Below, piece after piece: positions 1 through 64,000 of a DNA stretch of 64,000 bases. The position numbers and the translations under genes are program-made. Position 1 is the stretch's first letter; the number at the start of each line of letters is the position of its first letter. The DNA is taken from NCBI RefSeq assembly GCF_023147585.1, contig NZ_JAHXOZ010000002.1:134415-198414 (forward strand). The letters run 5' to 3'. The notes beneath the pieces are model-generated. The model saw nothing but the letters and a program-made list of their open reading frames with translations. It searched no databases and was not told the DNA's origin. The DNA is from Micrococcus sp. EYE_212 (GTDB taxonomy: Bacteria; Actinomycetota; Actinomycetes; Actinomycetales; Micrococcaceae).

Positions 1-66
1 GCGAGCACGGCGCCCCTGCCGGCCGCGCCCGAGCCCACCCTGCGTCCCGGCCTCGAGGAGGCGGAC

Positions 67-357
67 GTGACCCCGGGCATCGAGGGGTTCCTGTTCACCG
101 CCCTCATGGTGGCCATGGCCGTCATCGTGCTGCGGCTCATGGTCCGCTCCGTGCGCCGCGTGCAGCAGCGCTCCCCGCAGGCCGAGGCCATGCTCGTGGA
201 CCGGCACCAGCGGCACCTCCCGGAGGAGGTCCGGGAGGGCGGCGAGCACCTGGACGCCGACGCCGAGGACCGCCTCGAGCGCCTCCGCGCCAAGTACCCC
301 GGCTACCTCGCCGAGCCCACCCCGGAGCCGAAGGCGCCGGACACCGGACGCCCCTGA
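67..357 (+). CDS. Small membrane protein of unknown function (Rv1083-like by position)
   Basis: A 96-residue protein with one hydrophobic segment at about residues 8-26, followed by a basic stretch and a charged, Pro/Glu-rich cytoplasmic-looking tail. The GTG start is preceded by GAGGAG at 55-60 with a 6-nt spacer, which is why it was chosen. The same frame stays open to the left edge, so an upstream start cannot be excluded. In mycobacteria a small protein of similar size (Rv1083) lies between mca and hemolysin III/cis-prenyltransferase genes, and here it also precedes those two. Function is unknown; a single-pass membrane protein is all the sequence supports. Confidence 0.6.
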   Translation: MTPGIEGFLFTALMVAMAVIVLRLMVRSVRRVQQRSPQAEAMLVDRHQRHLPEEVREGGEHLDADAEDRLERLRAKYPGYLAEPTPEPKAPDTGRP

Positions 358-399
358 CCCACGCGTCGTCCCCCAGGACGCGGGAGCCGCCGTCGCCGC

Positions 400-1128
400 T
401 CAGCGCGCGGCCAGGACCACCATCATGATGGCCACGAAGTGGCACACGAACCCGCCCACCGTGAACACGTGGAAGAGCTCGTGGAAGCCGAACCACTCAC
501 GGTGGATCGTGGGCGCCTTCAGGGCGTAGAACACGGCCCCCACGATGTACGCCGCGCCGCCGGCGCACACGAGGACGGCGGCGGGCACGCTCGCGGCGAA
601 GAAGTCGCCGATGAACAGCAGCGCCGCCAGGCCCAGGAGCACGTACACGGGCGTGTACAGCCAGCGCGGCGCGTCCGTCCACACGACGCGGAACGCGACG
701 CCGGCCACCGCGCCCACCCACACGAGCGTGAGCAGCAGCCGGGCCGTGTCCGGCGGCAGCATCGCCAGCGCGAGCGGCGTGTACGTCCCGGAGATCACGA
801 GCATGATGTTCGTGTGGTCCAGCCGCTTGAGCACGCGGGAGACCGTCTCGTTCCACTGGATGAGGTGGTAGGTGGCCGAGACGCCGAACAGCAGCAGCCC
901 GGTGATCACGTAGACCACGCACGCGGCGCGCAGGTGCGGCGGCGCCAGGGCGATCAGCACGATGCCCGCCACGAGCACGAGCGGGGCCATCACCGCGTGC
1001 ACCCAGCCGCGCAGCCGCGGCTTGTACAGGGGGTGCTCGGGGTCGCGGACCCGTTCGATCCGCCAGCGCGGGGGTCGGGGCCGGGTGGTGGCGTCCGTGC
1101 GGGGCGTCGCGTCGTCCATGCCCTCCAT
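400..1128 (-). CDS. trhA: Hemolysin III / TrhA family membrane protein
   Basis: A 242-residue multi-pass membrane protein of the HlyIII/PAQR family. After a charged N-terminus (about 1-42) come roughly seven hydrophobic segments. Family hallmarks are visible: SATYH near residue 105, a following segment with LDHTNI, and the C-terminal EWFGFHELFHVF stretch whose histidines are the conserved putative metal ligands. Members are linked to membrane homeostasis; the hemolysin name is historical. It is divergent from the cis-prenyltransferase gene, the same pairing as Rv1085c/Rv1086. The start has AGGAGG close upstream. Family assignment is firm, precise role is not. Confidence 0.9.
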   Translation of the reverse strand: MEGMDDATPRTDATTRPRPPRWRIERVRDPEHPLYKPRLRGWVHAVMAPLVLVAGIVLIALAPPHLRAACVVYVITGLLLFGVSATYHLIQWNETVSRVLKRLDHTNIMLVISGTYTPLALAMLPPDTARLLLTLVWVGAVAGVAFRVVWTDAPRWLYTPVYVLLGLAALLFIGDFFAASVPAAVLVCAGGAAYIVGAVFYALKAPTIHREWFGFHELFHVFTVGGFVCHFVAIMMVVLAAR

Positions 1129-1244
1129 CTTCCTCCTCTGCCGGTGGTGCCGCCTCCAGGGACCTCCGAGGCGGACGCACGTATCCTGAGACCTCCGGAA
1201 CCTGCCGCCCGGCCCCTCGGCCGGCCGTGAAAGCGAGGTGCGCC

Positions 1245-2018
1245 GTGCGCCAGCCCGACGTCTTCTACCGCCTGTACGAGCGGCGACTGGCCCGCGGCCT
1301 GGACGCGGAGCGCCTCCCGCACCACGTGGGCGTGCTCGTGGACGGCAACCGCCGCTGGGCCCGCGCGTTCGGCGCCAGCACGCAGGAGGGGCACCAGGCC
1401 GGTGCGGAGCGGATCCTGGACTTCATCGGGTGGTGCGACGACGTCGGGGTGCCCGTGGTGACCCTGTACATGCTCTCCACCGAGAACCTCAGCCGCCCCG
1501 AGGAGGAGCTCGCGCCCCTGCTGGAGATCATCATGTCCACCGCCGAGCGCCTCGCCGAGCCGACCGAGGGCCGGCGGCCCGTGCGCGTGCAGCCGGTGGG
1601 CGCCGTGGACCTGCTCCCGCCCGGCATGGCCCGGCGGCTGCGCGCCCTCGCGGAGCGCACGCAGGGGCACGACGGGGTGCACGTGAACGTGGCGGTGGGC
1701 TACGGGGGCCGGCTCGAGATCGTGGACGCGGTGCGCGAGCTGCTGCGCGAGGCCGACGCCGAGGGCCGCTCTGCCGCGGACGTGGCCGCCGAGCTGACGG
1801 TGGACAAGATCTCCTCGCGCCTCTACACCCGCGGCCAGCCGGACCCGGACCTGGTGATCCGCACCTCGGGTGAGCAGCGGCTCTCCGGCTTCCTCACGTG
1901 GCAGTCCGCGTACTCGGAGTTCTACTTCTGCGAGGCCATGTGGCCCGCGTTCCGCCGCGTGGACTTCCTGCGTGCCCTGCGCGACTACGGCTCGCGGCAG
2001 CGTCGCTTCGGCGCCTGA
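1245..2018 (+). CDS. uppS: Short-chain cis-prenyltransferase (UppS family, Rv1086-like)
   Basis: Condenses isopentenyl diphosphate with an allylic diphosphate in cis, feeding the polyprenyl phosphate carriers of cell-wall and glycan synthesis. The catalytic VDGNRRWAR motif lies near residue 33, with LSTEN, the GYGGR motif and the C-terminal RTSGEQRLSGFLxWQSAYSE block. The sequence resembles the mycobacterial Z-farnesyl diphosphate synthase Rv1086 more than long-chain UppS, and the hemolysin III neighbour supports that. The GTG at 1245 was chosen because GAGG (1235-1238) sits 6 nt before it; an in-frame GTG at 1227 has no such signal and would add six residues. Confidence 0.9.
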   Translation: MRQPDVFYRLYERRLARGLDAERLPHHVGVLVDGNRRWARAFGASTQEGHQAGAERILDFIGWCDDVGVPVVTLYMLSTENLSRPEEELAPLLEIIMSTAERLAEPTEGRRPVRVQPVGAVDLLPPGMARRLRALAERTQGHDGVHVNVAVGYGGRLEIVDAVRELLREADAEGRSAADVAAELTVDKISSRLYTRGQPDPDLVIRTSGEQRLSGFLTWQSAYSEFYFCEAMWPAFRRVDFLRALRDYGSRQRRFGA

Positions 2019-2052
2019 GGCGCGGCGCATCGGCCACGGTGCTGGGCACCGG

Positions 2053-2155
2053 ACCGCTGTGCCGGGCACAGTACCGCTTTGCCGGTCACCTCACCGCTGT
2101 GCTGGGCGCAGTACTGCCAAGTAAGCGGCGACCTACTTGGCAGTACTGCGCCCAG
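2053..2155. repeat. Direct and inverted repeats between uppS and rhomboid genes
   Basis: A perfect 22-bp inverted repeat (2102-2123 and 2134-2155) with a 10-nt loop lies between the convergent uppS and rhomboid genes. The left arm also belongs to an imperfect direct repeat, since 2053-2073 and 2094-2114 match at 19 of 21 positions. The arm contains the smaller palindrome GCAGTACTGC. The hairpin could terminate transcription from both sides, but there is no T tract, and the extra direct repeat suggests a repeated element rather than a simple terminator. Confidence 0.75.
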
Positions 2156-2172
2156 CGGGCGGGGGTGCTGCC

Positions 2173-2874
2173 TCAGAACCAGCGCTGCTCCGGGGCGGAG
2201 GCGAGGGCGGCGTCGTCGCGGGAGGCACGCCGCTCCAGGGCGCGGGCGGCGCGGTCCCGGCGGCCCCACCACAGCGCCAGCAGCACCCCGACGACGGCGC
2301 CGGCCAGGTGCCCCGTCCAGGACAGGCCCGGCTGGGGCAGCAGGCCGAGGAGCGAGGAGCCCAGGTGGGTGACCGCCACGACCACGGAGACCACGACGGC
2401 CAGGGCGCGCCGGGCCACGATGCCGTAGACGAGCAGGAACGCGATGAGCGCGTAGACGATGCCCGAGGCGCCGATGTGCACCCCCGGCGTGCCGATGAGC
2501 CAGGTGAGCAGGCCCGAGCCGAGCCACGAGGCGGCCAGGAGCGCGACCGGGCGGCGGGAGACGAGCGCGGCCACCGGGCCGAGGACGATCAGCGCCGTGG
2601 TGTTGCCGATCAGGTGGCCCCAGCCGGCATGGAGGATCGGGGAGAAGAGCACGCCGTCCAGGCCCGCCAGGTGGCGCGGGATCAGCCCGGCGCCGGGGAT
2701 GATCAGGCGGCCGCCCACGATCAGCACGAGCTGGGCGATCCACATGAGGACGATCAGCACGGCGGTGGGGGCGGCGGCGCGCAGCAGGCCGGCACTGGCG
2801 CGGTCGGCGCGGGAGGCGAGGCCGGCGCCGCGGGAGGACTCGGGGGACGCGAGGGGGCCGGGGGTGCTGCGCAT
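2173..2874 (-). CDS. Rhomboid family intramembrane serine protease
   Basis: A 233-residue integral membrane protein with about six hydrophobic segments. The rhomboid catalytic dyad is visible: Ser137 in GASG and His189 in SWTGHLAG. The HAGWGHLIGN motif near residues 82-91 matches the conserved HxxxxHxxxN region of the family. Such proteases cleave transmembrane substrates within the bilayer; no substrate can be named here. The ATG start has AGGAG six nt upstream. It is convergent with uppS across the palindrome at 2102-2155 and stands alone on its strand. Confidence 0.9.
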   Translation of the reverse strand: MRSTPGPLASPESSRGAGLASRADRASAGLLRAAAPTAVLIVLMWIAQLVLIVGGRLIIPGAGLIPRHLAGLDGVLFSPILHAGWGHLIGNTTALIVLGPVAALVSRRPVALLAASWLGSGLLTWLIGTPGVHIGASGIVYALIAFLLVYGIVARRALAVVVSVVVAVTHLGSSLLGLLPQPGLSWTGHLAGAVVGVLLALWWGRRDRAARALERRASRDDAALASAPEQRWF

Positions 2875-3053
2875 GGGGGCTCCTGACGGAGGACGGGGTG
2901 GGCTGGGCCCCAGTCTAGGAAGCCGACCCGGCCGGTGCCCGGATTCTTCATCCAGGGTTCACCCTCGGCGTCGCCCGCGTTCCCCGCGCGGACCTAGCGT
3001 GAGCCGCAGGCGGGCGCCGCCCGCCCTTCACCCCGGCACAGGAGGCACGCAGC

Positions 3054-4469
3054 ATGGAGCAGCAGGCGCAGACCGCGGAGACGGGCACCCGGAGCCCGCG
3101 GGGGGACAGGGCGAGCGTGGGGGAGCGCTCCTATGTGGTGGACACCTCGGTGCTCCTCTCGGATCCGCGGGCGCTGCTGCGCTTCGCCGAGCATGAGGTG
3201 ATCCTGCCGCTCGTGGTGATCTCCGAGCTCGAGGCCAAGCGTGCCGATCCGGACCTGGGCTACTTCGCGCGCACTGCGCTGCGCATCCTCGACGACCTGC
3301 GCACGCGCCACGGCGCCCTGGACCGCGACGTCCCGCTCACGCCCGAGGGCGGGACCCTGCGGGTTGAGCTGAACCACGTCTCCACGGACGTCCTGCCGTT
3401 CGGCATCCGCGGGACGGACAACGACTCGCGCATCCTCGCCGTCGCGAAGGCCTTCGCGGACGAGGGGCGGGAGGTGACCGTGGTGTCCAAGGACCTGCCG
3501 ATGCGCGTGAAGGCCGCGGCCATGGGCCTGTCCGCGGACGAGTACCGCCACGAGCTCGTGCGGGACTCGGGCTGGCGCGGCACCGTGGCCCTGCCGCTGG
3601 ACGAGGAGCGGCTCGACACGCTGTACGAGGAGGGCGTGGTCTCCCTCGAGGGCGTGCCGCTCCCGGACCTGCGCGGCACGGGTGTGGAGGAGCGCCCGGG
3701 GCAGGAGCAGCCGGGCGCCGAGAGCCTCCCGGTGAACACGGGGCTGGTGCTCTCCTCGACGCGCGGCTCCGCACTCGCCCGCGTGGTCGACGGCGGTCGG
3801 GCGCGTCTGGTGCGCGGGGACAAGGACGTGTTCGGACTGCACGGCCGCTCGGCGGAGCAGCGCCTGGCCATCGACCTGCTGATGGACTCCAGCGTCGGGA
3901 TCGTCTCGCTGGGTGGCCGCGCGGGCACGGGCAAGTCGGCCCTCGCGCTGTGCGCAGGCCTGGAGGCCGTCATGGAGCGCCGGGAGCACCGCAAGGTCGT
4001 GGTGTTCCGGCCGCTGTACGCCGTGGGCGGCCAGGAGCTCGGCTACCTGCCCGGCGGAGAGGGCGAGAAGATGGGCCCGTGGGCGCAGGCGGTGTTCGAC
4101 ACCCTCTCCGCGCTCGTCTCCCCGTCCGTGATCGATGAGGTGACGGACCGCGGGATGCTCGAGATCCTGCCGCTCACCCACATCCGCGGCCGTTCCCTGC
4201 ACGACGCGTGGGTGATCGTGGACGAGGCGCAGTCATTGGAGCGCAACGTGCTGCTGACCGTGCTGAGCCGCATGGGCAGGAACTCCAAGGTGGTGCTCAC
4301 CCACGACGTCGGCCAGCGGGACAACCTGCGCGTGGGCCGGCACGATGGGATCGCGGCCGTGGTGGAGACCCTGAAGGGGCACCCGCTGTTCGGGCACGTC
4401 ACCCTCACCCGATCCGAGCGCTCGCCGATCGCGGCGCTGGTGACCGAGCTGCTCGAGGAGGAGCGCTGA
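3054..4469 (+). CDS. phoH2: PIN domain-PhoH ATPase fusion (PhoH2)
   Basis: A 471-residue fusion of an N-terminal PIN nuclease (about 25-170) and a C-terminal PhoH P-loop ATPase (about 265-465). The PIN part begins [12 protein letters not shown] with the first acidic metal ligand at Asp30 and a later GTDNDSRIL. The ATPase has Walker [13 protein letters not shown] near 288 and Walker [13 protein letters not shown] near 387. Mycobacterial PhoH2 is described as an RNA helicase-ribonuclease. The start follows an AGGAGG about eight nt upstream, and a TAGCGT -10-like hexamer lies at 2995-3000. Its place before fumC/glpX matches Rv1095-Rv1099c. Confidence 0.93.
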
Positions 4470-4496
4470 GCGGGAGGCCGCGCCGGAGATGACAGA

Positions 4497-4523
4497 GGGG
4501 CCGCTGCACAAGGCAGCGGCCCC
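4497..4523 (+). terminator. Hairpin terminator after phoH2
   Basis: A perfect 11-bp stem, GGGGCCGCTGC with its complement, closes a 5-nt ACAAG loop 27 nt after the phoH2 stop codon. There is no T run, as is common in very GC-rich actinobacteria. Confidence 0.75.
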
Positions 4524-4820
4524 AACGGCGGGGGTGCTCGGCCCCGCGGAGGGGGGATTGGGGACCGAGGAAGCCCGCCACCATGGCCCCTCAAAAACGG
4601 GATCGGGGCCATGGAGTCTCAGGAATGATCCGACCCTGGGGCCTGACCATCACTGAACTGTAGCCCCACTCTTGCGGGGGACGCAACGTTGTGTTCCGTA
4701 TGTGAGAGAGCTGACGGCGGGCCGGGAGAAGTGCGGCGCATCGGGATCCGCGGCCTGTGGATGAGCGGGTGCGCGCCAGGGAGACGGCCCTACGCTGGGC
4801 CGGGGAGGGGGGTGGTCCGC
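4524..4820. other. Non-coding spacer with a CCATGGCCCC palindrome
   Basis: The gap between phoH2 and the prepilin peptidase gene is about 350 nt including the terminator. No convincing gene was found. It contains an inverted repeat, 4581-4590 against 4605-4614, around a relatively A-rich 14-nt loop. A TACGCT hexamer at 4791-4796 is a plausible -10 element for the next gene. Nothing else stands out. Confidence 0.5.
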
Positions 4821-5330
4821 ATGGGCTGGTGGGCGTGGGCGGTGGCTGCCGGGCACATCACGACGGCGGCGGTGTGGGTGCTGGCCGTCGCGTGGTTCGC
4901 GCTGTGCTGCGCGGTGCTCGTGCGGACGGACCTGCGGGAGCACCGGCTGCCGAATCGCTGGACCCTGCGGCTCGCGCTGGGCGGGCTCGTGGGGATGGCC
5001 GGGGGAGCGGCGCTCGCGGGACGGTGGGACCTCGTGGCGGGCGGCATGCTCGGCGGGCTCGGCTACGCCGTGGCGATGTTCGTGCTGCATCTGCTCAGCG
5101 GAGGCGGCCTCGGCATGGGCGACGTGAAGCTCGCCGCGGGCCTGGGCCTCTACACGGGCGTGGCCGGCGGGCCGGCCGCCGTGGTGGCGGCCGGCGTCGG
5201 GGCGATCCTGCTGGGCGGGCTCACAGCGCTCGTGCTGGTGGCGCTGCGGCGGGCGAGCCGGTCCACTGCGCTGCCGTTCGGGCCGGCGATGGTGGCGGCG
5301 GCCGTCGGGGTGCTGGTGATGGTCCGCTGA
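4821..5330 (+). CDS. A24-family prepilin peptidase
   Basis: A 169-residue, almost wholly hydrophobic aspartyl protease of the type IV prepilin peptidase family, expected to cut leader peptides of type IV pilin-like proteins at the membrane. The two catalytic aspartates are Asp37 in RTDLREHRLPN and Asp101 in GLGMGDVKLAA. The protein lacks the N-terminal methyltransferase domain of long PilD enzymes, as in compact actinobacterial Flp/Tad-type peptidases. The ATG at 4821 follows a GGAGG-like tract; an upstream in-frame TTG at 4689 would add an implausible polar extension. No pilin gene is in view. Confidence 0.85.
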   Translation: MGWWAWAVAAGHITTAAVWVLAVAWFALCCAVLVRTDLREHRLPNRWTLRLALGGLVGMAGGAALAGRWDLVAGGMLGGLGYAVAMFVLHLLSGGGLGMGDVKLAAGLGLYTGVAGGPAAVVAAGVGAILLGGLTALVLVALRRASRSTALPFGPAMVAAAVGVLVMVR

Positions 5331-5338
5331 GAGTCCTG

Positions 5339-5382
5339 ACGACGTCCAGGGGGCGCGGCTCAGACTGGCGCCCGGACGTCGT
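5339..5382 (+). terminator. Two-step hairpin after prepilin peptidase
   Basis: ACGACGTCC at 5339-5347 pairs with 5374-5382, and inside it GGGCGC (5351-5356) pairs with GCGCCC (5368-5373). It starts nine nt after the stop codon of the prepilin peptidase gene. Confidence 0.6.
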
Positions 5383-5463
5383 GGTCGGTCACGGTGGGTC
5401 CTTGAGAGACTCTTCGGCGCGGCCACCACAGATGCCAGAGTCGCCGACACCCCGACGCACAGC

Positions 5464-5494
5464 GAAGGCCACCCCCCGCCGGGAGGTGGCCTTC
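5464..5494 (-). terminator. Hairpin terminator after fumC
   Basis: A perfect 10-bp stem (5464-5473 with 5485-5494) around an 11-nt C/G-rich loop, 44 nt beyond the fumC stop codon on the minus strand. Confidence 0.65.
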
Positions 5495-5537
5495 GTCGTC
5501 GTGGGTCAGGGCAGCGGCGCTCAGCCGCCCGGGAGGA

Positions 5538-6959
5538 TCACTCCGGGTGCGTCATGGACATGGTGTCCAGGGCCTTGTCGAGCTGCTCCTCGGTGACCTC
5601 GCCGCGCTCCACGTAGCCGAGGTCCACCACGGCCTCGCGCACGGTCATCTTGTTCTTCACCGAGTGCTTGGCGATCGCGGCGGCGGCCTCGTAGCCGATC
5701 ACCTTGTTCAGCGGGGTGACGATGGACGGGGAGGCGCCGGCCAGGAAGGTGCAGCGCTCCTCGTTGGCCTCGAGGCCGTCGATCATCTTGTCCGCCATCA
5801 CGCGGGCGGTGTTGGCCAGCAGGCGGATGGACTCGAGCAGGTTGGCGGCCATCACGGGGATGCCCACGTTCAGCTCGAACGCGCCGTTGGTGGAGGAGAG
5901 GGCGATCGTGGTGTCGTTGCCGATCACCTGGGCGCACACCATGATGGCGGCCTCGCAGATCACGGGGTTGACCTTGCCCGGCATGATCGAGGAGCCCGGC
6001 TGCAGGTCCGGGATCGCGATCTCGCCGAGGCCGGTGTTGGGGCCGGAGCCCATCCAGCGCAGGTCGTTGTTGATCTTCATGATCGAGTAGGCGATGTTGC
6101 GCAGCTGGCCGGAGGCCTCGATCAGGCCGTCGCGGTTGGCCTGCGCCTCGAAGTGGTCGCGGGCCTCGGTGATCGGCAGGCCGGTCTCCTCGGCGAGCAG
6201 CTCGATCACGCGGGCGGAGAAGCCCTTCGGGGTGTTGATGCCGGTGCCGACGGCGGTGCCGCCGAGGGGCACCTCGGCCACGCGGGGCAGGGAGGCGTCG
6301 ATGCGCTCGATGCCGTAGCGCACCTGGGCGGCGTAGCCGCCGAACTCCTGGCCCAGGGTCACCGGGGTCGCGTCCATGAGGTGGGTGCGGCCGGACTTCA
6401 CGATGCCGGAGAACGCCTCGGCCTTCTTCTCCAGCGAGGCGGCCAGGTGGTCCAGGGCCGGCTTCAGGTCGTTGATCAGCGCGCCGGTCACGGCCACGTG
6501 CACGGAGGTGGGGAACACGTCGTTGGAGGACTGCGAGGCGTTCACGTGGTCGTTCGGGTGGACGGTCTCCTCGGAGCCGGCCGCCTGGAGCGACTGCGTG
6601 GCGAGGTTCGCGAGCACCTCGTTGGTGTTCATGTTCGAGGAGGTGCCGGAGCCGGTCTGGAACACGTCGATCGGGTACTGGTCGTCGTGCTCGCCGGCGA
6701 TCACCTCGTCCGCGGCGGCCACGATCGCGTCCGCGCGCTCCTGGGAGATGATCCCGAGCTCGGCGTTCGCCTTCGCGGCGGCCTTCTTGATCTGGGCCAG
6801 CGCGTGGATGTGGGCGGGCTCGAGGGTCTTGCCGGAGATCGGGAAGTTCTCCACGGCGCGCTGCGTCTGGGCGCTGTAGAGCGCGTCGACCGGGACCTTC
6901 ACCTCGCCCATGGTGTCGTGCTCGATGCGGAACTGCGGCTCACTGTTCTGTGCGGTCAT
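5538..6959 (-). CDS. fumC: Class II fumarate hydratase
   Basis: Interconverts fumarate and malate in the TCA cycle. The 473-residue length is normal for the iron-independent homotetrameric class. The superfamily signature [11 protein letters not shown] lies near residues 318-330, with [15 protein letters not shown] near 105 and [17 protein letters not shown] near 190. The ATG is preceded by TAGGAT and then six nt, with no Shine-Dalgarno, suggesting leaderless initiation. The order phoH2, fumC, glpX, DUF4245 resembles mycobacteria, though here carbonic anhydrase lies in between. Confidence 0.95.
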
Positions 6960-6965
6960 GCCGCC

Positions 6966-6971
6966 ATCCTA
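6966..6971 (-). promoter_or_regulatory. -10 element for leaderless fumC
   Basis: TAGGAT on the minus strand, six nt before the fumC ATG. The spacing puts the expected transcription start at or next to the start codon. Confidence 0.6.
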
Positions 6972-7002
6972 GTTCTCGGGCCCTACCGCGCACCGTCTTT
7001 CG

Positions 7003-7072
7003 CTTTCGCTCGGGAAACCGTCGTCTCGCCGTCACGACGGCGACGGGGAGACGACGATCTCCCGAACGGAAG
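7003..7072. repeat. Imperfect long palindrome, family member 1
   Basis: The left arm begins CTTTCGCTCGGGAAACCGTC; its reverse complement recurs on the right up to 7072 with a few mismatches and a 6-nt insertion. It lies between fumC and the carbonic anhydrase gene, just past the latter's stop. The arms share the TTTCGCT-GGGAAA-CGTCG core with the palindrome at 9475-9542. Confidence 0.7.
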
Positions 7073-7081
7073 TGCCGGGGC

Positions 7082-7744
7082 TCAGACCTCGAGGTCGCCG
7101 AGCACGCGGCCGGGCTGCGCGGTGCCCTCGGCCAGCGAGTAGGTCAGGCCGACGACGGCGGCGCGCCCGTCCCGGACGGCGCGGTACAGGGAGCGCGAGC
7201 TCTCCACGAGGCGGTCGCAGGTCTGGTCCACGTGCTCCGCGACCGTGCCGTCCACGTCCGTCACGCCGGCGCGCTGCGCGGCGAACACGGACGGGGTGAT
7301 GCGCTCCACGAGCGAGCGGATGAAGCCGGCCGGCATCGTCCCGGTCTCGTAGGCCTCGACGGCGGCGGTCACCGCGCCGCACGAGTCGTGGCCGAGCACC
7401 ACCACGAGCGGGATGTCCAGGACGTCCACGGCGTACTCGAGCGTGCCGAGCACGGCGTCGTCGATGACCTGGCCCGCCGTGCGGATGACGAACACGTCGC
7501 CGAGGCCCACGTCGAAGATGATCTCCGCGGCGAGGCGGGAGTCGGAGCAGCCGAAGATCGCCGCGATGGGCTCCTGCCCGGCGGTCAGGTGGGAGCGGCG
7601 CTCGGCGTCCTGGTTGGGATGGCCGGGGTCGCCCTCCACGAACCGGCGGTTGCCCTCCTGCAGGAGGCGCCAGGCCTCGGCCGGGGTGTGCGGGCGCCGG
7701 GCCATCGGGGCCGCGGCGGCGGCGGGCTTCTGGGGGGTGGTCAT
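7082..7744 (-). CDS. Beta-class carbonic anhydrase
   Basis: Hydrates CO2 reversibly to bicarbonate. The 220-residue protein has all four expected zinc-site residues: Cys66 and Asp68 in GCSDSR, then His119 and Cys122 in GHDSCG. The first 20 residues are Ala/Pro-rich and look like a flexible tail. The ATG overlaps the stop of the upstream DUF4245 gene as ATGA, with AAGGAG five nt before it, so the two genes are probably co-transcribed and translationally coupled. Confidence in the family is high; a physiological role such as bicarbonate supply is inferred. Confidence 0.93.
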   Translation of the reverse strand: MTTPQKPAAAAAPMARRPHTPAEAWRLLQEGNRRFVEGDPGHPNQDAERRSHLTAGQEPIAAIFGCSDSRLAAEIIFDVGLGDVFVIRTAGQVIDDAVLGTLEYAVDVLDIPLVVVLGHDSCGAVTAAVEAYETGTMPAGFIRSLVERITPSVFAAQRAGVTDVDGTVAEHVDQTCDRLVESSRSLYRAVRDGRAAVVGLTYSLAEGTAQPGRVLGDLEV

Positions 7745-8343
7745 CGGATCTCCTTTGCGACGGCGCGGGCCAGGTCTTCCAGGACCTCGCGTCCGCCGGT
7801 GGTGGTCAGCACCACGATGCTGCCGTCCACCTCGGCCACGAAGTGCTGCTCGGCGGACTCCTTGGGCTCCATGTGCTGCCACGTGATCCCGTCCACGTCC
7901 ACGGACTCCTCGGCCGGGGCGGTGCCCACGCGGAGCGCGAGCCAGGTGGGGTCGGCGTCCGCGGTCTGCCGCAGCCCGGCGAACACGGTGTCCGTCACCA
8001 CCCAGCCGACGTCCCACGTCTGCAGCCCGTCCATCGGCTGCAGTCGGGCGTAGTTGGCGTACCAGGGCTCCGGGACCTCGGGGGCCAGGGCCGGGAGGGC
8101 GCCGTCGTCGTGAGGGACCGTGGCGGCGGCCTCCGCCACGTCCACCCGGTCCCCGGGAGCGCGCGGCGCGGGGTTCGGGTTGAGCGCGACCACCACGAGC
8201 ACGAGGGCGAGGGTGGCGAGCACCGAGAGCAGCATGCCGATCCACGGCTGGTTGGCCCGCTGCGCCTGCTTGGCGGTCAGGACGGGGCGGGGCGCCGGCG
8301 CGGCCGGTGCGGTCTCGGGTGCGGGGGAGCTCACCCGAGGCAT
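7741..8343 (-). CDS. DUF4245 membrane-anchored protein
   Basis: A 200-residue protein with a Pro/Ala-rich N-terminus, one transmembrane segment at about 35-54 and an extracytoplasmic domain. It matches actinobacterial DUF4245 (the Rv1100 position beside glpX), whose function is unknown. Typical features are the PWYANYARL region and the WQHMEPKESAEQHF stretch. It is divergent from glpX and overlaps the carbonic anhydrase start by four bases. The ATG at 8343 was chosen as the first with a weak GGGAG upstream; GTG at 8334 is an alternative. Confidence 0.75.
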   Translation of the reverse strand: MPRVSSPAPETAPAAPAPRPVLTAKQAQRANQPWIGMLLSVLATLALVLVVVALNPNPAPRAPGDRVDVAEAAATVPHDDGALPALAPEVPEPWYANYARLQPMDGLQTWDVGWVVTDTVFAGLRQTADADPTWLALRVGTAPAEESVDVDGITWQHMEPKESAEQHFVAEVDGSIVVLTTTGGREVLEDLARAVAKEIR

Positions 8344-8359
8344 TCTGCCACTCCCGCCG

Positions 8360-8365
8360 TAGGAT
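8360..8365 (+). promoter_or_regulatory. -10 element upstream of glpX
   Basis: TAGGAT about 70 nt before the glpX ATG, which has its own GGAG ribosome-binding site. Predicted from the hexamer only. Confidence 0.4.
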
Positions 8366-8436
8366 GACGGGGAGGGCAGAGCTGCCCACACGCCAGTCCG
8401 CAGCGACGGCGCACCGCGAGAAGGATCGGAGACACG

Positions 8437-9450
8437 ATGACGAACGCGTCCTCGGAGAAGACCGGCTACGAGAACCATGTCCCGGACCGCAACCTGGCGA
8501 TGGAGCTGGTGCGAGTGACGGAGGCGGCCGCCATCGCCGCGAGCCCGTGGGTGGGCTACGGCGACAAGAACAAGGCCGACGGTGCCGCCGTCGACGCCAT
8601 GCGCTCCTTCATGGACACCGTGGCGATGGACGGCACCGTGGTGATCGGCGAGGGCGAGAAGGACGAGGCCCCGATGCTGTTCAACGGGGAGAGGGTCGGC
8701 GACGGCGCCGGCGCCCCCGTGGACGTGGCCGTGGACCCGATCGACGGCACCCGCCTCACCGCGATGGGCTACAACAACGCCCTCTCCGTGTTCGCCGTGG
8801 CCGAGCGCGGCACCATGTTCGACCCCTCCGCCGTGTTCTACATGGACAAGCTCGTGGTGGGTCCCGAGGCCGCCGACTTCGTGGACATGCGCCTGCCCGT
8901 GAAGCAGAACGTGAACCTCGTGGCCAAGGCCCTCGGCAAGCCCGTCTCCCAGGTGACCGTGTGCGTGCTGGACCGCCCGCGCCACGAGGGCCTCGTGAAG
9001 GAGATCCGCGCGGCCGGCGCCCGCGTGAAGTTCATCCTCGACGGCGACGTGGCCGGCGCGATCGCCGCGGCCCGCCCGGACACCGGCGTGGACATGATGA
9101 TGGGCATCGGCGGCACCCCGGAGGGCATCGTCACCGCGTGCGCCATCAAGGCCACCGGCGGCGTGATCCAGGGCCGCCTGGCCCCCGTGGACGAGGCCGA
9201 GCGCCAGAAGGCCCTCGACGCCGGCCTGGACCTGGACGCCGTGCTCACCACGGACGAGCTCGTCACCTCGGACCACTGCTACTTCGCCGCCACCGGCATC
9301 ACCGACGGCGACCTGCTGCGCGGCGTGCGCTTCGTGAACGGCCGCGTGCAGACCCAGTCGATCGTGATGCGCTCGAAGTCCGGCACCGTCCGCACCGTGG
9401 ACGCCGAGCACGACGTCAAGAAGTGGGCCAAGTGGCTCGAGGAGCGCTGA
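8437..9450 (+). CDS. glpX: Class II fructose-1,6-bisphosphatase
   Basis: Removes the 1-phosphate of fructose 1,6-bisphosphate in gluconeogenesis. At 337 residues it is the normal GlpX length. The metal/phosphate motifs GEGEKDEAP (71-79) and DPIDGT (100-105) are intact, and the later GIGGTPEG motif is present. In actinobacteria GlpX is usually the main FBPase. A GGAG lies close upstream of the ATG. The adjacent long palindrome at 9475-9542 separates it from the convergent manA gene. Confidence 0.95.
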
Positions 9451-9474
9451 GCCGCTGACCCCCACCCCCTGCCT

Positions 9475-9542
9475 TTTCGCTAGGGAAATCGTCGCCTCCA
9501 TCCCAACGTTCTGGGATGGAGGCGACGATTTCCCTAGCGAAA
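9475..9542. repeat. Perfect 31-bp inverted repeat between glpX and manA, family member 2
   Basis: The arm at 9475-9505 is the exact reverse complement of 9512-9542, with a 6-nt ACGTTC loop. The outer half of each arm contains TTTCGCTAGGGAAATCGTCG, closely related to the palindrome at 7003-7072. It sits between the 3' ends of convergent genes and could act as a bidirectional terminator. Its length and perfection exceed ordinary terminators, and its relative suggests a repeat family. Confidence 0.85.
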
Positions 9543-9546
9543 GTGC

Positions 9547-10791
9547 TCAGTGGCGGGGCAGGCCCGCCGCGTGGACGGTCGCCGGGGCGCCGTCCGCGCT
9601 CGCGACGACGAGCGGGCCGCCCGCCGTCTCCGCGGCCGGCAGGAACACGGCCTCGCCCGGACCGAGCACGACCTCCTGCCCGGCGAGGGCGAGCCGGGCC
9701 CGCCCCCGGGTGACCACCGCGAGGCCCGGGCCGGAGAGCGTCAGCGCGCGGTCGCCGTCGTCGTCGAGGGTGGCCTGCAGCAGCTCGAACTCCTCGAACG
9801 GCGGCCGGTACGCCACCACGGAGTCCGCCACGCGCTCGGGCTCGGTGTAGGGCACGGGCAGCGCCTCGAACGCCACCACGCGCCGCAGCTCCGGGATGTC
9901 CACGTGCTTGACGGTCAGCCCCCCGCGCAGCACGTTGTCCGACGCCGCCATGACCTCCACGCCCAGCCCGTGCAGGTAGGCGTGCACGTTGCCGGCCGGC
10001 AGGTGCACCGCCTGGCCGGGGGCCAGGTCCACGCGGTTGAGCAGGACGGCCACGAGCACGCCCGGGTCGTCGGGGTGGTGCCGGGCCAGCTCGACGGCCG
10101 TGGCCAGCGCAGGATCCTGCAGGATCAGCTGCTCCGCGCCCTGCAGCGCCTCCACGGCCTGGGCCACGGCACCGGGGGCGGACCACGCGGACTCGCCGTC
10201 GAGCAGCGCGCAGAACGTCCCCTCCAGATCGCCCGTGGCGAGCGCCTGGCTCATGCGGGCGGCGGCGACGGCGGCCACGGACGTCTGCCCGTCCGCGTAC
10301 TCGGTGAGGGTCTGGGCGAGCCGCTCGAAGCTCAGGGAGGACTCCTCGGTGGGGCGGAAGCCGCACAGGGCGGAGAACTCCGTGAGGGCCACGAGCATCT
10401 CGGGCTTGTGGTTGTCGTCCTTGTAGTTGCGGTGCGGCGCGTCGCGCGGCACGTCCGCGGCCTCCTCGGCGGCGAACCCGGCGCGGGCCTGCTCGAGCGT
10501 GGGGTGGGCCTGGATGGAGAGCGGCTGCCCCGCCGCGAGCAGCTTCACGAGGTACGGCAGCCGCCCGCCGGGGGCCGCGGCTCCCAGCATGGCCTCGGGG
10601 TCCGCGGCCACGAGCTCGTCGAGGCCCACGCGCCGCCCGTCTCCCATCGGAACGCCGCACGGGGCGCCGGGGTGGGCGCCGAGCCACAGCTCCGCCTCCG
10701 GCTCACCGGTGGGCTCGCGGCCCTGCAGACCGGCCAGCAGGGTGGTGGAGCCCCACGCGTAGTCACGGATGATCGGCTCGAGGACATGCAT
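9547..10791 (-). CDS. manA: Class I mannose-6-phosphate isomerase
   Basis: Interconverts fructose 6-phosphate and mannose 6-phosphate, supplying mannose donors for glycans and protein mannosylation. The 414-residue protein shows the zinc ligands of type I PMIs: Gln94 and His96 in QAHPTLEQA, Glu131 in KPEMLVALTEF, and the later LPAGNVHAYLHG histidine. The ATG lies seven nt after TAAGCT, and the GGAGG beside it is too close to be optimal, so leaderless initiation is likely. Mycobacteria also keep manA within a few genes of ahcY and whiB2. Confidence 0.95.
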   Translation of the reverse strand: MHVLEPIIRDYAWGSTTLLAGLQGREPTGEPEAELWLGAHPGAPCGVPMGDGRRVGLDELVAADPEAMLGAAAPGGRLPYLVKLLAAGQPLSIQAHPTLEQARAGFAAEEAADVPRDAPHRNYKDDNHKPEMLVALTEFSALCGFRPTEESSLSFERLAQTLTEYADGQTSVAAVAAARMSQALATGDLEGTFCALLDGESAWSAPGAVAQAVEALQGAEQLILQDPALATAVELARHHPDDPGVLVAVLLNRVDLAPGQAVHLPAGNVHAYLHGLGVEVMAASDNVLRGGLTVKHVDIPELRRVVAFEALPVPYTEPERVADSVVAYRPPFEEFELLQATLDDDGDRALTLSGPGLAVVTRGRARLALAGQEVVLGPGEAVFLPAAETAGGPLVVASADGAPATVHAAGLPRH

Positions 10792-10798
10792 GCCCTCC

Positions 10799-10804
10799 AG
10801 CTTA
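10799..10804 (-). promoter_or_regulatory. -10 element for leaderless manA
   Basis: TAAGCT on the minus strand, seven nt before the manA ATG. Confidence 0.5.
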
Positions 10805-10829
10805 GGCGAGGGGCCTCGGGGCAGGCGGC

Positions 10830-12482
10830 TCAGGCCGGTGCGCACTGTCCGTTGGTCGAGGACACCAGGTTCAGCACGTCCTCCTGCCCGGCGTCCTCGG
10901 CCCGCATGAGGTCCTCGGCGGTGTAGGGCTGCCCGTCGGGCCGGGTGGGGGCCGCGGGCCAGGTCCTCGGGTCGTCCTTGTCCACGCCGTCCTCCTCCGC
11001 GGCGGCCTGGGACAGCACGGCGAGCAGCGGCAGCGGGCTCACGCCCGCCTCGCCCGTCCTGCCCGCCTCGCCCGTCCTGCCCGACGACGACGCGTTCTCC
11101 GACGACGCGTCCGAGGAGGAGCCCGTCCCGGCGAGCGCCTCGTCCACGCGGCGGTGGACCTCGTCGTAGTCGGGGTAGGTGGTGAAGTGGTCCTCGGCGG
11201 TGCCGAAGTCCGGGGGGCCGATGGTCAGGCGCTCCATCTCCTGGCCGCGGGAGCGCTCGGCCAGGTCCACGAACGTGCCGAGCTGGCTCTGCGGCAGGTT
11301 GGTGGTGACCACCTGCTGGCCCGCCTTCAGGATCTCCTCGAAGCGGGTGAGCACGGTGGCCGGGGTGAACTGCTGCAGCATGGCGGCCTGCATGCACTGC
11401 TGGCGGCGGATGCGGGCGTAGTCCGAGGACCAGTGCCGCGAGCGCGCGAAGGCGAGGGCGTCCTCGCCGTTGAAGTGGTGCTCGCCCGGGGCCCACCACA
11501 CGTTGCCCCACTCGCCGTCCGGGCGCTGTCCGCGGTGGGTGACGTACCCGCCGGAGACCACGTCCACGCCGCCCATGGCGTCGATCAGCTGGGCGAAGCC
11601 GCCCATGTCCATGAGCGCGTACCCGGTGATCTCCAGCCCGAGGATGCCGCCGGCGGCGTCCATCATGGCCTCCGCTCCGGGGTCGGCGGCCCCCGGGTAG
11701 AGGTCGGCGTGCTTCTTGGTGACGTCCATGTAGAGGGCGTTGAGGATGCAGTCGTCGCCGCAGGAGAAGCCGTCCGGGTACGCCTGCCACAGCGGCGAGT
11801 CCTGCGTGAAGGGCGCGTTCTGCAGGTTCCGGGGCAGGGAGAGCATCACCATCCGGCCGGTGCGCGCGTCCACGGAGGCCACGTGCATGGAGTCGGGCCG
11901 CAGCCCGGTGCGTCCCTCGCCGGCGTCGCCGCCCATCACGAGGATGTTGTAGCGGCCGTCGGCCTGGGCCACCGCCGGCCCGTCCCCGAACACCTGGCCG
12001 AGCGTGCTCCGGCCCGCGTTCATGGCCCAGCCGCCGTAGAGCAGCCCGCCGGTGGTGAGGAGCAGGGCGAGGATCGTGGACGCGGCGGTGAGGTTGCGCG
12101 CCCCGGGGGCGAGGAGGTTCACGCGGATCAGGCGGAAGGTGTCCACCCACAGCACGCCCCAGCCCACGGCCAGCGCGGCCAGCAGTGCGGAGAGCGCCAG
12201 CAGCACGCTGTCCTGGGCCAGGAGGTTCAGCAGGACGCCGCGGGCCGTCAGCCACAGCACGAGCCCCACGATCAGCACCGCCCACACGGCCATGGTCACG
12301 CGCAGCGCGAGGCGGCCGAGCCGGCGGCTGCCCGCCACCACCTGCGCGCCGCCGGGCACGAGGGCGGTGAGCGCCAGCAGGATGGCCCCGCGGCGGGTGC
12401 GCTCGGTGGGCGTGGCGGCGCGGGGGTCGCGGACGGGGTCCCGCACGGGATCCAGGCGGTCGGCGGCGGCGATGCTGCCCAT
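10830..12482 (-). CDS. LytR-CpsA-Psr (LCP) family glycopolymer ligase
   Basis: LCP enzymes move lipid-linked glycopolymers onto peptidoglycan at the outer membrane face. This 550-residue protein has four predicted membrane segments (about 33-50, 60-80, 93-115, 131-151), more than the usual one, followed by the LCP domain (about 178-400). Conserved residues include Asp197 in RPDSM, Arg218 in SLPRNL and the FARSRH motif. The C-terminal tail is Ser/Gly/Glu-rich with a short tandem repeat. Its ATG shares one base with the purE stop (TGATG), so it is coupled to purK-purE. It may attach the polysaccharide encoded near 42-64 kb, an inference. Confidence 0.88.
   Translation of the reverse strand: MGSIAAADRLDPVRDPVRDPRAATPTERTRRGAILLALTALVPGGAQVVAGSRRLGRLALRVTMAVWAVLIVGLVLWLTARGVLLNLLAQDSVLLALSALLAALAVGWGVLWVDTFRLIRVNLLAPGARNLTAASTILALLLTTGGLLYGGWAMNAGRSTLGQVFGDGPAVAQADGRYNILVMGGDAGEGRTGLRPDSMHVASVDARTGRMVMLSLPRNLQNAPFTQDSPLWQAYPDGFSCGDDCILNALYMDVTKKHADLYPGAADPGAEAMMDAAGGILGLEITGYALMDMGGFAQLIDAMGGVDVVSGGYVTHRGQRPDGEWGNVWWAPGEHHFNGEDALAFARSRHWSSDYARIRRQQCMQAAMLQQFTPATVLTRFEEILKAGQQVVTTNLPQSQLGTFVDLAERSRGQEMERLTIGPPDFGTAEDHFTTYPDYDEVHRRVDEALAGTGSSSDASSENASSSGRTGEAGRTGEAGVSPLPLLAVLSQAAAEEDGVDKDDPRTWPAAPTRPDGQPYTAEDLMRAEDAGQEDVLNLVSSTNGQCAPA
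11044..11079. repeat. 18-bp tandem repeat, two copies, inside the LCP gene
   Basis: Two exact 18-bp copies (11044-11061 and 11062-11079) encode the duplicated GRTGEA in the low-complexity tail. Copy number could vary between strains without changing frame. Confidence 0.8.
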
Positions 12483-13051
12483 CAGCGCTCGGCGGCCATC
12501 CGGTCTCGCAGGCGGGAGCCCTTGGCCTGGGCCTGGGCGTTGAGGCCGGCGGCGTGCGCCACCAGGGCGTCCCGCAGGCGGGCGGCCTCCGCGCCCTCGC
12601 CCGCGGCGAGGATGCGGGCGGCCAGCAGGCCGGCGTTCGCGGCGCCGTCCACGGAGACGGTGGCCACGGGCACGCCGGAGGGCATCTGCACGATCGAGAG
12701 CAGCGAGTCCATCCCGTCCAGGCTCTTGAGCTTCACGGGCACGCCGATCACGGGCAGCGGGGTGACGGCGGCCAGCATGCCGGGCAGGTGCGCCGCGCCG
12801 CCGGCGCCGGCCACGATCACGCGGATGCCGCGCTCGTGGGCGCGCGCCCCGAACTCGACCATCTCGTGGGGCATGCGGTGCGCGGAGACCACGCCCACCT
12901 CGACGGGCACGCCCAGCTCGCGCAGGGCCTCGGCGGCCGCGCTCATCACGGGCCAGTCGGAGTCCGAGCCCATCACGACGGCGACGACGGGCGCCTCGTC
13001 CTGCAGCGGCTGGGTCAGGGGCGCGTCGGCCTGGGTCTCGGGTGCGCTCAC
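12482..13051 (-). CDS. purE: N5-carboxyaminoimidazole ribonucleotide mutase
   Basis: Converts N5-CAIR to CAIR in purine synthesis. The 189-residue protein carries the PurE signature [18 protein letters not shown] and [11 protein letters not shown]. The GTG start overlaps the purK stop as GTGA, and its own stop shares a base with the LCP start, so the three genes form a coupled minus-strand unit. The short C-terminal extension is not informative. Confidence 0.95.
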
Positions 13052-14292
13052 GGGCGGGCCTCCGGGGTGTCGGACGCGGTGGCGTCGGGGGTGGTCGGGC
13101 GGGTGGACGACGACGGCGCCGCCGCCGCGCCGTCGCGCAGGATCGCCGCGGCGGACTCAGCCTCGGCGACGACGTCGGCGAGGGCCTCACCGGGCGCGGC
13201 GACCACGTTCACGTGGCCCACCTTGCGGCCCGGCGAGACGTCCTTGCCGTAGGTGTGGACCTTGGCCGCGGGGTGGGCCGCCATGGCCTCGGCGAAGCCG
13301 GCGTAGAGGTCCTCGCGCGCGCCGCCCAGGATGTTCTTCATCACCACGGTGCCGCGCGGGGCGGTCTCGCCCAGCGGCAGGCCGAGCACGGCGCGCACGT
13401 GCTGCTCGAACTGCCCGGTGACGGCGCCGTCCATGGACCAGTGCCCCGAGTTGTGGGGGCGCATCGCGAGCTCGTTCACCTGGAAGCCCGGGCCCACGCC
13501 GGGGGTCTCGAACAGCTCGACGGCCAGCATGCCGGTCACGCCGAGCTCCTCGGCGATCCGCGCGGCGGCGGCGCTCGCGGCCGCGGCCACGGCGGGGTCG
13601 AGGTCCGGCGCGGGGGCGATCACCAGGTCGCACACGCCGGCGGTCTGCACGGACTCCACCACGGGGTAGGCGGCGGCCTCGCCGGAGGGCGTGCGCGCCG
13701 CCTGGACGGAGAGCTCGCGGGCGAAGGGCACGAGGGCCTCGGCCAGCAGGGGCGTGATGTCGGCCGCGAGCCACGTGCCCAGCGTGCCGTCCGCCGCGGA
13801 CGCGCGGGCGTCGTCGGCGTCGTCCAGCGTGAGGACGCCCTTGCCGTCGTAGCCGCCGCGGGGGGTCTTCAGGATCATGGGCCAGCCGTGCTCGTCGCCG
13901 AACGCCACCACGTCCTCGAGCGTGTCCACCGCGGCCCACGCGGGGTTGGGCAGGCCCAGCCGCTCGACCGCCTCGCGCATCAGCAGCTTGTCCTGCGCGT
14001 ACTGGAGCGCGTCCGGGCCGGGGTGCACGGCGACGTCGAGGGACTCCAGCGCGCGCAGGTGCTCGGTGGGCACGTGCTCGTGGTCGAAGGTGAGGACGTC
14101 CACGGTGGAGGCGAACGCGCGCAGCGTGGCCAGGTCCGTGTGGTCGCCCACCTCATGCGGGGCCACCTGGGCTGCGGAGGAGTCCTCCGCCTCCGCGAGG
14201 ACGCGGAAGGGCACGCCCAGCTCCGCGGCCGGGGCCGCCATCATGCGCGCCAACTGGCCGCCGCCGATCACTCCGAGTCGAGGGAAAGTCAC
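13048..14292 (-). CDS. purK: N5-carboxyaminoimidazole ribonucleotide synthase
   Basis: ATP-grasp enzyme making N5-CAIR from AIR, bicarbonate and ATP; PurE then uses the product. The 414-residue protein starts [17 protein letters not shown], typical of PurK, with [12 protein letters not shown] in the ATP-grasp domain and [13 protein letters not shown] near the end. No Shine-Dalgarno precedes the GTG; instead TACCCT ends six nt upstream, consistent with a leaderless transcript. The gene is divergent from gtrA, as in mycobacteria. Confidence 0.95.
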
Positions 14293-14298
14293 CTCGCC

Positions 14299-14304
14299 AG
14301 GGTA
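14299..14304 (-). promoter_or_regulatory. -10 element for leaderless purK
   Basis: TACCCT on the minus strand, six nt before the purK GTG, which lacks a Shine-Dalgarno sequence. Confidence 0.6.
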
Positions 14305-14391
14305 GTCCGGCGGTCTGGGAAGTCCGTCACGGATCTCTGTGAACCCGCCCACGCGCCCCGCCCGCGGCGCGTCGTCGCCCACACCCGGGGC

Positions 14392-14397
14392 TACAGT
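14392..14397 (+). promoter_or_regulatory. -10 element upstream of gtrA
   Basis: TACAGT about 76 nt before the gtrA ATG. The position implies a leader of roughly 70 nt, unlike the divergent purK. Confidence 0.4.
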
Positions 14398-14473
14398 GTT
14401 CCCAGCCGTCCGGGGGGTCCGCTCTGCGCTCCCCCCTCTTCCCTTCTCCCATCCGAACGAGGTGCCCCCGCCC

Positions 14474-15040
14474 ATGAACGATCTCTGGCAGCGCTTCACG
14501 GGGCTCGTCTCGATGCTCTGGCGCGAAGTCGCCAAGTTCGGCACCGTGGGCGCGCTGGCCTTCGTGATCGACTCCGCCGTGTTCTGGTGGCTCATGACCG
14601 GCCCCATGGAGGGCTCCAACGTCAAGGCGAAGATCTGGGCCGGCGTGGTGGCCACCCTCTTCAGCTGGGTGGCCAACCGCTACTGGACCTTCCGCCACAA
14701 GCGCCAGGCCAACGTGGTCCGCGAGCTCGTCATGTTCCTCGTGATGAACGCGATCGGCCTGGGCATCCAGGCCGGCTGCGTGTTCATCGCGCAGTACCTC
14801 ATGGGCGTCACCGACCCCACGGGCCTGTTCATCGCCGGCAACGTGATCGGCCTCTTCTTCGGCACGACGTTCCGGTACTTCGCCTACCGCTTCTGGGTGT
14901 TCAAGGACGAGCTGGACGCCGAGCCGGGCTACGAGGGGGACATCGCCCTCCTCACGGGCCAGCTGCCGGTGCTCCACCACCACGACCGGCACCCGGGCGA
15001 GCCCATGCCCCAGGACGGCGCCGTCACCCCCGAACGCTGA
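14474..15040 (+). CDS. GtrA family membrane protein
   Basis: A 188-residue protein with four hydrophobic segments in its first 140 residues and a polar His/Pro-rich tail. GtrA-type proteins are thought to help flip or use polyprenyl-phosphate sugars for surface glycans. FGTVGALAFVIDSAVFWWL at the N-terminus and RYWTFRH are family hallmarks. ATG 14474 was preferred over an upstream start at 14339 because the longer form adds a polar, non-conserved stretch. Its 3' end overlaps the convergent TIGR03089 gene by 17 bp. Confidence 0.85.
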   Translation: MNDLWQRFTGLVSMLWREVAKFGTVGALAFVIDSAVFWWLMTGPMEGSNVKAKIWAGVVATLFSWVANRYWTFRHKRQANVVRELVMFLVMNAIGLGIQAGCVFIAQYLMGVTDPTGLFIAGNVIGLFFGTTFRYFAYRFWVFKDELDAEPGYEGDIALLTGQLPVLHHHDRHPGEPMPQDGAVTPER

Positions 15041-15725
15041 CCGCCCGACCCGCGTCCCACGCCTCCAGGGCGTGACGCACGGAGGCGAGGCTGAGGCGCG
15101 CCCGCCCCGACCCCGTCGTGGCATCCTCCTTCTCCCCGACCTTCTCCCCGACGCCGTCGGCCCCCGCCGGCAGCATCCCCGGCGTCACGTGGTCCACGGG
15201 GCCGGGGAGCGCGTCCGGCTGCGCGCGGATCTCCGCCGCCACGTCCACGACGCCGGGCTCCAGGTCCGCGTCCCCGCCGAACTCGGGCTCGAGCCCGCGC
15301 GGCAGCGCGACGGCGAGCACCGCCGTCGCCGGGTCCGTCCAGTCCTGCGGCCGGTCGGTGAGCACCGCGGCGGGCGCGGGGGAGGGACCCGGGCCGGCGC
15401 CGCCGTCGTCGGGAGCCCCCGCCGAGAGCTCGGCGCCCGCACACAGCGCGCCGAGCGCGAGGGCGTGGGAGAGCCAGTGCTCGGGCAGGTCCACGTGCAC
15501 GGCGTCACCGGGGGCGATGCCCTCGTCCGCCAGCAGGCCGGCCGCCTTCGCCGCCCAGTTCACGGTGACCGCGCCGGAGAGCTCGATGCGCTGGTCCACG
15601 GCGCCGTGCTCGTCCGCCGCGGGGGCGCCGGCCGGGGAGGGCTCCTGCACGATCGCGGGGCGCGGGGAGGAGGCGAGGCGGGCCACGAGCGGGCCGCCGG
15701 AACGGGGCGTGGAGAGGGAGACCAT
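15024..15725 (-). CDS. TIGR03089 family protein
   Basis: A 233-residue protein resembling the actinobacterial TIGR03089 family, which looks like an isolated N-terminal piece of an AMP-binding (acyl-CoA synthetase-like) domain without the catalytic core. The VTVNWAAKAAGLLADEGIAPGDAV and LPEHWLSHALALGALCAGAEL regions match that pattern, split here by ordinary variation. Members commonly lie near LCP and purE/purK genes. Function is unknown. The ATG at 15725 is the first with a family-like N-terminus; a start at 15860 would run into the whiB promoter region. Confidence 0.75.
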   Translation of the reverse strand: MVSLSTPRSGGPLVARLASSPRPAIVQEPSPAGAPAADEHGAVDQRIELSGAVTVNWAAKAAGLLADEGIAPGDAVHVDLPEHWLSHALALGALCAGAELSAGAPDDGGAGPGPSPAPAAVLTDRPQDWTDPATAVLAVALPRGLEPEFGGDADLEPGVVDVAAEIRAQPDALPGPVDHVTPGMLPAGADGVGEKVGEKEDATTGSGRARLSLASVRHALEAWDAGRAVSVRG

Positions 15726-15801
15726 GGGGCCAGTGTGGCACCCTTCCCGCGGGGCGGATCGGCCTCGGCGGCTGCGAATCACACCCGTGTAACTCCCCGT
15801 G

Positions 15802-15807
15802 TAGGGT
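15802..15807 (+). promoter_or_regulatory. -10 element and inverted repeat upstream of whiB
   Basis: TAGGGT about 42 nt before the chosen whiB start. It overlaps the right half of an ACACCC...GGGTGT inverted repeat that starts near 15781. A regulator site is possible but unproven. Confidence 0.4.
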
Positions 15808-15849
15808 GTGCTCTGAACCATGCACGCAACGCCCCGGGAGGCCGTCATC

Positions 15850-16380
15850 ATGGAGAGCATGCAGCGCGCCGAGGACGCATTCGCGGGGGAGTCGCGTCAG
15901 GCCGCCGCTCGCGCCCGCGCCGTGCCGAGCGACTGGTTCCTGGACCCCGCGGATCCGGCCGCCGGCTGGGCGCAGGAGGAGGGCCTGGAGGCGCAGGCCT
16001 CGGCCTTCCTCGCCGCCCACGACGTCGACGACGCCCCGCGTGCCACCGTCACCGCCCTCTTCCCGCAGCAGGTGCCGCAGCGGCCCGCGCCCGCTGTGGC
16101 CCCGGCCGTCGGATCCCCGTGGGAGGCGCTGCCCGGCGTCGTGACGGAGCCCGTGGAGGGCGACCTCGCGTGGCAGGTGGACGCGCTGTGCGCGCAGACG
16201 GACCCCGAGGCGTTCTTCCCGGAGAAGGGCGGCTCCACGCGCGAGGCCAAGAAGGTGTGCGCCGCGTGCGACGTGCGCCGCCAGTGCCTGGACTACGCCA
16301 TGGCGAACGACGAGCGCTTCGGGATCTGGGGTGGGCTCTCCGAGCGGGAGCGCCGCCGCCTGCGCCGTGAGCGCGGCTGA
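15850..16380 (+). CDS. whiB: WhiB-type iron-sulfur regulator (WhiB2-like)
   Basis: WhiB proteins bind a [4Fe-4S] cluster and work with the main sigma factor; the WhiB2/WhmD branch controls septation. The cluster cysteines are Cys114, Cys137, Cys140 and Cys146, followed by the GIWGG turn (158-162) and a basic RERRRLRRERG tail. About 100 residues precede the WhiB domain, longer than usual. ATG 15850 was chosen because GGGAGG lies eight nt upstream; ATG 15820 has none. Mycobacterial whiB2 likewise lies next to the zincin-like/DUF3499 pair found here. Confidence 0.9.
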   Translation: MESMQRAEDAFAGESRQAAARARAVPSDWFLDPADPAAGWAQEEGLEAQASAFLAAHDVDDAPRATVTALFPQQVPQRPAPAVAPAVGSPWEALPGVVTEPVEGDLAWQVDALCAQTDPEAFFPEKGGSTREAKKVCAACDVRRQCLDYAMANDERFGIWGGLSERERRRLRRERG

Positions 16381-16410
16381 GTCCCAGGGCCGTCCGGCCC
16401 GCACTTCGGG

Positions 16411-16974
16411 CTAGGCCCGGCCCCAGCTCGGGTCCAGCACCTGAGGGTCCACGCCGAGGGCCTGCGCACACCGGCTCAGCGCCACGCCGTAGACCGCGCC
16501 GTCCAGGTCCCCCGGGTCCGCCGACTCCACGAGGGGACGTTCGAACAGGGTGAGCAGCACGCCGTCCGGGCCCTCGCGCTCCGCCCGCGCGAACAGCGAC
16601 TCCTCGTCCTGCTCCGCGCCCGCGTGGAGCAGCCGCAGCCGTTCCTCCAGGCGGTCCGGGATGCGCTCGACGCGCACGATCACGCGGGCCAGGCCCGGCG
16701 CCTCGAGGTCGCCCAGGCGCTCCACCGCCTTCTCGACGGCCGTCAGCAGCGCCTCGCTGCGGCCGCGCTCCGAGCGGGCCCCGAAGGGGCGCGGGTGTCG
16801 GAGCCCGCGGGCGTGGCGGTCGCGCAGGCCGGAGCGACGGCGCCGTCGTCGCCTGCCGGCCCCCGGGGAGCCGTCGTCCGCTCCGCTGCCCGCGCCCGTC
16901 CCGTCGCGCGGCGCGTCACCCGTTCCGCCGCCCGGCACGGGCGCGAGGGGGTCGAGAGGGTCCGGCGCGGTCAT
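16411..16974 (-). CDS. Zincin-like (metallopeptidase family) protein lacking HExxH
   Basis: A 187-residue protein with an N-terminal Pro/Gly then Arg-rich region (1-65) and a C-terminal domain like PF06262 zincins. Where active relatives have HELGHH, this has VALSRCAQALGVDPQVLDP, so the zinc-binding motif is absent. Actinobacterial relatives next to DUF3499 (the Rv3259 position) also appear to lack it, so a non-enzymatic role is likely. The ATG lies six nt after TACAGT with no Shine-Dalgarno. It is divergent from DUF3499. Confidence 0.7.
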   Translation of the reverse strand: MTAPDPLDPLAPVPGGGTGDAPRDGTGAGSGADDGSPGAGRRRRRRRSGLRDRHARGLRHPRPFGARSERGRSEALLTAVEKAVERLGDLEAPGLARVIVRVERIPDRLEERLRLLHAGAEQDEESLFARAEREGPDGVLLTLFERPLVESADPGDLDGAVYGVALSRCAQALGVDPQVLDPSWGRA

Positions 16975-16980
16975 GCGGAC

Positions 16981-16986
16981 ACTGTA
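16981..16986 (-). promoter_or_regulatory. -10 element for leaderless zincin-like gene
   Basis: TACAGT on the minus strand, six nt before the ATG at 16974. Confidence 0.5.
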
Positions 16987-17026
16987 GGACACGAGGCCCG
17001 GGGCGGGCCCGGCGCCCGGGGCCGAG

Positions 17027-17032
17027 TAGGCT
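17027..17032 (+). promoter_or_regulatory. -10 element before DUF3499 gene
   Basis: TAGGCT eight nt before GTG 17041, which would make that GTG a leaderless start. Confidence 0.45.
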
Positions 17033-17040
17033 GGGTCGCC

Positions 17041-17403
17041 GTGGGAGCCATGCGACGCTGCAGCAAGACCGGATGCCAGGGGGACGCCCTGGCCACGCTG
17101 ACGTACAACTACGCGGACTCCACGGTGGTGATCGGCCCGCTCTCGCGCCGCGCCGAGCCCCACACCTACGACCTCTGCGGCGAGCACGCCCGCCGCACCA
17201 CCGCCCCCCGCGGGTGGGAGGTGCTGCGCCTCGCGCTGCCCGAGCGCTACGAGCCGGTCCCGCCGCAGGGCGCCGCCGGCGCCGTGCCCCCGGCCGAGGC
17301 GCCGCCCGCGCCGTCCGCCTGCGCCGCTCCGCCCGCGCCCGCCGCGCGCCCGGGCCTGCGCCTCGTCCGCGACGAGGGGCCCGAGAATCCGGTGCACCCC
17401 TGA
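17041..17403 (+). CDS. DUF3499 family protein
   Basis: A 120-residue actinobacterial protein. The N-terminal 65 residues carry the DUF3499 pattern: CSKTGC, ATLTYNYADSTVVIGPL, AEPHTYDLCGEHA and TAPRGWEV. The Cys pairs (CxxxxC and CxxH-like) suggest metal binding. The rest is Ala/Pro-rich. GTG 17041 fits a leaderless promoter eight nt upstream; ATG 17050 (three residues shorter) is the alternative and matches relatives beginning MRRCS. It lies opposite the zincin-like gene, as Rv3258c/Rv3259 do. Function unknown. Confidence 0.8.
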   Translation: MGAMRRCSKTGCQGDALATLTYNYADSTVVIGPLSRRAEPHTYDLCGEHARRTTAPRGWEVLRLALPERYEPVPPQGAAGAVPPAEAPPAPSACAAPPAPAARPGLRLVRDEGPENPVHP

Positions 17404-17492
17404 CACCGTCTGGCCGCCCCCGGGGGAGCTGACCGGTGACGGAGCCGCCGACGATTCTGTGGGCACCCGGCCCGCGGGGGCGCCCACGTCGG

Positions 17493-17498
17493 TAGGCT
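17493..17498 (+). promoter_or_regulatory. -10 element for leaderless ahcY
   Basis: TAGGCT exactly six nt before the ahcY ATG; no Shine-Dalgarno is present. Confidence 0.6.
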
Positions 17499-17504
17499 GA
17501 CCGC

Positions 17505-19073
<1,569 letters not shown>

Positions 19074-19132
19074 CCCCCTCGCGCCGCGGAGCCTCCGGGG
19101 TGCCCACCGCAGGACCGATCAAGGAGACACCC

Positions 19133-20335
19133 ATGAGTTCATTCCCGGCGGGCCGCGGGCGCGAGGAGCGCTCCGGGTCCGGCAGTGCCGACTCCGGAGA
19201 GTTCGAGTCCGGCCTGGACTACGGCGCCTTCGCGGAGGATGAGCCGCAGACCGACCGCACCCAGGCGCTGCCGCGCACGGGCGCGGACGGAGGCGACCAG
19301 CACACCACCGCCCTGGACCCGGACGAGCTGGCCCGCCTGCGCGGCGCCGACGCCCCGTCCGGGGCAGCGGGGTCCTCGGCGGCGGCCCCGGCCGAGGACA
19401 TCGTGGCCTCGCGGCCGGTGGCCAGCACCACGCCCCTGCACGTCGAGGAGCCGGCGCGCCGCACCGCGCCCATGGAGGCCGTGGCCCCCGCCGCGGCCGC
19501 CCAGGCGTGGCCGGGCGCTGCGGGCGCGCCGGCGGCGGGCGGCCGCCCGGCGGGCGCCGTGGCCGAGGGGCCGAGCCCCGAGGAGCGGGCGCGGCTGCCC
19601 AAGGGCGGCCCGCGCGTCGCGCAGACGCTGCTGGCCATCCTGGCGCCGCTCTGGCTGCTGCTGACCGCCGTGAAGCTCGTGGCGAGCCCGGCGTTCCTGT
19701 GGCTCGAGTACCACCGGCCCGGCTTCCCGGCGGACCGCTTCGGCTTCACCATGGACGACCGCATGCACTACGGATCCGCGGGCCTGGACTACCTGGGCAA
19801 TCTGGCGGGCACGCGCTACCTCTCGAGCCTGACGCACGAGGGGGCGCCGCTGTTCACGGATCCGGAGATCGCCCACATGGCGGACGTCAAGACCGTGATG
19901 CTCTGGGCCACCGTGGCCCTCGTGGCCCTGACCGTGCTGTGCGTCCTGCTGATCGTGCACCTGCTGCGGAACAGCCCGGGCGGCGTGCGCCGCGCGCTCT
20001 TCGCCGCGGCGGCCTGGTTCATCGTGGCCCTCATCGTGCTGGCCGTCCTGGCCGTCATCGGCTGGTCCTCGTTCTTCGCGGGCTTCCACTCGCTGTTCTT
20101 CGCGGACGGCACCTGGACGTTCTCCGTGCAGGACGCGCTGATCCGCCTGTACCCGAGCCAGTTCTGGATCGACGCCGCCGTCGCGGTGGGCCTCCTCAGC
20201 CTGCTGACCGCCCTGCTCACGCTCGTCTTCACCTGGCCGACGCGCCGCCGTCGCGAGCGCACCGCGGACCAGCGCAGTGCCTTCGAGTCCACGCGCCTGC
20301 GCTGGGCCCGCGAGGAGGACGCGCAGCTGCGGTGA
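19133..20335 (+). CDS. TIGR01906 / DUF1461 integral membrane protein
   Basis: A 400-residue protein: about 165 residues of low-complexity acidic/Ala-Pro cytoplasmic region, then a four- to five-segment membrane domain. The membrane part matches TIGR01906: FGFTMDDRMHYGSAGLDYL, VKTVMLW, and FHSLFFADGTWTFSVQDALIRLYP with FWIDA. Function unknown. AAGGAG lies seven nt before the ATG, and the gap to ahcY is 59 nt, so read-through from ahcY is possible. The long N-terminal tail is unusual for the family. Confidence 0.8.
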   Translation: MSSFPAGRGREERSGSGSADSGEFESGLDYGAFAEDEPQTDRTQALPRTGADGGDQHTTALDPDELARLRGADAPSGAAGSSAAAPAEDIVASRPVASTTPLHVEEPARRTAPMEAVAPAAAAQAWPGAAGAPAAGGRPAGAVAEGPSPEERARLPKGGPRVAQTLLAILAPLWLLLTAVKLVASPAFLWLEYHRPGFPADRFGFTMDDRMHYGSAGLDYLGNLAGTRYLSSLTHEGAPLFTDPEIAHMADVKTVMLWATVALVALTVLCVLLIVHLLRNSPGGVRRALFAAAAWFIVALIVLAVLAVIGWSSFFAGFHSLFFADGTWTFSVQDALIRLYPSQFWIDAAVAVGLLSLLTALLTLVFTWPTRRRRERTADQRSAFESTRLRWAREEDAQLR

Positions 20336-20360
20336 CGGGCCGCTGAGGCCCCCGCACGAA

Positions 20361-20396
20361 CGCGCCCCGCCCCCCTGTGATGGGAGGCGGGGCGCG
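20361..20396. terminator. Hairpin terminator between TIGR01906 and OYE genes
   Basis: An 11-bp stem, CGCGCCCCGCC at 20361-20371 with 20386-20396, 25 nt after the TIGR01906 gene stop. It lies between convergent genes and may serve both. Confidence 0.7.
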
Positions 20397-20420
20397 GTGC
20401 GTCCGGCGGGTGTGCGGGTC

Positions 20421-21509
20421 TCAGGAGGACGGGGACCCGTCCACGAACGGGTAGTCCGTGTAGCCGTGCGCCCCGCCCGTGTAGAACGTCGTCGGGTCCG
20501 GCTCGTTGAGGGGCAGCCCCTCGCGCCAGCGGCGCGCCAGGTCCGGGTTGGCGATCAGCTCGCGGCCCACGGCCACCGCGTCGGCCAGGCCGTCCTCCAC
20601 GATCCGGCGGGCCTCCTCCAGGCCCGTGACCGCGCCGAAGCCGCTGTTGAGCACCAGGGGTCCGGAGAAGGACTCGCGCAGGTGCGCCGCGAGGTCACCG
20701 GCCACGTCCTGGTGGAGGACGGAGAGGTAGGCCAGGTCCAGGTCGGCGAGGCCGGCCAGGAGAGCGTCGTAGGTGGCCAGGACGTCCGCGCGGTCCTCCT
20801 CGATGGTGCCCTGCACGTTGTGCTCGGGGGAGATGCGCAGGGCGGTGCGCTCGGCGCCGATGGCCTGGGCGACGGCGCGCACCACCTCCACCGTGAGGCG
20901 CGCCCGGTTCTCGGGGGAGCCGCCGTAGGCGTCGTCGCGGGTGTTGCTGGAGGGTGCCAGGAACTCGTGGAGCAGGTACCCGTTGGCGCCGTGCACCTCC
21001 ACGCCGTCCAGCCCGGCCTCGACGGCCCGGCGGGCGGCGTCGACGAACTCGGCCACCACGCGGGGCAGCTCCTCCGTGTCCAGGGCGCGGGGCACCGGCC
21101 CCTCCGTCTTGCCGCTGAACCCGCGCACCGGCACCCCGGGGGCGATGGCGCTGGGGGCCTCCGGCTCCGCGCCGCGCAGCAGGTCCGGATGGCACATGCG
21201 CCCGCCGTGCATGACCTGGACGAACACGTGTCCGCCGGCCTCATGGACGGCCTGCGCCACGGCACGCCACCCCTCGGTCTGGGCGTCGTCGGCGAGGCCG
21301 GTCTGGCCGGGGAACGCCCGGCTGCGGAAGGAGGGGAAGGCGCCCTCGGTGACGAGCAGCCCGGCGGTGGCGCGCTGGGCGTAGTGCTCGGCGTGCAGCT
21401 CGGTGGGGACGCCGTCCTCGCCCGCCCTCTGGCGGGTCAGGGGGGCCATGACGATGCGGTTGTCCAGGCGCAGGGCGCCGACGTCCAGGGGGTCGAACAG
21501 GGAGGGCAC
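20421..21509 (-). CDS. Old yellow enzyme family alkene reductase
   Basis: FMN-dependent NAD(P)H oxidoreductase that reduces activated alkenes. The 362-residue TIM-barrel protein fits the NemA/OYE group: NRIVMAPLTR near the N-terminus, EGAFPSFRSRAFPGQTG, QVMHGGRM, then GVEVHGANGYLLHEFLAPSSN with the catalytic His/Asn pair, and the C-terminal FGAVTGLEEARR and ADAVAVGRELIANPDL phosphate-binding region. The natural substrate cannot be told from sequence. It is transcribed away from the acyl-CoA ligase stop and may be independent. Confidence 0.9.
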   Translation of the reverse strand: MPSLFDPLDVGALRLDNRIVMAPLTRQRAGEDGVPTELHAEHYAQRATAGLLVTEGAFPSFRSRAFPGQTGLADDAQTEGWRAVAQAVHEAGGHVFVQVMHGGRMCHPDLLRGAEPEAPSAIAPGVPVRGFSGKTEGPVPRALDTEELPRVVAEFVDAARRAVEAGLDGVEVHGANGYLLHEFLAPSSNTRDDAYGGSPENRARLTVEVVRAVAQAIGAERTALRISPEHNVQGTIEEDRADVLATYDALLAGLADLDLAYLSVLHQDVAGDLAAHLRESFSGPLVLNSGFGAVTGLEEARRIVEDGLADAVAVGRELIANPDLARRWREGLPLNEPDPTTFYTGGAHGYTDYPFVDGSPSS

Positions 21510-21595
21510 GGTGGTTCCGATCGCTCGGGGAGATGGTCCTCCGCGCCAACCGGCCGCCGCCGGAGGTTATTCCGGAGGCACGGCCGCGCCGCGTC

Positions 21596-23431
21596 TCATC
21601 GGCGGTAGAGCGCCTCGATGTCCGCGGCGTAGTCGGCGAGCACCTGGGAGCGCTTGAGCTTCTGGGACTGCGTCATGTGGCCGGAGGCCTCGGTCAGCTC
21701 GTGGTCCAGGATGAGGAAGCGGCGGATGGACTCGGCGCGGGAGACGCCCGCGTTGACGGCGTCCACCTGCTCCTGGATCGCCGCCAGGACGGCGGGGTGC
21801 GTCGCGGCCTCCTCCAGGGTGAGGTCGAGCTCGCGGTCCATGCTCCAGCGCTTGAGCTCGTCCGGGTCCAGCGTCAGGAGGGCGCCGACGAAGGGGCGGT
21901 CGTCGCCGACCACCACGACGTGCCCCACGAGCCGGTGCTCGCGCAGCTTCTCCTCCATGGGCGCCGGGTAGACGTTCTTGCCGCCCGCGGTGACGATGAT
22001 GTCCTTCTTGCGGCCGGTGATCCGCAGGAAGCCGTGCTCGTCGAGGGAGCCGAGGTCGCCGGTGCGGAAGAAGCCGTCCTCCATGACCGCGGCGCTGGCC
22101 TCGGGCTGCTCGTGGTAGCCGCCGAACACCACCGGGCCGGAGAGCAGGATCTCCCCGTCCTCGGCGATGCGCACGGTCACGCCGGGCACGGGGAGGCCCA
22201 CGGTGCCCACGCGCATGGCGGCGGGGATGTTCACGGTGGCGGGCGCCGTCGTCTCGGTGAGGCCGTAGCCCTCCACGATCGGCACGCCGACGCCACGGAA
22301 GAAGTGCACCAGCTCGGAGGAGAGCGCGGAGGCGCCTGAGACGCAGGAGACGACCTCGCCGCCCAGCGCCTGACGGATCTTGCGGTAGACCAGGCGGTCG
22401 AAGAGGGCGTGGCGGGCGCGCAGCGCGCGGGAGGGGCCGGGGCCGCCGTCGTACGCGCGGGCCTCCTCGGCCTCGGAGAACGCGATGGCCGTCTGCTTCG
22501 CGGCGGCGTAGATCCGTCCAGTCCCGGCGCGCTCGGCATTGGCCGCGACGCCGGCCTCGAGCTTCTCGAACACGCGCGGCACGGCGAGCAGCCAGGTCGG
22601 GCGGTAGGAGGGCAGGTCCTGCATGAGCGTGGCGGGGGAGGGGGCGTGCGCCACCTGGATCCGCGCGTAGAGGCAGATGACCTGCACGGCGTGGGCCAGC
22701 ACGTGCGCGAGCGGCAGGAACATCAGGGTTCGGGAGTGGAGGCCCGGCCCCCACTGGACGACGTCGCGCGCGAAGTGCAGCTCGTTGATCGCGGCCGCCG
22801 CGAAGTTCCCATGGGTGATGATCGCGCCCTTGGGCGAGCCCGTGGTGCCGGAGGTGTAGACGATCGAGGCGGGGTCGGCGAGGGACGGGCGCGCGCGGGC
22901 GGCCTCGAGCTCCTCGGGGGCGACGGCGGCGCCGTCCTCTTCGAGGGCGGCCAGGCCCGCCTCGGTCAGGGGGAACAGGTCCAGCTCGACGCCGGCCGAG
23001 TCCGCCGCGGCGCGCGCGAGGTCGCCGAGCGTGTCATCGGCGTGGGCCAGGACGCGGGTCCCGGAGTCGGCGAGGATGTGGCGGACCTGGCTCTCGGAGG
23101 AGGTCTCGTAGATCGGCACGGAGACCGCGCCGGCGAACCACACCGCCTGGTCGAGGACAGCCCACTCGTAGCTCGTGGGGGCGAAGATCGCGACCCGGTC
23201 GCCGGGGGCCACGCCGCGGGCGATCAGTCCCCGCGCGACGGCCCGGACGCGGTCCAGAAAGGCGCCGAAGCGCACGTCCGTCCAGCCGCCGGCGCCGTTG
23301 CGCAGGGCGTAGACGGGCGCCGTCGGATCCTCGGCGCAGGAGGCGAGGATGAGGTCGGTGAGGTTGCTCTCCGCGGGAGGCATCGCCACGAGGTCGGTGG
23401 CGGACTCGGTGAGCGGGCTGGAAGTGGTCAC
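21596..23431 (-). CDS. Long-chain fatty-acid-CoA ligase (FadD15-like)
   Basis: Activates fatty acids to acyl-CoA through acyl-AMP. The 611-residue protein has the AMP-binding P-loop YTSGTTGSPKGA near residue 192, EGYGLTET near 340, the FRTGDLG motif and the GRKKDIIVTAGGKNVYP hinge. The length and VEGYGLTE type match the FadD15/long-chain synthetase group. The GTG start follows TACCCT by six nt without a Shine-Dalgarno. Acyl-chain preference is not evident. Confidence 0.92.
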   Translation of the reverse strand: MTTSSPLTESATDLVAMPPAESNLTDLILASCAEDPTAPVYALRNGAGGWTDVRFGAFLDRVRAVARGLIARGVAPGDRVAIFAPTSYEWAVLDQAVWFAGAVSVPIYETSSESQVRHILADSGTRVLAHADDTLGDLARAAADSAGVELDLFPLTEAGLAALEEDGAAVAPEELEAARARPSLADPASIVYTSGTTGSPKGAIITHGNFAAAAINELHFARDVVQWGPGLHSRTLMFLPLAHVLAHAVQVICLYARIQVAHAPSPATLMQDLPSYRPTWLLAVPRVFEKLEAGVAANAERAGTGRIYAAAKQTAIAFSEAEEARAYDGGPGPSRALRARHALFDRLVYRKIRQALGGEVVSCVSGASALSSELVHFFRGVGVPIVEGYGLTETTAPATVNIPAAMRVGTVGLPVPGVTVRIAEDGEILLSGPVVFGGYHEQPEASAAVMEDGFFRTGDLGSLDEHGFLRITGRKKDIIVTAGGKNVYPAPMEEKLREHRLVGHVVVVGDDRPFVGALLTLDPDELKRWSMDRELDLTLEEAATHPAVLAAIQEQVDAVNAGVSRAESIRRFLILDHELTEASGHMTQSQKLKRSQVLADYAADIEALYRR

Positions 23432-23437
23432 CCCCCG

Positions 23438-23443
23438 AGGGTA
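23438..23443 (-). promoter_or_regulatory. -10 element for leaderless fadD-like gene
   Basis: TACCCT on the minus strand, six nt before the GTG at 23431. Confidence 0.5.
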
Positions 23444-23511
23444 GCCATACCGGTGGTCGCCGTCAGTTCCATGTACCCACGTCAGGGCAGGCTATGTCAG
23501 GCCGGGGTCGC

Positions 23512-25146
23512 TCAGATCCAGCTGCTGAACCACATGCGCCAGCGCCACTGCGGGTAGGGGATGGTCTCGCCGATCCACACGGGCAGGAAGAACAGGGACA
23601 CGGCGACGGCGAGCGCCACGTACGCGGCGACGATCGCCCCGCCCCAGCGCGGGCCGGGCCGATGGCCGGGGCGCAGCAACAGGGAGAGGACGAGCACGAT
23701 CATCAGGATGAGGAAGGGCTCGTAGGCGATCGAGTAGAAGAAGAACATGGTGCGCTCGGGCCACAGGAACCACACGATCTGCCCGGCCACGTAGGCGCCC
23801 AGGAGGGCGCCGGCACGCCAGTCGCGGTACCGGACGAGCACGGCCAGGCAGACGAGCACGGCCGCCAGGCCGGTCCACCACACGAACGGGTTGGCGATGT
23901 CCGTGATGGCCGCCGCGCAGTCCGCGGCGGCGCTCGCGGGACAGCCGTCCTCCCCGGGCTTGCCGCCCTCGTAGTAGTAGCTGACGGGGCGCCCCATGAA
24001 GGGCCATGTGTACGGGCTGGCGCCGTAGTCGTGGGGGCTCGTCAGGCTCTCGTGGAACGCCGTGGACTCGAGGTGGTAGTGCACCAGCGAGCGCAGCGGT
24101 CCGGGCACCAGCGCCGCCGGCCCCTGCGCCGGGTTCTCCTCCGCCCAGTGCCGGTGGTAGCCGCCGTCGGTCACGAACCAGCCGGTCCACGAGGCCAGGT
24201 ACGTCAGCGCGCCGCCGCCCACGACGGACGCGAACGCCAGGAATCCGTCCCGGCGCACGGCCGCGCTGATCCACTGGCGGATGCCTGCGGTCCGGCGGGC
24301 CTCCATGTCCCACAGCACCGTGAGCAGGCCGAACACGGCCATGAAGGCCAGCCCGGAGAGCTTCACGGCGCAGCCCGCGCCCAGCAGCAGCCCGGCCAGC
24401 AGGCGCCAGGGCCGCCAGCCCAGCCACGGGCCGGTGGCGAGGGGGTCGGGGTGGCCGCGCCCGACGTCGCGGGCGATGCGCGCGGCCAGCTGCCGCCGCC
24501 CGTGCACGCGGTCCGCCAGGAGTGCCGCGAAGGCGGCGATCACGAAGAAGGAGAGGAACATGTCCAGCAGGCCGATGCGGGACATCACCAGGTGGTGGCC
24601 CTCGGTGGCGAGCAGCAGCCCGGCGACGGCGCCGAGGGCGACGGAGCGGAACAGGTGCTGGGCGATCAGCGTGGTGATCAGCACGGAGAGCGTGCCCGCC
24701 ACCGCCGCGCTGAACCGCCATCCCACGCCGTTGTCCGCGCCGAAAGCCAGCATGCCCAGGCCGATCAGCCACTTGCCCAGCGGCGGGTGGACCACGTAGG
24801 CGGGGTCGGGGAGCGGCTCGGCCTCGCCGCGGGCGAAGGCGTCGTTCACGTCCTCCTCCCAGCGGCGCTCGTAGCCGGACTCCAGGAGGGAGTAGGCGTC
24901 CTTGGGGTAGTAGGTCTCGTCGAAGATCAGCTGGTCCGGGAAGCCCAGGTTGGTGAAGCGGACGACGGCGGCCAGCGCCGTGACCAGCAGCGGCACGATC
25001 CAGTGCCAGCGGGTCAGCGCCGCGTCGGGGACGCCCAGGCGCTCGCGGAGGGCGGGCGCGGAGAACGGCGCGCGACGGGCGGCATGCGCCCCCCGAGGGA
25101 CGGCAGGGCCGGACGACGGGCGCGAGGCGAGGGCGGAGGCGGGCAC
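23512..25146 (-). CDS. pmt: Dolichyl-phosphate-mannose-protein mannosyltransferase (Pmt)
   Basis: GT39 enzyme that moves mannose from polyprenyl-phosphomannose onto secreted proteins during Sec export. The 544-residue protein is largely membrane-embedded (about 10-11 segments). The catalytic Asp-Glu pair is at 76-77 in FDETYYPKD, and the KWLIGLG region and C-terminal aromatic segments fit. The first 45 residues are Ala/Pro/Arg-rich. It sits near rsmI as Rv1002c does near Rv1003, but one glycosyltransferase gene intervenes. GTG 25146 lies six nt after TAGCAT, so probably leaderless. Confidence 0.93.
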   Translation of the reverse strand: MPASALASRPSSGPAVPRGAHAARRAPFSAPALRERLGVPDAALTRWHWIVPLLVTALAAVVRFTNLGFPDQLIFDETYYPKDAYSLLESGYERRWEEDVNDAFARGEAEPLPDPAYVVHPPLGKWLIGLGMLAFGADNGVGWRFSAAVAGTLSVLITTLIAQHLFRSVALGAVAGLLLATEGHHLVMSRIGLLDMFLSFFVIAAFAALLADRVHGRRQLAARIARDVGRGHPDPLATGPWLGWRPWRLLAGLLLGAGCAVKLSGLAFMAVFGLLTVLWDMEARRTAGIRQWISAAVRRDGFLAFASVVGGGALTYLASWTGWFVTDGGYHRHWAEENPAQGPAALVPGPLRSLVHYHLESTAFHESLTSPHDYGASPYTWPFMGRPVSYYYEGGKPGEDGCPASAAADCAAAITDIANPFVWWTGLAAVLVCLAVLVRYRDWRAGALLGAYVAGQIVWFLWPERTMFFFYSIAYEPFLILMIVLVLSLLLRPGHRPGPRWGGAIVAAYVALAVAVSLFFLPVWIGETIPYPQWRWRMWFSSWI

Positions 25147-25152
25147 GCGCCC

Positions 25153-25158
25153 ATGCTA
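25153..25158 (-). promoter_or_regulatory. -10 element for leaderless pmt
   Basis: TAGCAT on the minus strand, six nt before the pmt GTG. Confidence 0.5.
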
Positions 25159-25202
25159 CGGGGGCGGTGCGGCGGGGCGGGGGCCGAGGCTGACGCCTCG
25201 AC

Positions 25203-26075
25203 TCAGGTCAAGACGATGGGGAGGCGCTTGCGCACCGGGGCTGGCAGATGGGACGCCGCCCGCAGGATCTGCTCCTTGTGCGGACGAAGGCGGTACTTCA
25301 CCGCGCCGACGGCGTCGCCCTTCCGCTCCCGCCACGTCCGCTGCCAGCCGCCGAACGGGCTGCGGACCCTCACGTGGTACTTGTCCAGCAACGCCTCCGG
25401 CACCAGTTCCTGACCCACGCCCCAGCGCTCGGCGAACCGGGCGATGCCCAGCTCCTTGTCCGGGTATCCCGTGAAGTGCATGACGAACGAATCGGCCAGG
25501 GACGTCTCGTAGTAATGGCCTCGCGAGTTGAGCTCGCGGTGCCCGACGATGCGGACGGAATGCTCGTGACCGCGGGTGCGGATGACCCACCACATCTGGT
25601 CCTGGTCTCCGTTCGTGAAGAGCCCGTCGCGGTTGTCATCCCACCAGGCCCGCACCTCGGTGAGGTCCGCCGTGGCCGTCTCCTCCACGATCGCCCGCCC
25701 GACCTCGTCGTTGCGGATGAGCATGACGCCCGTGTTGATGCGGGACCAGAACCCATTGGGCTCGAGAGGGCCCTCGGCGATCACCAGGCTGATCCCGTCC
25801 CGCTCCGCGTCTGCGATGAGGTCCTGGATGTTCGTGGCCGCGAAGTCCGTGACGAAGGCGTCGTCGTCAAGCCAGACGAGCCAGTCGTACATCGGCAGCA
25901 GGCGGCGCAGGATGGAGACCTTGTAGTCGAACTTCGAGCGGATCTCCGGGTCGATGCCCGTCTCCAGGCGGAAATCCATGCCGTGTTCGCGGGCGTAGAT
26001 CGCGTGGTTCAGGTAGGAGCGCAGGCGGATCTCATCCCCGCCGGAGGTGATGCAGATGCGCGGGAGGTCATTCAT
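25203..26075 (-). CDS. GT34-like glycosyltransferase
   Basis: A 290-residue soluble protein with the look of a GT-A galactosyl/mannosyltransferase of the GMA12/MNN10 (GT34) type. Visible are a DYKVSILRRLL segment, the metal-binding WLVWLDDDAFV (Asp70-72), a NTGVMLIRN strand, GDQDQMWW, and FVMHFTGYPDKE. These recur in GT34 proteins. The gene interrupts the conserved pmt-rsmI neighbourhood and has no obvious partner. GGAAGG lies about nine nt upstream of the ATG. Donor and acceptor are unknown. Confidence 0.65.
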   Translation of the reverse strand: MNDLPRICITSGGDEIRLRSYLNHAIYAREHGMDFRLETGIDPEIRSKFDYKVSILRRLLPMYDWLVWLDDDAFVTDFAATNIQDLIADAERDGISLVIAEGPLEPNGFWSRINTGVMLIRNDEVGRAIVEETATADLTEVRAWWDDNRDGLFTNGDQDQMWWVIRTRGHEHSVRIVGHRELNSRGHYYETSLADSFVMHFTGYPDKELGIARFAERWGVGQELVPEALLDKYHVRVRSPFGGWQRTWRERKGDAVGAVKYRLRPHKEQILRAASHLPAPVRKRLPIVLT

Positions 26076-26119
26076 GGTCCGGGGCCTTCCGACGGCTGAA
26101 TGGGGCGGGGAGATGCCCC

Positions 26120-26125
26120 TACGAT
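26120..26125 (+). promoter_or_regulatory. -10 element for leaderless rsmI
   Basis: TACGAT eight nt before the rsmI ATG; no Shine-Dalgarno. Confidence 0.5.
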
Positions 26126-26133
26126 CTTGACAC

Positions 26134-27033
26134 ATGGCACCCCTTCCCCCTGGCTCCGCGGCGGGCTCCTCCGCCGGCCGCCTCGTCCTCGCCGCCACCC
26201 CCATCGGCAACCTCGGCGACGCCTCCCAGCGCCTGCGGGACCTGCTCGCCGAGGCCGACGTCATCGCCGCCGAGGACACGCGCACGGCCCGGCGGCTGTG
26301 CCAGGGACTCGGCGTGACCCCCGTCGGCCGCCTCATGGCGCACCACGAGCACAACGAGGAGGCCTCCGCGCGGGGGCTGCTGGAGCAGGTGCGCGCCGGC
26401 GCGACCGTGGTCATGGTGTCCGATGCCGGCATGCCCACGGTGTCCGACCCGGGCTACCGGCTGGTTGCCGCCGCGGTCGCCGAGGGGATCCCCGTGACGT
26501 GCGCGCCCGGGCCGAGTGCGGTCACCACGGCGCTTGCCCTGTCCGGCATGCCCACGGACCGCTTCGCCTTCGACGGCTTCCTGCCCCGCAAGGACGGCGA
26601 CCGGCGCCGTCGCTTCGAGGAGATCCGGGGCGAGGCGCGGACGGTGGTGTACTTCGAGTCGCCGCAGCGGATCGCGGGGGCACTCGCCTTGCTGGCCGAG
26701 ACGCTGGGACCGCAGCGGCCGGTGTGCGTGGCAAGGGAGCTGACCAAGCTGCACGAGGAGGTCGTGCGCGGCCCCGCGCAGGAGGTCCTCGCCTGGGCGC
26801 GGGAGCGCGAGGCGAGCGAGGGTGGGATCCGGGGGGAGATCGTGCTCGTGGTGGGACCCGCGTCGGCCACGGAAGGAGCCGAGGAGGTCAGCGAGGTGGA
26901 CGCCGTCGCCGAGGTCGGCGTGCTGGTGGCCTCGGGCACCCGCCTCAAGGAGGCCGTGGCCGCCGTCGCCGGGGCGCACGGGCTGCGCAGCCGGGATCTC
27001 TACCAGGCGGTGCTGGCGGCGCGCGCTGGCTAG
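26134..27033 (+). CDS. rsmI: 16S rRNA 2'-O-ribose C1402 methyltransferase
   Basis: SAM-dependent enzyme methylating C1402 of 16S rRNA. The 299-residue protein has the RsmI/YraL hallmarks: LVLAATPIGNLGDAS, VIAAEDTRTARRL, VSDAGMPTVSDPGYRLV, CAPGPSAVTTALALSG and FDGFLPRK. The YFESPQRI and ARELTKLHEE motifs follow. TACGAT eight nt before the ATG suggests a leaderless mRNA. In mycobacteria the gene is directly divergent from pmt. Confidence 0.95.
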   Translation: MAPLPPGSAAGSSAGRLVLAATPIGNLGDASQRLRDLLAEADVIAAEDTRTARRLCQGLGVTPVGRLMAHHEHNEEASARGLLEQVRAGATVVMVSDAGMPTVSDPGYRLVAAAVAEGIPVTCAPGPSAVTTALALSGMPTDRFAFDGFLPRKDGDRRRRFEEIRGEARTVVYFESPQRIAGALALLAETLGPQRPVCVARELTKLHEEVVRGPAQEVLAWAREREASEGGIRGEIVLVVGPASATEGAEEVSEVDAVAEVGVLVASGTRLKEAVAAVAGAHGLRSRDLYQAVLAARAG

Positions 27034-27152
27034 GATCCCAGGTGGGCGCCGCGTGCCGCGCGCGTCGGAATAGGACGGGTCACCAGGCGGTTGACCTGCG
27101 CGTGTGCGGGATGCCGTTCGGCCCCCGCGACCGAGTTGAAAGAGGTGCACCC

Positions 27153-28676
27153 ATGACCGTGACCCCCGAGCAGGAGAAGGCCCTCCTGGAGTCCGTCCCC
27201 ACGGGCCTGCTGATCGACGGCGAGTGGCGTGACGCCTCCTCCGGCAAGACCTTCGACGTGAAGGATCCGGCCACCGGCAAGGTCATCGCGAGCCTGCAGG
27301 ACGCGAACTCCGACGACGCCATGGCCGCCTTCGACGCCGCGTGCGCCGCGCAGGCCGACTGGGCCCGCACCCCGGCCCGCGAGCGCGCGGACATCCTCCG
27401 CCGCGCCTACGACATGATCAACGAGCGCGCCGAGGACTTCGCGCTGCTCATGACCCTCGAGATGGGCAAGCCGCTGGCCGAGGCCCGCGGTGAGGTCGTC
27501 TACGGCAACGGGTTCCTCCGCTGGTTCTCCGAGGAGGCCGTCCGCCACTACGGGCGCACCCTCACCATGCCGGAGGGCACCCTGAAGATGCAGGTGCACC
27601 ACAAGCCGGTCGGCCCGTGCCTGCTCATCACCCCCTGGAACTTCCCGCTGGCCATGGCCACGCGCAAGGTCGGCCCCGCCGTCGCCGCCGGCTGCACCAT
27701 GGTGCTCAAGGCCGCCAAGCTGACCCCGCTCACCACCCAGCTCTTCGCCCAGGTGATGCTGGAGGCCGGCCTGCCCAAGGGCGTCCTCAACGTGGTCTCC
27801 GGCTCCTCCGCTTCGGCCATCTCCGGCCCGATCATGCAGGACCCGCGCCTGCGCAAGGTGTCCTTCACCGGCTCCACCCCGGTGGGCGTGCGCCTGATGA
27901 AGGACGCCGCGGACAACGTGCTGCGCACCTCCATGGAGCTCGGCGGCAACGCCCCGCTCATCGTCTTCGAGGACGCGGACGTCGACGCCGCCGTCGAGGG
28001 CGCCTTCGCAGCCAAGATGCGCAACATGGGCGAGGCCTGCACCGCGGCCAACCGCTTCCTCGTGCACGAGGACGTCGCCGAGGAGTTCACGCAGAAGTTC
28101 GTCGCCAAGCTGGAGGCCCTCAAGCCCCTGCGCGGCACCGATCCGGAGTCCACGCTCGGCCCGATCATCTCCGAGGACGCCCGCGAGGACATCCACGCGC
28201 TCGTCAGCGAGGCCGTCGAGGCCGGTGCCGAGGTGCTCACCGGCGGGCAGAAGATCGAGGGCGACGGCTACTTCTACGCGCCCACCGCGCTGAAGGTCCA
28301 GAAGGGCAACCCGATCCTGAAGCAGGAGATCTTCGGCCCCGTGGCCCCGATCGTCACCTTCTCCACTGAGCAGGAGGCCATCGAGATGGCCAACGACACC
28401 GAGTACGGCCTGGCCTCCTACCTGTTCACCCGCGACTACACCCGCATGTACCGCGTGGCCGAACAGATCGAGTTCGGCCTCATGGGCTACAACGTGGGCG
28501 TCATCTCCAACCCGGCGGCCCCGTTCGGCGGCATGAAGCAGTCCGGCCTCGGCCGCGAGGGCGGCGCCGAGGGCATCGAGGAGTACACCACGGTGCAGTA
28601 CATCGGCATCGCCGACCCCTACGCGGACGCGCCGGCCCCGGCCGCTCCGCAGGACGGCGCGGTCAACGCCGACTGA
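27153..28676 (+). CDS. gabD: NAD(P)-dependent aldehyde dehydrogenase, succinate-semialdehyde type
   Basis: Oxidises an aldehyde, probably succinate semialdehyde, to the acid. The 507-residue protein has NFPLAMATRKVGPA, SFTGSTPVG, the catalytic Glu in ELGGNAP (about 262) and the catalytic Cys in GEACTAANRF (about 296). The C-terminal PFGGMKQSGLGREGG and EYTTVQYI fit GabD-type enzymes. The ATG has GAGGT seven nt upstream. No GABA transaminase gene is nearby, so the assignment rests on sequence alone. Confidence 0.85.
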   Translation: MTVTPEQEKALLESVPTGLLIDGEWRDASSGKTFDVKDPATGKVIASLQDANSDDAMAAFDAACAAQADWARTPARERADILRRAYDMINERAEDFALLMTLEMGKPLAEARGEVVYGNGFLRWFSEEAVRHYGRTLTMPEGTLKMQVHHKPVGPCLLITPWNFPLAMATRKVGPAVAAGCTMVLKAAKLTPLTTQLFAQVMLEAGLPKGVLNVVSGSSASAISGPIMQDPRLRKVSFTGSTPVGVRLMKDAADNVLRTSMELGGNAPLIVFEDADVDAAVEGAFAAKMRNMGEACTAANRFLVHEDVAEEFTQKFVAKLEALKPLRGTDPESTLGPIISEDAREDIHALVSEAVEAGAEVLTGGQKIEGDGYFYAPTALKVQKGNPILKQEIFGPVAPIVTFSTEQEAIEMANDTEYGLASYLFTRDYTRMYRVAEQIEFGLMGYNVGVISNPAAPFGGMKQSGLGREGGAEGIEEYTTVQYIGIADPYADAPAPAAPQDGAVNAD

Positions 28677-28697
28677 CCTCTCGCCGAGCGCATGACG

Positions 28698-28735
28698 CGG
28701 CCCGCCGCCCCCGGAATGCACGGGGCGGCGGGCCG
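28698..28735 (+). terminator. Strong hairpin terminator after gabD
   Basis: A perfect 14-bp GC stem (28698-28711 with 28722-28735) and a 10-nt loop, 21 nt beyond the gabD stop. Confidence 0.8.
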
Positions 28736-28780
28736 CCGTGCCGTTCACGGCCGCCGGGCTATCCTCCGAGGGGGGAAGCC

Positions 28781-29287
28781 GTGAAGAACCTCGCCCGCCG
28801 TGCCGCGCTCGCCGCGGCGGTGCCGGCCGTGACTGCCCTCGACGCCTGGCGCTGCCGGGGCCGGGACACCGCCGACCTCGCCTCCGACGTCACCGTCTGC
28901 GTCAAGACGTTCGAGCGACCGGCCGTCATGGCCCGCTTCGTGCGCAGCACCCGGCGGATCTTCTCCGGGCTGCCCGTGGTGGCCAAGGCCCCGCAGGTGT
29001 ACCTGGCGCGCACGGCGTCCCTCCGGAAGGTGGGGTGGGACGAGGACCTCCGCATGGTCGACCACCGGGACTTCTTCTCTCGGGCCAGCGGCACGCTCGT
29101 GTTCGTCACGGCGCCGTTCCCCGCGTACCACTCCCGTCCCCCGTGGAACCGCTTCTTCACGGAGCATCGGAACGACGTCGAGGGAGACTTCTCACTGCTG
29201 CACCGCAAGTGGAGCGATCGCGCCGCAGCGGGGGCCCCGGTGCGTCCGCGGCCGGCGCCGGTCGGCTCGTTGACGTCCGACCTCTGA
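28781..29287 (+). pseudogene. Internally deleted GT-A glycosyltransferase remnant
   Basis: A 168-residue open frame whose two ends look like parts of one larger GT-A protein. Residues 36-68 (VTVCVKTFERPAVMARFV...) match the first strand and helix of such enzymes. Residues 74-135 (YLARTASLRKVGWDEDLRMVDHRDFFSRA) match the acceptor-side region near the end. The middle, which should carry the DxD metal site, is missing at the AKAPQ junction. The frame is intact and a GAGG-rich tract precedes the GTG, so it may be expressed, but catalysis looks impossible. Confidence 0.55.
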
Positions 29288-29311
29288 GCCGTGCCGTCAC
29301 GGCCGTGAACC

Positions 29312-29317
29312 TACAGT
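29312..29317 (+). promoter_or_regulatory. -10 element for leaderless tatD
   Basis: TACAGT seven nt before the ATG at 29325; no Shine-Dalgarno. Confidence 0.5.
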
Positions 29318-29324
29318 GGTGGGC

Positions 29325-30341
29325 ATGACCGACCCGCATGCCCCCCGATCGACTGCCCCGCACTCCGACAACGCGGATCACGAGGCCGGCGTTCCGGTGG
29401 CCTATCGGCCGCCCTCGATCTCGGACTCCGTGGCAGCGGACGACGCAGGGACCGGACCCCGCCGCGACGCGCGGGAGGAGAAGTCGGGACGCCGGCGCCG
29501 TCTCGAGTACCCGCCCGCCCCGGAGCCGTTGCCGGTGGCCGTGGTGGACAACCACACGCATCTGGACTTCCGGGACGGCCTGGTCCGCGTGGACGTGCAT
29601 CAGGCCATGGACGCCTCGGAGGCTGTCGGTGTGGTCGGTGCGGTGCAGGTGGGGTGCGACGTCGAGTCGGCCCGCTTCACGGTGGAGGCGATCGAGGCCG
29701 AGCCGCGGCTGCTGGGTGCCGTGGCCATCCACCCGAACGACGCCGCCCGGCACGCCGAGCGCGGCGACCTGGACGCGGCGCTCGCGGTGATCGAAGAGCT
29801 CGCACGGCACCCCCGGGTGCGCGCGGTGGGGGAGACGGGACTCGACTACTTCCGCACGCAGGACGAAGCGGGCCAGGCCGCTCAGCACGAGGCCTTCCGC
29901 TGGCACATCCGCCTGGCCCGCGCCCTCGGCAAGGCGCTGCAGATCCACGACCGGGACGCGCACGACGACGTCGTCCGGATCCTGCTCGAGGAGGAGGCCG
30001 ACGGCGGCCTGCCGCCCCACGTCGTGTTCCACTACTTCTCCGGGGGACCCGAACTGGCGCAGACGTGCATCGAGCACGGGTGGCACATGAGCTTCGCCGG
30101 GCCCGTCACGTTCAAGGCCAACGACGCACTGCGCGATGCGCTGCGTCTGGCACCTGCGGAGCTGCTGCTGGTGGAGACCGACGCTCCCTTCCTCACCCCG
30201 CACCCGCACCGCGGCCGACCCAACGCGCCCTACCTGATCCCACTGACCCTGCGGGGCATGGCGGAAACGCGGGGCGAGGACGTGGCCGACCTGGGACGGG
30301 CCGTGATGGTCAACACCACTCGGGTCTACGGCGAGTGCTGA
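29325..30341 (+). CDS. tatD: TatD family metal-dependent hydrolase
   Basis: A TIM-barrel metal-dependent nuclease family; members have 3'-5' exonuclease activity. The 338-residue protein has a long polar N-terminal extension (about 1-65), then VVDNHTHLDF with the first metal histidines, GETGLDYFR, ALQIHDRDAHDD, VFHYFSGG and the C-terminal LVETDAPFLTPHPHRGRPN. All metal ligands seem present. It lies upstream of the ABC exporter and of rsmA, a common actinobacterial order. ATG 29325 is seven nt after TACAGT; a GTG at 29316 overlaps that hexamer and was rejected. Confidence 0.92.
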   Translation: MTDPHAPRSTAPHSDNADHEAGVPVAYRPPSISDSVAADDAGTGPRRDAREEKSGRRRRLEYPPAPEPLPVAVVDNHTHLDFRDGLVRVDVHQAMDASEAVGVVGAVQVGCDVESARFTVEAIEAEPRLLGAVAIHPNDAARHAERGDLDAALAVIEELARHPRVRAVGETGLDYFRTQDEAGQAAQHEAFRWHIRLARALGKALQIHDRDAHDDVVRILLEEEADGGLPPHVVFHYFSGGPELAQTCIEHGWHMSFAGPVTFKANDALRDALRLAPAELLLVETDAPFLTPHPHRGRPNAPYLIPLTLRGMAETRGEDVADLGRAVMVNTTRVYGEC

Positions 30342-30356
30342 TCCAGGTACTCCGCC

Positions 30357-30362
30357 TACGAT
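30357..30362 (+). promoter_or_regulatory. -10 element overlapping an apparent ATG of the ABC exporter gene
   Basis: TACGAT seven nt before GTG 30370. The ATG at 30361 lies within this hexamer. Confidence 0.5.
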
Positions 30363-30369
30363 GGATCGC

Positions 30370-32181
30370 GTGCTGACCCGATTCCTGAAGAGGCGACTCC
30401 CGGACGGGACGCAGTACCTCGTCGACCGGGGCATGCGCATCCGCCTGGTGTTCGTCGTGCTCGGCTCCATCGTCGTCGCGCTCCTGGAGATGGCGGCGCT
30501 GGCTTCCATCCTGCCGCTCGTGAACCTCCTGACCTCCGGGAAGACCGGCGTCCCCGTCCTCGAGGGCCTGCTGGCGAGCTGGGGCGCGACCACGGTGGGC
30601 AGGCAGGCCCTCGCGTTTTCCGGGATCATCGTGGTGGCGTTCCTCCTCAAGGCCGTGCTCGTCCTGGCCTTCCGCTGGTGGACCATGGGGTTCACCAACC
30701 GGAACCTGATCGAAACCTCGTCCAAGCTCCTCCGGTACTACCTGCGCGCCGACTACGGCCTGCATCTGACCCGCACGGTGGGCACGCTGGTGAACAATGT
30801 CACCGGTACATCCACCATGGCGTACACCGGGGTGATCAACGGCGCCGTCACCCTGCTGACCGAGGCGGTCACCCTCGTGGCCGTTGCGGTGGTGCTGGGC
30901 GTGTCCATGCCGCTGACGGCGCTGGGAATGGCGGTCTACTTCCTGCTGGTCACCTTCGCGCTCAAGCAGTTCATCCGCCGCCCTGCCAGCAGGCTCGGCT
31001 GGATGCTGGTGACCACGGGCGAGGCCGCGAACACCGCCGCGCTGCAGGGCCTGGAGAACTACAAGGACGTGAAGATCCGGGGCAACGACTCGGCCTTCAT
31101 GAACCAGTACCGCAACGCCCGCACCGCGGGCGCGGCCGCCACCCGGCTCAAGTTGATCCTCACGATGATGCCCCGGTACGTGCTCGAGGTGGCCTTCGTG
31201 GCCGCCATCGCCGGACTGGTGGCCTTCGCGTTCCTCTCCGGGCGAGGCGAGGAGGCCTTCGGCTCCCTCGCGCTCCTCGCCATGGCGGGCTTCCGCGTGC
31301 TCCCCTCGATGGCGGCCATCATGGCCACGAGCAACGAGATCCGGACGTCCTGGCCGGCCTTCGAGCGCACAGTGTCGGAACTCAAGGACGCCCAGCCCGT
31401 GCTCGCCTCGGCAGACCGCGCGTACGAGCACATCGACTTCACGCGCTCCTTGGAGGTACGGGACGCGAGTTTCACCTACCCCGGCAAGGACGAGCCGGTC
31501 CTGAAGGACATCGACCTCACCATCCCGTTCGGCTCCTCCTACGCCTTCGTGGGCGGCAGCGGCGCCGGCAAGACCACGCTCATCGACCTGCTGATCGGCT
31601 TCCACCACGCGCAGGCCGGCGGCGTGTACGTGGACGGGCAGAAGCTCGAGGCGAACCCGCGCGGCTGGTGGGACAACGTGGGGTTCGTCCCGCAGTCCGT
31701 CACCGTGGTCAACGGCACCGTGCTGCACAACGTCCTGCTGGACACCGAGGCCGCCGAGACCGTGGACCGCTCCGAGGTGGAGCGCGTCCTCCGCGACGCC
31801 CAGCTCGGCGAGTGGCTGGACGCCTTGCCCGACGGCCTGGACACCGTCATCGGCGAGGGCGCCGTCGGCGTCTCCGGCGGCCAGCGCCAGCGCCTCGGCA
31901 TCGCCCGCGCGCTGTACCGGCGCCCGCGGCTCCTCGTGCTGGACGAGGCGACGTCGGCGCTCGACAACCTCACGGAGCGCCGCGTGACGGACGTGATCCA
32001 GGCTCTCAGCGGGAGGATCACCGTGCTGGTGGTGGCCCACCGGCTCTCCACCGTGAAGCACTGCGATCAGATCGTCCTCATGGACCAGGGCCGCATCGCC
32101 GGCCAGGGGACCTTCCAGGGACTCCAGGAGACCAGCCCGGAGTTCCGCGAGCTCGTCGAGCTCGGCGACCTGTCCACGTGA
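30370..32181 (+). CDS. ABC transporter, fused permease-ATPase (PglK/MsbA-like)
   Basis: A 603-residue half-transporter with a six-segment permease (about 1-320) and an ATPase domain (about 355-600). Walker [13 protein letters not shown] is near 395, the signature [15 protein letters not shown] near 500 and Walker [13 protein letters not shown] near 520. It resembles the PglK/MsbA exporters that flip lipid-linked oligosaccharides. That makes it a candidate flippase for the glycan encoded near 42-64 kb (inferred). GTG 30370 was preferred because the ATG at 30361 falls inside a TACGAT -10 element. Confidence 0.88.
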
Positions 32182-32220
32182 TCCGGAGGCGCCCGCCCCT
32201 ATCGCGTCCCGCTCCGCCGA

Positions 32221-32226
32221 TAGACT
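32221..32226 (+). promoter_or_regulatory. -10 element for leaderless rsmA
   Basis: TAGACT seven nt before the rsmA ATG; no Shine-Dalgarno. Confidence 0.6.
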
Positions 32227-32233
32227 CCCACGC

Positions 32234-33151
32234 ATGACCCAGCACCCCGAGGCACCCGCGCCGGCCCCGCTCCTCAGCGCAGCGGACGTGCGGCGCATCG
32301 CCGCGGAGCTGGACCTGCGCCCCACCAAGCAGTGGGGCCAGAACTTCGTGATCGATCCCAACACCATCCGGCGCATCGTGCAGGCGGCCGGAGTCGGCCC
32401 GGAGGAGCACGTGCTGGAGATCGGGCCCGGTCTCGGCTCCCTCACGCTGGGCCTGCTGGACGCCGCGTCCGCGGTCACCGCGGTGGAGATCGACCCGGTG
32501 ACCGCCGCGCGGCTGCCCCGCACGGTGGCCGACTACCGGCCGGAGGCGGCGGACGCCCTCGCGGTGCTGCACGCGGACGCCATGACCCTCTCCGCGCACG
32601 AGCTGGACGCGGTCCGGCCCGCGGCCGCCGGCACGGGCCCCACGGCCCTCGTGGCCAACCTCCCGTACAACGTCGCCGTGCCCGTGCTGCTGCACGCGCT
32701 CGCGGTCCTGCCAGGACTGCGTCACGGACTCGTGATGGTGCAGGACGAGGTCGCGGACCGCCTCGCCGCCCCGCCCGGCTCCCGGGTCTACGGCGTCCCC
32801 TCCGCCAAGGCCGCCTGGTACGCGGACGTCCGCAAGGCCGGCGTGATCGGCACGCAGGTGTTCTGGCCCGCCCCGCGCATCCACTCCGGCCTCGTCGCCT
32901 TCACACGCCGCGAGCCCCCGGTCTCGGACGTCGACCGCCAGGACGTGTTCGCCGCGGTGGACGCCGCGTTCTCCCAGCGCCGCAAGACCCTGCGGGCCGC
33001 CCTCGCGAGCTGGGCCGGCACGCCGGCGCTCGCGGAGGAGGCGCTCCGCGCCGCCGGCGTGGACCCCCGCGCGCGGGGCGAGCAGCTGGACATCGCCGCC
33101 TTCGCGCGCATCGCGCGGCACCGCCCTGCGGCAGGGGAGGCCCGCCCGTGA
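32234..33151 (+). CDS. rsmA: 16S rRNA A1518/A1519 dimethyltransferase (KsgA)
   Basis: Dimethylates two adjacent adenines near the 3' end of 16S rRNA late in 30S assembly. The 305-residue protein has [14 protein letters not shown], the SAM-binding [15 protein letters not shown], the catalytic NLPYNVAVP and the C-terminal [10 protein letters not shown]. It is probably leaderless (TAGACT, 7-nt gap). The stop overlaps the ispE GTG as GTGA, the usual actinobacterial rsmA-ispE coupling. Confidence 0.96.
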
Positions 33152-34101
33152 GCCAGGACCCCACCGCCCGCCACGTCACGGCCACCGCCCCCGGCAAGGT
33201 CAACCTGTCCCTGCGGGTCGGCCCGCCCGGCCTCGACGGCTACCACCCGGTGGCCACCGTGTACCTCGCCGTCAGCCTGCGGGAGACCGTCACGGCCATC
33301 GTCCGCCCGGACGCCCGGATCACGGTCGCCCCGTCGCAGCGCCAGGTGAGCCTCGTCGACACCGCGGACGTGCCGTGGGACGAGCGCAACCTCGCCCATC
33401 GGGCGGCCGTCCACCTCCGGGAGACCCTCGGCCTGGAGGCGGACACCCACGGCGTGGACCTCGAGGTCGCCAAGCAGGTGCCCGTGGCCGGAGGCATGGG
33501 CGGCGGCTCCGCGGACGCGGCCGCCGCACTCCTCGCGTGCGCCGCCCTGTGGGAGACGGGCCTGACCCGCAGCCAGCTCGCCGAGATCGCGGCCCCCCTC
33601 GGCGCGGACGTGCCGTTCGCCGTCATGGGCGGCGCCGCCGTCGGGCTGGGCACCGGGGCGGACCTCACCCCCGTGGCAGCGCGCCGCCCCGTGCACCTCG
33701 TGCTCGTGCCGGCCGACGCCGGACTCTCCACTCCCGTGGTGTTCCGCACCCTGGACGAGCTGCGCCGGGACGGCGTCCTGACGGATGCCGCCGGGGCACC
33801 GGAGGTCAACCAGGACGTGCTGCGCGCGCTCACCGCCGCGGACCCGCTCGACCTCGCCACCGCGATGGACAACGACCTCCAGACCCCGGCGGTCGCCCTG
33901 TTCCCGGACCTCTCGGACATGCTCGACCTGGGCCTGGACGAGGGGGCCCTGGGCGGCATGGTCTCCGGCTCCGGGCCCACCCTGCTCTTCGTGACGCACA
34001 CGGAGCAGGACGCCCTGCGCCTGGCCACGGCCATCCAGGAGCGCACCGGCGTGGACGCCCTGCCCGTGCGCGGCCCCGTTCCCGGGTCCCACGTGCTCTG
34101 A
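33148..34101 (+). CDS. ispE: 4-diphosphocytidyl-2-C-methyl-D-erythritol kinase
   Basis: GHMP kinase of the non-mevalonate isoprenoid pathway. The 317-residue protein has [16 protein letters not shown] at the N-terminus, the ATP-binding [19 protein letters not shown] near 110 and GSGPTLLF near the C-terminus. The GTG start overlaps the rsmA stop. Its isoprenoid product line also feeds the cis-prenyltransferase at 1245. Confidence 0.95.
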
Positions 34102-34173
34102 CGCTCCGCGCGCCTCTGCTCTCGCCCCCCGCACCCGCCTCTCCCCGCCTCCTTCCGGAAGGACCTCCACCCC

Positions 34174-36018
<1,845 letters not shown>

Positions 36019-36027
36019 TCCGGGCGG

Positions 36028-36047
36028 GTGCTGCACCACTGCAGCAC
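36028..36047 (+). terminator. Hairpin terminator after the ABC-F gene
   Basis: A perfect 8-bp stem, GTGCTGCA with TGCAGCAC, and a 4-nt CCAC loop, starting 10 nt after the stop codon. Confidence 0.6.
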
Positions 36048-36079
36048 AGGATCCGCTGTGCGGAGGGGAACGCTCCGTC

Positions 36080-36085
36080 TATGAT
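36080..36085 (+). promoter_or_regulatory. -10 element for the glycosylphosphotransferase gene
   Basis: TATGAT about 52 nt before GTG 36138. Its internal ATG (36081) is in frame with the gene but is better explained as promoter. Confidence 0.5.
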
Positions 36086-36137
36086 TCTTCAGGAACCTGC
36101 GTCATACGGTGAAACACGGAGTGAGGAGTCGAGACAG

Positions 36138-37637
36138 GTGCCTGACACCAACGCAGCGTCGCCGGCCCCCTCGGGGCTGTCGGCCGGCGCCACGGTCCGA
36201 CGCCGCGTCCTCGGTGCCCCGTGGGAGCAGGGGCTGCCGCGACTCGTGCTCCTCGTGGACGTGCTGGCCGTGGTGCTGGCCACGTTCCTCTCCGCCGAAC
36301 TGCGCTTCGGCGCCGCCGGTCTCGAGCCGATCCCCGGCCTGGACGCCGTGAACTACGGGATCATCAACGTGGTCCTGAGCGTCCTGTGGGTGCTCACGCT
36401 GGGGGTGGAGGGCGCCCGGGACATCCGCATCCTCAGCGTCGGCGCGGAGGAGTACAAACGGGTCCTGCGCGCCACGCTCCACCTCTTCGGCGTGGTGGCC
36501 ATCGTGGCCTTCGCGGCCGGGCTCGAGGTGGCCCGCGGCTACATCGCCCTCGCCCTTCCCCTGGGCGTCCTGCTCCTGCTGATCGGCAGGTTCGTGGTGC
36601 GCGGCTGGGTGGCCCGCCGGCGCCAGACGGGCGCGTTCCGCCGTCGCCTGCTGCTGGTGGGCGGCCCGCGGGCCGTCCAGCACGTGTTCGACGCGCTCGA
36701 CTCGGAGGCCGGTGCCGGCTACGCGCCCGTGGCCGCGCTGCTGCCCGGCTACAAGCCGCGCGCGGCCGGATGGCTGCCCGTTCCCGTCCGCACGGACGTG
36801 GAGGGCGTGGCCGAGGTGGTCGCCCAGGTGGAGGCCCTGGAGATCGACGCGGTGGTGATCACCTCGGGCCACCCCTTCGTGCCGAGCGACGTCCGGCAGC
36901 TGGGCTGGGGGCTGCAGGAGCGCGGGGTCTCCCTCATCATGGCCCCGGCCCTGCTGGACGTGGCCGGGCCCCGGCTGCACACGCAGCCGCTGGCCGGCCT
37001 GCCGCTGATCCACCTCTCCACCCCTCGCCTGGCGCCGGGCAAGGCATTCACCAAGCGGGCCTTCGACCTGGTGGCCGCGTGCCTGGGCCTCGTCGTCATC
37101 TCCCCGCTGCTGCTGGCCGTCGCCATCGCCGTGAAGGCCACCGACGGCGGCCCCGTCCTCTTCCGTCAGGAGCGCATCGGCCTGGGGGGCGTCCCGTTCA
37201 CCATGCTCAAGTTCCGTTCCATGGTGGCGGACGCGGAGGAGGTCAAGGCGCAGCTGGAGTCCGATTCCGGCGAGGGCAACGTGCTGTTCAAGATGAAGGA
37301 GGATCCGCGCATCACGAAGGTGGGCAAGCTCATCCGGCGCACGAGCATCGACGAGCTGCCCCAGCTGGTGAACGTGGTGAAGGGGGACATGTCCCTCGTG
37401 GGTCCCCGGCCGCACCTGGCGCACGAGGTGGAGCAGTACGAGGAGCACGTGCACCGCCGCTTCCTGGTGCAGCCCGGCATCACGGGCCTGTGGCAGGTCT
37501 CCGGGCGCTCGGACCTCTCGTGGGAGGACGCCGTGCGCCTGGACCTGTACTACGTGGAGAACTGGTCCATCCTGGGGGACATGGTGATCCTCGCCCGCAC
37601 CGCCCGTGCGGTGGTGGCCGCCGAGGGCGCCTACTGA
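36138..37637 (+). CDS. Polyprenyl glycosylphosphotransferase (WbaP-like)
   Basis: Starts a surface glycan by moving a sugar-1-phosphate onto undecaprenyl phosphate. The 499-residue protein has four or five N-terminal membrane segments, a central Rossmann-like region (LLLVGGPRAVQHVF) and a C-terminal catalytic domain (about 300-495). The latter has an entry helix, KFRSMVADAE, SIDELPQLVNVVKGDMSLVGPRP and GITGLWQVSGRSDLSW. GAGGAG at 36123-36128 lies nine nt before GTG 36138. It may initiate the polysaccharide made further downstream. Confidence 0.92.
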   Translation: MPDTNAASPAPSGLSAGATVRRRVLGAPWEQGLPRLVLLVDVLAVVLATFLSAELRFGAAGLEPIPGLDAVNYGIINVVLSVLWVLTLGVEGARDIRILSVGAEEYKRVLRATLHLFGVVAIVAFAAGLEVARGYIALALPLGVLLLLIGRFVVRGWVARRRQTGAFRRRLLLVGGPRAVQHVFDALDSEAGAGYAPVAALLPGYKPRAAGWLPVPVRTDVEGVAEVVAQVEALEIDAVVITSGHPFVPSDVRQLGWGLQERGVSLIMAPALLDVAGPRLHTQPLAGLPLIHLSTPRLAPGKAFTKRAFDLVAACLGLVVISPLLLAVAIAVKATDGGPVLFRQERIGLGGVPFTMLKFRSMVADAEEVKAQLESDSGEGNVLFKMKEDPRITKVGKLIRRTSIDELPQLVNVVKGDMSLVGPRPHLAHEVEQYEEHVHRRFLVQPGITGLWQVSGRSDLSWEDAVRLDLYYVENWSILGDMVILARTARAVVAAEGAY

Positions 37638-37685
37638 GCCTGTGGAAGAATGAGCCGTCGTCGCGCCCGGCGTGGGCCGTGACGC

Positions 37686-37757
37686 TCCGCCCTGGTGTAA
37701 TGGCAGCACGCCGGCCTTTGGAGCCGTGCAGTCTAGGTTCGAATCCTAGGGGCGGAA
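37686..37757 (+). tRNA. tRNA-Gln (TTG)
   Basis: A cloverleaf of 72 nt: acceptor TCCGCCC pairs with GGGCGGA, the D-arm has GTG/CAC, the anticodon loop CTTTGGA gives TTG, and the T-arm CTAGG-TTCGAAT-CCTAG is perfect. The 3' CCA is not encoded. It lies between the glycosylphosphotransferase and glmU genes. No repeat or integrase nearby suggests use as an integration site. Confidence 0.95.
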
Positions 37758-37819
37758 CGCCCGCACCCTGACCGGGAGCGCGGCACGCCCCGCTTCCCCG
37801 AGCATCAGGAGCCCCGCGC

Positions 37820-39328
37820 ATGACGCAGCCTGCCGTCCGTCCCTCCGCCGTGATCGTGCTGGCCGCCGGCCAGGGCACCCGCATGAAGTCGGCCACGCCG
37901 AAGATCATGCACGCCATCGGCGGCCGCTCGCTCGTGGGCCACGCGCTCGCCGCCGCGCAGTCGCTGCAGCCGGAGCACCTCGTGGCCGTCGTGCGCCACG
38001 AGCGGGACCGCGTGGCCGAGCACATCGAGGGCGTCGCGCAGGACCTGGGCATCACGGGCCTCGCAATCGCGGACCAGGACGAGGTGCCGGGCACCGGCCG
38101 GGCCGTCGAGCTCGGCCTCGCCGCCCTGCCGGGGGACCTCGCGGGCACCGTGGTGGTCACGTACGGCGACGTCCCGCTGCTCACCCCGGAGACCCTCGCG
38201 GACCTCGTGGCCACCCACGAGGCGGACGGCAACGCCGTCACCGTGCTCACCGCCACCCTCGAGGACGCCACCGGCTACGGGCGCATCGTCCGCGACGCGG
38301 AGGGCCTCGTGGAGCGCATCATGGAGCACAAGGACGCCCTGGCCCACGCCGCGTCCACCGGCGACTCCTCCTTCGTGGAGATCGCCGAGGTCAACTCCGG
38401 CATCTACGCCTTCGATGCCGCCCTGCTGCGCCGCACCCTCCCGCTGCTCTCCACGGAGAACGTGCAGGGCGAGAAGTACCTCACCGACGTGCTGGGCATG
38501 GCTCGCGCCGAGGGCGGCCGCGTGGCCTCCGTGGGCACGGAGGACGTGTGGGAGGTGGAGGGGGCCAACGACCGCCGCCAGCTCTCCGACCTCGGCCGCC
38601 AGCTCAACGACCGCGTGCTGCGCCGCTGGATGAAGGAGGGCGTCACCGTCGTGGACCCGTCCTCCACCTGGGTCGACGTCACCGTCACGCTCGCCTCGGA
38701 CGTCACCCTCACGCCCGGCACGCAGCTCCACGGCACCACCACGGTGGCCACCGGAGCGGTCGTCGGACCGGACTCCACGCTCACCGACACCCGCGTGGGG
38801 GAGCGCGCCACCGTCAAGCGCACCGACGCCACCGAAGCCGTGATCGGTGACGACGCCTCCGTGGGCCCGTTCACCTACCTGCGCCCGGGCACGGTGCTGG
38901 GCGAGGAGGGCAAGATCGGCGCGTTCTACGAGACCAAGAAGGTCACCGTGGGCCGCGGCGCCAAGCTCTCCCACCTCGGCTACGCGGGGGACGCGGAGAT
39001 CGGCGAGTACACCAACATCGGCTGCGGCAACATCACCGCCAACTACGACGGCGTGAACAAGCACCGCACCGTGATCGGCGCCCACGTGCGCACCGGCTCC
39101 AACACCGTGTTCACCGCACCGGTGACCGTGGGCGACGGCGCCTACACCGGCGCCGGCGCCGTGGTGCGCGAGGACGTGCCCGCCGGAGCGCTGGCCCTGA
39201 ACGCGGTGAGCCAGCGGACCATCGAGGGCTGGGTCACCTCCCGCCGGCCCGGCACCTCCTCGGCGCAGGCCGCCGAGGCCGCCGGAACGGGGACCGATGC
39301 GGATCAGCGCGGCGGCGCGGGCGCCTGA
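37820..39328 (+). CDS. glmU: Bifunctional N-acetylglucosamine-1-phosphate uridyltransferase/GlcN-1-P acetyltransferase
   Basis: Makes UDP-GlcNAc for peptidoglycan and glycans. The 502-residue protein has the nucleotidyltransferase signature VLAAGQGTRMKSATPKIMHAIGG at its start (shown here in part), VTYGDVPLL with the metal Asp, then a left-handed beta-helix acetyltransferase with FTYLRPGTVLG, the catalytic His in FYETKKVTVG... and the NITANYDGVNKHRT motif. The Thr/Ala-rich C-terminal tail is not conserved. An AGGAG precedes the ATG. It is followed by prs, a common actinobacterial pairing. Confidence 0.96.
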   Translation: MTQPAVRPSAVIVLAAGQGTRMKSATPKIMHAIGGRSLVGHALAAAQSLQPEHLVAVVRHERDRVAEHIEGVAQDLGITGLAIADQDEVPGTGRAVELGLAALPGDLAGTVVVTYGDVPLLTPETLADLVATHEADGNAVTVLTATLEDATGYGRIVRDAEGLVERIMEHKDALAHAASTGDSSFVEIAEVNSGIYAFDAALLRRTLPLLSTENVQGEKYLTDVLGMARAEGGRVASVGTEDVWEVEGANDRRQLSDLGRQLNDRVLRRWMKEGVTVVDPSSTWVDVTVTLASDVTLTPGTQLHGTTTVATGAVVGPDSTLTDTRVGERATVKRTDATEAVIGDDASVGPFTYLRPGTVLGEEGKIGAFYETKKVTVGRGAKLSHLGYAGDAEIGEYTNIGCGNITANYDGVNKHRTVIGAHVRTGSNTVFTAPVTVGDGAYTGAGAVVREDVPAGALALNAVSQRTIEGWVTSRRPGTSSAQAAEAAGTGTDADQRGGAGA

Positions 39329-39356
39329 GCGGGCGCTCGGCCTGGGCGCACACGCC

Positions 39357-39362
39357 TAGGAT
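39357..39362 (+). promoter_or_regulatory. -10 element upstream of prs
   Basis: TAGGAT about 88 nt before the prs ATG; an in-frame ATG at 39361 is contained in it. Confidence 0.45.
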
Positions 39363-39450
39363 GGGAGGCAGGATCAGCGCGGGGGGCGCCTGGCAGGCAC
39401 AAGCAGCGAGCAGTGGCCGCGGATCCGCGGCCACGGAGAGCAGGGACGTC

Positions 39451-40431
39451 ATGAGTGAACTGAGCCGGAGCGAGGACAAGCGGCTGGTGTTGGCCACGGG
39501 GCGGGCACACCCCGAGCTCGCGCAGGAGATCGCCGATGCCCTGGGCACCGAGCTGCTGCCCATGAGCGCGTACGACTTCGCCAACGGGGAGATCTACGTC
39601 CGCTCGGGCGAGTCGGTGCGCGGCAAGGACGTCTTCGTCATCCAGTCCCACCCGGCGCCGCTGAACAACCACCTCATGGAGCAGCTCATCATGCTGGACT
39701 CCATGAAGCGCGCCTCGGCCCGCCGCATCAACGTGGTCTCCCCGTTCTACCCCTACGCCCGCCAGGACAAGAAGGGCCGCGGGCGCGAGCCCATCTCGGC
39801 CCGCCTGGTGGCGGACCTCTACAAGACCGCCGGTGCCTCGCGCATCATGAGCGTGGACCTGCACACCGCGCAGATCCAGGGCTTCTTCGACGGCCCGGTG
39901 GACCATCTCTTCGCCATCCCGCTGCTCGCGGACTACATCCGCGGCCAGGTGGAGGGGGAGAAGGTCACCGTGGTCTCCCCGGACACCGGCCGCGTGCGCG
40001 TGGCCGAGCAGTGGGCGGACCGCCTGGGTGGCGTGCCGCTCGCGTTCGTGCACAAGAGCCGCGACCTCACCACGCCGAACAAGGCCGAGTCCAAGACCGT
40101 GGTGGGCGACGTCGAGGGACGCGTGTGCGTGCTGATCGACGACATGATCGACACGGGCGGCACGATCGCCGGCGCTGTGCGCATCCTCAAGGACGCCGGC
40201 GCGAAGGACGTCATCATCGCCGCCACGCACGCCGTGTTCTCGGACCCGGCCGCGCAGCGCCTCGGCGACTCCGGGGCCCGCGAGATCGTGGTGACCAACA
40301 CCCTGCCGATCCCGCCGGAGAAGCGCTTCGAGAAGCTCACCGTGCTCTCGATCGCCCCGCTGATCGCCCGCGCCATCCGCGAGGTGTTCGAGGACGGCTC
40401 CGTGACCAGCCTGTTCGACGGCGACGCCTGA
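39451..40431 (+). CDS. prs: Ribose-phosphate pyrophosphokinase
   Basis: Makes PRPP from ribose 5-phosphate and ATP for nucleotides, His and Trp. The 326-residue protein has FANGEIYVRSGESVRG, the catalytic flexible loop region DKKGRGREPISARLVADL, DLHTAQIQGFFDGPVDHL and the PRPP-binding DDMIDTGGTIAGA. ATG 39451 is preceded by AGGGA. An in-frame ATG at 39361 would add 30 non-conserved residues and lies in a -10 hexamer. Confidence 0.96.
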   Translation: MSELSRSEDKRLVLATGRAHPELAQEIADALGTELLPMSAYDFANGEIYVRSGESVRGKDVFVIQSHPAPLNNHLMEQLIMLDSMKRASARRINVVSPFYPYARQDKKGRGREPISARLVADLYKTAGASRIMSVDLHTAQIQGFFDGPVDHLFAIPLLADYIRGQVEGEKVTVVSPDTGRVRVAEQWADRLGGVPLAFVHKSRDLTTPNKAESKTVVGDVEGRVCVLIDDMIDTGGTIAGAVRILKDAGAKDVIIAATHAVFSDPAAQRLGDSGAREIVVTNTLPIPPEKRFEKLTVLSIAPLIARAIREVFEDGSVTSLFDGDA

Positions 40432-40433
40432 GC

Positions 40434-41147
40434 ATGACGGGTACCACGGCCGCCGCTGAGCCGAAGCACGCCCGCCTGCCCGGATGGCTGGCGGTGCTGC
40501 TGAACGTGGCCGTCGCGATCATCGTGGTGGCGGTGGTCCAGGCGTTCTGGGTGAAGGTCTACTCCGTGCCGTCGGGCTCGATGGAGAACACCCTGGAGAT
40601 CGGGGACCGCATGCTGGTGAACCGGACCGCCTACCCGGACGGCAGGGCGGAGCAGCAGGACGTGGTGGTGTTCAACGCCAACGAGGACTGGGCCCAGGAG
40701 ATGCCCGAGGACGGCCCGCTCGAGGCCGTGGTGCGTGGATTCGGCGATCTCACGGGCATCGGCCGCTCCCATGAGCAGGCGCTCGTGAAGCGCGTCATCG
40801 GTGAGGCCGGGCAGACGGTCTCCTGCTGCACCTCGGCCGGCCAGGTGGTGGTGGACGGCTCGCCCCAGGACGAGCCGTACGTGTACGGGGACCTGCCGTT
40901 CGTGCCCGGCCGGCTCGACTGCGAGTCCGACGTGGTCTCGTCGCGGTGCTTCGGCCCCGTGACCGTCCCCGCGGACTCCATGCTCGTGATGGGCGACCAC
41001 CGCTCGAACTCCGCCGACTCCGTGATCGCCTGCCGGGGCACCGTGGGGGAGCAGACCGACGGCTGCGCCCGCTTCGTGCGGCGTGACGACATCGTGGGGA
41101 AGGTGTTCACCACGGTGTGGCCGCCCTCGAACTGGGGCGGGCACTGA
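40434..41147 (+). CDS. lepB: Signal peptidase I
   Basis: Membrane serine protease that removes Sec/Tat signal peptides. The 237-residue protein has one N-terminal membrane anchor (about 20-40), nucleophile Ser49 in PSGSMENTL and general base Lys119 in VKRVIGEAG, then MGDHRSNSADS. Four cysteines in the extracytoplasmic part (around 130-165, plus others later) could form disulfides. The gene begins two nt after the prs stop, so the two are probably co-transcribed, an unusual pairing. A terminator follows. Confidence 0.93.
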   Translation: MTGTTAAAEPKHARLPGWLAVLLNVAVAIIVVAVVQAFWVKVYSVPSGSMENTLEIGDRMLVNRTAYPDGRAEQQDVVVFNANEDWAQEMPEDGPLEAVVRGFGDLTGIGRSHEQALVKRVIGEAGQTVSCCTSAGQVVVDGSPQDEPYVYGDLPFVPGRLDCESDVVSSRCFGPVTVPADSMLVMGDHRSNSADSVIACRGTVGEQTDGCARFVRRDDIVGKVFTTVWPPSNWGGH

Positions 41148-41166
41148 GCCGTCCGTGGACACGACG

Positions 41167-41199
41167 GCGGGCCGTCACCCTCGAGGGGTGGCGGCCCGC
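41167..41199 (+). terminator. Hairpin terminator after lepB
   Basis: GCGGGCCG pairs with CGGCCCGC (41167-41174 with 41192-41199); a T-G wobble and five more pairs follow around a TCGAG loop. It lies 19 nt after the stop codon and ahead of the convergent HprK-like gene. Confidence 0.75.
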
Positions 41200-41219
41200 G
41201 GCGCGCTGTGGGCAGAGGG

Positions 41220-42359
41220 TCATTCGGCGCGGAGGAGTCCTTGCTCGGAGAGCTGGGCCACCGCTGCCTCCACTCTGTCGGCGGCGTCTGGGGGCACGGG
41301 CCCGTTGCTGCTCAGCCGGTCGAGGATCTCCTCCGGCGTGAGGGGCTCCGTCAAGAGGAACCAGATCGCCGGTCCGAGCCCTGCGAGCATCACGAGCTCG
41401 GTGTCGTGCAGCAGCACGAGGGTGTGGTCGGCGGTGAGGATGCCGTCGTCGGCTCCGCGGCGGCGGATGCGCCGGGGGTCCGTGCTGGGCTCGCCCGCAT
41501 CCGTCGGGGAGGTCGGGGACGTCGGCTCGCTCGAAGGAGCCAGCTCGTCGTCCTCCAGCGGATCCCATGACCGGTCGAGCCGGACCGGAGCATCGTCGAG
41601 GAGCTCCTCCAGCACCGGGCGGAGTCCCTCCGCCTCGGTGTAGACCAGGCGGTGGGCGCCGCCCACGCGGTCCAGGACGCCGCACAGCGTCACGAGGCCG
41701 CGGGGCAGCTGCGAGAGGGAGGACGTCTGCGGCACCAGCAGCTGCAGCGCCTCCAGCAGGGGAAGGGGCTCCGCCCGGGCGGGCACGTCCTCCGTCGCAT
41801 CGCGCACGCGGTCCAGCACGGCCACACACCGCACCGTGCCCGGCACGGTCGGCCCCAGACCGAGTCCGTCCGGTCCCACTTGGTGCTTCGGACGCACGCC
41901 GGCGTCCCCCAGCAGGGAGAGCGGCTTGGCGTACGGGGTCACCCCCAGGTCTGCGGGATCCACGATGGCCGTCTCGTCGGTGAGGTAGGCGAAGTGGGGG
42001 CCGAGGCGTCGTGTCGCGGTGGTCTTCCCCGTGCCGGAGGCGGCGGCCAGCACGACGGCGGCGCCCGTCTCCGGGACGGCGAGGCAGGCGCCGTGGAACA
42101 TCAGGTGGGTGCCGCGGCAGGAGCCGATCGCCGCGGACGTGGCCGCGTACACGATCGACTCGTGGAAGACGTCCCAGTCCTGACCCTCGGCCCGTTCGAG
42201 GTCGGCGGCGGCCGGGGTGGGGATCGGGGTGGGGCTGCACCGGGACCAGTCACGGCACAGCGTCTCGCTGGCGGTCTCGTCGAGGCCGCTCACCGTCAGG
42301 GTGTCCAGGCCTGCCGTCAGGCGCAGGGAGCGGGGCGTCCCGGCATCAGAGGTGGGCAT
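41220..42359 (-). CDS. HprK-like P-loop protein with C-terminal PqqD-like domain
   Basis: A 379-residue protein not assigned to a known pathway. Residues 80-200 resemble the HPr kinase fold: THLMFHGACLAV, Walker A AASGTGKTT (107-115) and LTDETAIVD (126-134). A Ser/Pro/acidic linker (about 275-300) leads to an apparent PqqD-like domain (about 305-379) with LGPAIWFLL and VEAAVAQLSEQGLL. HprK-like and PqqD-like domains also occur around peptide-modification systems, but no radical-SAM or precursor gene is visible. GGGAGA precedes the ATG. It is divergent from the glycan operon and may regulate or modify it. Confidence 0.6.
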   Translation of the reverse strand: MPTSDAGTPRSLRLTAGLDTLTVSGLDETASETLCRDWSRCSPTPIPTPAAADLERAEGQDWDVFHESIVYAATSAAIGSCRGTHLMFHGACLAVPETGAAVVLAAASGTGKTTATRRLGPHFAYLTDETAIVDPADLGVTPYAKPLSLLGDAGVRPKHQVGPDGLGLGPTVPGTVRCVAVLDRVRDATEDVPARAEPLPLLEALQLLVPQTSSLSQLPRGLVTLCGVLDRVGGAHRLVYTEAEGLRPVLEELLDDAPVRLDRSWDPLEDDELAPSSEPTSPTSPTDAGEPSTDPRRIRRRGADDGILTADHTLVLLHDTELVMLAGLGPAIWFLLTEPLTPEEILDRLSSNGPVPPDAADRVEAAVAQLSEQGLLRAE

Positions 42360-42508
42360 CGAGGTCTCCCATTCGGCAGCGGGGCGAAGGTCACGGCGAG
42401 CGACCGCCTCCCTCCGGCACGGGCCCGAGAGGCGAGTCCAGTCTACGGAGTGCCTGCGGGGCCCGGGGCCGGCGCCCGCTGGCCGCCGGCCGCCGACGCC
42501 CCGCCGCC

Positions 42509-42514
42509 TATACT
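42509..42514 (+). promoter_or_regulatory. -10 element of the glycan operon
   Basis: TATACT 53 nt before the first operon ATG, the closest match to TATAAT in the window. Its start has GGAGGA nearby, so the operon mRNA has a leader of about 45 nt. Confidence 0.55.
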
Positions 42515-42567
42515 GGAGCCGCAGCGTGCACCCTTCGCGCCGCTGAGTCTGCCTGCCGGAGGACCCC

Positions 42568-43491
42568 ATGCCTGAGATCGTCCCCGAACCGTCCGTCACG
42601 GTGGTGATCCCGCACTACGGGGACCCGGCTCCCACGGCGGCACTCGCTGCCTCCCTCCTGGAGGCCCGGTCCACCTGCCTGGCCGGCGTCGTCGTCGCCG
42701 ATGACGCCTCGCCCGTGCCCTACCCGGGCAGCGACGACGCCCGCCTCACCGTGGTGCGTCGTCCCGCCAACGGGGGCTTCGGCGCGAACGTGAACACCGG
42801 TCTGGCCGAGGTCCGCACGGAGTACGCCCTCGTGCTCAACTCGGACGCGCTCATCACGGGCGAGCAGATCGACGCGCTCGTGGCCGCTGCGGCACCGTTC
42901 CAGCCGGCCGTGGTGAGTCCGCAGGTGGTGAATGAGGACGGGACACCTCAGTGGTCCGGGCGTCACTTCCCCACGGTGCTGCACCAGACCGTGGAATGGC
43001 TCACTCCGCTCGCCCGGTTCCGCCACCTGCCCCTGCTGCACGAGGCCGTGGGCCATGACGTGCACGCGGCTGAGGCCACCGGGCCCGTGCCCGTGGACTG
43101 GGTGATGGGCGCCGTGCTGCTGCTGCCGATGGCCGAGGTCCGCGCGGTGGGGGGCTTCGACGAGGCCTACTTCATGAACTCCGAGGAGGTGGACCTCCAG
43201 CAGCGGCTCCGCCGGCGGGGGATCCCCTCGATCGTGATTCCCACCATCCACGTCACGCATGGCCTGCACGGCTCCTCGGATCCGCTGCGGCGTCGCGCGT
43301 GGCTCGTGGACTCGCGGTTCCGCTATGCCCGCAAGTTCGGCCGGCCGCGCGCGCTCAGGGCCGCGCTCACCGCGGCCACGGGTGCCAACCTCGCCGTCAA
43401 CGCCCTTCGGCAGGCCCGGGGCACGGACGTGGACGCGCGCCGTGTGGCGAAGGACGAGCTGCGCCTGATCTGGCGGGGGACCCGCCGATGA
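42568..43491 (+). CDS. Family 2 glycosyltransferase (WbbL-like)
   Basis: First gene of the ten-gene operon. The 307-residue GT-A protein has VTVVIPHYGD, ANGGFGANVNTGL, the metal-site strand LVLNSDALIT and an acceptor region WVMGAVLLLPMAEVRAVGGFDEAYFMNSEEVDL, the layout of rhamnosyl- and galactofuranosyltransferases. GGAGGA lies about four nt before the ATG. The stop overlaps the next start as ATGA. Donor sugar unknown; dTDP-rhamnose is possible because rmlA and rmlB lie downstream. Confidence 0.85.
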   Translation: MPEIVPEPSVTVVIPHYGDPAPTAALAASLLEARSTCLAGVVVADDASPVPYPGSDDARLTVVRRPANGGFGANVNTGLAEVRTEYALVLNSDALITGEQIDALVAAAAPFQPAVVSPQVVNEDGTPQWSGRHFPTVLHQTVEWLTPLARFRHLPLLHEAVGHDVHAAEATGPVPVDWVMGAVLLLPMAEVRAVGGFDEAYFMNSEEVDLQQRLRRRGIPSIVIPTIHVTHGLHGSSDPLRRRAWLVDSRFRYARKFGRPRALRAALTAATGANLAVNALRQARGTDVDARRVAKDELRLIWRGTRR

Positions 43492-44570
43492 CCGCCCGCA
43501 CCTACACCGTCCTCGCGCCCCTGGGCTCCACTCCCGCCCGCGTCGGCGTGCCCGCAGGGCGCCGCACCGAGCGCTTGTTCCTCGTCTCGCCCGCCTTCCA
43601 CGGCTATCACCGCTCCATCGCCCGCGCGTGGGCGCAGCAGGGCTTCGACGTCACGGTGCACTGCTACGACGCGTACGTCACCCCTGCCATGAAGCTGCGC
43701 AACAAGGCCCTCCTGGAGCTGCCGCAGAGGGTCGGCATGGACCGCACGGCCGCCCGCGTCGCGTGGGACACCCAGCGGGCGGTCGCCGCCCTGCGCGAGG
43801 CCAAGCCCGACCGCGTGCTCGTCATCAAGGGCGACTCCCTCGGCGAGCAGTTCTGGGACGAAGTCCGAGCGCTCGGCGTGCCCCGCATGCTGTGGCTCTA
43901 CGACGACCTCCACCGTCACGACTACTCCCTGGACTTCCTGCGCACCGTGGGTCCCGTGCTGAGCTATGCCCGCTCCGAGGCGGACGAGCTCACGGCCGAC
44001 GGCGTGGACGCCCACTATCTGCCCAACGGCTTCGACCCGGACCTGGAGGTGCCGTCCCTCGAACGGAGGGATGAGCTCGTGTTCGTGGGCTCGCGCTACC
44101 CCAACCGTGTGGAGCTGCTCGAACGCCTCGCCGCCGCGGGCGTCCCCGTGCGCGCCTACGGCCGGCAGTGGAGCCACCACCCCGTGGACCGTCTGCGCAC
44201 GTGGGAGCTGGCCCGGCCGGACCTGCCGGCCGAACGGGACATCCCTCTCAACGAGGCGTACGCCGTGCAGGCGGCCGCCGCGGGCGCCATCAACATCCAC
44301 GGCCTGCAGGCCGGCCATGCGATGCGCACCTTCGAGGTGCCCGGCATGGGTGGGCTCCAACTGGTGGACCGGGCGGACGTGGCGGAGTTCTACGAGCCCG
44401 GCGCGGAGGTCCTCGTGTTCGAGAGCCCCGAGCACCTCGTGGAGCTGGGCTCCCGCGCGGTGCGCGAGCCCGCGTGGGGCGAGCGCATCCGCGCCGCCGG
44501 CCGCCGCCGCTCCCACGCGGAGCACACCTTCGCGCACCGCGCCGCCGCCGCGCAGGACTGGTGGACCTGA
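43488..44570 (+). CDS. CgeB-like glycosyltransferase
   Basis: A 360-residue GT-B-fold protein resembling the CgeB/DUF3880 group. N-terminal half: SPAFHGYHRSIARAWAQQGFDV and VLVIKGDSL; C-terminal half: LVFVGSRYPNRVELLERLAAAGVPVRAYG and INIHGLQAGHAMRTFEVPGMGGLQL. Such proteins are found in spore and surface glycan loci. Start overlaps the previous stop as ATGA; its own stop shares a base with the next ATG. Specificity unknown. Confidence 0.75.
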   Translation: MTARTYTVLAPLGSTPARVGVPAGRRTERLFLVSPAFHGYHRSIARAWAQQGFDVTVHCYDAYVTPAMKLRNKALLELPQRVGMDRTAARVAWDTQRAVAALREAKPDRVLVIKGDSLGEQFWDEVRALGVPRMLWLYDDLHRHDYSLDFLRTVGPVLSYARSEADELTADGVDAHYLPNGFDPDLEVPSLERRDELVFVGSRYPNRVELLERLAAAGVPVRAYGRQWSHHPVDRLRTWELARPDLPAERDIPLNEAYAVQAAAAGAINIHGLQAGHAMRTFEVPGMGGLQLVDRADVAEFYEPGAEVLVFESPEHLVELGSRAVREPAWGERIRAAGRRRSHAEHTFAHRAAAAQDWWT

Positions 44571-45706
44571 TGGCCGGCGGCGCTGACGCCCCCCTGTTCT
44601 GGAGGCCCGAGGACCTGCCCCGGTGGCAGCGGTGGCAACGGGCCCAGTGGCCGGCCTCGCGGCGCGCTGCGGACGCCGCGCGCTCTGCCATCCGTGCCGC
44701 CCGGGGCACCGCGGCCGGCGCCGAGAGCCCGATGCTGATGCTCCCCGAGGGGGAGGTTCACTCGCTCGTGGCGCTGGAGTCCTTCGGCCCCACGCAGCTC
44801 GCCGCGCTGGCCGCGCCCGTCGCGGCCCTGCCGCCGGAGGCTGCCGCCGGCGTCGGATGGGTCCTCCCCGGGGAGGCCACCGCGGAGCAGATCGCGGCGT
44901 TGCCGGGGGCACGGACCCCGGGCGTGCGCCTGACGCCGATCCCTGCGGCCGCTGGGCCGTTGCTGCTGCCCCGCCTCGCAGGGCTGCGCCGCGTGCTGGT
45001 GGCGGGGGAGTACCTGTCCTCTGGCCGCGCGGCCGTGCGCTGGGCCCGCGAGCGCGGCGCCGAGGTGGCGGTGGTGCAGCACGGACTGCTCGCCGTCTCC
45101 ACCCCGCCGGTGCCTCGCGAGAGCACGCTCTACGCCTTCACCTCCGAGGACGCCGCGTGGTGGACGCAGGGCCGCGCCGACGTGCGCGTCCGCGCGGTCG
45201 GGTCCGCCCTCCTGGAGGACGCCCGTCGGACTGCGGCGCACCGGCCCGCCGGCCCCGACGCCGCGGGCCCCGGCGTCTTCCTCGGCCAGCTGCACGGCGC
45301 CGAGCTGCCCCGTGCTGACTTCGCCCGGGCGGCGGAGGACTACATCCGCGTCACCGGTGCCGTGTACCGCCCGCATCCGGCCGAGAAGGACCGACTCTCC
45401 CGTGCGCAGCACGCCCGCTGGGAGGCGCAGGGCATCACGGTCGACCGCTCCGACGTCCCGCTCACGCAGACCACGGGCCCCGTGGTCTCGGTCTTCTCCA
45501 CGGGCGTGCTGGAGGCGGCGCAGTCGGGCCGGCCCGCGTGGGTCACGCACCCCGACCCGCCGGCGTGGCTCGAGGGGTTCTGGGAGCGCTACGGCATGCG
45601 CCGCTGGAGACCGGGCCACCGGCCCGATCCCACGCCGCCGCTGGCTTCGCCCACGCCCGATCCCGCCGCCGCCATCGCGGCCGACCTCTGGAGGAGCGCC
45701 TCATGA
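44570..45706 (+). CDS. HP-motif glycosyltransferase, candidate sialyl/nonulosonyltransferase
   Basis: A 378-residue protein not confidently assigned. The C-terminal half has features shared by several bacterial sialyltransferase families: VVQHG (169-172), a conserved His-Pro in VYRPHPAEKD (269-270), and a Ser-Thr pair in VFSTGVLEAAQSG (310-311), all in GT-B-like strand contexts. Its stop overlaps the NeuA start as ATGA, next to a NeuB homologue, which supports transfer of a CMP-activated acid sugar. CDP-glycerol/KpsS-like transferases are the main alternative. Confidence 0.5.
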   Translation: MAGGADAPLFWRPEDLPRWQRWQRAQWPASRRAADAARSAIRAARGTAAGAESPMLMLPEGEVHSLVALESFGPTQLAALAAPVAALPPEAAAGVGWVLPGEATAEQIAALPGARTPGVRLTPIPAAAGPLLLPRLAGLRRVLVAGEYLSSGRAAVRWARERGAEVAVVQHGLLAVSTPPVPRESTLYAFTSEDAAWWTQGRADVRVRAVGSALLEDARRTAAHRPAGPDAAGPGVFLGQLHGAELPRADFARAAEDYIRVTGAVYRPHPAEKDRLSRAQHARWEAQGITVDRSDVPLTQTTGPVVSVFSTGVLEAAQSGRPAWVTHPDPPAWLEGFWERYGMRRWRPGHRPDPTPPLASPTPDPAAAIAADLWRSAS

Positions 45707-46494
45707 GCATCCTGTGCGTCATCCCCGTGCGCGGCGGCTCCCGCGGCCTGCCGGGCAAGAACGTCCGCCTGCTCGGCGGCCACCCGCTCGTGGCGTGGAC
45801 CATTCAGTCCGCGCTCGAGGCGGAGGCGGACCTGCATGTGGTGGTCTCCACGGACTCCGAGGAGATCGCCGAGGTGGCCACGCGCTACGGCGCGGACGTG
45901 CCGGGCCTGCGTCCGGCCCACCTGGCCCAGGACTCGACCCCCACCGAGCCCGTGATCGAGCACGTGCTCGCGGCCGAGCGCGCGGCCGGCGTCGAACCCG
46001 AGGGCGTGATGCTGCTCCAGGCCACCAGCCCGCTGCGCCTGCCCGGCACGCTGGACCGCGCCGTCGCGCAGTTCCGCGCCACCGGCGTGGACTCCCTCGT
46101 CGGCGTCGTGCCGGTCTCCCCGTTCGTGTGGCGCCATGCACCGGACCCGGCGGCGGCCCCCATCCCGGACTTCGACGTCACGCACCGCAAGCGCCGTCAG
46201 GACATGACGCGCACGGACCTGCGCTTCCGGGAGAACGGCTCGCTCTACCTGACGAAGCCGTGGGTGTACGACGAGCTCCACAACCGCCTCGGCGGCCGGA
46301 TCGGCATGCTGGAGCTGGACGACCTCGAGGGAGTGGACATCGACACCGAGCTCGACTTCGCCCTCGCAGAGCAGCAGATGGACCAGTACCTGGCCGTGCA
46401 CAAGGTGCTGCAGAAGCACCCCGACCTCGGTGCCCCGCGCACCGCCGAGACCCCCACCACCGGCCCGAACCGCACCCTCGGAGGCACGCAGTGA
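45703..46494 (+). CDS. neuA: CMP-nonulosonic acid cytidylyltransferase (NeuA-like)
   Basis: Activates a nonulosonic acid with CTP. The 263-residue protein has the signature CVIPVRGGSRGLPGKNVR, VVVSTDSEEIAEVA, LAQDSTPTEPVIEHVL, LLQATSPLR and VDIDTELDFALAE, all typical of CMP-Neu5Ac/legionaminate/pseudaminate synthetases. A GGAGGAGC sits eight nt before the ATG. It lies between the HP-motif transferase and the NeuB fusion, forming a synthesis-activation-transfer trio. Which acid is used cannot be told from sequence. Confidence 0.85.
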   Translation: MSILCVIPVRGGSRGLPGKNVRLLGGHPLVAWTIQSALEAEADLHVVVSTDSEEIAEVATRYGADVPGLRPAHLAQDSTPTEPVIEHVLAAERAAGVEPEGVMLLQATSPLRLPGTLDRAVAQFRATGVDSLVGVVPVSPFVWRHAPDPAAAPIPDFDVTHRKRRQDMTRTDLRFRENGSLYLTKPWVYDELHNRLGGRIGMLELDDLEGVDIDTELDFALAEQQMDQYLAVHKVLQKHPDLGAPRTAETPTTGPNRTLGGTQ

Positions 46495-48734
46495 TCATCG
46501 AACGCAGGCTCACCCCCTATCTCGTCTTCCCCGAGGACTCGCTCCTGGCCGCCCTGCAGAAGATGACCGACAACCGCGAGCGCACCGTGTTCGTGGTGGA
46601 CTCCCACGGCTTCCTCGTCGGCTCGCTGACGGACGGGGACGTGCGCCGCTGGCTGGTGGCGCGGCCGGAGGCGTCGCTGGACGTGGCCGCGGCCGACGTC
46701 GCCCATCGCGACCCGGCGACGGCGCCCCTGGGCGCCTCCCCGGCCGAGATGCGCGAGGCCCTGCCCACCGGGGCGCTGCACCTGCCGCTGTTGGACGAGC
46801 GCGGCCGCCTGACGGCCCTGGCGATCAACCGGGAGGCGGAGCTGCGGATCGGCGGGCACCGGATCGGGGAGGGCCACCCGGCGTTCCTGATCGCGGAGAT
46901 CGGCAACAACCATCAGGGCGATGTGGACCTGGCCCGCCGTCTCGTGGACCTGGCCGTCGTGGCGGGCGCGGACGCCGTGAAGTTCCAGCTGCGGGACATG
47001 GACGCCCTGTACCGGCAGTCCGGTGCGGCCACCGCCGGTGAGGACCTGGGGGCCCAGCGCACCCTGGACGAGCTGGCCAAGTTCTCGCTCTCCGCCGAGG
47101 ACATGGTGCGGGTGTTCGACCACGTCCGGGACGCCGGTGTCGCCCTGATGTGCACCCCGTGGGACGCCCCGTCCATGCGGGTGCTGCGCGAGTACCCGGT
47201 GGACGGCGTGAAGATCGCCTCGGCGGACCTGACGAACCACGGTCTGCTGCGGGACGCGGCCGCCTCCGGCCTGCCGATGGTGCTCTCCACCGGCATGTCC
47301 CGGGAGGAGGAGATCCGCGAGGCGGCGGCCCTGGTGCGCTCCTCCGGCGTCCCCTTCGCGATGCTGCACGCCCAGTCCACGTACCCCGCCCCCTACAAGG
47401 ACGTGAATCTGGCCTACCTGGACCGGCTCGCGGAGATCGCGCAGACGCCGGTGGGCTACTCGGGCCACGAGCGCGGCTTCCACGTGGCCCTGGCCGCGGT
47501 GGCCCGGGGCGCCGCGATCATCGAGAAGCACTTCACCGTGGACCGCGGGCTCGAGGGCAACGACCACAAGGTCTCCCTGCTGCCGGAGGAGTTCGCGCAG
47601 ATGGTGCGGCAGACCCGGGACATCGAGGAGTCGATCGGCGTCGGGAACGAGCGCGTGGTCTCCACGGGCGAGGCGATGAACCGCATCAACCTGGCCAAGT
47701 CCCTGGTGGCGGCCCGTCCGCTGCGGGCCGGCGCCACGATCACCGCGGACGACGTGACCGTGAAGTCCCCGGGCCGCGGCCTGCAGCCCAACGAGCTGCC
47801 GCGCCTGGTCGGCCGCACGTTGCACCGCGAGATGGCCGAGGGCGACTTCTTCTTCGCCGGCGACCTCACGGACACGGTGCCCACCGGGCGCCAGTTTCAG
47901 TTCCGGCGCCCCTGGGGCCTACCGGTGCGCTATCACGACGTCGCGGCGCTGACGAAGGACTGCACCCCGGACTTCCTGGAGTTCCACTTCTCCTACAAGG
48001 ACCTCGAGATCGACATCGACTCGGTGTTCACCGAGCCCATGCCGATGGGCTTCACCACCCACCTGCCGGACATCTTCTCCGGCGACTTCCTCGTGGACCT
48101 GGCCAGCGACGACGACGCCGTGTGGGAGCGCTCGATCGTCGAGGTGCAGCGCACGATCGACATCACCCGGGACCTGAAGCGCTGGTTCCCGTCCGAGGAG
48201 GAGCCCATCATGGTCATCACCATGGGCGGGTTCACCCTGGACCGGCACATCCGCCCGGAGGAGCGGCTGCCGAAGTACGAGCGCATCGCCGAGGCCGTGA
48301 AGCGCCTGGACACCTCCGGCATCCGGATCGCCGCGCAGACGCTGCCGCCGTTCCCATGGTTGATGGGCGGTCAGCAGTACCACAACCTCTTCATGGACCC
48401 GGACGACACCGTGGCGTTCGTGGAGGCCACGGGGGTGCCCCTGTGCTTGGACATCTCCCACTCCAAGCTCTCGGCCACGTTCCTGGGGATCCCCTTCTCG
48501 GAGATGGTGGAGAAGCTGACCCCGCACACCATCCACCTGCACCTCGTGGACGCCACCGGTGTGGACGGGGAGGGGCCGCAGATCGGAGAGGGCGACGTCG
48601 ACTGGCCCGTGCTGTGCGAGCAGCTGGACCGCCTGGCGCCCGGGGTGAGCTTCATCCCGGAGATCTGGCAGGGCCACATCAACAACGGCGAGGGCTTCTG
48701 GACGGCCCTGGACCGCCTGGAGCAGTGGCTGTGA
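46491..48734 (+). CDS. neuB: CBS - NeuB synthase - SAF - TIM-barrel isomerase fusion
   Basis: A 747-residue multidomain protein. Residues 1-115 form two CBS-like repeats (LVGSLTDGDVRRWL). Residues 120-390 are a nonulosonic acid synthase with AEIGNNHQGD, KFQLRDMDALY, CTPWDAPSM, STGMSREEE and EKHFTVDR. Residues 400-460 are a SAF domain (LRAGATITADDVTVKSPG). Residues 478-747 look like a xylose-isomerase-type TIM barrel with CLDISHSKL, HLHLVDA and EIWQGH. The last domain could supply an epimerase/isomerase step; no separate NeuC is in view. GTGA overlaps join it to neuA and the next gene. Confidence 0.88.
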   Translation: MIIERRLTPYLVFPEDSLLAALQKMTDNRERTVFVVDSHGFLVGSLTDGDVRRWLVARPEASLDVAAADVAHRDPATAPLGASPAEMREALPTGALHLPLLDERGRLTALAINREAELRIGGHRIGEGHPAFLIAEIGNNHQGDVDLARRLVDLAVVAGADAVKFQLRDMDALYRQSGAATAGEDLGAQRTLDELAKFSLSAEDMVRVFDHVRDAGVALMCTPWDAPSMRVLREYPVDGVKIASADLTNHGLLRDAAASGLPMVLSTGMSREEEIREAAALVRSSGVPFAMLHAQSTYPAPYKDVNLAYLDRLAEIAQTPVGYSGHERGFHVALAAVARGAAIIEKHFTVDRGLEGNDHKVSLLPEEFAQMVRQTRDIEESIGVGNERVVSTGEAMNRINLAKSLVAARPLRAGATITADDVTVKSPGRGLQPNELPRLVGRTLHREMAEGDFFFAGDLTDTVPTGRQFQFRRPWGLPVRYHDVAALTKDCTPDFLEFHFSYKDLEIDIDSVFTEPMPMGFTTHLPDIFSGDFLVDLASDDDAVWERSIVEVQRTIDITRDLKRWFPSEEEPIMVITMGGFTLDRHIRPEERLPKYERIAEAVKRLDTSGIRIAAQTLPPFPWLMGGQQYHNLFMDPDDTVAFVEATGVPLCLDISHSKLSATFLGIPFSEMVEKLTPHTIHLHLVDATGVDGEGPQIGEGDVDWPVLCEQLDRLAPGVSFIPEIWQGHINNGEGFWTALDRLEQWL

Positions 48735-49864
48735 TCCCGGAGGCGGCGACGACCACCCCGGCCCCGCTGACGCTCTGGGTGGTGCCCGTCGCCGACCTCG
48801 GCGGCGTGGCCCGGCACGTCCTCGACGTCGCACGCGTCGGCCTGCCCGGCCTGCGGCTGGGGGTGCTCTGCCCCGAGGGGCCGCTCGCCGAGCGCCTGCG
48901 CGAGCAGGGCGCGGCGGTGTTCACGGGGGACGTCGGGCCCGACGCCGGCCTGGCCGCCTCGGTGCGCACGCTCCGCACGGCGGTGCGCACCCTGCGCCCG
49001 GCCGCGGTCCACACGCACCTGGCCTACGCCGACCTCGCGGCCTTCACGGCGCTGGGCGCGGGGCGGGCCCTGCGGCGGGCCGGTGCGCCGGCGCTGCTCA
49101 GCACCGAGCACGGGATCGCCCCGGACGACGGGCTGTACAACCGCGCCGCGGCGGCCCGGGTGAAGAACGCCGCGCACCGCGCCCGGCTGCGCGGCACGGA
49201 CCTCGTGATCGCGGTGGCGCAGTCCACCGCGGACGTGCTGCGCCGCAAATGGGGCGCGGGGGCGCCCCTCACCGTGGTGCGCAACGGCGTGGACGGGCCC
49301 GCGGTGCGCGCCGCGGCCGCGGGGCAGCGGCGCGCACCGGGGGAGGGGTTGCGGATCCTCTCCCTGTCCCGGCTGGCCCCCGAGAAGAACCTCGACCGGC
49401 TGATCGCCGCACTGCCCGCCCTGCTGGAGCGCGACCCCGGGGCGCGGTTGACGTTGGCCGGCACCGGGCCGCTCGCGGCGGCGCTGCGTGCGCAGGCCGA
49501 GGACCTCGGCGTCGCGGATGCGGTCGACCTGCCCGGCTTCGTGGAGCCGTGGGGCACCATGGCCGAGCACGACGTGCTGGTGCAGCTCTCCTCTTGGGAG
49601 AACCTCAGCTACACCCTGCTCGACGCCGCGGCCGCCGGCCTGCCCGCCGTCGCCACGGATGTGGGCGGCAACGGAGAGATCCTGCCGCCTGAGCGCCTGG
49701 TCCACGAGACCACCCCGGCGGCCATCGCTGACGCCGTCGTGCGTGCCGCGGCCGACGGCCCGGGCGAGGTGCGCGTGGGCGACGTGGAGACCATGGCTCG
49801 GGCCACCGCCGAGGCGACCCTCGAGGTGCTCGGGCGCCGGGCGGGGAAGGGCGGGCACCGATGA
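48731..49864 (+). CDS. Family 4 glycosyltransferase
   Basis: A 377-residue GT-B retaining enzyme. The N-terminal domain has DLGGVARHVLDVARVG and HTHLAYADLAAF; the C-terminal domain has ILSLSRLAPEKNLDRLIAALP, TLAGTGPL and the EX7E region SSWENLSYTLLDAAAAGLPAVATDVGGNGEIL. The GTG overlaps the NeuB-fusion stop; its stop overlaps the acyltransferase start. Specificity unknown. Confidence 0.85.
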   Translation: MIPEAATTTPAPLTLWVVPVADLGGVARHVLDVARVGLPGLRLGVLCPEGPLAERLREQGAAVFTGDVGPDAGLAASVRTLRTAVRTLRPAAVHTHLAYADLAAFTALGAGRALRRAGAPALLSTEHGIAPDDGLYNRAAAARVKNAAHRARLRGTDLVIAVAQSTADVLRRKWGAGAPLTVVRNGVDGPAVRAAAAGQRRAPGEGLRILSLSRLAPEKNLDRLIAALPALLERDPGARLTLAGTGPLAAALRAQAEDLGVADAVDLPGFVEPWGTMAEHDVLVQLSSWENLSYTLLDAAAAGLPAVATDVGGNGEILPPERLVHETTPAAIADAVVRAAADGPGEVRVGDVETMARATAEATLEVLGRRAGKGGHR

Positions 49865-51005
49865 CCGCGGCAAGCCCGAACGAGCCGGGATCGGCGTCGG
49901 TGGCCCCGGCCGAGAAGCGAGTGCCGGGGCCCCGGTTCCGGGAGCTGGACGGCCTTCGGGGGATCGCGGCGCTGGCCGTGGTGTTCTCGCACTTCGGCGG
50001 GACGCACAATTTCCACTACCGCGACGATCCCCCGGCTTTTCATGACTTCGTCTGGGGTGGCACGGGGGTCCAGCTGTTTTTTTTATCAGCGGTTTCGTGA
50101 TCCTCATGACCGCGCGCCGTGCCTCGCGTCCCAGCGATTTCGTCATCTCCCGAGTGGCGCGGCTGTACCCGCCGTACTGGCTCTCGCTTGCATTCGCCGT
50201 GGTGATCCTCGCCCTCGTTCAGGTGCCGGGGTACTCGCTGAGTCCGGGGCAGATCTTCGTCAATCTCACGATGGTCCAACGATGGTTGCTGGTCGACGAT
50301 GTGGTCGACGTCTACTGGACCCTGGCGGTCGAGATGCAGTTCTACGCACTTGTCTTGACCCTCCTCATCCTCAGCCGGTGTCGCCTGTCGGACCGTCTGG
50401 TCCTGTGGGCATGCCTGGGTTGGTCTGTGTTGTCCTGGACGGTGGTGGCTGTGACTTCACAGGCCGCGGCGCCACGCCCAGCGGGGGACCCCACGTGGGT
50501 CAAACTCGTCAACAACATCACTGTTGCCGAGTATGCGCCCATGTTCGTCCTGGGCATGGTGGTGTTCCTGGCACGGGAGACGGGTCGCCACCGACGAGCG
50601 GTGGCCGCAGCCTATGCATCGGCTGTCGTGAGCCCCTTCGTCTTGCGCGACATGACCCTTGGTCTCTGGGTGCTGGCAGCGGCGACCCTGTTCACTGCTG
50701 TGGCCCTCCGACGAAGGACGTGGCTCCTCACAACGCCGCCCTTCCAGTTCTACGGCCGGATCAGCTACTCCCTGTACATCATCCACGTCATTCCCGGTTA
50801 TCTGGTCATCCATGCTCTATGGCCATACGTAGGCCGGAACATGGCCATGCTCGTGGCCTTGGCCGTGGTCTCCGTACTCGCCTGGGCCCTGCAGAGGTAC
50901 GGCGAGGAGCACCTCGGCCGCGCGGCCAAGCGGGGGCTGACCCGCGTCCGCTCCATCATGGACGCGCGGACCGGACATCCCCGATCCCGGGAGCCGGCCC
51001 GATGA
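49861..51005 (+). pseudogene. OafA-type acyltransferase split by a frameshift at T8
   Basis: The first frame (49861-50100) gives the acyltransferase-3 N-terminus RFRELDGLRGIAALAVVFSHFG and stops after LFFLSAVS. The rest (from about 50085 to 51005) continues in another frame as ISGFVILMTARRASRPSDF and eight or nine membrane segments. The break lies in a run of eight Ts (50077-50084); nine would restore LFFFISGFVIL. The bases T TTT TTA at 50079-50085 also form a classic -1 slippery heptamer in the right phase. Pseudogene, phase-variable gene, frameshifted product or sequencing error are all possible. Its likely role is O-acylation of the glycan. Confidence 0.8.
50077..50084 (+). repeat. T8 homopolymer at the acyltransferase frame break
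   Basis: Eight consecutive Ts in a genome otherwise poor in T runs. A one-base gain would join the two frames. Confidence 0.85.
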
Positions 51006-52039
51006 ACGGACGCATCTGGATCCTGGCGAACCAGGGTGAGGTGGGCGGCGGCGAGGTGATGCTGCACCACCTCGCCACGGCCCTGCGCGAGATCGGGCGG
51101 GACGTGGGCGTCGTGGCCCCGGCGCACCCGGCCGAGACCGCCGATCGCCTGGCCGCGGACGGCTTCGACGTGGTCCGACTGGGTGGGCCCGGACGCCTGG
51201 GGTATCTGCGCGCTCTCCGCGCCTGGGACCGTGGCCGAGGCGGGGACGACGTCGCGTGGTGCAACGGGCTGCTGCCGGCGACGGCGCTGGCCGGTCGGCC
51301 GCGCCGGATCGTGCACCTGCACCAGGTGCCCGAGAAGCCGCTTCTGCGCGTGTTCTCCGCCCTGGCGCGTCCCGGTGCGCTCGCGGTCCTCGTGCCCTCC
51401 CGATTCGCGGCGGACCGCATCCGCGGGGCCCGCGTGCTCCACAACTGGGTCCCGGCCCCGACGGCACCGCAGACAGGGCGGGCCCGCGGTGCCGATGAGC
51501 CGGTGACCGTGGGATTCCTCGGCCGGCTGTCCGAGGACAAGGGCATCGTGACCCTGCTGGAGGCCGCCGCGCTGCTGCGGAAGACCGACCCGGGTGCTTT
51601 CGTGTTCCGCGTCGCGGGGGAGAGCCGGTTCGTGGCGGATGACGAGGCCGAGCGGCTCGCCACCGCCCTGAAGACGGCGGGCGAGGACGTCCAGGTGCTC
51701 GGCTGGCAGGACACCGCCGAGTTCCTGGCCACCGTGGACGTGCTGGCCGTACCGTCTCATGTGGCGGAGTCATTCGGCCTGGTGACGGCCGAGGCGATGG
51801 CCGCGGGCGTTCCGGTGGTGGCTTCCGATGCGGGGGCCGTTCCCGAGGTGGTCGGCAGCGGGCACCCCTTCGTTGTTCCGCAGCGGGACGCTGCCGCGCT
51901 CGCGGACTGCCTGCGGGCCGTGCGCGCGGTCGATCTGGGGGCGGTGGCCCATTCCCAGCGGCGCCGCTGGGAGTCGCTGTTCTCACCTGAGGCCGGCCGC
52001 GCCGCCGTCGCCGAGCTCCTGGATGACCTGTCCCTATGA
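51002..52039 (+). CDS. Family 4 glycosyltransferase
   Basis: A 345-residue GT-B enzyme: WILANQGEVGGGEVMLHHLATAL at the N-terminus, then TVGFLGRLSEDKGIVTLLEAAALL and PSHVAESFGLVTAEAMAAGVPVVASDAGAVPEVV. The ATG overlaps the acyltransferase stop as ATGA, so translation of this gene would normally depend on ribosomes finishing that broken gene. Specificity unknown. Confidence 0.85.
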   Translation: MNGRIWILANQGEVGGGEVMLHHLATALREIGRDVGVVAPAHPAETADRLAADGFDVVRLGGPGRLGYLRALRAWDRGRGGDDVAWCNGLLPATALAGRPRRIVHLHQVPEKPLLRVFSALARPGALAVLVPSRFAADRIRGARVLHNWVPAPTAPQTGRARGADEPVTVGFLGRLSEDKGIVTLLEAAALLRKTDPGAFVFRVAGESRFVADDEAERLATALKTAGEDVQVLGWQDTAEFLATVDVLAVPSHVAESFGLVTAEAMAAGVPVVASDAGAVPEVVGSGHPFVVPQRDAAALADCLRAVRAVDLGAVAHSQRRRWESLFSPEAGRAAVAELLDDLSL

Positions 52040-52055
52040 CCCCCGCGGAGGACTC

Positions 52056-53018
52056 ATGACCGAGACACCCCTGACCCCCGAGGCCAGCGTGATCGTCCCC
52101 AGCCGGGGCGGAGCCCAGCGGCTGCCGCGCCTGATCGGCGCGCTCGCCGCGCAGGAGGACGCCCCGCCGTTCGAGGTCCACGTGGTCGTGGACGGGGACG
52201 TGGACGGGTCGGAAGCGGTGCTCGCCAAGTTGGCCGCGGAACATCCGGGCCTGGACCTGAGCTGGACCGTCTTCCCCGAGAACCGCGGACGGGTCGCCGC
52301 GCTCAACGCAGGTGCCGACGCGACGTCCGGCCGCATCCTCATCCGGGCCGACGACGACTTGGAGCCCGGACCTCACTACATCCGGGACCACGTGGCCGCC
52401 CACTCGGGCGGGCCCGGCGGAGCGATCGGGCTTTACTTGAACGTCCTGGAGCCCACCCCGTATCAGCGCGCCTACGGTGACGCTCAGGACGTCCTGCACC
52501 GCGAACACGCGTATGCGCTGCCGGCGGATCAGCAGTGGCGGCACTGGGCCGGCAACGTGTCCGTCCCCCGTGCCCTGCACCAGCAGAGCGGCGGCTACGA
52601 CCCGGACTACCGACAGTACGGGTGGGAGGACATCGACTACGGCTACCGGCTGCACGCGGCAGGCTATCCCGTGGTGATCCGCCCCGAGCTGGAGACGCGG
52701 CACCACGCCGCCGCCGTGACGACGCACTCGAAGGCGGTGCGGGCCTTGCACGGCACGGCCGCGCGGAACCTGTTCGTGAGCAAGCACGGGGCAGCACCGC
52801 TCGGCACCATCGGTGCTCCGCGAGGCGTGTGGGGTGCTGCCGTGCGCCTGGTGGCGTTGGGCACCACCGAAGCCACGCTCACGCGCTCCAGTGCGTTGAT
52901 CGACGCCGTCGCGGACCACCTGCCCCGGGGGCTCGCCCGTCGACTCATCGCCCTCCAGGTGGAGGGTGCCGCCGAGGCCGGACGGGCCCACCCCCACCGC
53001 GCGCAACGGGCCATCTGA
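52056..53018 (+). CDS. Family 2 glycosyltransferase
   Basis: A 320-residue GT-A protein with ASVIVPSRGGAQRLPRLIGAL, ENRGRVAALNAGADATSGRILIRADDDLEPG (metal site) and WAGNVSVPRALHQQSGGYDPDYRQYGWEDIDYGYRL, the acceptor-side signature of galactosyltransferase-like GT2 enzymes. It ends with an amphipathic Arg/Ala-rich tail. GCGGAGGACTC precedes the ATG; 16 nt separate it from the previous gene. Confidence 0.85.
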   Translation: MTETPLTPEASVIVPSRGGAQRLPRLIGALAAQEDAPPFEVHVVVDGDVDGSEAVLAKLAAEHPGLDLSWTVFPENRGRVAALNAGADATSGRILIRADDDLEPGPHYIRDHVAAHSGGPGGAIGLYLNVLEPTPYQRAYGDAQDVLHREHAYALPADQQWRHWAGNVSVPRALHQQSGGYDPDYRQYGWEDIDYGYRLHAAGYPVVIRPELETRHHAAAVTTHSKAVRALHGTAARNLFVSKHGAAPLGTIGAPRGVWGAAVRLVALGTTEATLTRSSALIDAVADHLPRGLARRLIALQVEGAAEAGRAHPHRAQRAI

Positions 53019-53027
53019 GGGGACACG

Positions 53028-54185
53028 ATGTCGGAACAGACCCCCGCAAAGATCGCCATCGCCCACGACTACCTCACCCAGAAGGGCGGGGCGGAACGGG
53101 TGGTGCTCGCCCTGCACCGGATGTGGCCGGACGCGCCCATCTACACGACGTTCTACGACCCCGAGGGAACCTTCCCGGAGTTCAAGGACGCGCACATCAT
53201 CACCTCACCCCTGAACCGGGTGGGGCTCCTGCGGACGGACCCGCGGAGAGCACTGCCGCTGCTGCCCCTGGCCTCCTCGCTGATGCACGTGAAGGAACCG
53301 GTCGCCGTCGTCTCAACCTCCGGCTGGGCGCACGGATTCCGCTACGACGGCGCCACGCTCGTCTACTGCCACACGCCCGCGCGCTGGGTGTACCTGCTGG
53401 ACGACTACCTGGGCGAGGGAGGTCGGAACAGCATCAAGGGCCGGATCGCCCGCGTCCTGCGCCCGGGTCTGCGCGGGTGGGACCGCGCGGCCGTCCGGCG
53501 CCGATCACGCTACGTGGCCAACTCGACCGTGGTGAAGCGTCGCATCGAGGACGTCTACGGGATGAGGGAGGTGCCGATCGTCTTCCCCCCGCATTCGGTG
53601 GACGTGGACGGGCCGCAGGAGGCCATTCCCGGGGCTGAACGGATCGCAGAGGAAGGCTACCTGCTCTCGGTGGCCCGGCTCATGCCCTACAAGCATGTGG
53701 ACGTGACGATCCAGGCCGCTGAACGGACCGGGCAGAACCTGCTGGTGATCGGCAAAGGGCCGGAGGAGGCCCGTCTGAAGGAGATGGCGGGGCCAAATGT
53801 GGTCTTCGGCCAGGATCTCAGCGACGCCCAGCTGCGCTGGGCCTACGCCCACGCCACGGCACTCGTGGCGGCCAGCCATGAGGACTTCGGCATCACCCCG
53901 CTGGAGGCGAGTGCGTGGGGCGTGCCGACGGTGGCGTTGCGTGCAGGCGGCTACCTGGACACGATCGCGGAGGGTGTGAACGGGACATTCGTGGCGGGAC
54001 CCCGAGTGGACGCGGTGGCGGAGGGGGTGAGGAGGGTCCGGGCAGCCGAGTGGGATCGCCTGGCCATGCGTAGGCATGCGGGGAGGTTCTCCGAGCAGGA
54101 GTTCGCGGCAGCCATCCTGGAGGAGATCGAGTTCCTCGGTTCGGGGAGTCCTCTGCCGATGAACCGCGCAGGGAATTGGTCTTAA
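53028..54185 (+). CDS. Family 4 glycosyltransferase
   Basis: Last gene of the tight operon, nine nt after the previous stop. A 385-residue protein of the WbaZ/mannosyltransferase-like GT4 type: AHDYLTQKGGAERVVLALHRMWPDAPIYTTFYDP at the start, YCHTPARWVYLLDDYLG, SVARLMPYKHVDVTIQAAE and ASHEDFGITPLEASAWGVPTVALRAGGYLDTI. Such enzymes often add mannose from GDP-mannose, but this is not proven here. Confidence 0.88.
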   Translation: MSEQTPAKIAIAHDYLTQKGGAERVVLALHRMWPDAPIYTTFYDPEGTFPEFKDAHIITSPLNRVGLLRTDPRRALPLLPLASSLMHVKEPVAVVSTSGWAHGFRYDGATLVYCHTPARWVYLLDDYLGEGGRNSIKGRIARVLRPGLRGWDRAAVRRRSRYVANSTVVKRRIEDVYGMREVPIVFPPHSVDVDGPQEAIPGAERIAEEGYLLSVARLMPYKHVDVTIQAAERTGQNLLVIGKGPEEARLKEMAGPNVVFGQDLSDAQLRWAYAHATALVAASHEDFGITPLEASAWGVPTVALRAGGYLDTIAEGVNGTFVAGPRVDAVAEGVRRVRAAEWDRLAMRRHAGRFSEQEFAAAILEEIEFLGSGSPLPMNRAGNWS

Positions 54186-54188
54186 GCT
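54183..54188 (+). promoter_or_regulatory. -10 element for leaderless GT2 gene
   Basis: TAAGCT seven nt before ATG 54196, overlapping the previous gene's stop codon. It would give this gene its own promoter. Confidence 0.45.
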
Positions 54189-54195
54189 GATGCCC

Positions 54196-54984
54196 ATGCG
54201 CGCCCCCGGCACCGGCCGATTCTCGGTCATCATCCCCACGCTCCAACGGTCGGACGACCTGGACGCGCTGGTCCGTCAGTGTGCGGAGCACGACGACGTC
54301 CTTGAAGTGCTCGTGATCAACAACGCGCCCTCCCCTCTCAGCTGGCCCTCGCCGAAAGTGCGCGTCTTCCAGCAGGAGGAGAACATCTTCGTGAACCCGG
54401 CATGGAATCTGGGGGCCGCGGCGGCTCAGGGCGAGTACCTGGCCATCGTCAACGACGACGTGCTGTTCAGCGACGACGTCTTCCCCTACGCGGCCCGGCT
54501 GTTGGCCGACGGGAATGTCGGATTGGTGGAACCTTCTCCACGTGCCTTCGGCCGTTTCGCCGGTGGTCGGATCAGACACCGGCTGGCATCGGACTACTCC
54601 CTGCGCCGTGGGTTCGGCACCTGCATGATGCTCCGTCGGGAGGACTATGTGCCGATCCCGGAGAGCATCAAGGTGTGGGGCGGCGATTCGTGGCTCCTGC
54701 TCGTCCAGAAGTACCCGAGTGTCGAGCTTCTGGGGCCACGGTTCCGCACCGAGATGTCCACGACCGCACGATCGCCTGAATTCCAAGCTTTCCGGCGGCA
54801 GGAAGCTGAGGAATCCTTCCGGATCCTGGCTCCGTTGGTCGGAACGCGTCAGTGGCATGCCGCTGCAGGGCGCCTGGCTCGCCGACACGCGCGCGAGGCC
54901 GAGGTCGTCGGCAAGGCCTCTCGGGCGGTGGATCTCATCGGACGTCTGCGTCATGGCCGGGGCTCTTCCACAGTGAGACGCTGA
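54196..54984 (+). CDS. Family 2 glycosyltransferase, paralogue of the broken gene at 62908
   Basis: A 262-residue GT-A protein with FSVIIPTLQRSDDLDALV, VLVINNAPSPLSW, the shared stretch ENIFVNPAWNLGA and metal-site VNDDVLF (about 86-91). The same order of motifs, including LRREDYVPIP and WGGDSWLL, recurs in the frameshifted gene at 62908-63622. ATG 54196 is seven nt after TAAGCT; ATG 54190 lies next to that hexamer. The product lacks membrane segments. Specificity unknown. Confidence 0.75.
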   Translation: MRAPGTGRFSVIIPTLQRSDDLDALVRQCAEHDDVLEVLVINNAPSPLSWPSPKVRVFQQEENIFVNPAWNLGAAAAQGEYLAIVNDDVLFSDDVFPYAARLLADGNVGLVEPSPRAFGRFAGGRIRHRLASDYSLRRGFGTCMMLRREDYVPIPESIKVWGGDSWLLLVQKYPSVELLGPRFRTEMSTTARSPEFQAFRRQEAEESFRILAPLVGTRQWHAAAGRLARRHAREAEVVGKASRAVDLIGRLRHGRGSSTVRR

Positions 54985-55084
54985 CAGCACGCGCCGAGCC
55001 CCTGCGTGCCCCACCCCCGGCTCTGGCTCGAGGAGTTGCCACGTGACGGCCGTGCGCCGTCCCCGACCTGAGGAGCACCCCCGA

Positions 55085-56236
55085 ATGATCTCAACACCAC
55101 GAGGTGGAGCACCCCTCACCGTTGCGGTGGCCTACCCCGGAGACCCGACTGATCCGCGCCACTGGTCCGGGACCCCTGCCGGGCTTGTGGCAGGACTCCG
55201 TGCTGCCGACGTCGATGTCCGCCCGGTGGACCTCACGCCTCCGGCGGCTGTGGCGCGGGTGTGGACGCGGGCCGTGGCTGGCCGGCTCCGCCCATCGCCA
55301 GAGCACCTGCTCGGGGTGACCCGGCAGGGCGCTCCGTATGCGCAGTTGGTGAGTGCCGTCGCTCGCCTGCGCATCCCCCGGGACGTCCATGCGGTGCTGC
55401 AGATCGGCACGGGTTACCGCGTGGAGCATCCCGTGGTGGCGACCTTCGAGGACATGACGGTGGCCCAGGCGCGGCGCCACCGATGGGGCCCGTTCGCATC
55501 TCTGCCAGCCCGCGTCGCCGAAGGGCGTGAGAGGCTGCAGCGGCGGGCATATGAGGACGCTGCTGTGTGCTTCATGGCCACGCGCTGGTCCGCACGCTCA
55601 GTGGTGGAGGACTACGGTATCGACCCGGCGAAGGTCTGTGCGACGGGACTTGGCATCAACCGTGCGGCGCCTGCCCCGTCGGAGCGGAACTGGCAGACGC
55701 CGACCTTCCTCTTCGTCGGCAACGACTGGGCGCGCAAGAATGGTGAGATGGTCCTCCGAGCCTTCCGGGCGGTGCGCCGTCTTCACCCGCAGGCTCGGCT
55801 CCACCTGGTCGGCCACGGGATTCCAGGAGTCCAAGAGCCCGGCGTCCGGGTCCACGGGCCGATGCCGATGGGAGACCCGGCGGCGCAGGCCCGGCTTGCC
55901 GCCCTCTTCGGGCAGTCCACCTGCCTCGTGGTCCCCAGCCGTCTCGAACCGGCTGGCATCGTCTACGCCGAGGCCGCCAGTGCAGGGATGCCCTCGATCG
56001 GATCCACCGTCGGCGGTGCCGCAGACATGATCGGGGGAGGGGGAGAAGTCGTGGATCCCGAGGACGCCGGTGCCCTCACCGCGGCGATGCTGAGGATGGC
56101 GGATCCCGCGGCGGCCCGAGCGGCGGGAGAGCGCGCCCAGGCTCATGCACGCACTCTCACATGGGCCGCGGTGGGCGAGGTGGTCGCAGACCGGCTCCGG
56201 TTGGAGGTCAGCGGCACGCGGGCAGTCGTTCGATGA
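55085..56236 (+). CDS. Family 4 glycosyltransferase
   Basis: A 383-residue GT-B protein: VAVAYPGDPTDPRHWSGTPAGL at the N-terminus, TFEDMTVAQARRHRWGPF, FLFVGNDWARKNGEMVLRAFRAVR, LVVPSRLEPAGIVYAEAASAGMPSIGSTVGG. ATG 55085 has GAGGAG nine nt upstream; GTG 55043 has an equally good GAGGAG seven nt upstream and would add 14 residues, so the start is uncertain. Its 3' end overlaps the convergent membrane protein gene by 29 bp. Confidence 0.8.
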   Translation: MISTPRGGAPLTVAVAYPGDPTDPRHWSGTPAGLVAGLRAADVDVRPVDLTPPAAVARVWTRAVAGRLRPSPEHLLGVTRQGAPYAQLVSAVARLRIPRDVHAVLQIGTGYRVEHPVVATFEDMTVAQARRHRWGPFASLPARVAEGRERLQRRAYEDAAVCFMATRWSARSVVEDYGIDPAKVCATGLGINRAAPAPSERNWQTPTFLFVGNDWARKNGEMVLRAFRAVRRLHPQARLHLVGHGIPGVQEPGVRVHGPMPMGDPAAQARLAALFGQSTCLVVPSRLEPAGIVYAEAASAGMPSIGSTVGGAADMIGGGGEVVDPEDAGALTAAMLRMADPAAARAAGERAQAHARTLTWAAVGEVVADRLRLEVSGTRAVVR

Positions 56237-57824
56237 GAACCTGGTCGCGGCCCGCCACGAGGTAGCGGGAATAGGGGACGGAGGTGACGTCGGAGGTCTC
56301 TCCGGTGGGCGTGGCGAGCGATACGAGCGCACATTGCCGCGAATCCTCGAAGAGGGTCCAGCCGCCGAGTGCCTCGTCTCGAACCGGCTGCGGGGCCACA
56401 GCGGAGGACGAGTGGTAGCCGACCCAGGCGAAACCGGCGTCGACGTCCCTCGGATCCATACCCTCGGCCACGAGGGATTCTGCCGCACGCCACGCCGCGC
56501 CCGTGCTGGTCCAGGTGTGGAGGGCGATGGCCGCTGAACCCAGACTCACGAAGGCCAGGGCGCTGACTGCCAGGAGGGTCCGCACCCGGTCCAGGCGCAC
56601 TCCACGCAGTGCCAGGATCGCCAGGGGTGCGATCACCGGATAGAAATAGCGTTCGAAGATCCCTTGACCGCTCAACGTCTGAAGGAAGGTCCCGCCCAGG
56701 TACAGGGCGATGAAGAGGACCAGCAGTGCCGTCTGGCCATGACCCCAGGTCATGCGCCCACGTCCCACCCGCCGTGACAGGAGGAGAACGTCACTCGTGC
56801 GCAGGGCGAGGGCCACGAGGGCGACCACCGCCAGGAGGCCAGCGCCCCAGAAATACGCCTGCGGGAGGGTCTCGCGTGTGCCGTAGAACATCGCCAGGTA
56901 GGCGCCGTCAAGGGTGAAGTAGTTGCCCAACAGCATGCCGGGCCCCAGCAGTCCGAGCAGGGCTCCTCCGGCCAAGGCGGCGGCCGCGCCCATGAGGATC
57001 CGAGTCTTCCCGCCAGCCCGACGGAGCGTTCCCAGCAGAACCGGCGAAGAGACGAAGAGAAGTGTCATGGACCCCATAGCGGTGCCGCGCAGGGCGTAGC
57101 CCAGCCCCAGCCCGAGCTGCGGAGGATCGTCCCCCGCCTGGGAGCGGCGCCATACTTCGAAGACTATGACGAGCGTGAGGGCGAGGAAACTGATGAGCGC
57201 GCTCGTTGCGCGACGATCCCTGCGGTATGCCAATCCGGCCGCGAGTACGGCGACGAGTGCGGCCAGGGCCTGCTCGCGGACCGTGACGCCCCATAGTCCG
57301 AATCCGGCAGCCAGCGCCAGATGAAGGGGCCTCCCTGCACTGATGAACCGTGAGCCGAAGTAGAGGGCCCCGGAGATCCCTGCCATCATCGGCACGTCTG
57401 TCATGTATGACGTGCTCAGAAGCGCGAAGCCGGGTGCTGCGCCCACGGTCGCCGCCACCAGCGCGGCGGCCCGACGCCCGAGGAACTGGCGGGCGAGAGC
57501 GTAGCTGAAGCCCACCACGGCGCTGCCGCACGCCATGACGAACAGGTGCTGTGCCACGATGCTGGCACCGAGGGGCCCGAGCGGTGCCATCATCCCCACC
57601 ATCGCTGCGCGATTGAAGCCGATCAGCTGCAGCGTCCCCGTCTCGGCGAGCGTTGCCGCGATCCGTGAGTGCGCCCACGAGTCGTTGTGGGGGATCCAGA
57701 GGGCGCCGGCGGCGGCAGCGGCGGCGGCCGGGAGGCCGATGGTCAGCACCACGAGGGCGAGGACGATGCCGACGTTGGTCGAGTGCCGGGCGCCGGAGGG
57801 GCGATGGAAGGCAGCGCCGCTCAT
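56208..57824 (-). CDS. GT-C-fold membrane glycosyltransferase-like protein
   Basis: A 538-residue protein with about 11-12 hydrophobic segments and a soluble C-terminal part (about 440-538). The first periplasmic loop has IPHNDSWAHSRI, an acidic motif in the position of the catalytic Asp of GT39/ArnT-like enzymes, and SYMTDVPMMAG lies in a later loop. It could add a sugar from a polyprenyl donor outside the cell. Start is seven nt after the rmlA stop, so it is probably in an rmlA operon. Family assignment is tentative. Confidence 0.6.
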   Translation of the reverse strand: MSGAAFHRPSGARHSTNVGIVLALVVLTIGLPAAAAAAAGALWIPHNDSWAHSRIAATLAETGTLQLIGFNRAAMVGMMAPLGPLGASIVAQHLFVMACGSAVVGFSYALARQFLGRRAAALVAATVGAAPGFALLSTSYMTDVPMMAGISGALYFGSRFISAGRPLHLALAAGFGLWGVTVREQALAALVAVLAAGLAYRRDRRATSALISFLALTLVIVFEVWRRSQAGDDPPQLGLGLGYALRGTAMGSMTLLFVSSPVLLGTLRRAGGKTRILMGAAAALAGGALLGLLGPGMLLGNYFTLDGAYLAMFYGTRETLPQAYFWGAGLLAVVALVALALRTSDVLLLSRRVGRGRMTWGHGQTALLVLFIALYLGGTFLQTLSGQGIFERYFYPVIAPLAILALRGVRLDRVRTLLAVSALAFVSLGSAAIALHTWTSTGAAWRAAESLVAEGMDPRDVDAGFAWVGYHSSSAVAPQPVRDEALGGWTLFEDSRQCALVSLATPTGETSDVTSVPYSRYLVAGRDQVLIERLPACR

Positions 57825-57831
57825 GACCGGC

Positions 57832-58701
57832 TCAGTGATCCGAGTCGAGGAGTTCGAGCAGGTAGGCGCCGTAGCCGGACTTCACCAGTGGGATCGCCCG
57901 TTCCCGGAGCTCGTCGTCAGAGAGGAACCCCTGGCGCCAGGCCACCTCCTCCGGAGCGCTCACCTTGAGGCCCTGGCGGGAGTCGATCGTGCGGATGAAG
58001 TTGGAGGCGTCATTGAGGTCGCGGAACGTGCCGGTGTCCAGCCAGGCGGTGCCTCGGGGGAGCACCTCCACATTGAGGGCTCCCCGCTGGAGGTAGGTGC
58101 GGTTGACGTCGGTGATCTCCAGCTCGCCCCGGCTGGACGGCTTCAGGCTCTTGGCGATCTCCACGACGTCGTTGTCATAGAAGTAGAGGCCGGGGACGGC
58201 GTAGTTGCTCTTGGGCTCTGCGGGCTTCTCCTCGAGGGAGATGGCCTTGCCCGTCCCATCGAACTCGACGACGCCGTAGGCCGTGGGATCGGCAACCCAG
58301 TAGCCGAAGACCGTGGCCCCGTCCACTTCCGTGTGACGCCGAAGTTGCTGGCCCATGCCGGGGCCGTAGAAGATGTTGTCACCAAGGACGAGGGCAACTT
58401 TTTCCGCGCCGATGTGCTTCTCGCCGAGGATGAAGGCCTGGGCCAGGCCATCCGGCGAAGGCTGCTGGACGTAGGTCAAAGAGACGCCGAACTTCGATCC
58501 ATCGCCCAGGAGCCGCTGGAACTGCTCCGTGTCCTGGGGGGTGGTGATGATCAGGATGTCTCGGATGCCCGCCAGGATCAGCGTGGACAAGGGGTAGTAG
58601 ATCATCGGCTTGTCGTACACCGGCACGAGCTGCTTGGAGATGCCGTGGGTGATGGGGTGCAGACGAGAACCGGTGCCTCCGGCCAGGATGATGCCCTTCA
58701 T
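57832..58701 (-). CDS. rmlA: Glucose-1-phosphate thymidylyltransferase
   Basis: Makes dTDP-glucose, the first step to dTDP-rhamnose and related deoxysugars. The 289-residue protein starts [20 protein letters not shown], with [44 protein letters not shown] and [20 protein letters not shown] 58701 is seven nt after TACAGT without a Shine-Dalgarno. It lies on the opposite strand and 5 kb from rmlB; rmlC and rmlD are not in the window. Confidence 0.95.
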
Positions 58702-58708
58702 GGGCACG

Positions 58709-58714
58709 ACTGTA
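58709..58714 (-). promoter_or_regulatory. -10 element for leaderless rmlA
   Basis: TACAGT on the minus strand, seven nt before the rmlA ATG. Confidence 0.55.
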
Positions 58715-58870
58715 GCGGGCGCTTGGAGCCGTGGGCGCCCGCCATGCGACAATCGGGGGTGTTGCGTATCGGCCCCCTGGGGCCCCATGCGACCCGTGGC
58801 CTTGGAACCGCCGGCACCATGAATGGCAGGCCACTCCCCATGACCGTGTTCCCCACGGAAGGCGACGTCC

Positions 58871-59713
58871 ATGCGCATCTCCCACGCCCCCCGTCATCTC
58901 GCCGCCTTGGCGCTGAGGACAGTGCGTCATCGCGAGCCCGCGGTGATCTGGGGCAACGAACCGATGAACGGGGGCAACTTCCTCTTCTTGTGGGCCACCG
59001 CGTGGGCCAGGCACCGCGCGACCGGGACGACGTGGGTGGTGCGATACAAGCCCAAGATGCAGCCCTGGCTCCAGGAGTTCCCGGCGTTGTGGCGTCTCAC
59101 GGTCAAGGAAGAGGATGTCTCCTTCCTCCAGCCGCGCACCGTGGAGTGGGGGCACGACATCAACGAGGACTTCCTCTACCCGGACCTCAAGGCGTTCTGC
59201 AGGGAGGTCCTCCTCGCGGGGTCGGACTTCCCCCGGCGTTGGGGCACGGTGGTGCCTGATGCGACGGTGGTGAATGTCCGGCGGGGCGACTACTACAGCG
59301 TTCCCGAGCACCGCGCGAAGTACGGGATGAACATCCGCGGTTATCTCTCGGCTGCACTGCGGGCCTTGGGGGCCCCGGCCGACTCGCCGGTGGTCCTGGT
59401 CTCCGACGACCCGGCGTGGTGCGTCGAGAACCTCAGCGACCTCTTCGGGGATGCATCCGTGACCACGATGCCGGAACCGCATGACATGTTCCAGGATCTC
59501 GCCCAGCTCTCGGCGGCGAGGCGTCTGATCCTGGCCAACTCCACCTTCTCCTATTGGGCGGGGTACCTTGCGACCTCACGCCCCAGGGGGGAACGTCCGG
59601 AGCGGGTGGTGGCGCCGCTGTTCTTCGGCCGCCACTACCCCTACGGCGAGTCTGCTCTGCTCCTTCCCGAGTGGCTGGCGATTCCCGCTGACGAATACGA
59701 GCAGGAGCGGTGA
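58871..59713 (+). CDS. GT11-like (alpha-1,2-fucosyltransferase family) glycosyltransferase
   Basis: A 280-residue protein. Two GT11 motifs stand out: the nucleotide-sugar loop [11 protein letters not shown] (RRGDYY at 137-142) and the C-terminal [25 protein letters not shown]. The conserved His before RR in most fucosyltransferases is Asn-Val here. No GDP-fucose genes are in view, so the donor may differ. GGAAGG lies about nine nt before the ATG. The stop shares a base with the next ATG (TGATG), pointing to an operon. Confidence 0.65.
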
Positions 59714-60870
59714 TGGGTCCCTCCCACCGATCTCCTCAGTCGGCCCGGCTGGGCTATGTGCTCCCCGGCCCTGTCCTGACCCACGGGGACAGTGTCCTGA
59801 TGGAGGCGCGCGGCTACTCGGCTCTGGAAGCGACGGCGCGTCATTGGCCGGGGGAATTGGTGGTGATCGCCCCCGCTGTCATCTCGGTGGACACCCCCAT
59901 GCTGCGGGCGCACTCGCGCATCGCCTTCTCGGATCTCCCCTTCGCCGTGGTGGAGGCGGAGCCTGAACCAGAGGCCATCGATGCCCAGGGCTTGGACTTG
60001 GTCACGGGCCTGCTGGCCGCGCCGTGGCGTGGTCTCACGGCGGCACGGACCCCTGCGGTGCTGACCGCGGAGGTGAACTACGGGATCCGGTTGGGGATCT
60101 ACCGGGCGACACTGAAGGGGCTGCCCCTGGCCCGGGCGGCCGTCGGGCTGGTGAGGGTCGAGCGGGGGATCCGGGAGCAGGCGCGTGCCGCCCGGTCATT
60201 GCAGTGCAATGGTCCTGCAGCGATCAAGACCTACGGGCCCCTCACCGCGGATCCCTTGCCCTACATGGACCACCGCATCACGCGGGCCGACGTCCACGCC
60301 GCGAATGGTGTCGAGGCGTGGAACGGGGATCGCCCCCTGAGGCTGGCGTTCTCTGGCCGCCTCGATCCCATCAAGGGGCCGCAATACGCAGTGGAGCTGG
60401 CACGGCGCGCCCGGTCGGCAGGACTGCCTGTCGAGTTCAGCGTCTTCGGCAGCGGACCCCTTGAGGAGGACCTGCGGGCAGGGGCTGAGGCGTGGATGGA
60501 GTTCCGAGGGTTCCGGGACTTCCGCACCCACTGGCTCGACGACGTCCGCCAAGGCGTGGATCTCATGGTGTTGCCGCATCAGCAAGGCGACCCGTCATGC
60601 ACCTATGTCGAGGCGCTGGGATCTGGGGCCCCTGTGCTCGGCTTCCACAACGCCACTCTCACGCCGCTCGTGCGGGAGCATGGGATCGGGTGGGCGACCC
60701 GCCGCGGTGACGTGGAGGGCCTGCTGCAGCAGCTGGTCCGCATCCTGGACGATCCCGCCCTCCTCCAGCGGGCCCGGCGTGCAGGCCTCGATCTCGTGGG
60801 ACGGAACGACTTCGAGTCGACGACTGCACGCCGGGTGGCCCATCTGCGGCGTCATGCCGCCGTGATGTGA
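59713..60870 (+). CDS. Family 4 glycosyltransferase-like protein
   Basis: A 385-residue GT-B protein. N-terminal domain is divergent (LGYVLPGPVLTHGDSVLME). The C-terminal domain is clearer: LRLAFSGRLDPIKGPQYAVELARRA, VFGSGPLEEDL, DLMVLPHQQGDPSCTYVEALGSGAPVLGFHN. ATG 59713 overlaps the previous stop; GTG 59710 is an alternative. Convergent with the double GT2 gene, only four nt between stops. Confidence 0.75.
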   Translation: MGPSHRSPQSARLGYVLPGPVLTHGDSVLMEARGYSALEATARHWPGELVVIAPAVISVDTPMLRAHSRIAFSDLPFAVVEAEPEPEAIDAQGLDLVTGLLAAPWRGLTAARTPAVLTAEVNYGIRLGIYRATLKGLPLARAAVGLVRVERGIREQARAARSLQCNGPAAIKTYGPLTADPLPYMDHRITRADVHAANGVEAWNGDRPLRLAFSGRLDPIKGPQYAVELARRARSAGLPVEFSVFGSGPLEEDLRAGAEAWMEFRGFRDFRTHWLDDVRQGVDLMVLPHQQGDPSCTYVEALGSGAPVLGFHNATLTPLVREHGIGWATRRGDVEGLLQQLVRILDDPALLQRARRAGLDLVGRNDFESTTARRVAHLRRHAAVM

Positions 60871-60874
60871 GCCT

Positions 60875-62773
60875 CTATCTCCTGTGCAGGAGAGCGCGTG
60901 CGGTGTGGGCCATCGCGCGAAGGGGGGATGCCGCACCGGTGCGCGCTTCCCGCATCTTGGCGAGGACCTCGCAACGGGGCATCCCGGTGGCGGAGGCTCG
61001 CTTGGCCAGCTCCCATCGACGGGCGCGCGCGTCTTCGCGGGCTTCGAGGGAGGTGCCTTCCTCCGCATGCAGGAGGGCCGCGTACATGGACCGGATGAAG
61101 CGCGGGCTGCTGTGCGCGAATCCGGTCGTCCCCAGCGACGATTCGAGACGGCGGACGGACACGAGCGGTTCCTCCGTGTAGACGAACCTGTGCCGAGCCG
61201 ACAGTCGCATCAGCAGCTCGAAATCCTCATAGAACAGGTCTTCTGCATAGCCCCCGGAGGTGCGCAGCACCTCTGTGCGCATGAAGAAAGATGCGGCGGG
61301 GATCCAGTTCGCCCGGACGAGGCAGGCCTGTGTGTCGGAACTGCGAGCCGGTTCTTCCGGCCAGGGGAATTCGACACGAGACGTCTCATGGAGGACGCGG
61401 GATTCCCCGTCGATGACAGACGCGTCGCTGTACGCCAGCGCTACCTCGGGGCCGCTGTTGCGCAACAGGTCCTCATGGATCTCGATCCGTGTCGGAGCCA
61501 TGGTGTCGTCAGCCGCGATGTAGGTGACGAACTCCGTGGTGACCTGCGCCAACAGACGGTTGAGCGTCCGATTCAATCCCAGGTTCGTCGTTTGGGGGAT
61601 GTACCGCCAGGTCGTCGGCGCACCGGACAGGAACTCCTGCACTATGGCCTCGGTGGCTGTGGCTCCTGGAGAGGCGTCGTCCGTGATGAGCACGGCTGCT
61701 GGCTGGCGCGTCTGCCGCCGGATGCTTTCCAACGTCTCCAGAATGTAGTCCTGGTGGTTGTACGCGACGACGAGGACAGTGGTTCCGACGCATGCCGGAG
61801 GGGCCGTCCGCTGGAGGGGAGAATCACCGGGACTGTTGAGACCGAGGCCGACGTGGCTGGCCGGGCTGTGACGCAGGATGCGATGCTGCAGCCACCCTTC
61901 CGTCAGACCCCAGGCCGCAGCCCCGCGGTCCAGGACCCCGGGCCAGTCTCGGCGCTTGATCCCGAGCGCCATGGCGCCCGCCGCTCCGACCGCCTTCCCG
62001 AGTTCGACGAGCGGGGGCCGGCGGAATTCCGTGGCATCCGCCCACGCCCCACGGGTGGCTGCGACCTGGGCCAGCGCGCGGCCGGCCTTGCGACGTGTTC
62101 GTATGCGGGCCACGGGGCGCCCCGGGCGTGCATACAGGATGCTCATGGCGCCGCAGTCGAAGACGGGCACTCCTGCCCGATGCAGTCGCAGCCCGAGGTC
62201 GTTGTCCTCCCCTCCGTCCACCAGGGCGGCGTCGAAGCCCCCCACCCGCAGCAGCACCTCCCGCCGGGCGGCGAAGTTCCCACCCATGAGGGCCGGGCCG
62301 AGCGAGCCCCTGCCTGCGAGTCTCGGAGGAATCGGGCGGGTCTCCTCTTCAAGGAGCTTCTGGCGTTCCTCTCGGGAGAGTCCAGCGAGTTCGACGTCGT
62401 CCCTGACGACGACCCCCCCGGACACCACCGGGTATTGGGCAAGCAGTTCCACGGCGGTACGTGTCCATTCAGGATGGACGAGGTCGTCGTCGTCGCAGAA
62501 GGCGAGGAAGGGAGCTTGGGCCGCGGCGATGCCCCTGTTGCGAGCGTAGGCGGCACCGCGTGTCTCCATTGCATCGATGCAACGGAGCACGGCAGCCGTC
62601 TGGTTGAGTCTGGCTACCCACTGCCGGAGCCATGGGTTGCCGCCGTTGTCGCAGAGGAGGATCTCCATCCGCGGCGCATTCCGTTGCTCGATCAGTGCTT
62701 GGACCTGTTCTCGAAGGCTCTCGCCGCTGTGGCTGCAGGGGATGATGACGGAAAGGATGGGGCTGTTCGACAC
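60875..62773 (-). CDS. Two-domain family 2 glycosyltransferase
   Basis: A 632-residue protein with two GT-A domains in tandem. Domain 1 (about 1-260): ILSVIIPCSHSGESLREQV, AYARNRGIAAAQAPFLAFCDDDD and FAARREVLLRVGGFDAALVDGGEDNDL. Domain 2 (about 345-590): TTVLVVAYNHQDYILETLES, ITDDASPGATA, FVTYIAADDTM and the DLFYEDFELLMRL segment. Each has its own metal site, so it may add two residues. GTG 62773 has AAAGGGA five to six nt upstream; GTG/ATG starts further out add a poor N-terminus. Confidence 0.82.
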   Translation of the reverse strand: MSNSPILSVIIPCSHSGESLREQVQALIEQRNAPRMEILLCDNGGNPWLRQWVARLNQTAAVLRCIDAMETRGAAYARNRGIAAAQAPFLAFCDDDDLVHPEWTRTAVELLAQYPVVSGGVVVRDDVELAGLSREERQKLLEEETRPIPPRLAGRGSLGPALMGGNFAARREVLLRVGGFDAALVDGGEDNDLGLRLHRAGVPVFDCGAMSILYARPGRPVARIRTRRKAGRALAQVAATRGAWADATEFRRPPLVELGKAVGAAGAMALGIKRRDWPGVLDRGAAAWGLTEGWLQHRILRHSPASHVGLGLNSPGDSPLQRTAPPACVGTTVLVVAYNHQDYILETLESIRRQTRQPAAVLITDDASPGATATEAIVQEFLSGAPTTWRYIPQTTNLGLNRTLNRLLAQVTTEFVTYIAADDTMAPTRIEIHEDLLRNSGPEVALAYSDASVIDGESRVLHETSRVEFPWPEEPARSSDTQACLVRANWIPAASFFMRTEVLRTSGGYAEDLFYEDFELLMRLSARHRFVYTEEPLVSVRRLESSLGTTGFAHSSPRFIRSMYAALLHAEEGTSLEAREDARARRWELAKRASATGMPRCEVLAKMREARTGAASPLRAMAHTARALLHRR

Positions 62774-62895
62774 CGAGGTCCCTTTCGAAAGGCGAGTGGG
62801 CGACCGATCGCACGAGCTCACCCTAGTTGGTGCACCGGGTGCAGTTCTTCAGGCGAGATGCAAGGGAATTAGGCCCGTGGCTTCCGTCTGGCGGC

Positions 62896-62901
62896 TAGTC
62901 T
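62896..62901 (+). promoter_or_regulatory. -10 element for leaderless GT2 pseudogene
   Basis: TAGTCT six nt before GTG 62908; no Shine-Dalgarno. Confidence 0.45.
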
Positions 62902-62907
62902 CCTGAC

Positions 62908-63622
62908 GTGCCCATGCCTCCTCCCGCGCCGCTGTCCGTCATCATCCCCACGCTGCAGAGATCCGCGGAGCTGCGAGAGGTGGCTCAACTCTGTGGGAAC
63001 CATCCGCAGGTTCTCGAAGTGCTCATCGTGAACAACGCGCCCCAGCCTCTCCCATGGGTGCAGGGAAAGATCCGCGTCCTGCAACAGGAGGGGAACATCT
63101 TTGTGAACCCTGCCTGGAACCTGGGTGTCGAGCAGGCACGGGGCAGGCTCGTCGCGATCCTGAATGACGATGTCCTCTTCCATCCTTCCGTTCTCGATGC
63201 GGTGGCCAGATGGCTGAATCTTCCCTGGGTGGGAATGATCGGTGTGGATGGAGCAGGGATGAACATGCCCGGGGACACCCGCCTACGGCTCCGCCCAGCC
63301 TCATATGAGGATGTCAGGACGGGTTTCGGCGTGTTCATGGCTCTGCGACGCTCTGACTATGTGCCCATCCCCCCCTGACGGTCCTCGGATCTGGGGCGGA
63401 GACGACTGGTTGTTCCAGGCTCAGCGTCGGCCTAATTGGGTGATCCGCGGAGGTGGCTTCACGACTGATATGAGTGCCACGTCAGGAAGCCCCGAGTTCG
63501 TGGCATTGCGACGGCGAGAAATCGAAGCGACACGGGAGATGCTCGCCGCCTGGGGGGAGCCTCGCTGGTGGAACAAGGGCGCAGCATTGCTCACGCGGCT
63601 GCGCCGCCTGCACGGGAAATAG
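62908..63622 (+). pseudogene. Family 2 glycosyltransferase split by a frameshift at C7
   Basis: A paralogue of the gene at 54196. Frame one (62908-63378) covers LSVIIPTLQRSAELREV, VLIVNNAP, NIFVNPAWNLGV and LNDDVLF, ending YVPIPP-stop. Frame two continues as DGPRIWGGDDWLFQAQ through to 63622, matching the paralogue's WGGDSWLLL region. The break is in a run of seven Cs (63369-63375); six would restore the frame. It may be a pseudogene, an off-state of a phase-variable gene, or a base-calling error. Its promoter looks leaderless. Confidence 0.8.
63369..63375 (+). repeat. C7 homopolymer at the GT2 frame break
   Basis: Seven Cs; one fewer joins the two frames of the gene at 62908-63622. Confidence 0.8.
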
Positions 63623-63675
63623 AGATGTGGCCCTAGTTGATACAGCGTGCCGGGCATGGCGAGCCGGAGCCTCTG

Positions 63676-64000
<325 letters not shown>

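Follow-up and report, generated by a model that had tools for sequence, protein, structure and literature searches.

A candidate slippage-prone ON/OFF T tract in an AT3 acyltransferase gene of a Micrococcus surface-glycan operon

Why should the reading frame of an otherwise well-preserved acyltransferase gene be broken within a run of eight Ts? This question is raised by a gene in the window, the stretch of 64,000 nucleotides from Micrococcus sp. EYE_212 analyzed here. The broken frame could reflect a variable tract, a decaying gene, recoding during transcription or translation, or an error in the sequence. The features that bear on these explanations are as follows (all on the forward strand, except where no strand is assigned).

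48731–49864, forward: upstream glycosyltransferase gene (group 1), whose stop overlaps the acyltransferase start; Pfam matches within window positions 47150–49861, start position predicted
49861–51005, forward: AT3 acyltransferase gene, frame-broken at T8; PF01757 in both pieces, intact ortholog in genome G059
49861–50100, forward: N-terminal open frame of 79 codons plus TGA, carrying R33-X10-H44
50077–50084, forward: T8 tract on the FFxISG motif (T9 in G059)
50079–50085, forward: in-phase T TTT TTA heptamer with the form of a -1 slippery site, read from the sequence
50097–51005, forward: C-terminal open frame, 302 amino acids if read from the GTG overlapping the premature TGA, carrying RxxR; reinitiation there is possible
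51002–52039, forward: downstream glycosyltransferase gene (group 1), whose start overlaps the acyltransferase stop; Pfam matches within window positions 50042–52036
49981–51450, no strand assigned: near-identity segment shared with G059, differing by one SNP and the T indel

The split gene, its operon and its T tract

Frame 0 from the ATG at 49861 reads through ...GVQLFFLSAVS and then meets a TGA at 50098–50100. A second reading frame begins at 50085 with ISGFVIL... and is free of stops until 51005. The first piece matches the PF01757 profile at positions 2–53 (E 5e-8) and the second at positions 54–323 of 326 (E 2e-19). Because these two matches are contiguous, the frame is the only thing missing from this AT3 gene. 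The initial annotation had described an OafA-type acyltransferase with both halves whole and split at the T8 tract, and the profile matches and reading frames agree with that description. Three AT3 motifs are present in the alignment (A1): R33...H44, F73-F74-F75-I76-S77-G78 and R98xxR101. The T8 tract falls between R33-X10-H44 on its 5′ side and R98xxR101 on its 3′ side. Both R/K-X10-H and RxxR, as defined for AT3 proteins, are essential in OafA (PMC7448272). Since T8 parts these two kinds of essential motif, the T8 allele is expected to be OFF, barring partial rescue by slippage. The annotation also expected LFFFISG from any repair of the frame. This holds for a ninth T, whereas a -1 slip yields LFFLISG; each is compatible with the family motif FFxISG.

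The gene had also been placed in an operon in which its stop is overlapped by the next start, and ATGA overlaps are indeed found with both adjoining glycosyltransferase genes. Nearby genes encode a cytidylyltransferase, a NeuB-type synthase with CBS and SAF domains, a TIM-barrel isomerase-like domain and several glycosyltransferases. This gene content suggests an operon for a nonulosonic-acid-type surface glycan, of which the AT3 enzyme is likely to be a decorating acylase.

The tract itself is exceptional. Across the whole 2.54-Mb genome (40 contigs), the T8 at 50077–50084 is the only A8 or T8 run, and the one other A/T run of at least 7 lies immediately upstream of a 16S rRNA gene. The G+C content of the window is 72%, and T8 did not arise in any of 100 dinucleotide shuffles of it. 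Moreover, the FFxISG motif is encoded at the tract with TTT codons, which are rare in the genes counted: Core genes use TTT for 2 of 177 Phe residues, six glycan-region genes for 0 of 79 and the acyltransferase gene, with the tract excluded, for 1 of 17. At this combined usage (3 of 273, or ∼1%), the tract is unlike what codon bias would produce, and the chance of TTT-TTT-TTT is ∼1e-6 per FFF. The T8 tract is more than chance.

Variation of the tract within the species and the family

The species comparison consists of two genomes, that of the window and G059, which is assembled as one contig. At the orthologous spot, G059 carries T9 and an intact gene for a 381-amino-acid protein that matches PF01757 over positions 3–323 (E 2e-34). 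Pfam matches to this protein are of AT3 type only, and no fused SGNH domain was seen in it. All residues outside the tract are identical between the G059 protein and the window pieces. Besides the tract, the two genes differ at 11 nucleotides, and all 11 differences are synonymous, an outcome with a neutral chance of about 5e-7. These data support the tract-length variation proposed by the initial annotation. Single-locus genetic variation, a criterion for phase variation, is seen here in two genomes of the same species, with T8 breaking the frame and T9 keeping it.

The segment at 49981–51450 differs from G059 by one SNP in 1470 bp plus the T indel, whereas the surrounding 42.6–52.0 kb differs by 3.9%. 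This segment was thus common to both genomes until very recently, presumably through recombination. Its near identity amid ∼4% divergence argues that the T8/T9 change is young: As judged from these distances, the change is younger than the recent common ancestor of the segment, and the T8 allele is not an old pseudogene. Farther downstream in the glycan cluster, at about 52400–58700 of the window, identity to G059 falls sharply to ∼68–79% over much of the stretch, as if the two strains carried different glycan types.

More distant relatives were also compared. The sister species G002 has an acyltransferase gene at the same operon position that reads CTG TTC TTC CTT CTC, without a T run. This gene (L142, L313) is missing a stretch close to its 3′ end that takes in the match to GRISYSLYIIH, likely a separate loss. 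In two other congeners (G007 and G008), the two flanking glycosyltransferase genes are joined directly and the acyltransferase gene is absent. A scan of the family yielded matches at 1e-30 in 30 of 295 genomes, and only the window genome has a match split at the motif; the match in G133 has an internal TAG. Apart from the window gene and the T9 gene of G059, no family gene read at this motif has a T run longer than 5. In-frame runs of T7–T8 occur at the motif in AT-rich genomes (L092, L093, L095 and L119), and therefore FFxISG can host T tracts. No second case broken at the motif was found among the family genes or viral contigs, and the exact tract context had no match in viral contigs. We also considered FFxISG as a general hotspot for T-tract frameshifts. 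This idea was rejected: At least 120 stretches in viral contigs fit the pattern, none among those listed had an AT3 profile match, and other T runs in the family do not exceed 5.

Explanations for the T8/T9 difference

The explanation that we favor, with a probability of roughly 0.6, is that the T tract is prone to slippage and alternates between ON (T9) and OFF (T8), making it a candidate phase-variation locus for an enzyme that acylates a surface glycan. The label “phase variation” is not yet earned, and from sequence comparison the site is best called a candidate contingency locus. Under this explanation, the T9 allele of G059 would be ON and produce the 381-amino-acid enzyme. The T8 allele would be OFF, with translation stopping after 79 codons, the R-X10-H and RxxR motifs parted and activity presumably lost. 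Slipped-strand mispairing would change T8 to T9 and back, toggling the frame, and the resulting 1-nt loops would probably go unrepaired in a genome without detectable MutS. A MutS_V profile search of this genome gave no match, and the controls were positive. NucS is present; in M. smegmatis, NucS does not repair indels of 1–2 nt (PMC11551767). Acylation of the surface glycan would thus be a strain-variable and probably switchable trait. The premature TGA overlaps a GTG (50097–50100) in the downstream frame, and reinitiation there could sustain translation of the operon while also producing the 302-amino-acid fragment. The tract is short, at 8–9 Ts.

A stronger form of this explanation, in which the site is a dedicated contingency locus, is held more tentatively. 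It proposes that selection has kept TTT-TTT-TTT on the AT3 motif, and that without MutS-type repair acylation is reversibly switchable. If this is true, then the cells could switch their surface glycan reversibly, for example against phages or lectins, and the GTG that overlaps the premature stop could preserve translation of the downstream glycosyltransferase genes while the acyltransferase is OFF.

A counterpoint to any switch is that the gene is accessory. It is cleanly absent in G007 and G008 and shortened at its 3′ end in G002, and therefore plain loss is tolerated and members of the genus can do without the gene. These observations favor a recent one-way pseudogenization, in which a single T was lost from a tract that is mutation-prone by accident and is neither an evolved nor a reversible switch. 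Such caution is advised in a review, according to which a mutation-prone homopolymer does not count as phase variation until reversibility and rate are shown (PMC11868660). However, the tract runs contrary to a codon bias under which TTT is about 1% of Phe codons, no second lesion is present in the 918 bp 3′ of the tract, and the same tract is in frame and intact in the same-species genome. We consider one-way loss rather unlikely. Alternatively, the true tract lengths could be equal in both genomes, and the difference could be a sequencing or assembly error. Such errors fall most often in homopolymers, and the window genome is a draft of 40 contigs in which intergenic sites carry N10 gaps and poly-G junk. 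These same defects suggest short reads, which rarely miscall T8. A T9 read from a true T8 would be an insertion, the less usual direction of error for long reads. Furthermore, where the window aligns well with G059, to which this comparison was confined, no other coding indel that breaks a frame was found. The inspected indels at 4807, 14412 and 34125 (1–2 nt in homopolymers) and a 14-bp deletion at 42476 are all noncoding. The initial annotation had allowed for an error, which is less likely than feared there; an error at T8 alone is possible but is not the simplest view, and we judge it improbable.

Several other homopolymers were observed in the course of this comparison. The differences at 4807, 14412 and 34125 are changes of 1–2 bases in G/C runs, and the run at 4807 lies just upstream of the start codon of a prepilin-peptidase-like gene. 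Long G/C runs (up to C43), some adjoining N10 gaps, occur at gene ends in G000 (C17:11436-11501, L182; C23:164562-164654, L183; C34:140260-140331, L184). These runs are probably assembly artifacts (poly-G junk) where terminators are strong, and possibly real variable tracts. In G059, a C21 run directly follows a stop codon (L187).

Two further explanations would allow the T8 gene to yield full-length enzyme. The initial annotation had pointed out the T TTT TTA heptamer, which does lie in the zero frame at 50079–50085 in the correct phase (X_XXY_YYZ), and programmed -1 ribosomal frameshifting at U_UUU_UUA would give FFLISG, as found in relatives L042 and L043. A GGGGG precedes the heptamer, ending 10 nt before it, and the fold of the downstream 80 nt has a z of -2.1. 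However, this fold signal is weak and the strong stem begins about 30 nt downstream, beyond the distance of a classical stimulator; G-rich stretches such as GGGGG are commonplace at 72% G+C. The same-species T9 gene, the sister-species ortholog without a T run and the family genes are all single-frame at the motif. Because no frame overlap is conserved in relatives, programmed frameshifting is unsupported, and we regard it as very improbable. Transcriptional slippage, which would add a U to some transcripts and leak full-length enzyme from the OFF allele, fares better but is also quite unlikely. In many bacteria, transcription is prone to slip on nine consecutive A or T residues, and in some, fewer may suffice (PMC1088944), but T8 is under the usual threshold. 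As a possible source of low-level leakage, it is compatible with the ON/OFF tract that we favor.

Comparison with known systems

No relevant report of phase variation in Micrococcus luteus emerged from a literature search, and no homopolymer phase switch was found for the genus Micrococcus; a search for phase-variable acyltransferases with homopolymeric tracts likewise found none. Should the T8/T9 change prove reversible, the genus would provide a clean example of a homopolymer phase switch, and with it a simple system in which to ask how actinomycetes that lack MutS use tract slippage to vary their surface. The locus also makes a case for comparing “pseudogene” calls at homopolymers against a second strain.

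The encoded protein resembles OafA/Oac AT3 enzymes in its PF01757 match and its R-X10-H, FFxISG and RxxR motifs, and differs from them in that no fused SGNH domain is seen in its 381 amino acids. The gene also shares with dnaX, mxiE and IS elements, whose expression uses transcriptional slippage or -1 frameshifting, an A/T run or slippery heptamer within the gene. Unlike in those genes, the out-of-frame arrangement is not conserved, and the closest relatives are single-frame.

The nearest parallel is oafA of Haemophilus influenzae, a phase-variable AT3 O-acetyltransferase gene for lipooligosaccharide with a GCAA repeat (PMC6479036). There, too, an AT3 gene for surface-glycan modification is switched by a change in repeat length (PMC6479036, PMC9558356). 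Mixtures of ON and OFF are documented for oafA, whereas the Micrococcus tract is known from two genomes. In contrast to the GCAA tetranucleotide of a Gram-negative organism, the repeat described here is a T8/T9 run on FFxISG in a high-G+C actinomycete that has NucS and no detectable MutS. Homopolymer variants are known in other Actinomycetota, including glpK and espR of M. tuberculosis, Cutibacterium acnes and Gardnerella, where indels affect either the reading frame or expression (PMC11898584, PMC4746626, PMC11287997). In C. acnes, 96% of the variable tracts are G/C, whereas the Micrococcus tract is the only A/T tract of at least 8 in its genome and lies in a glycan acyltransferase gene.
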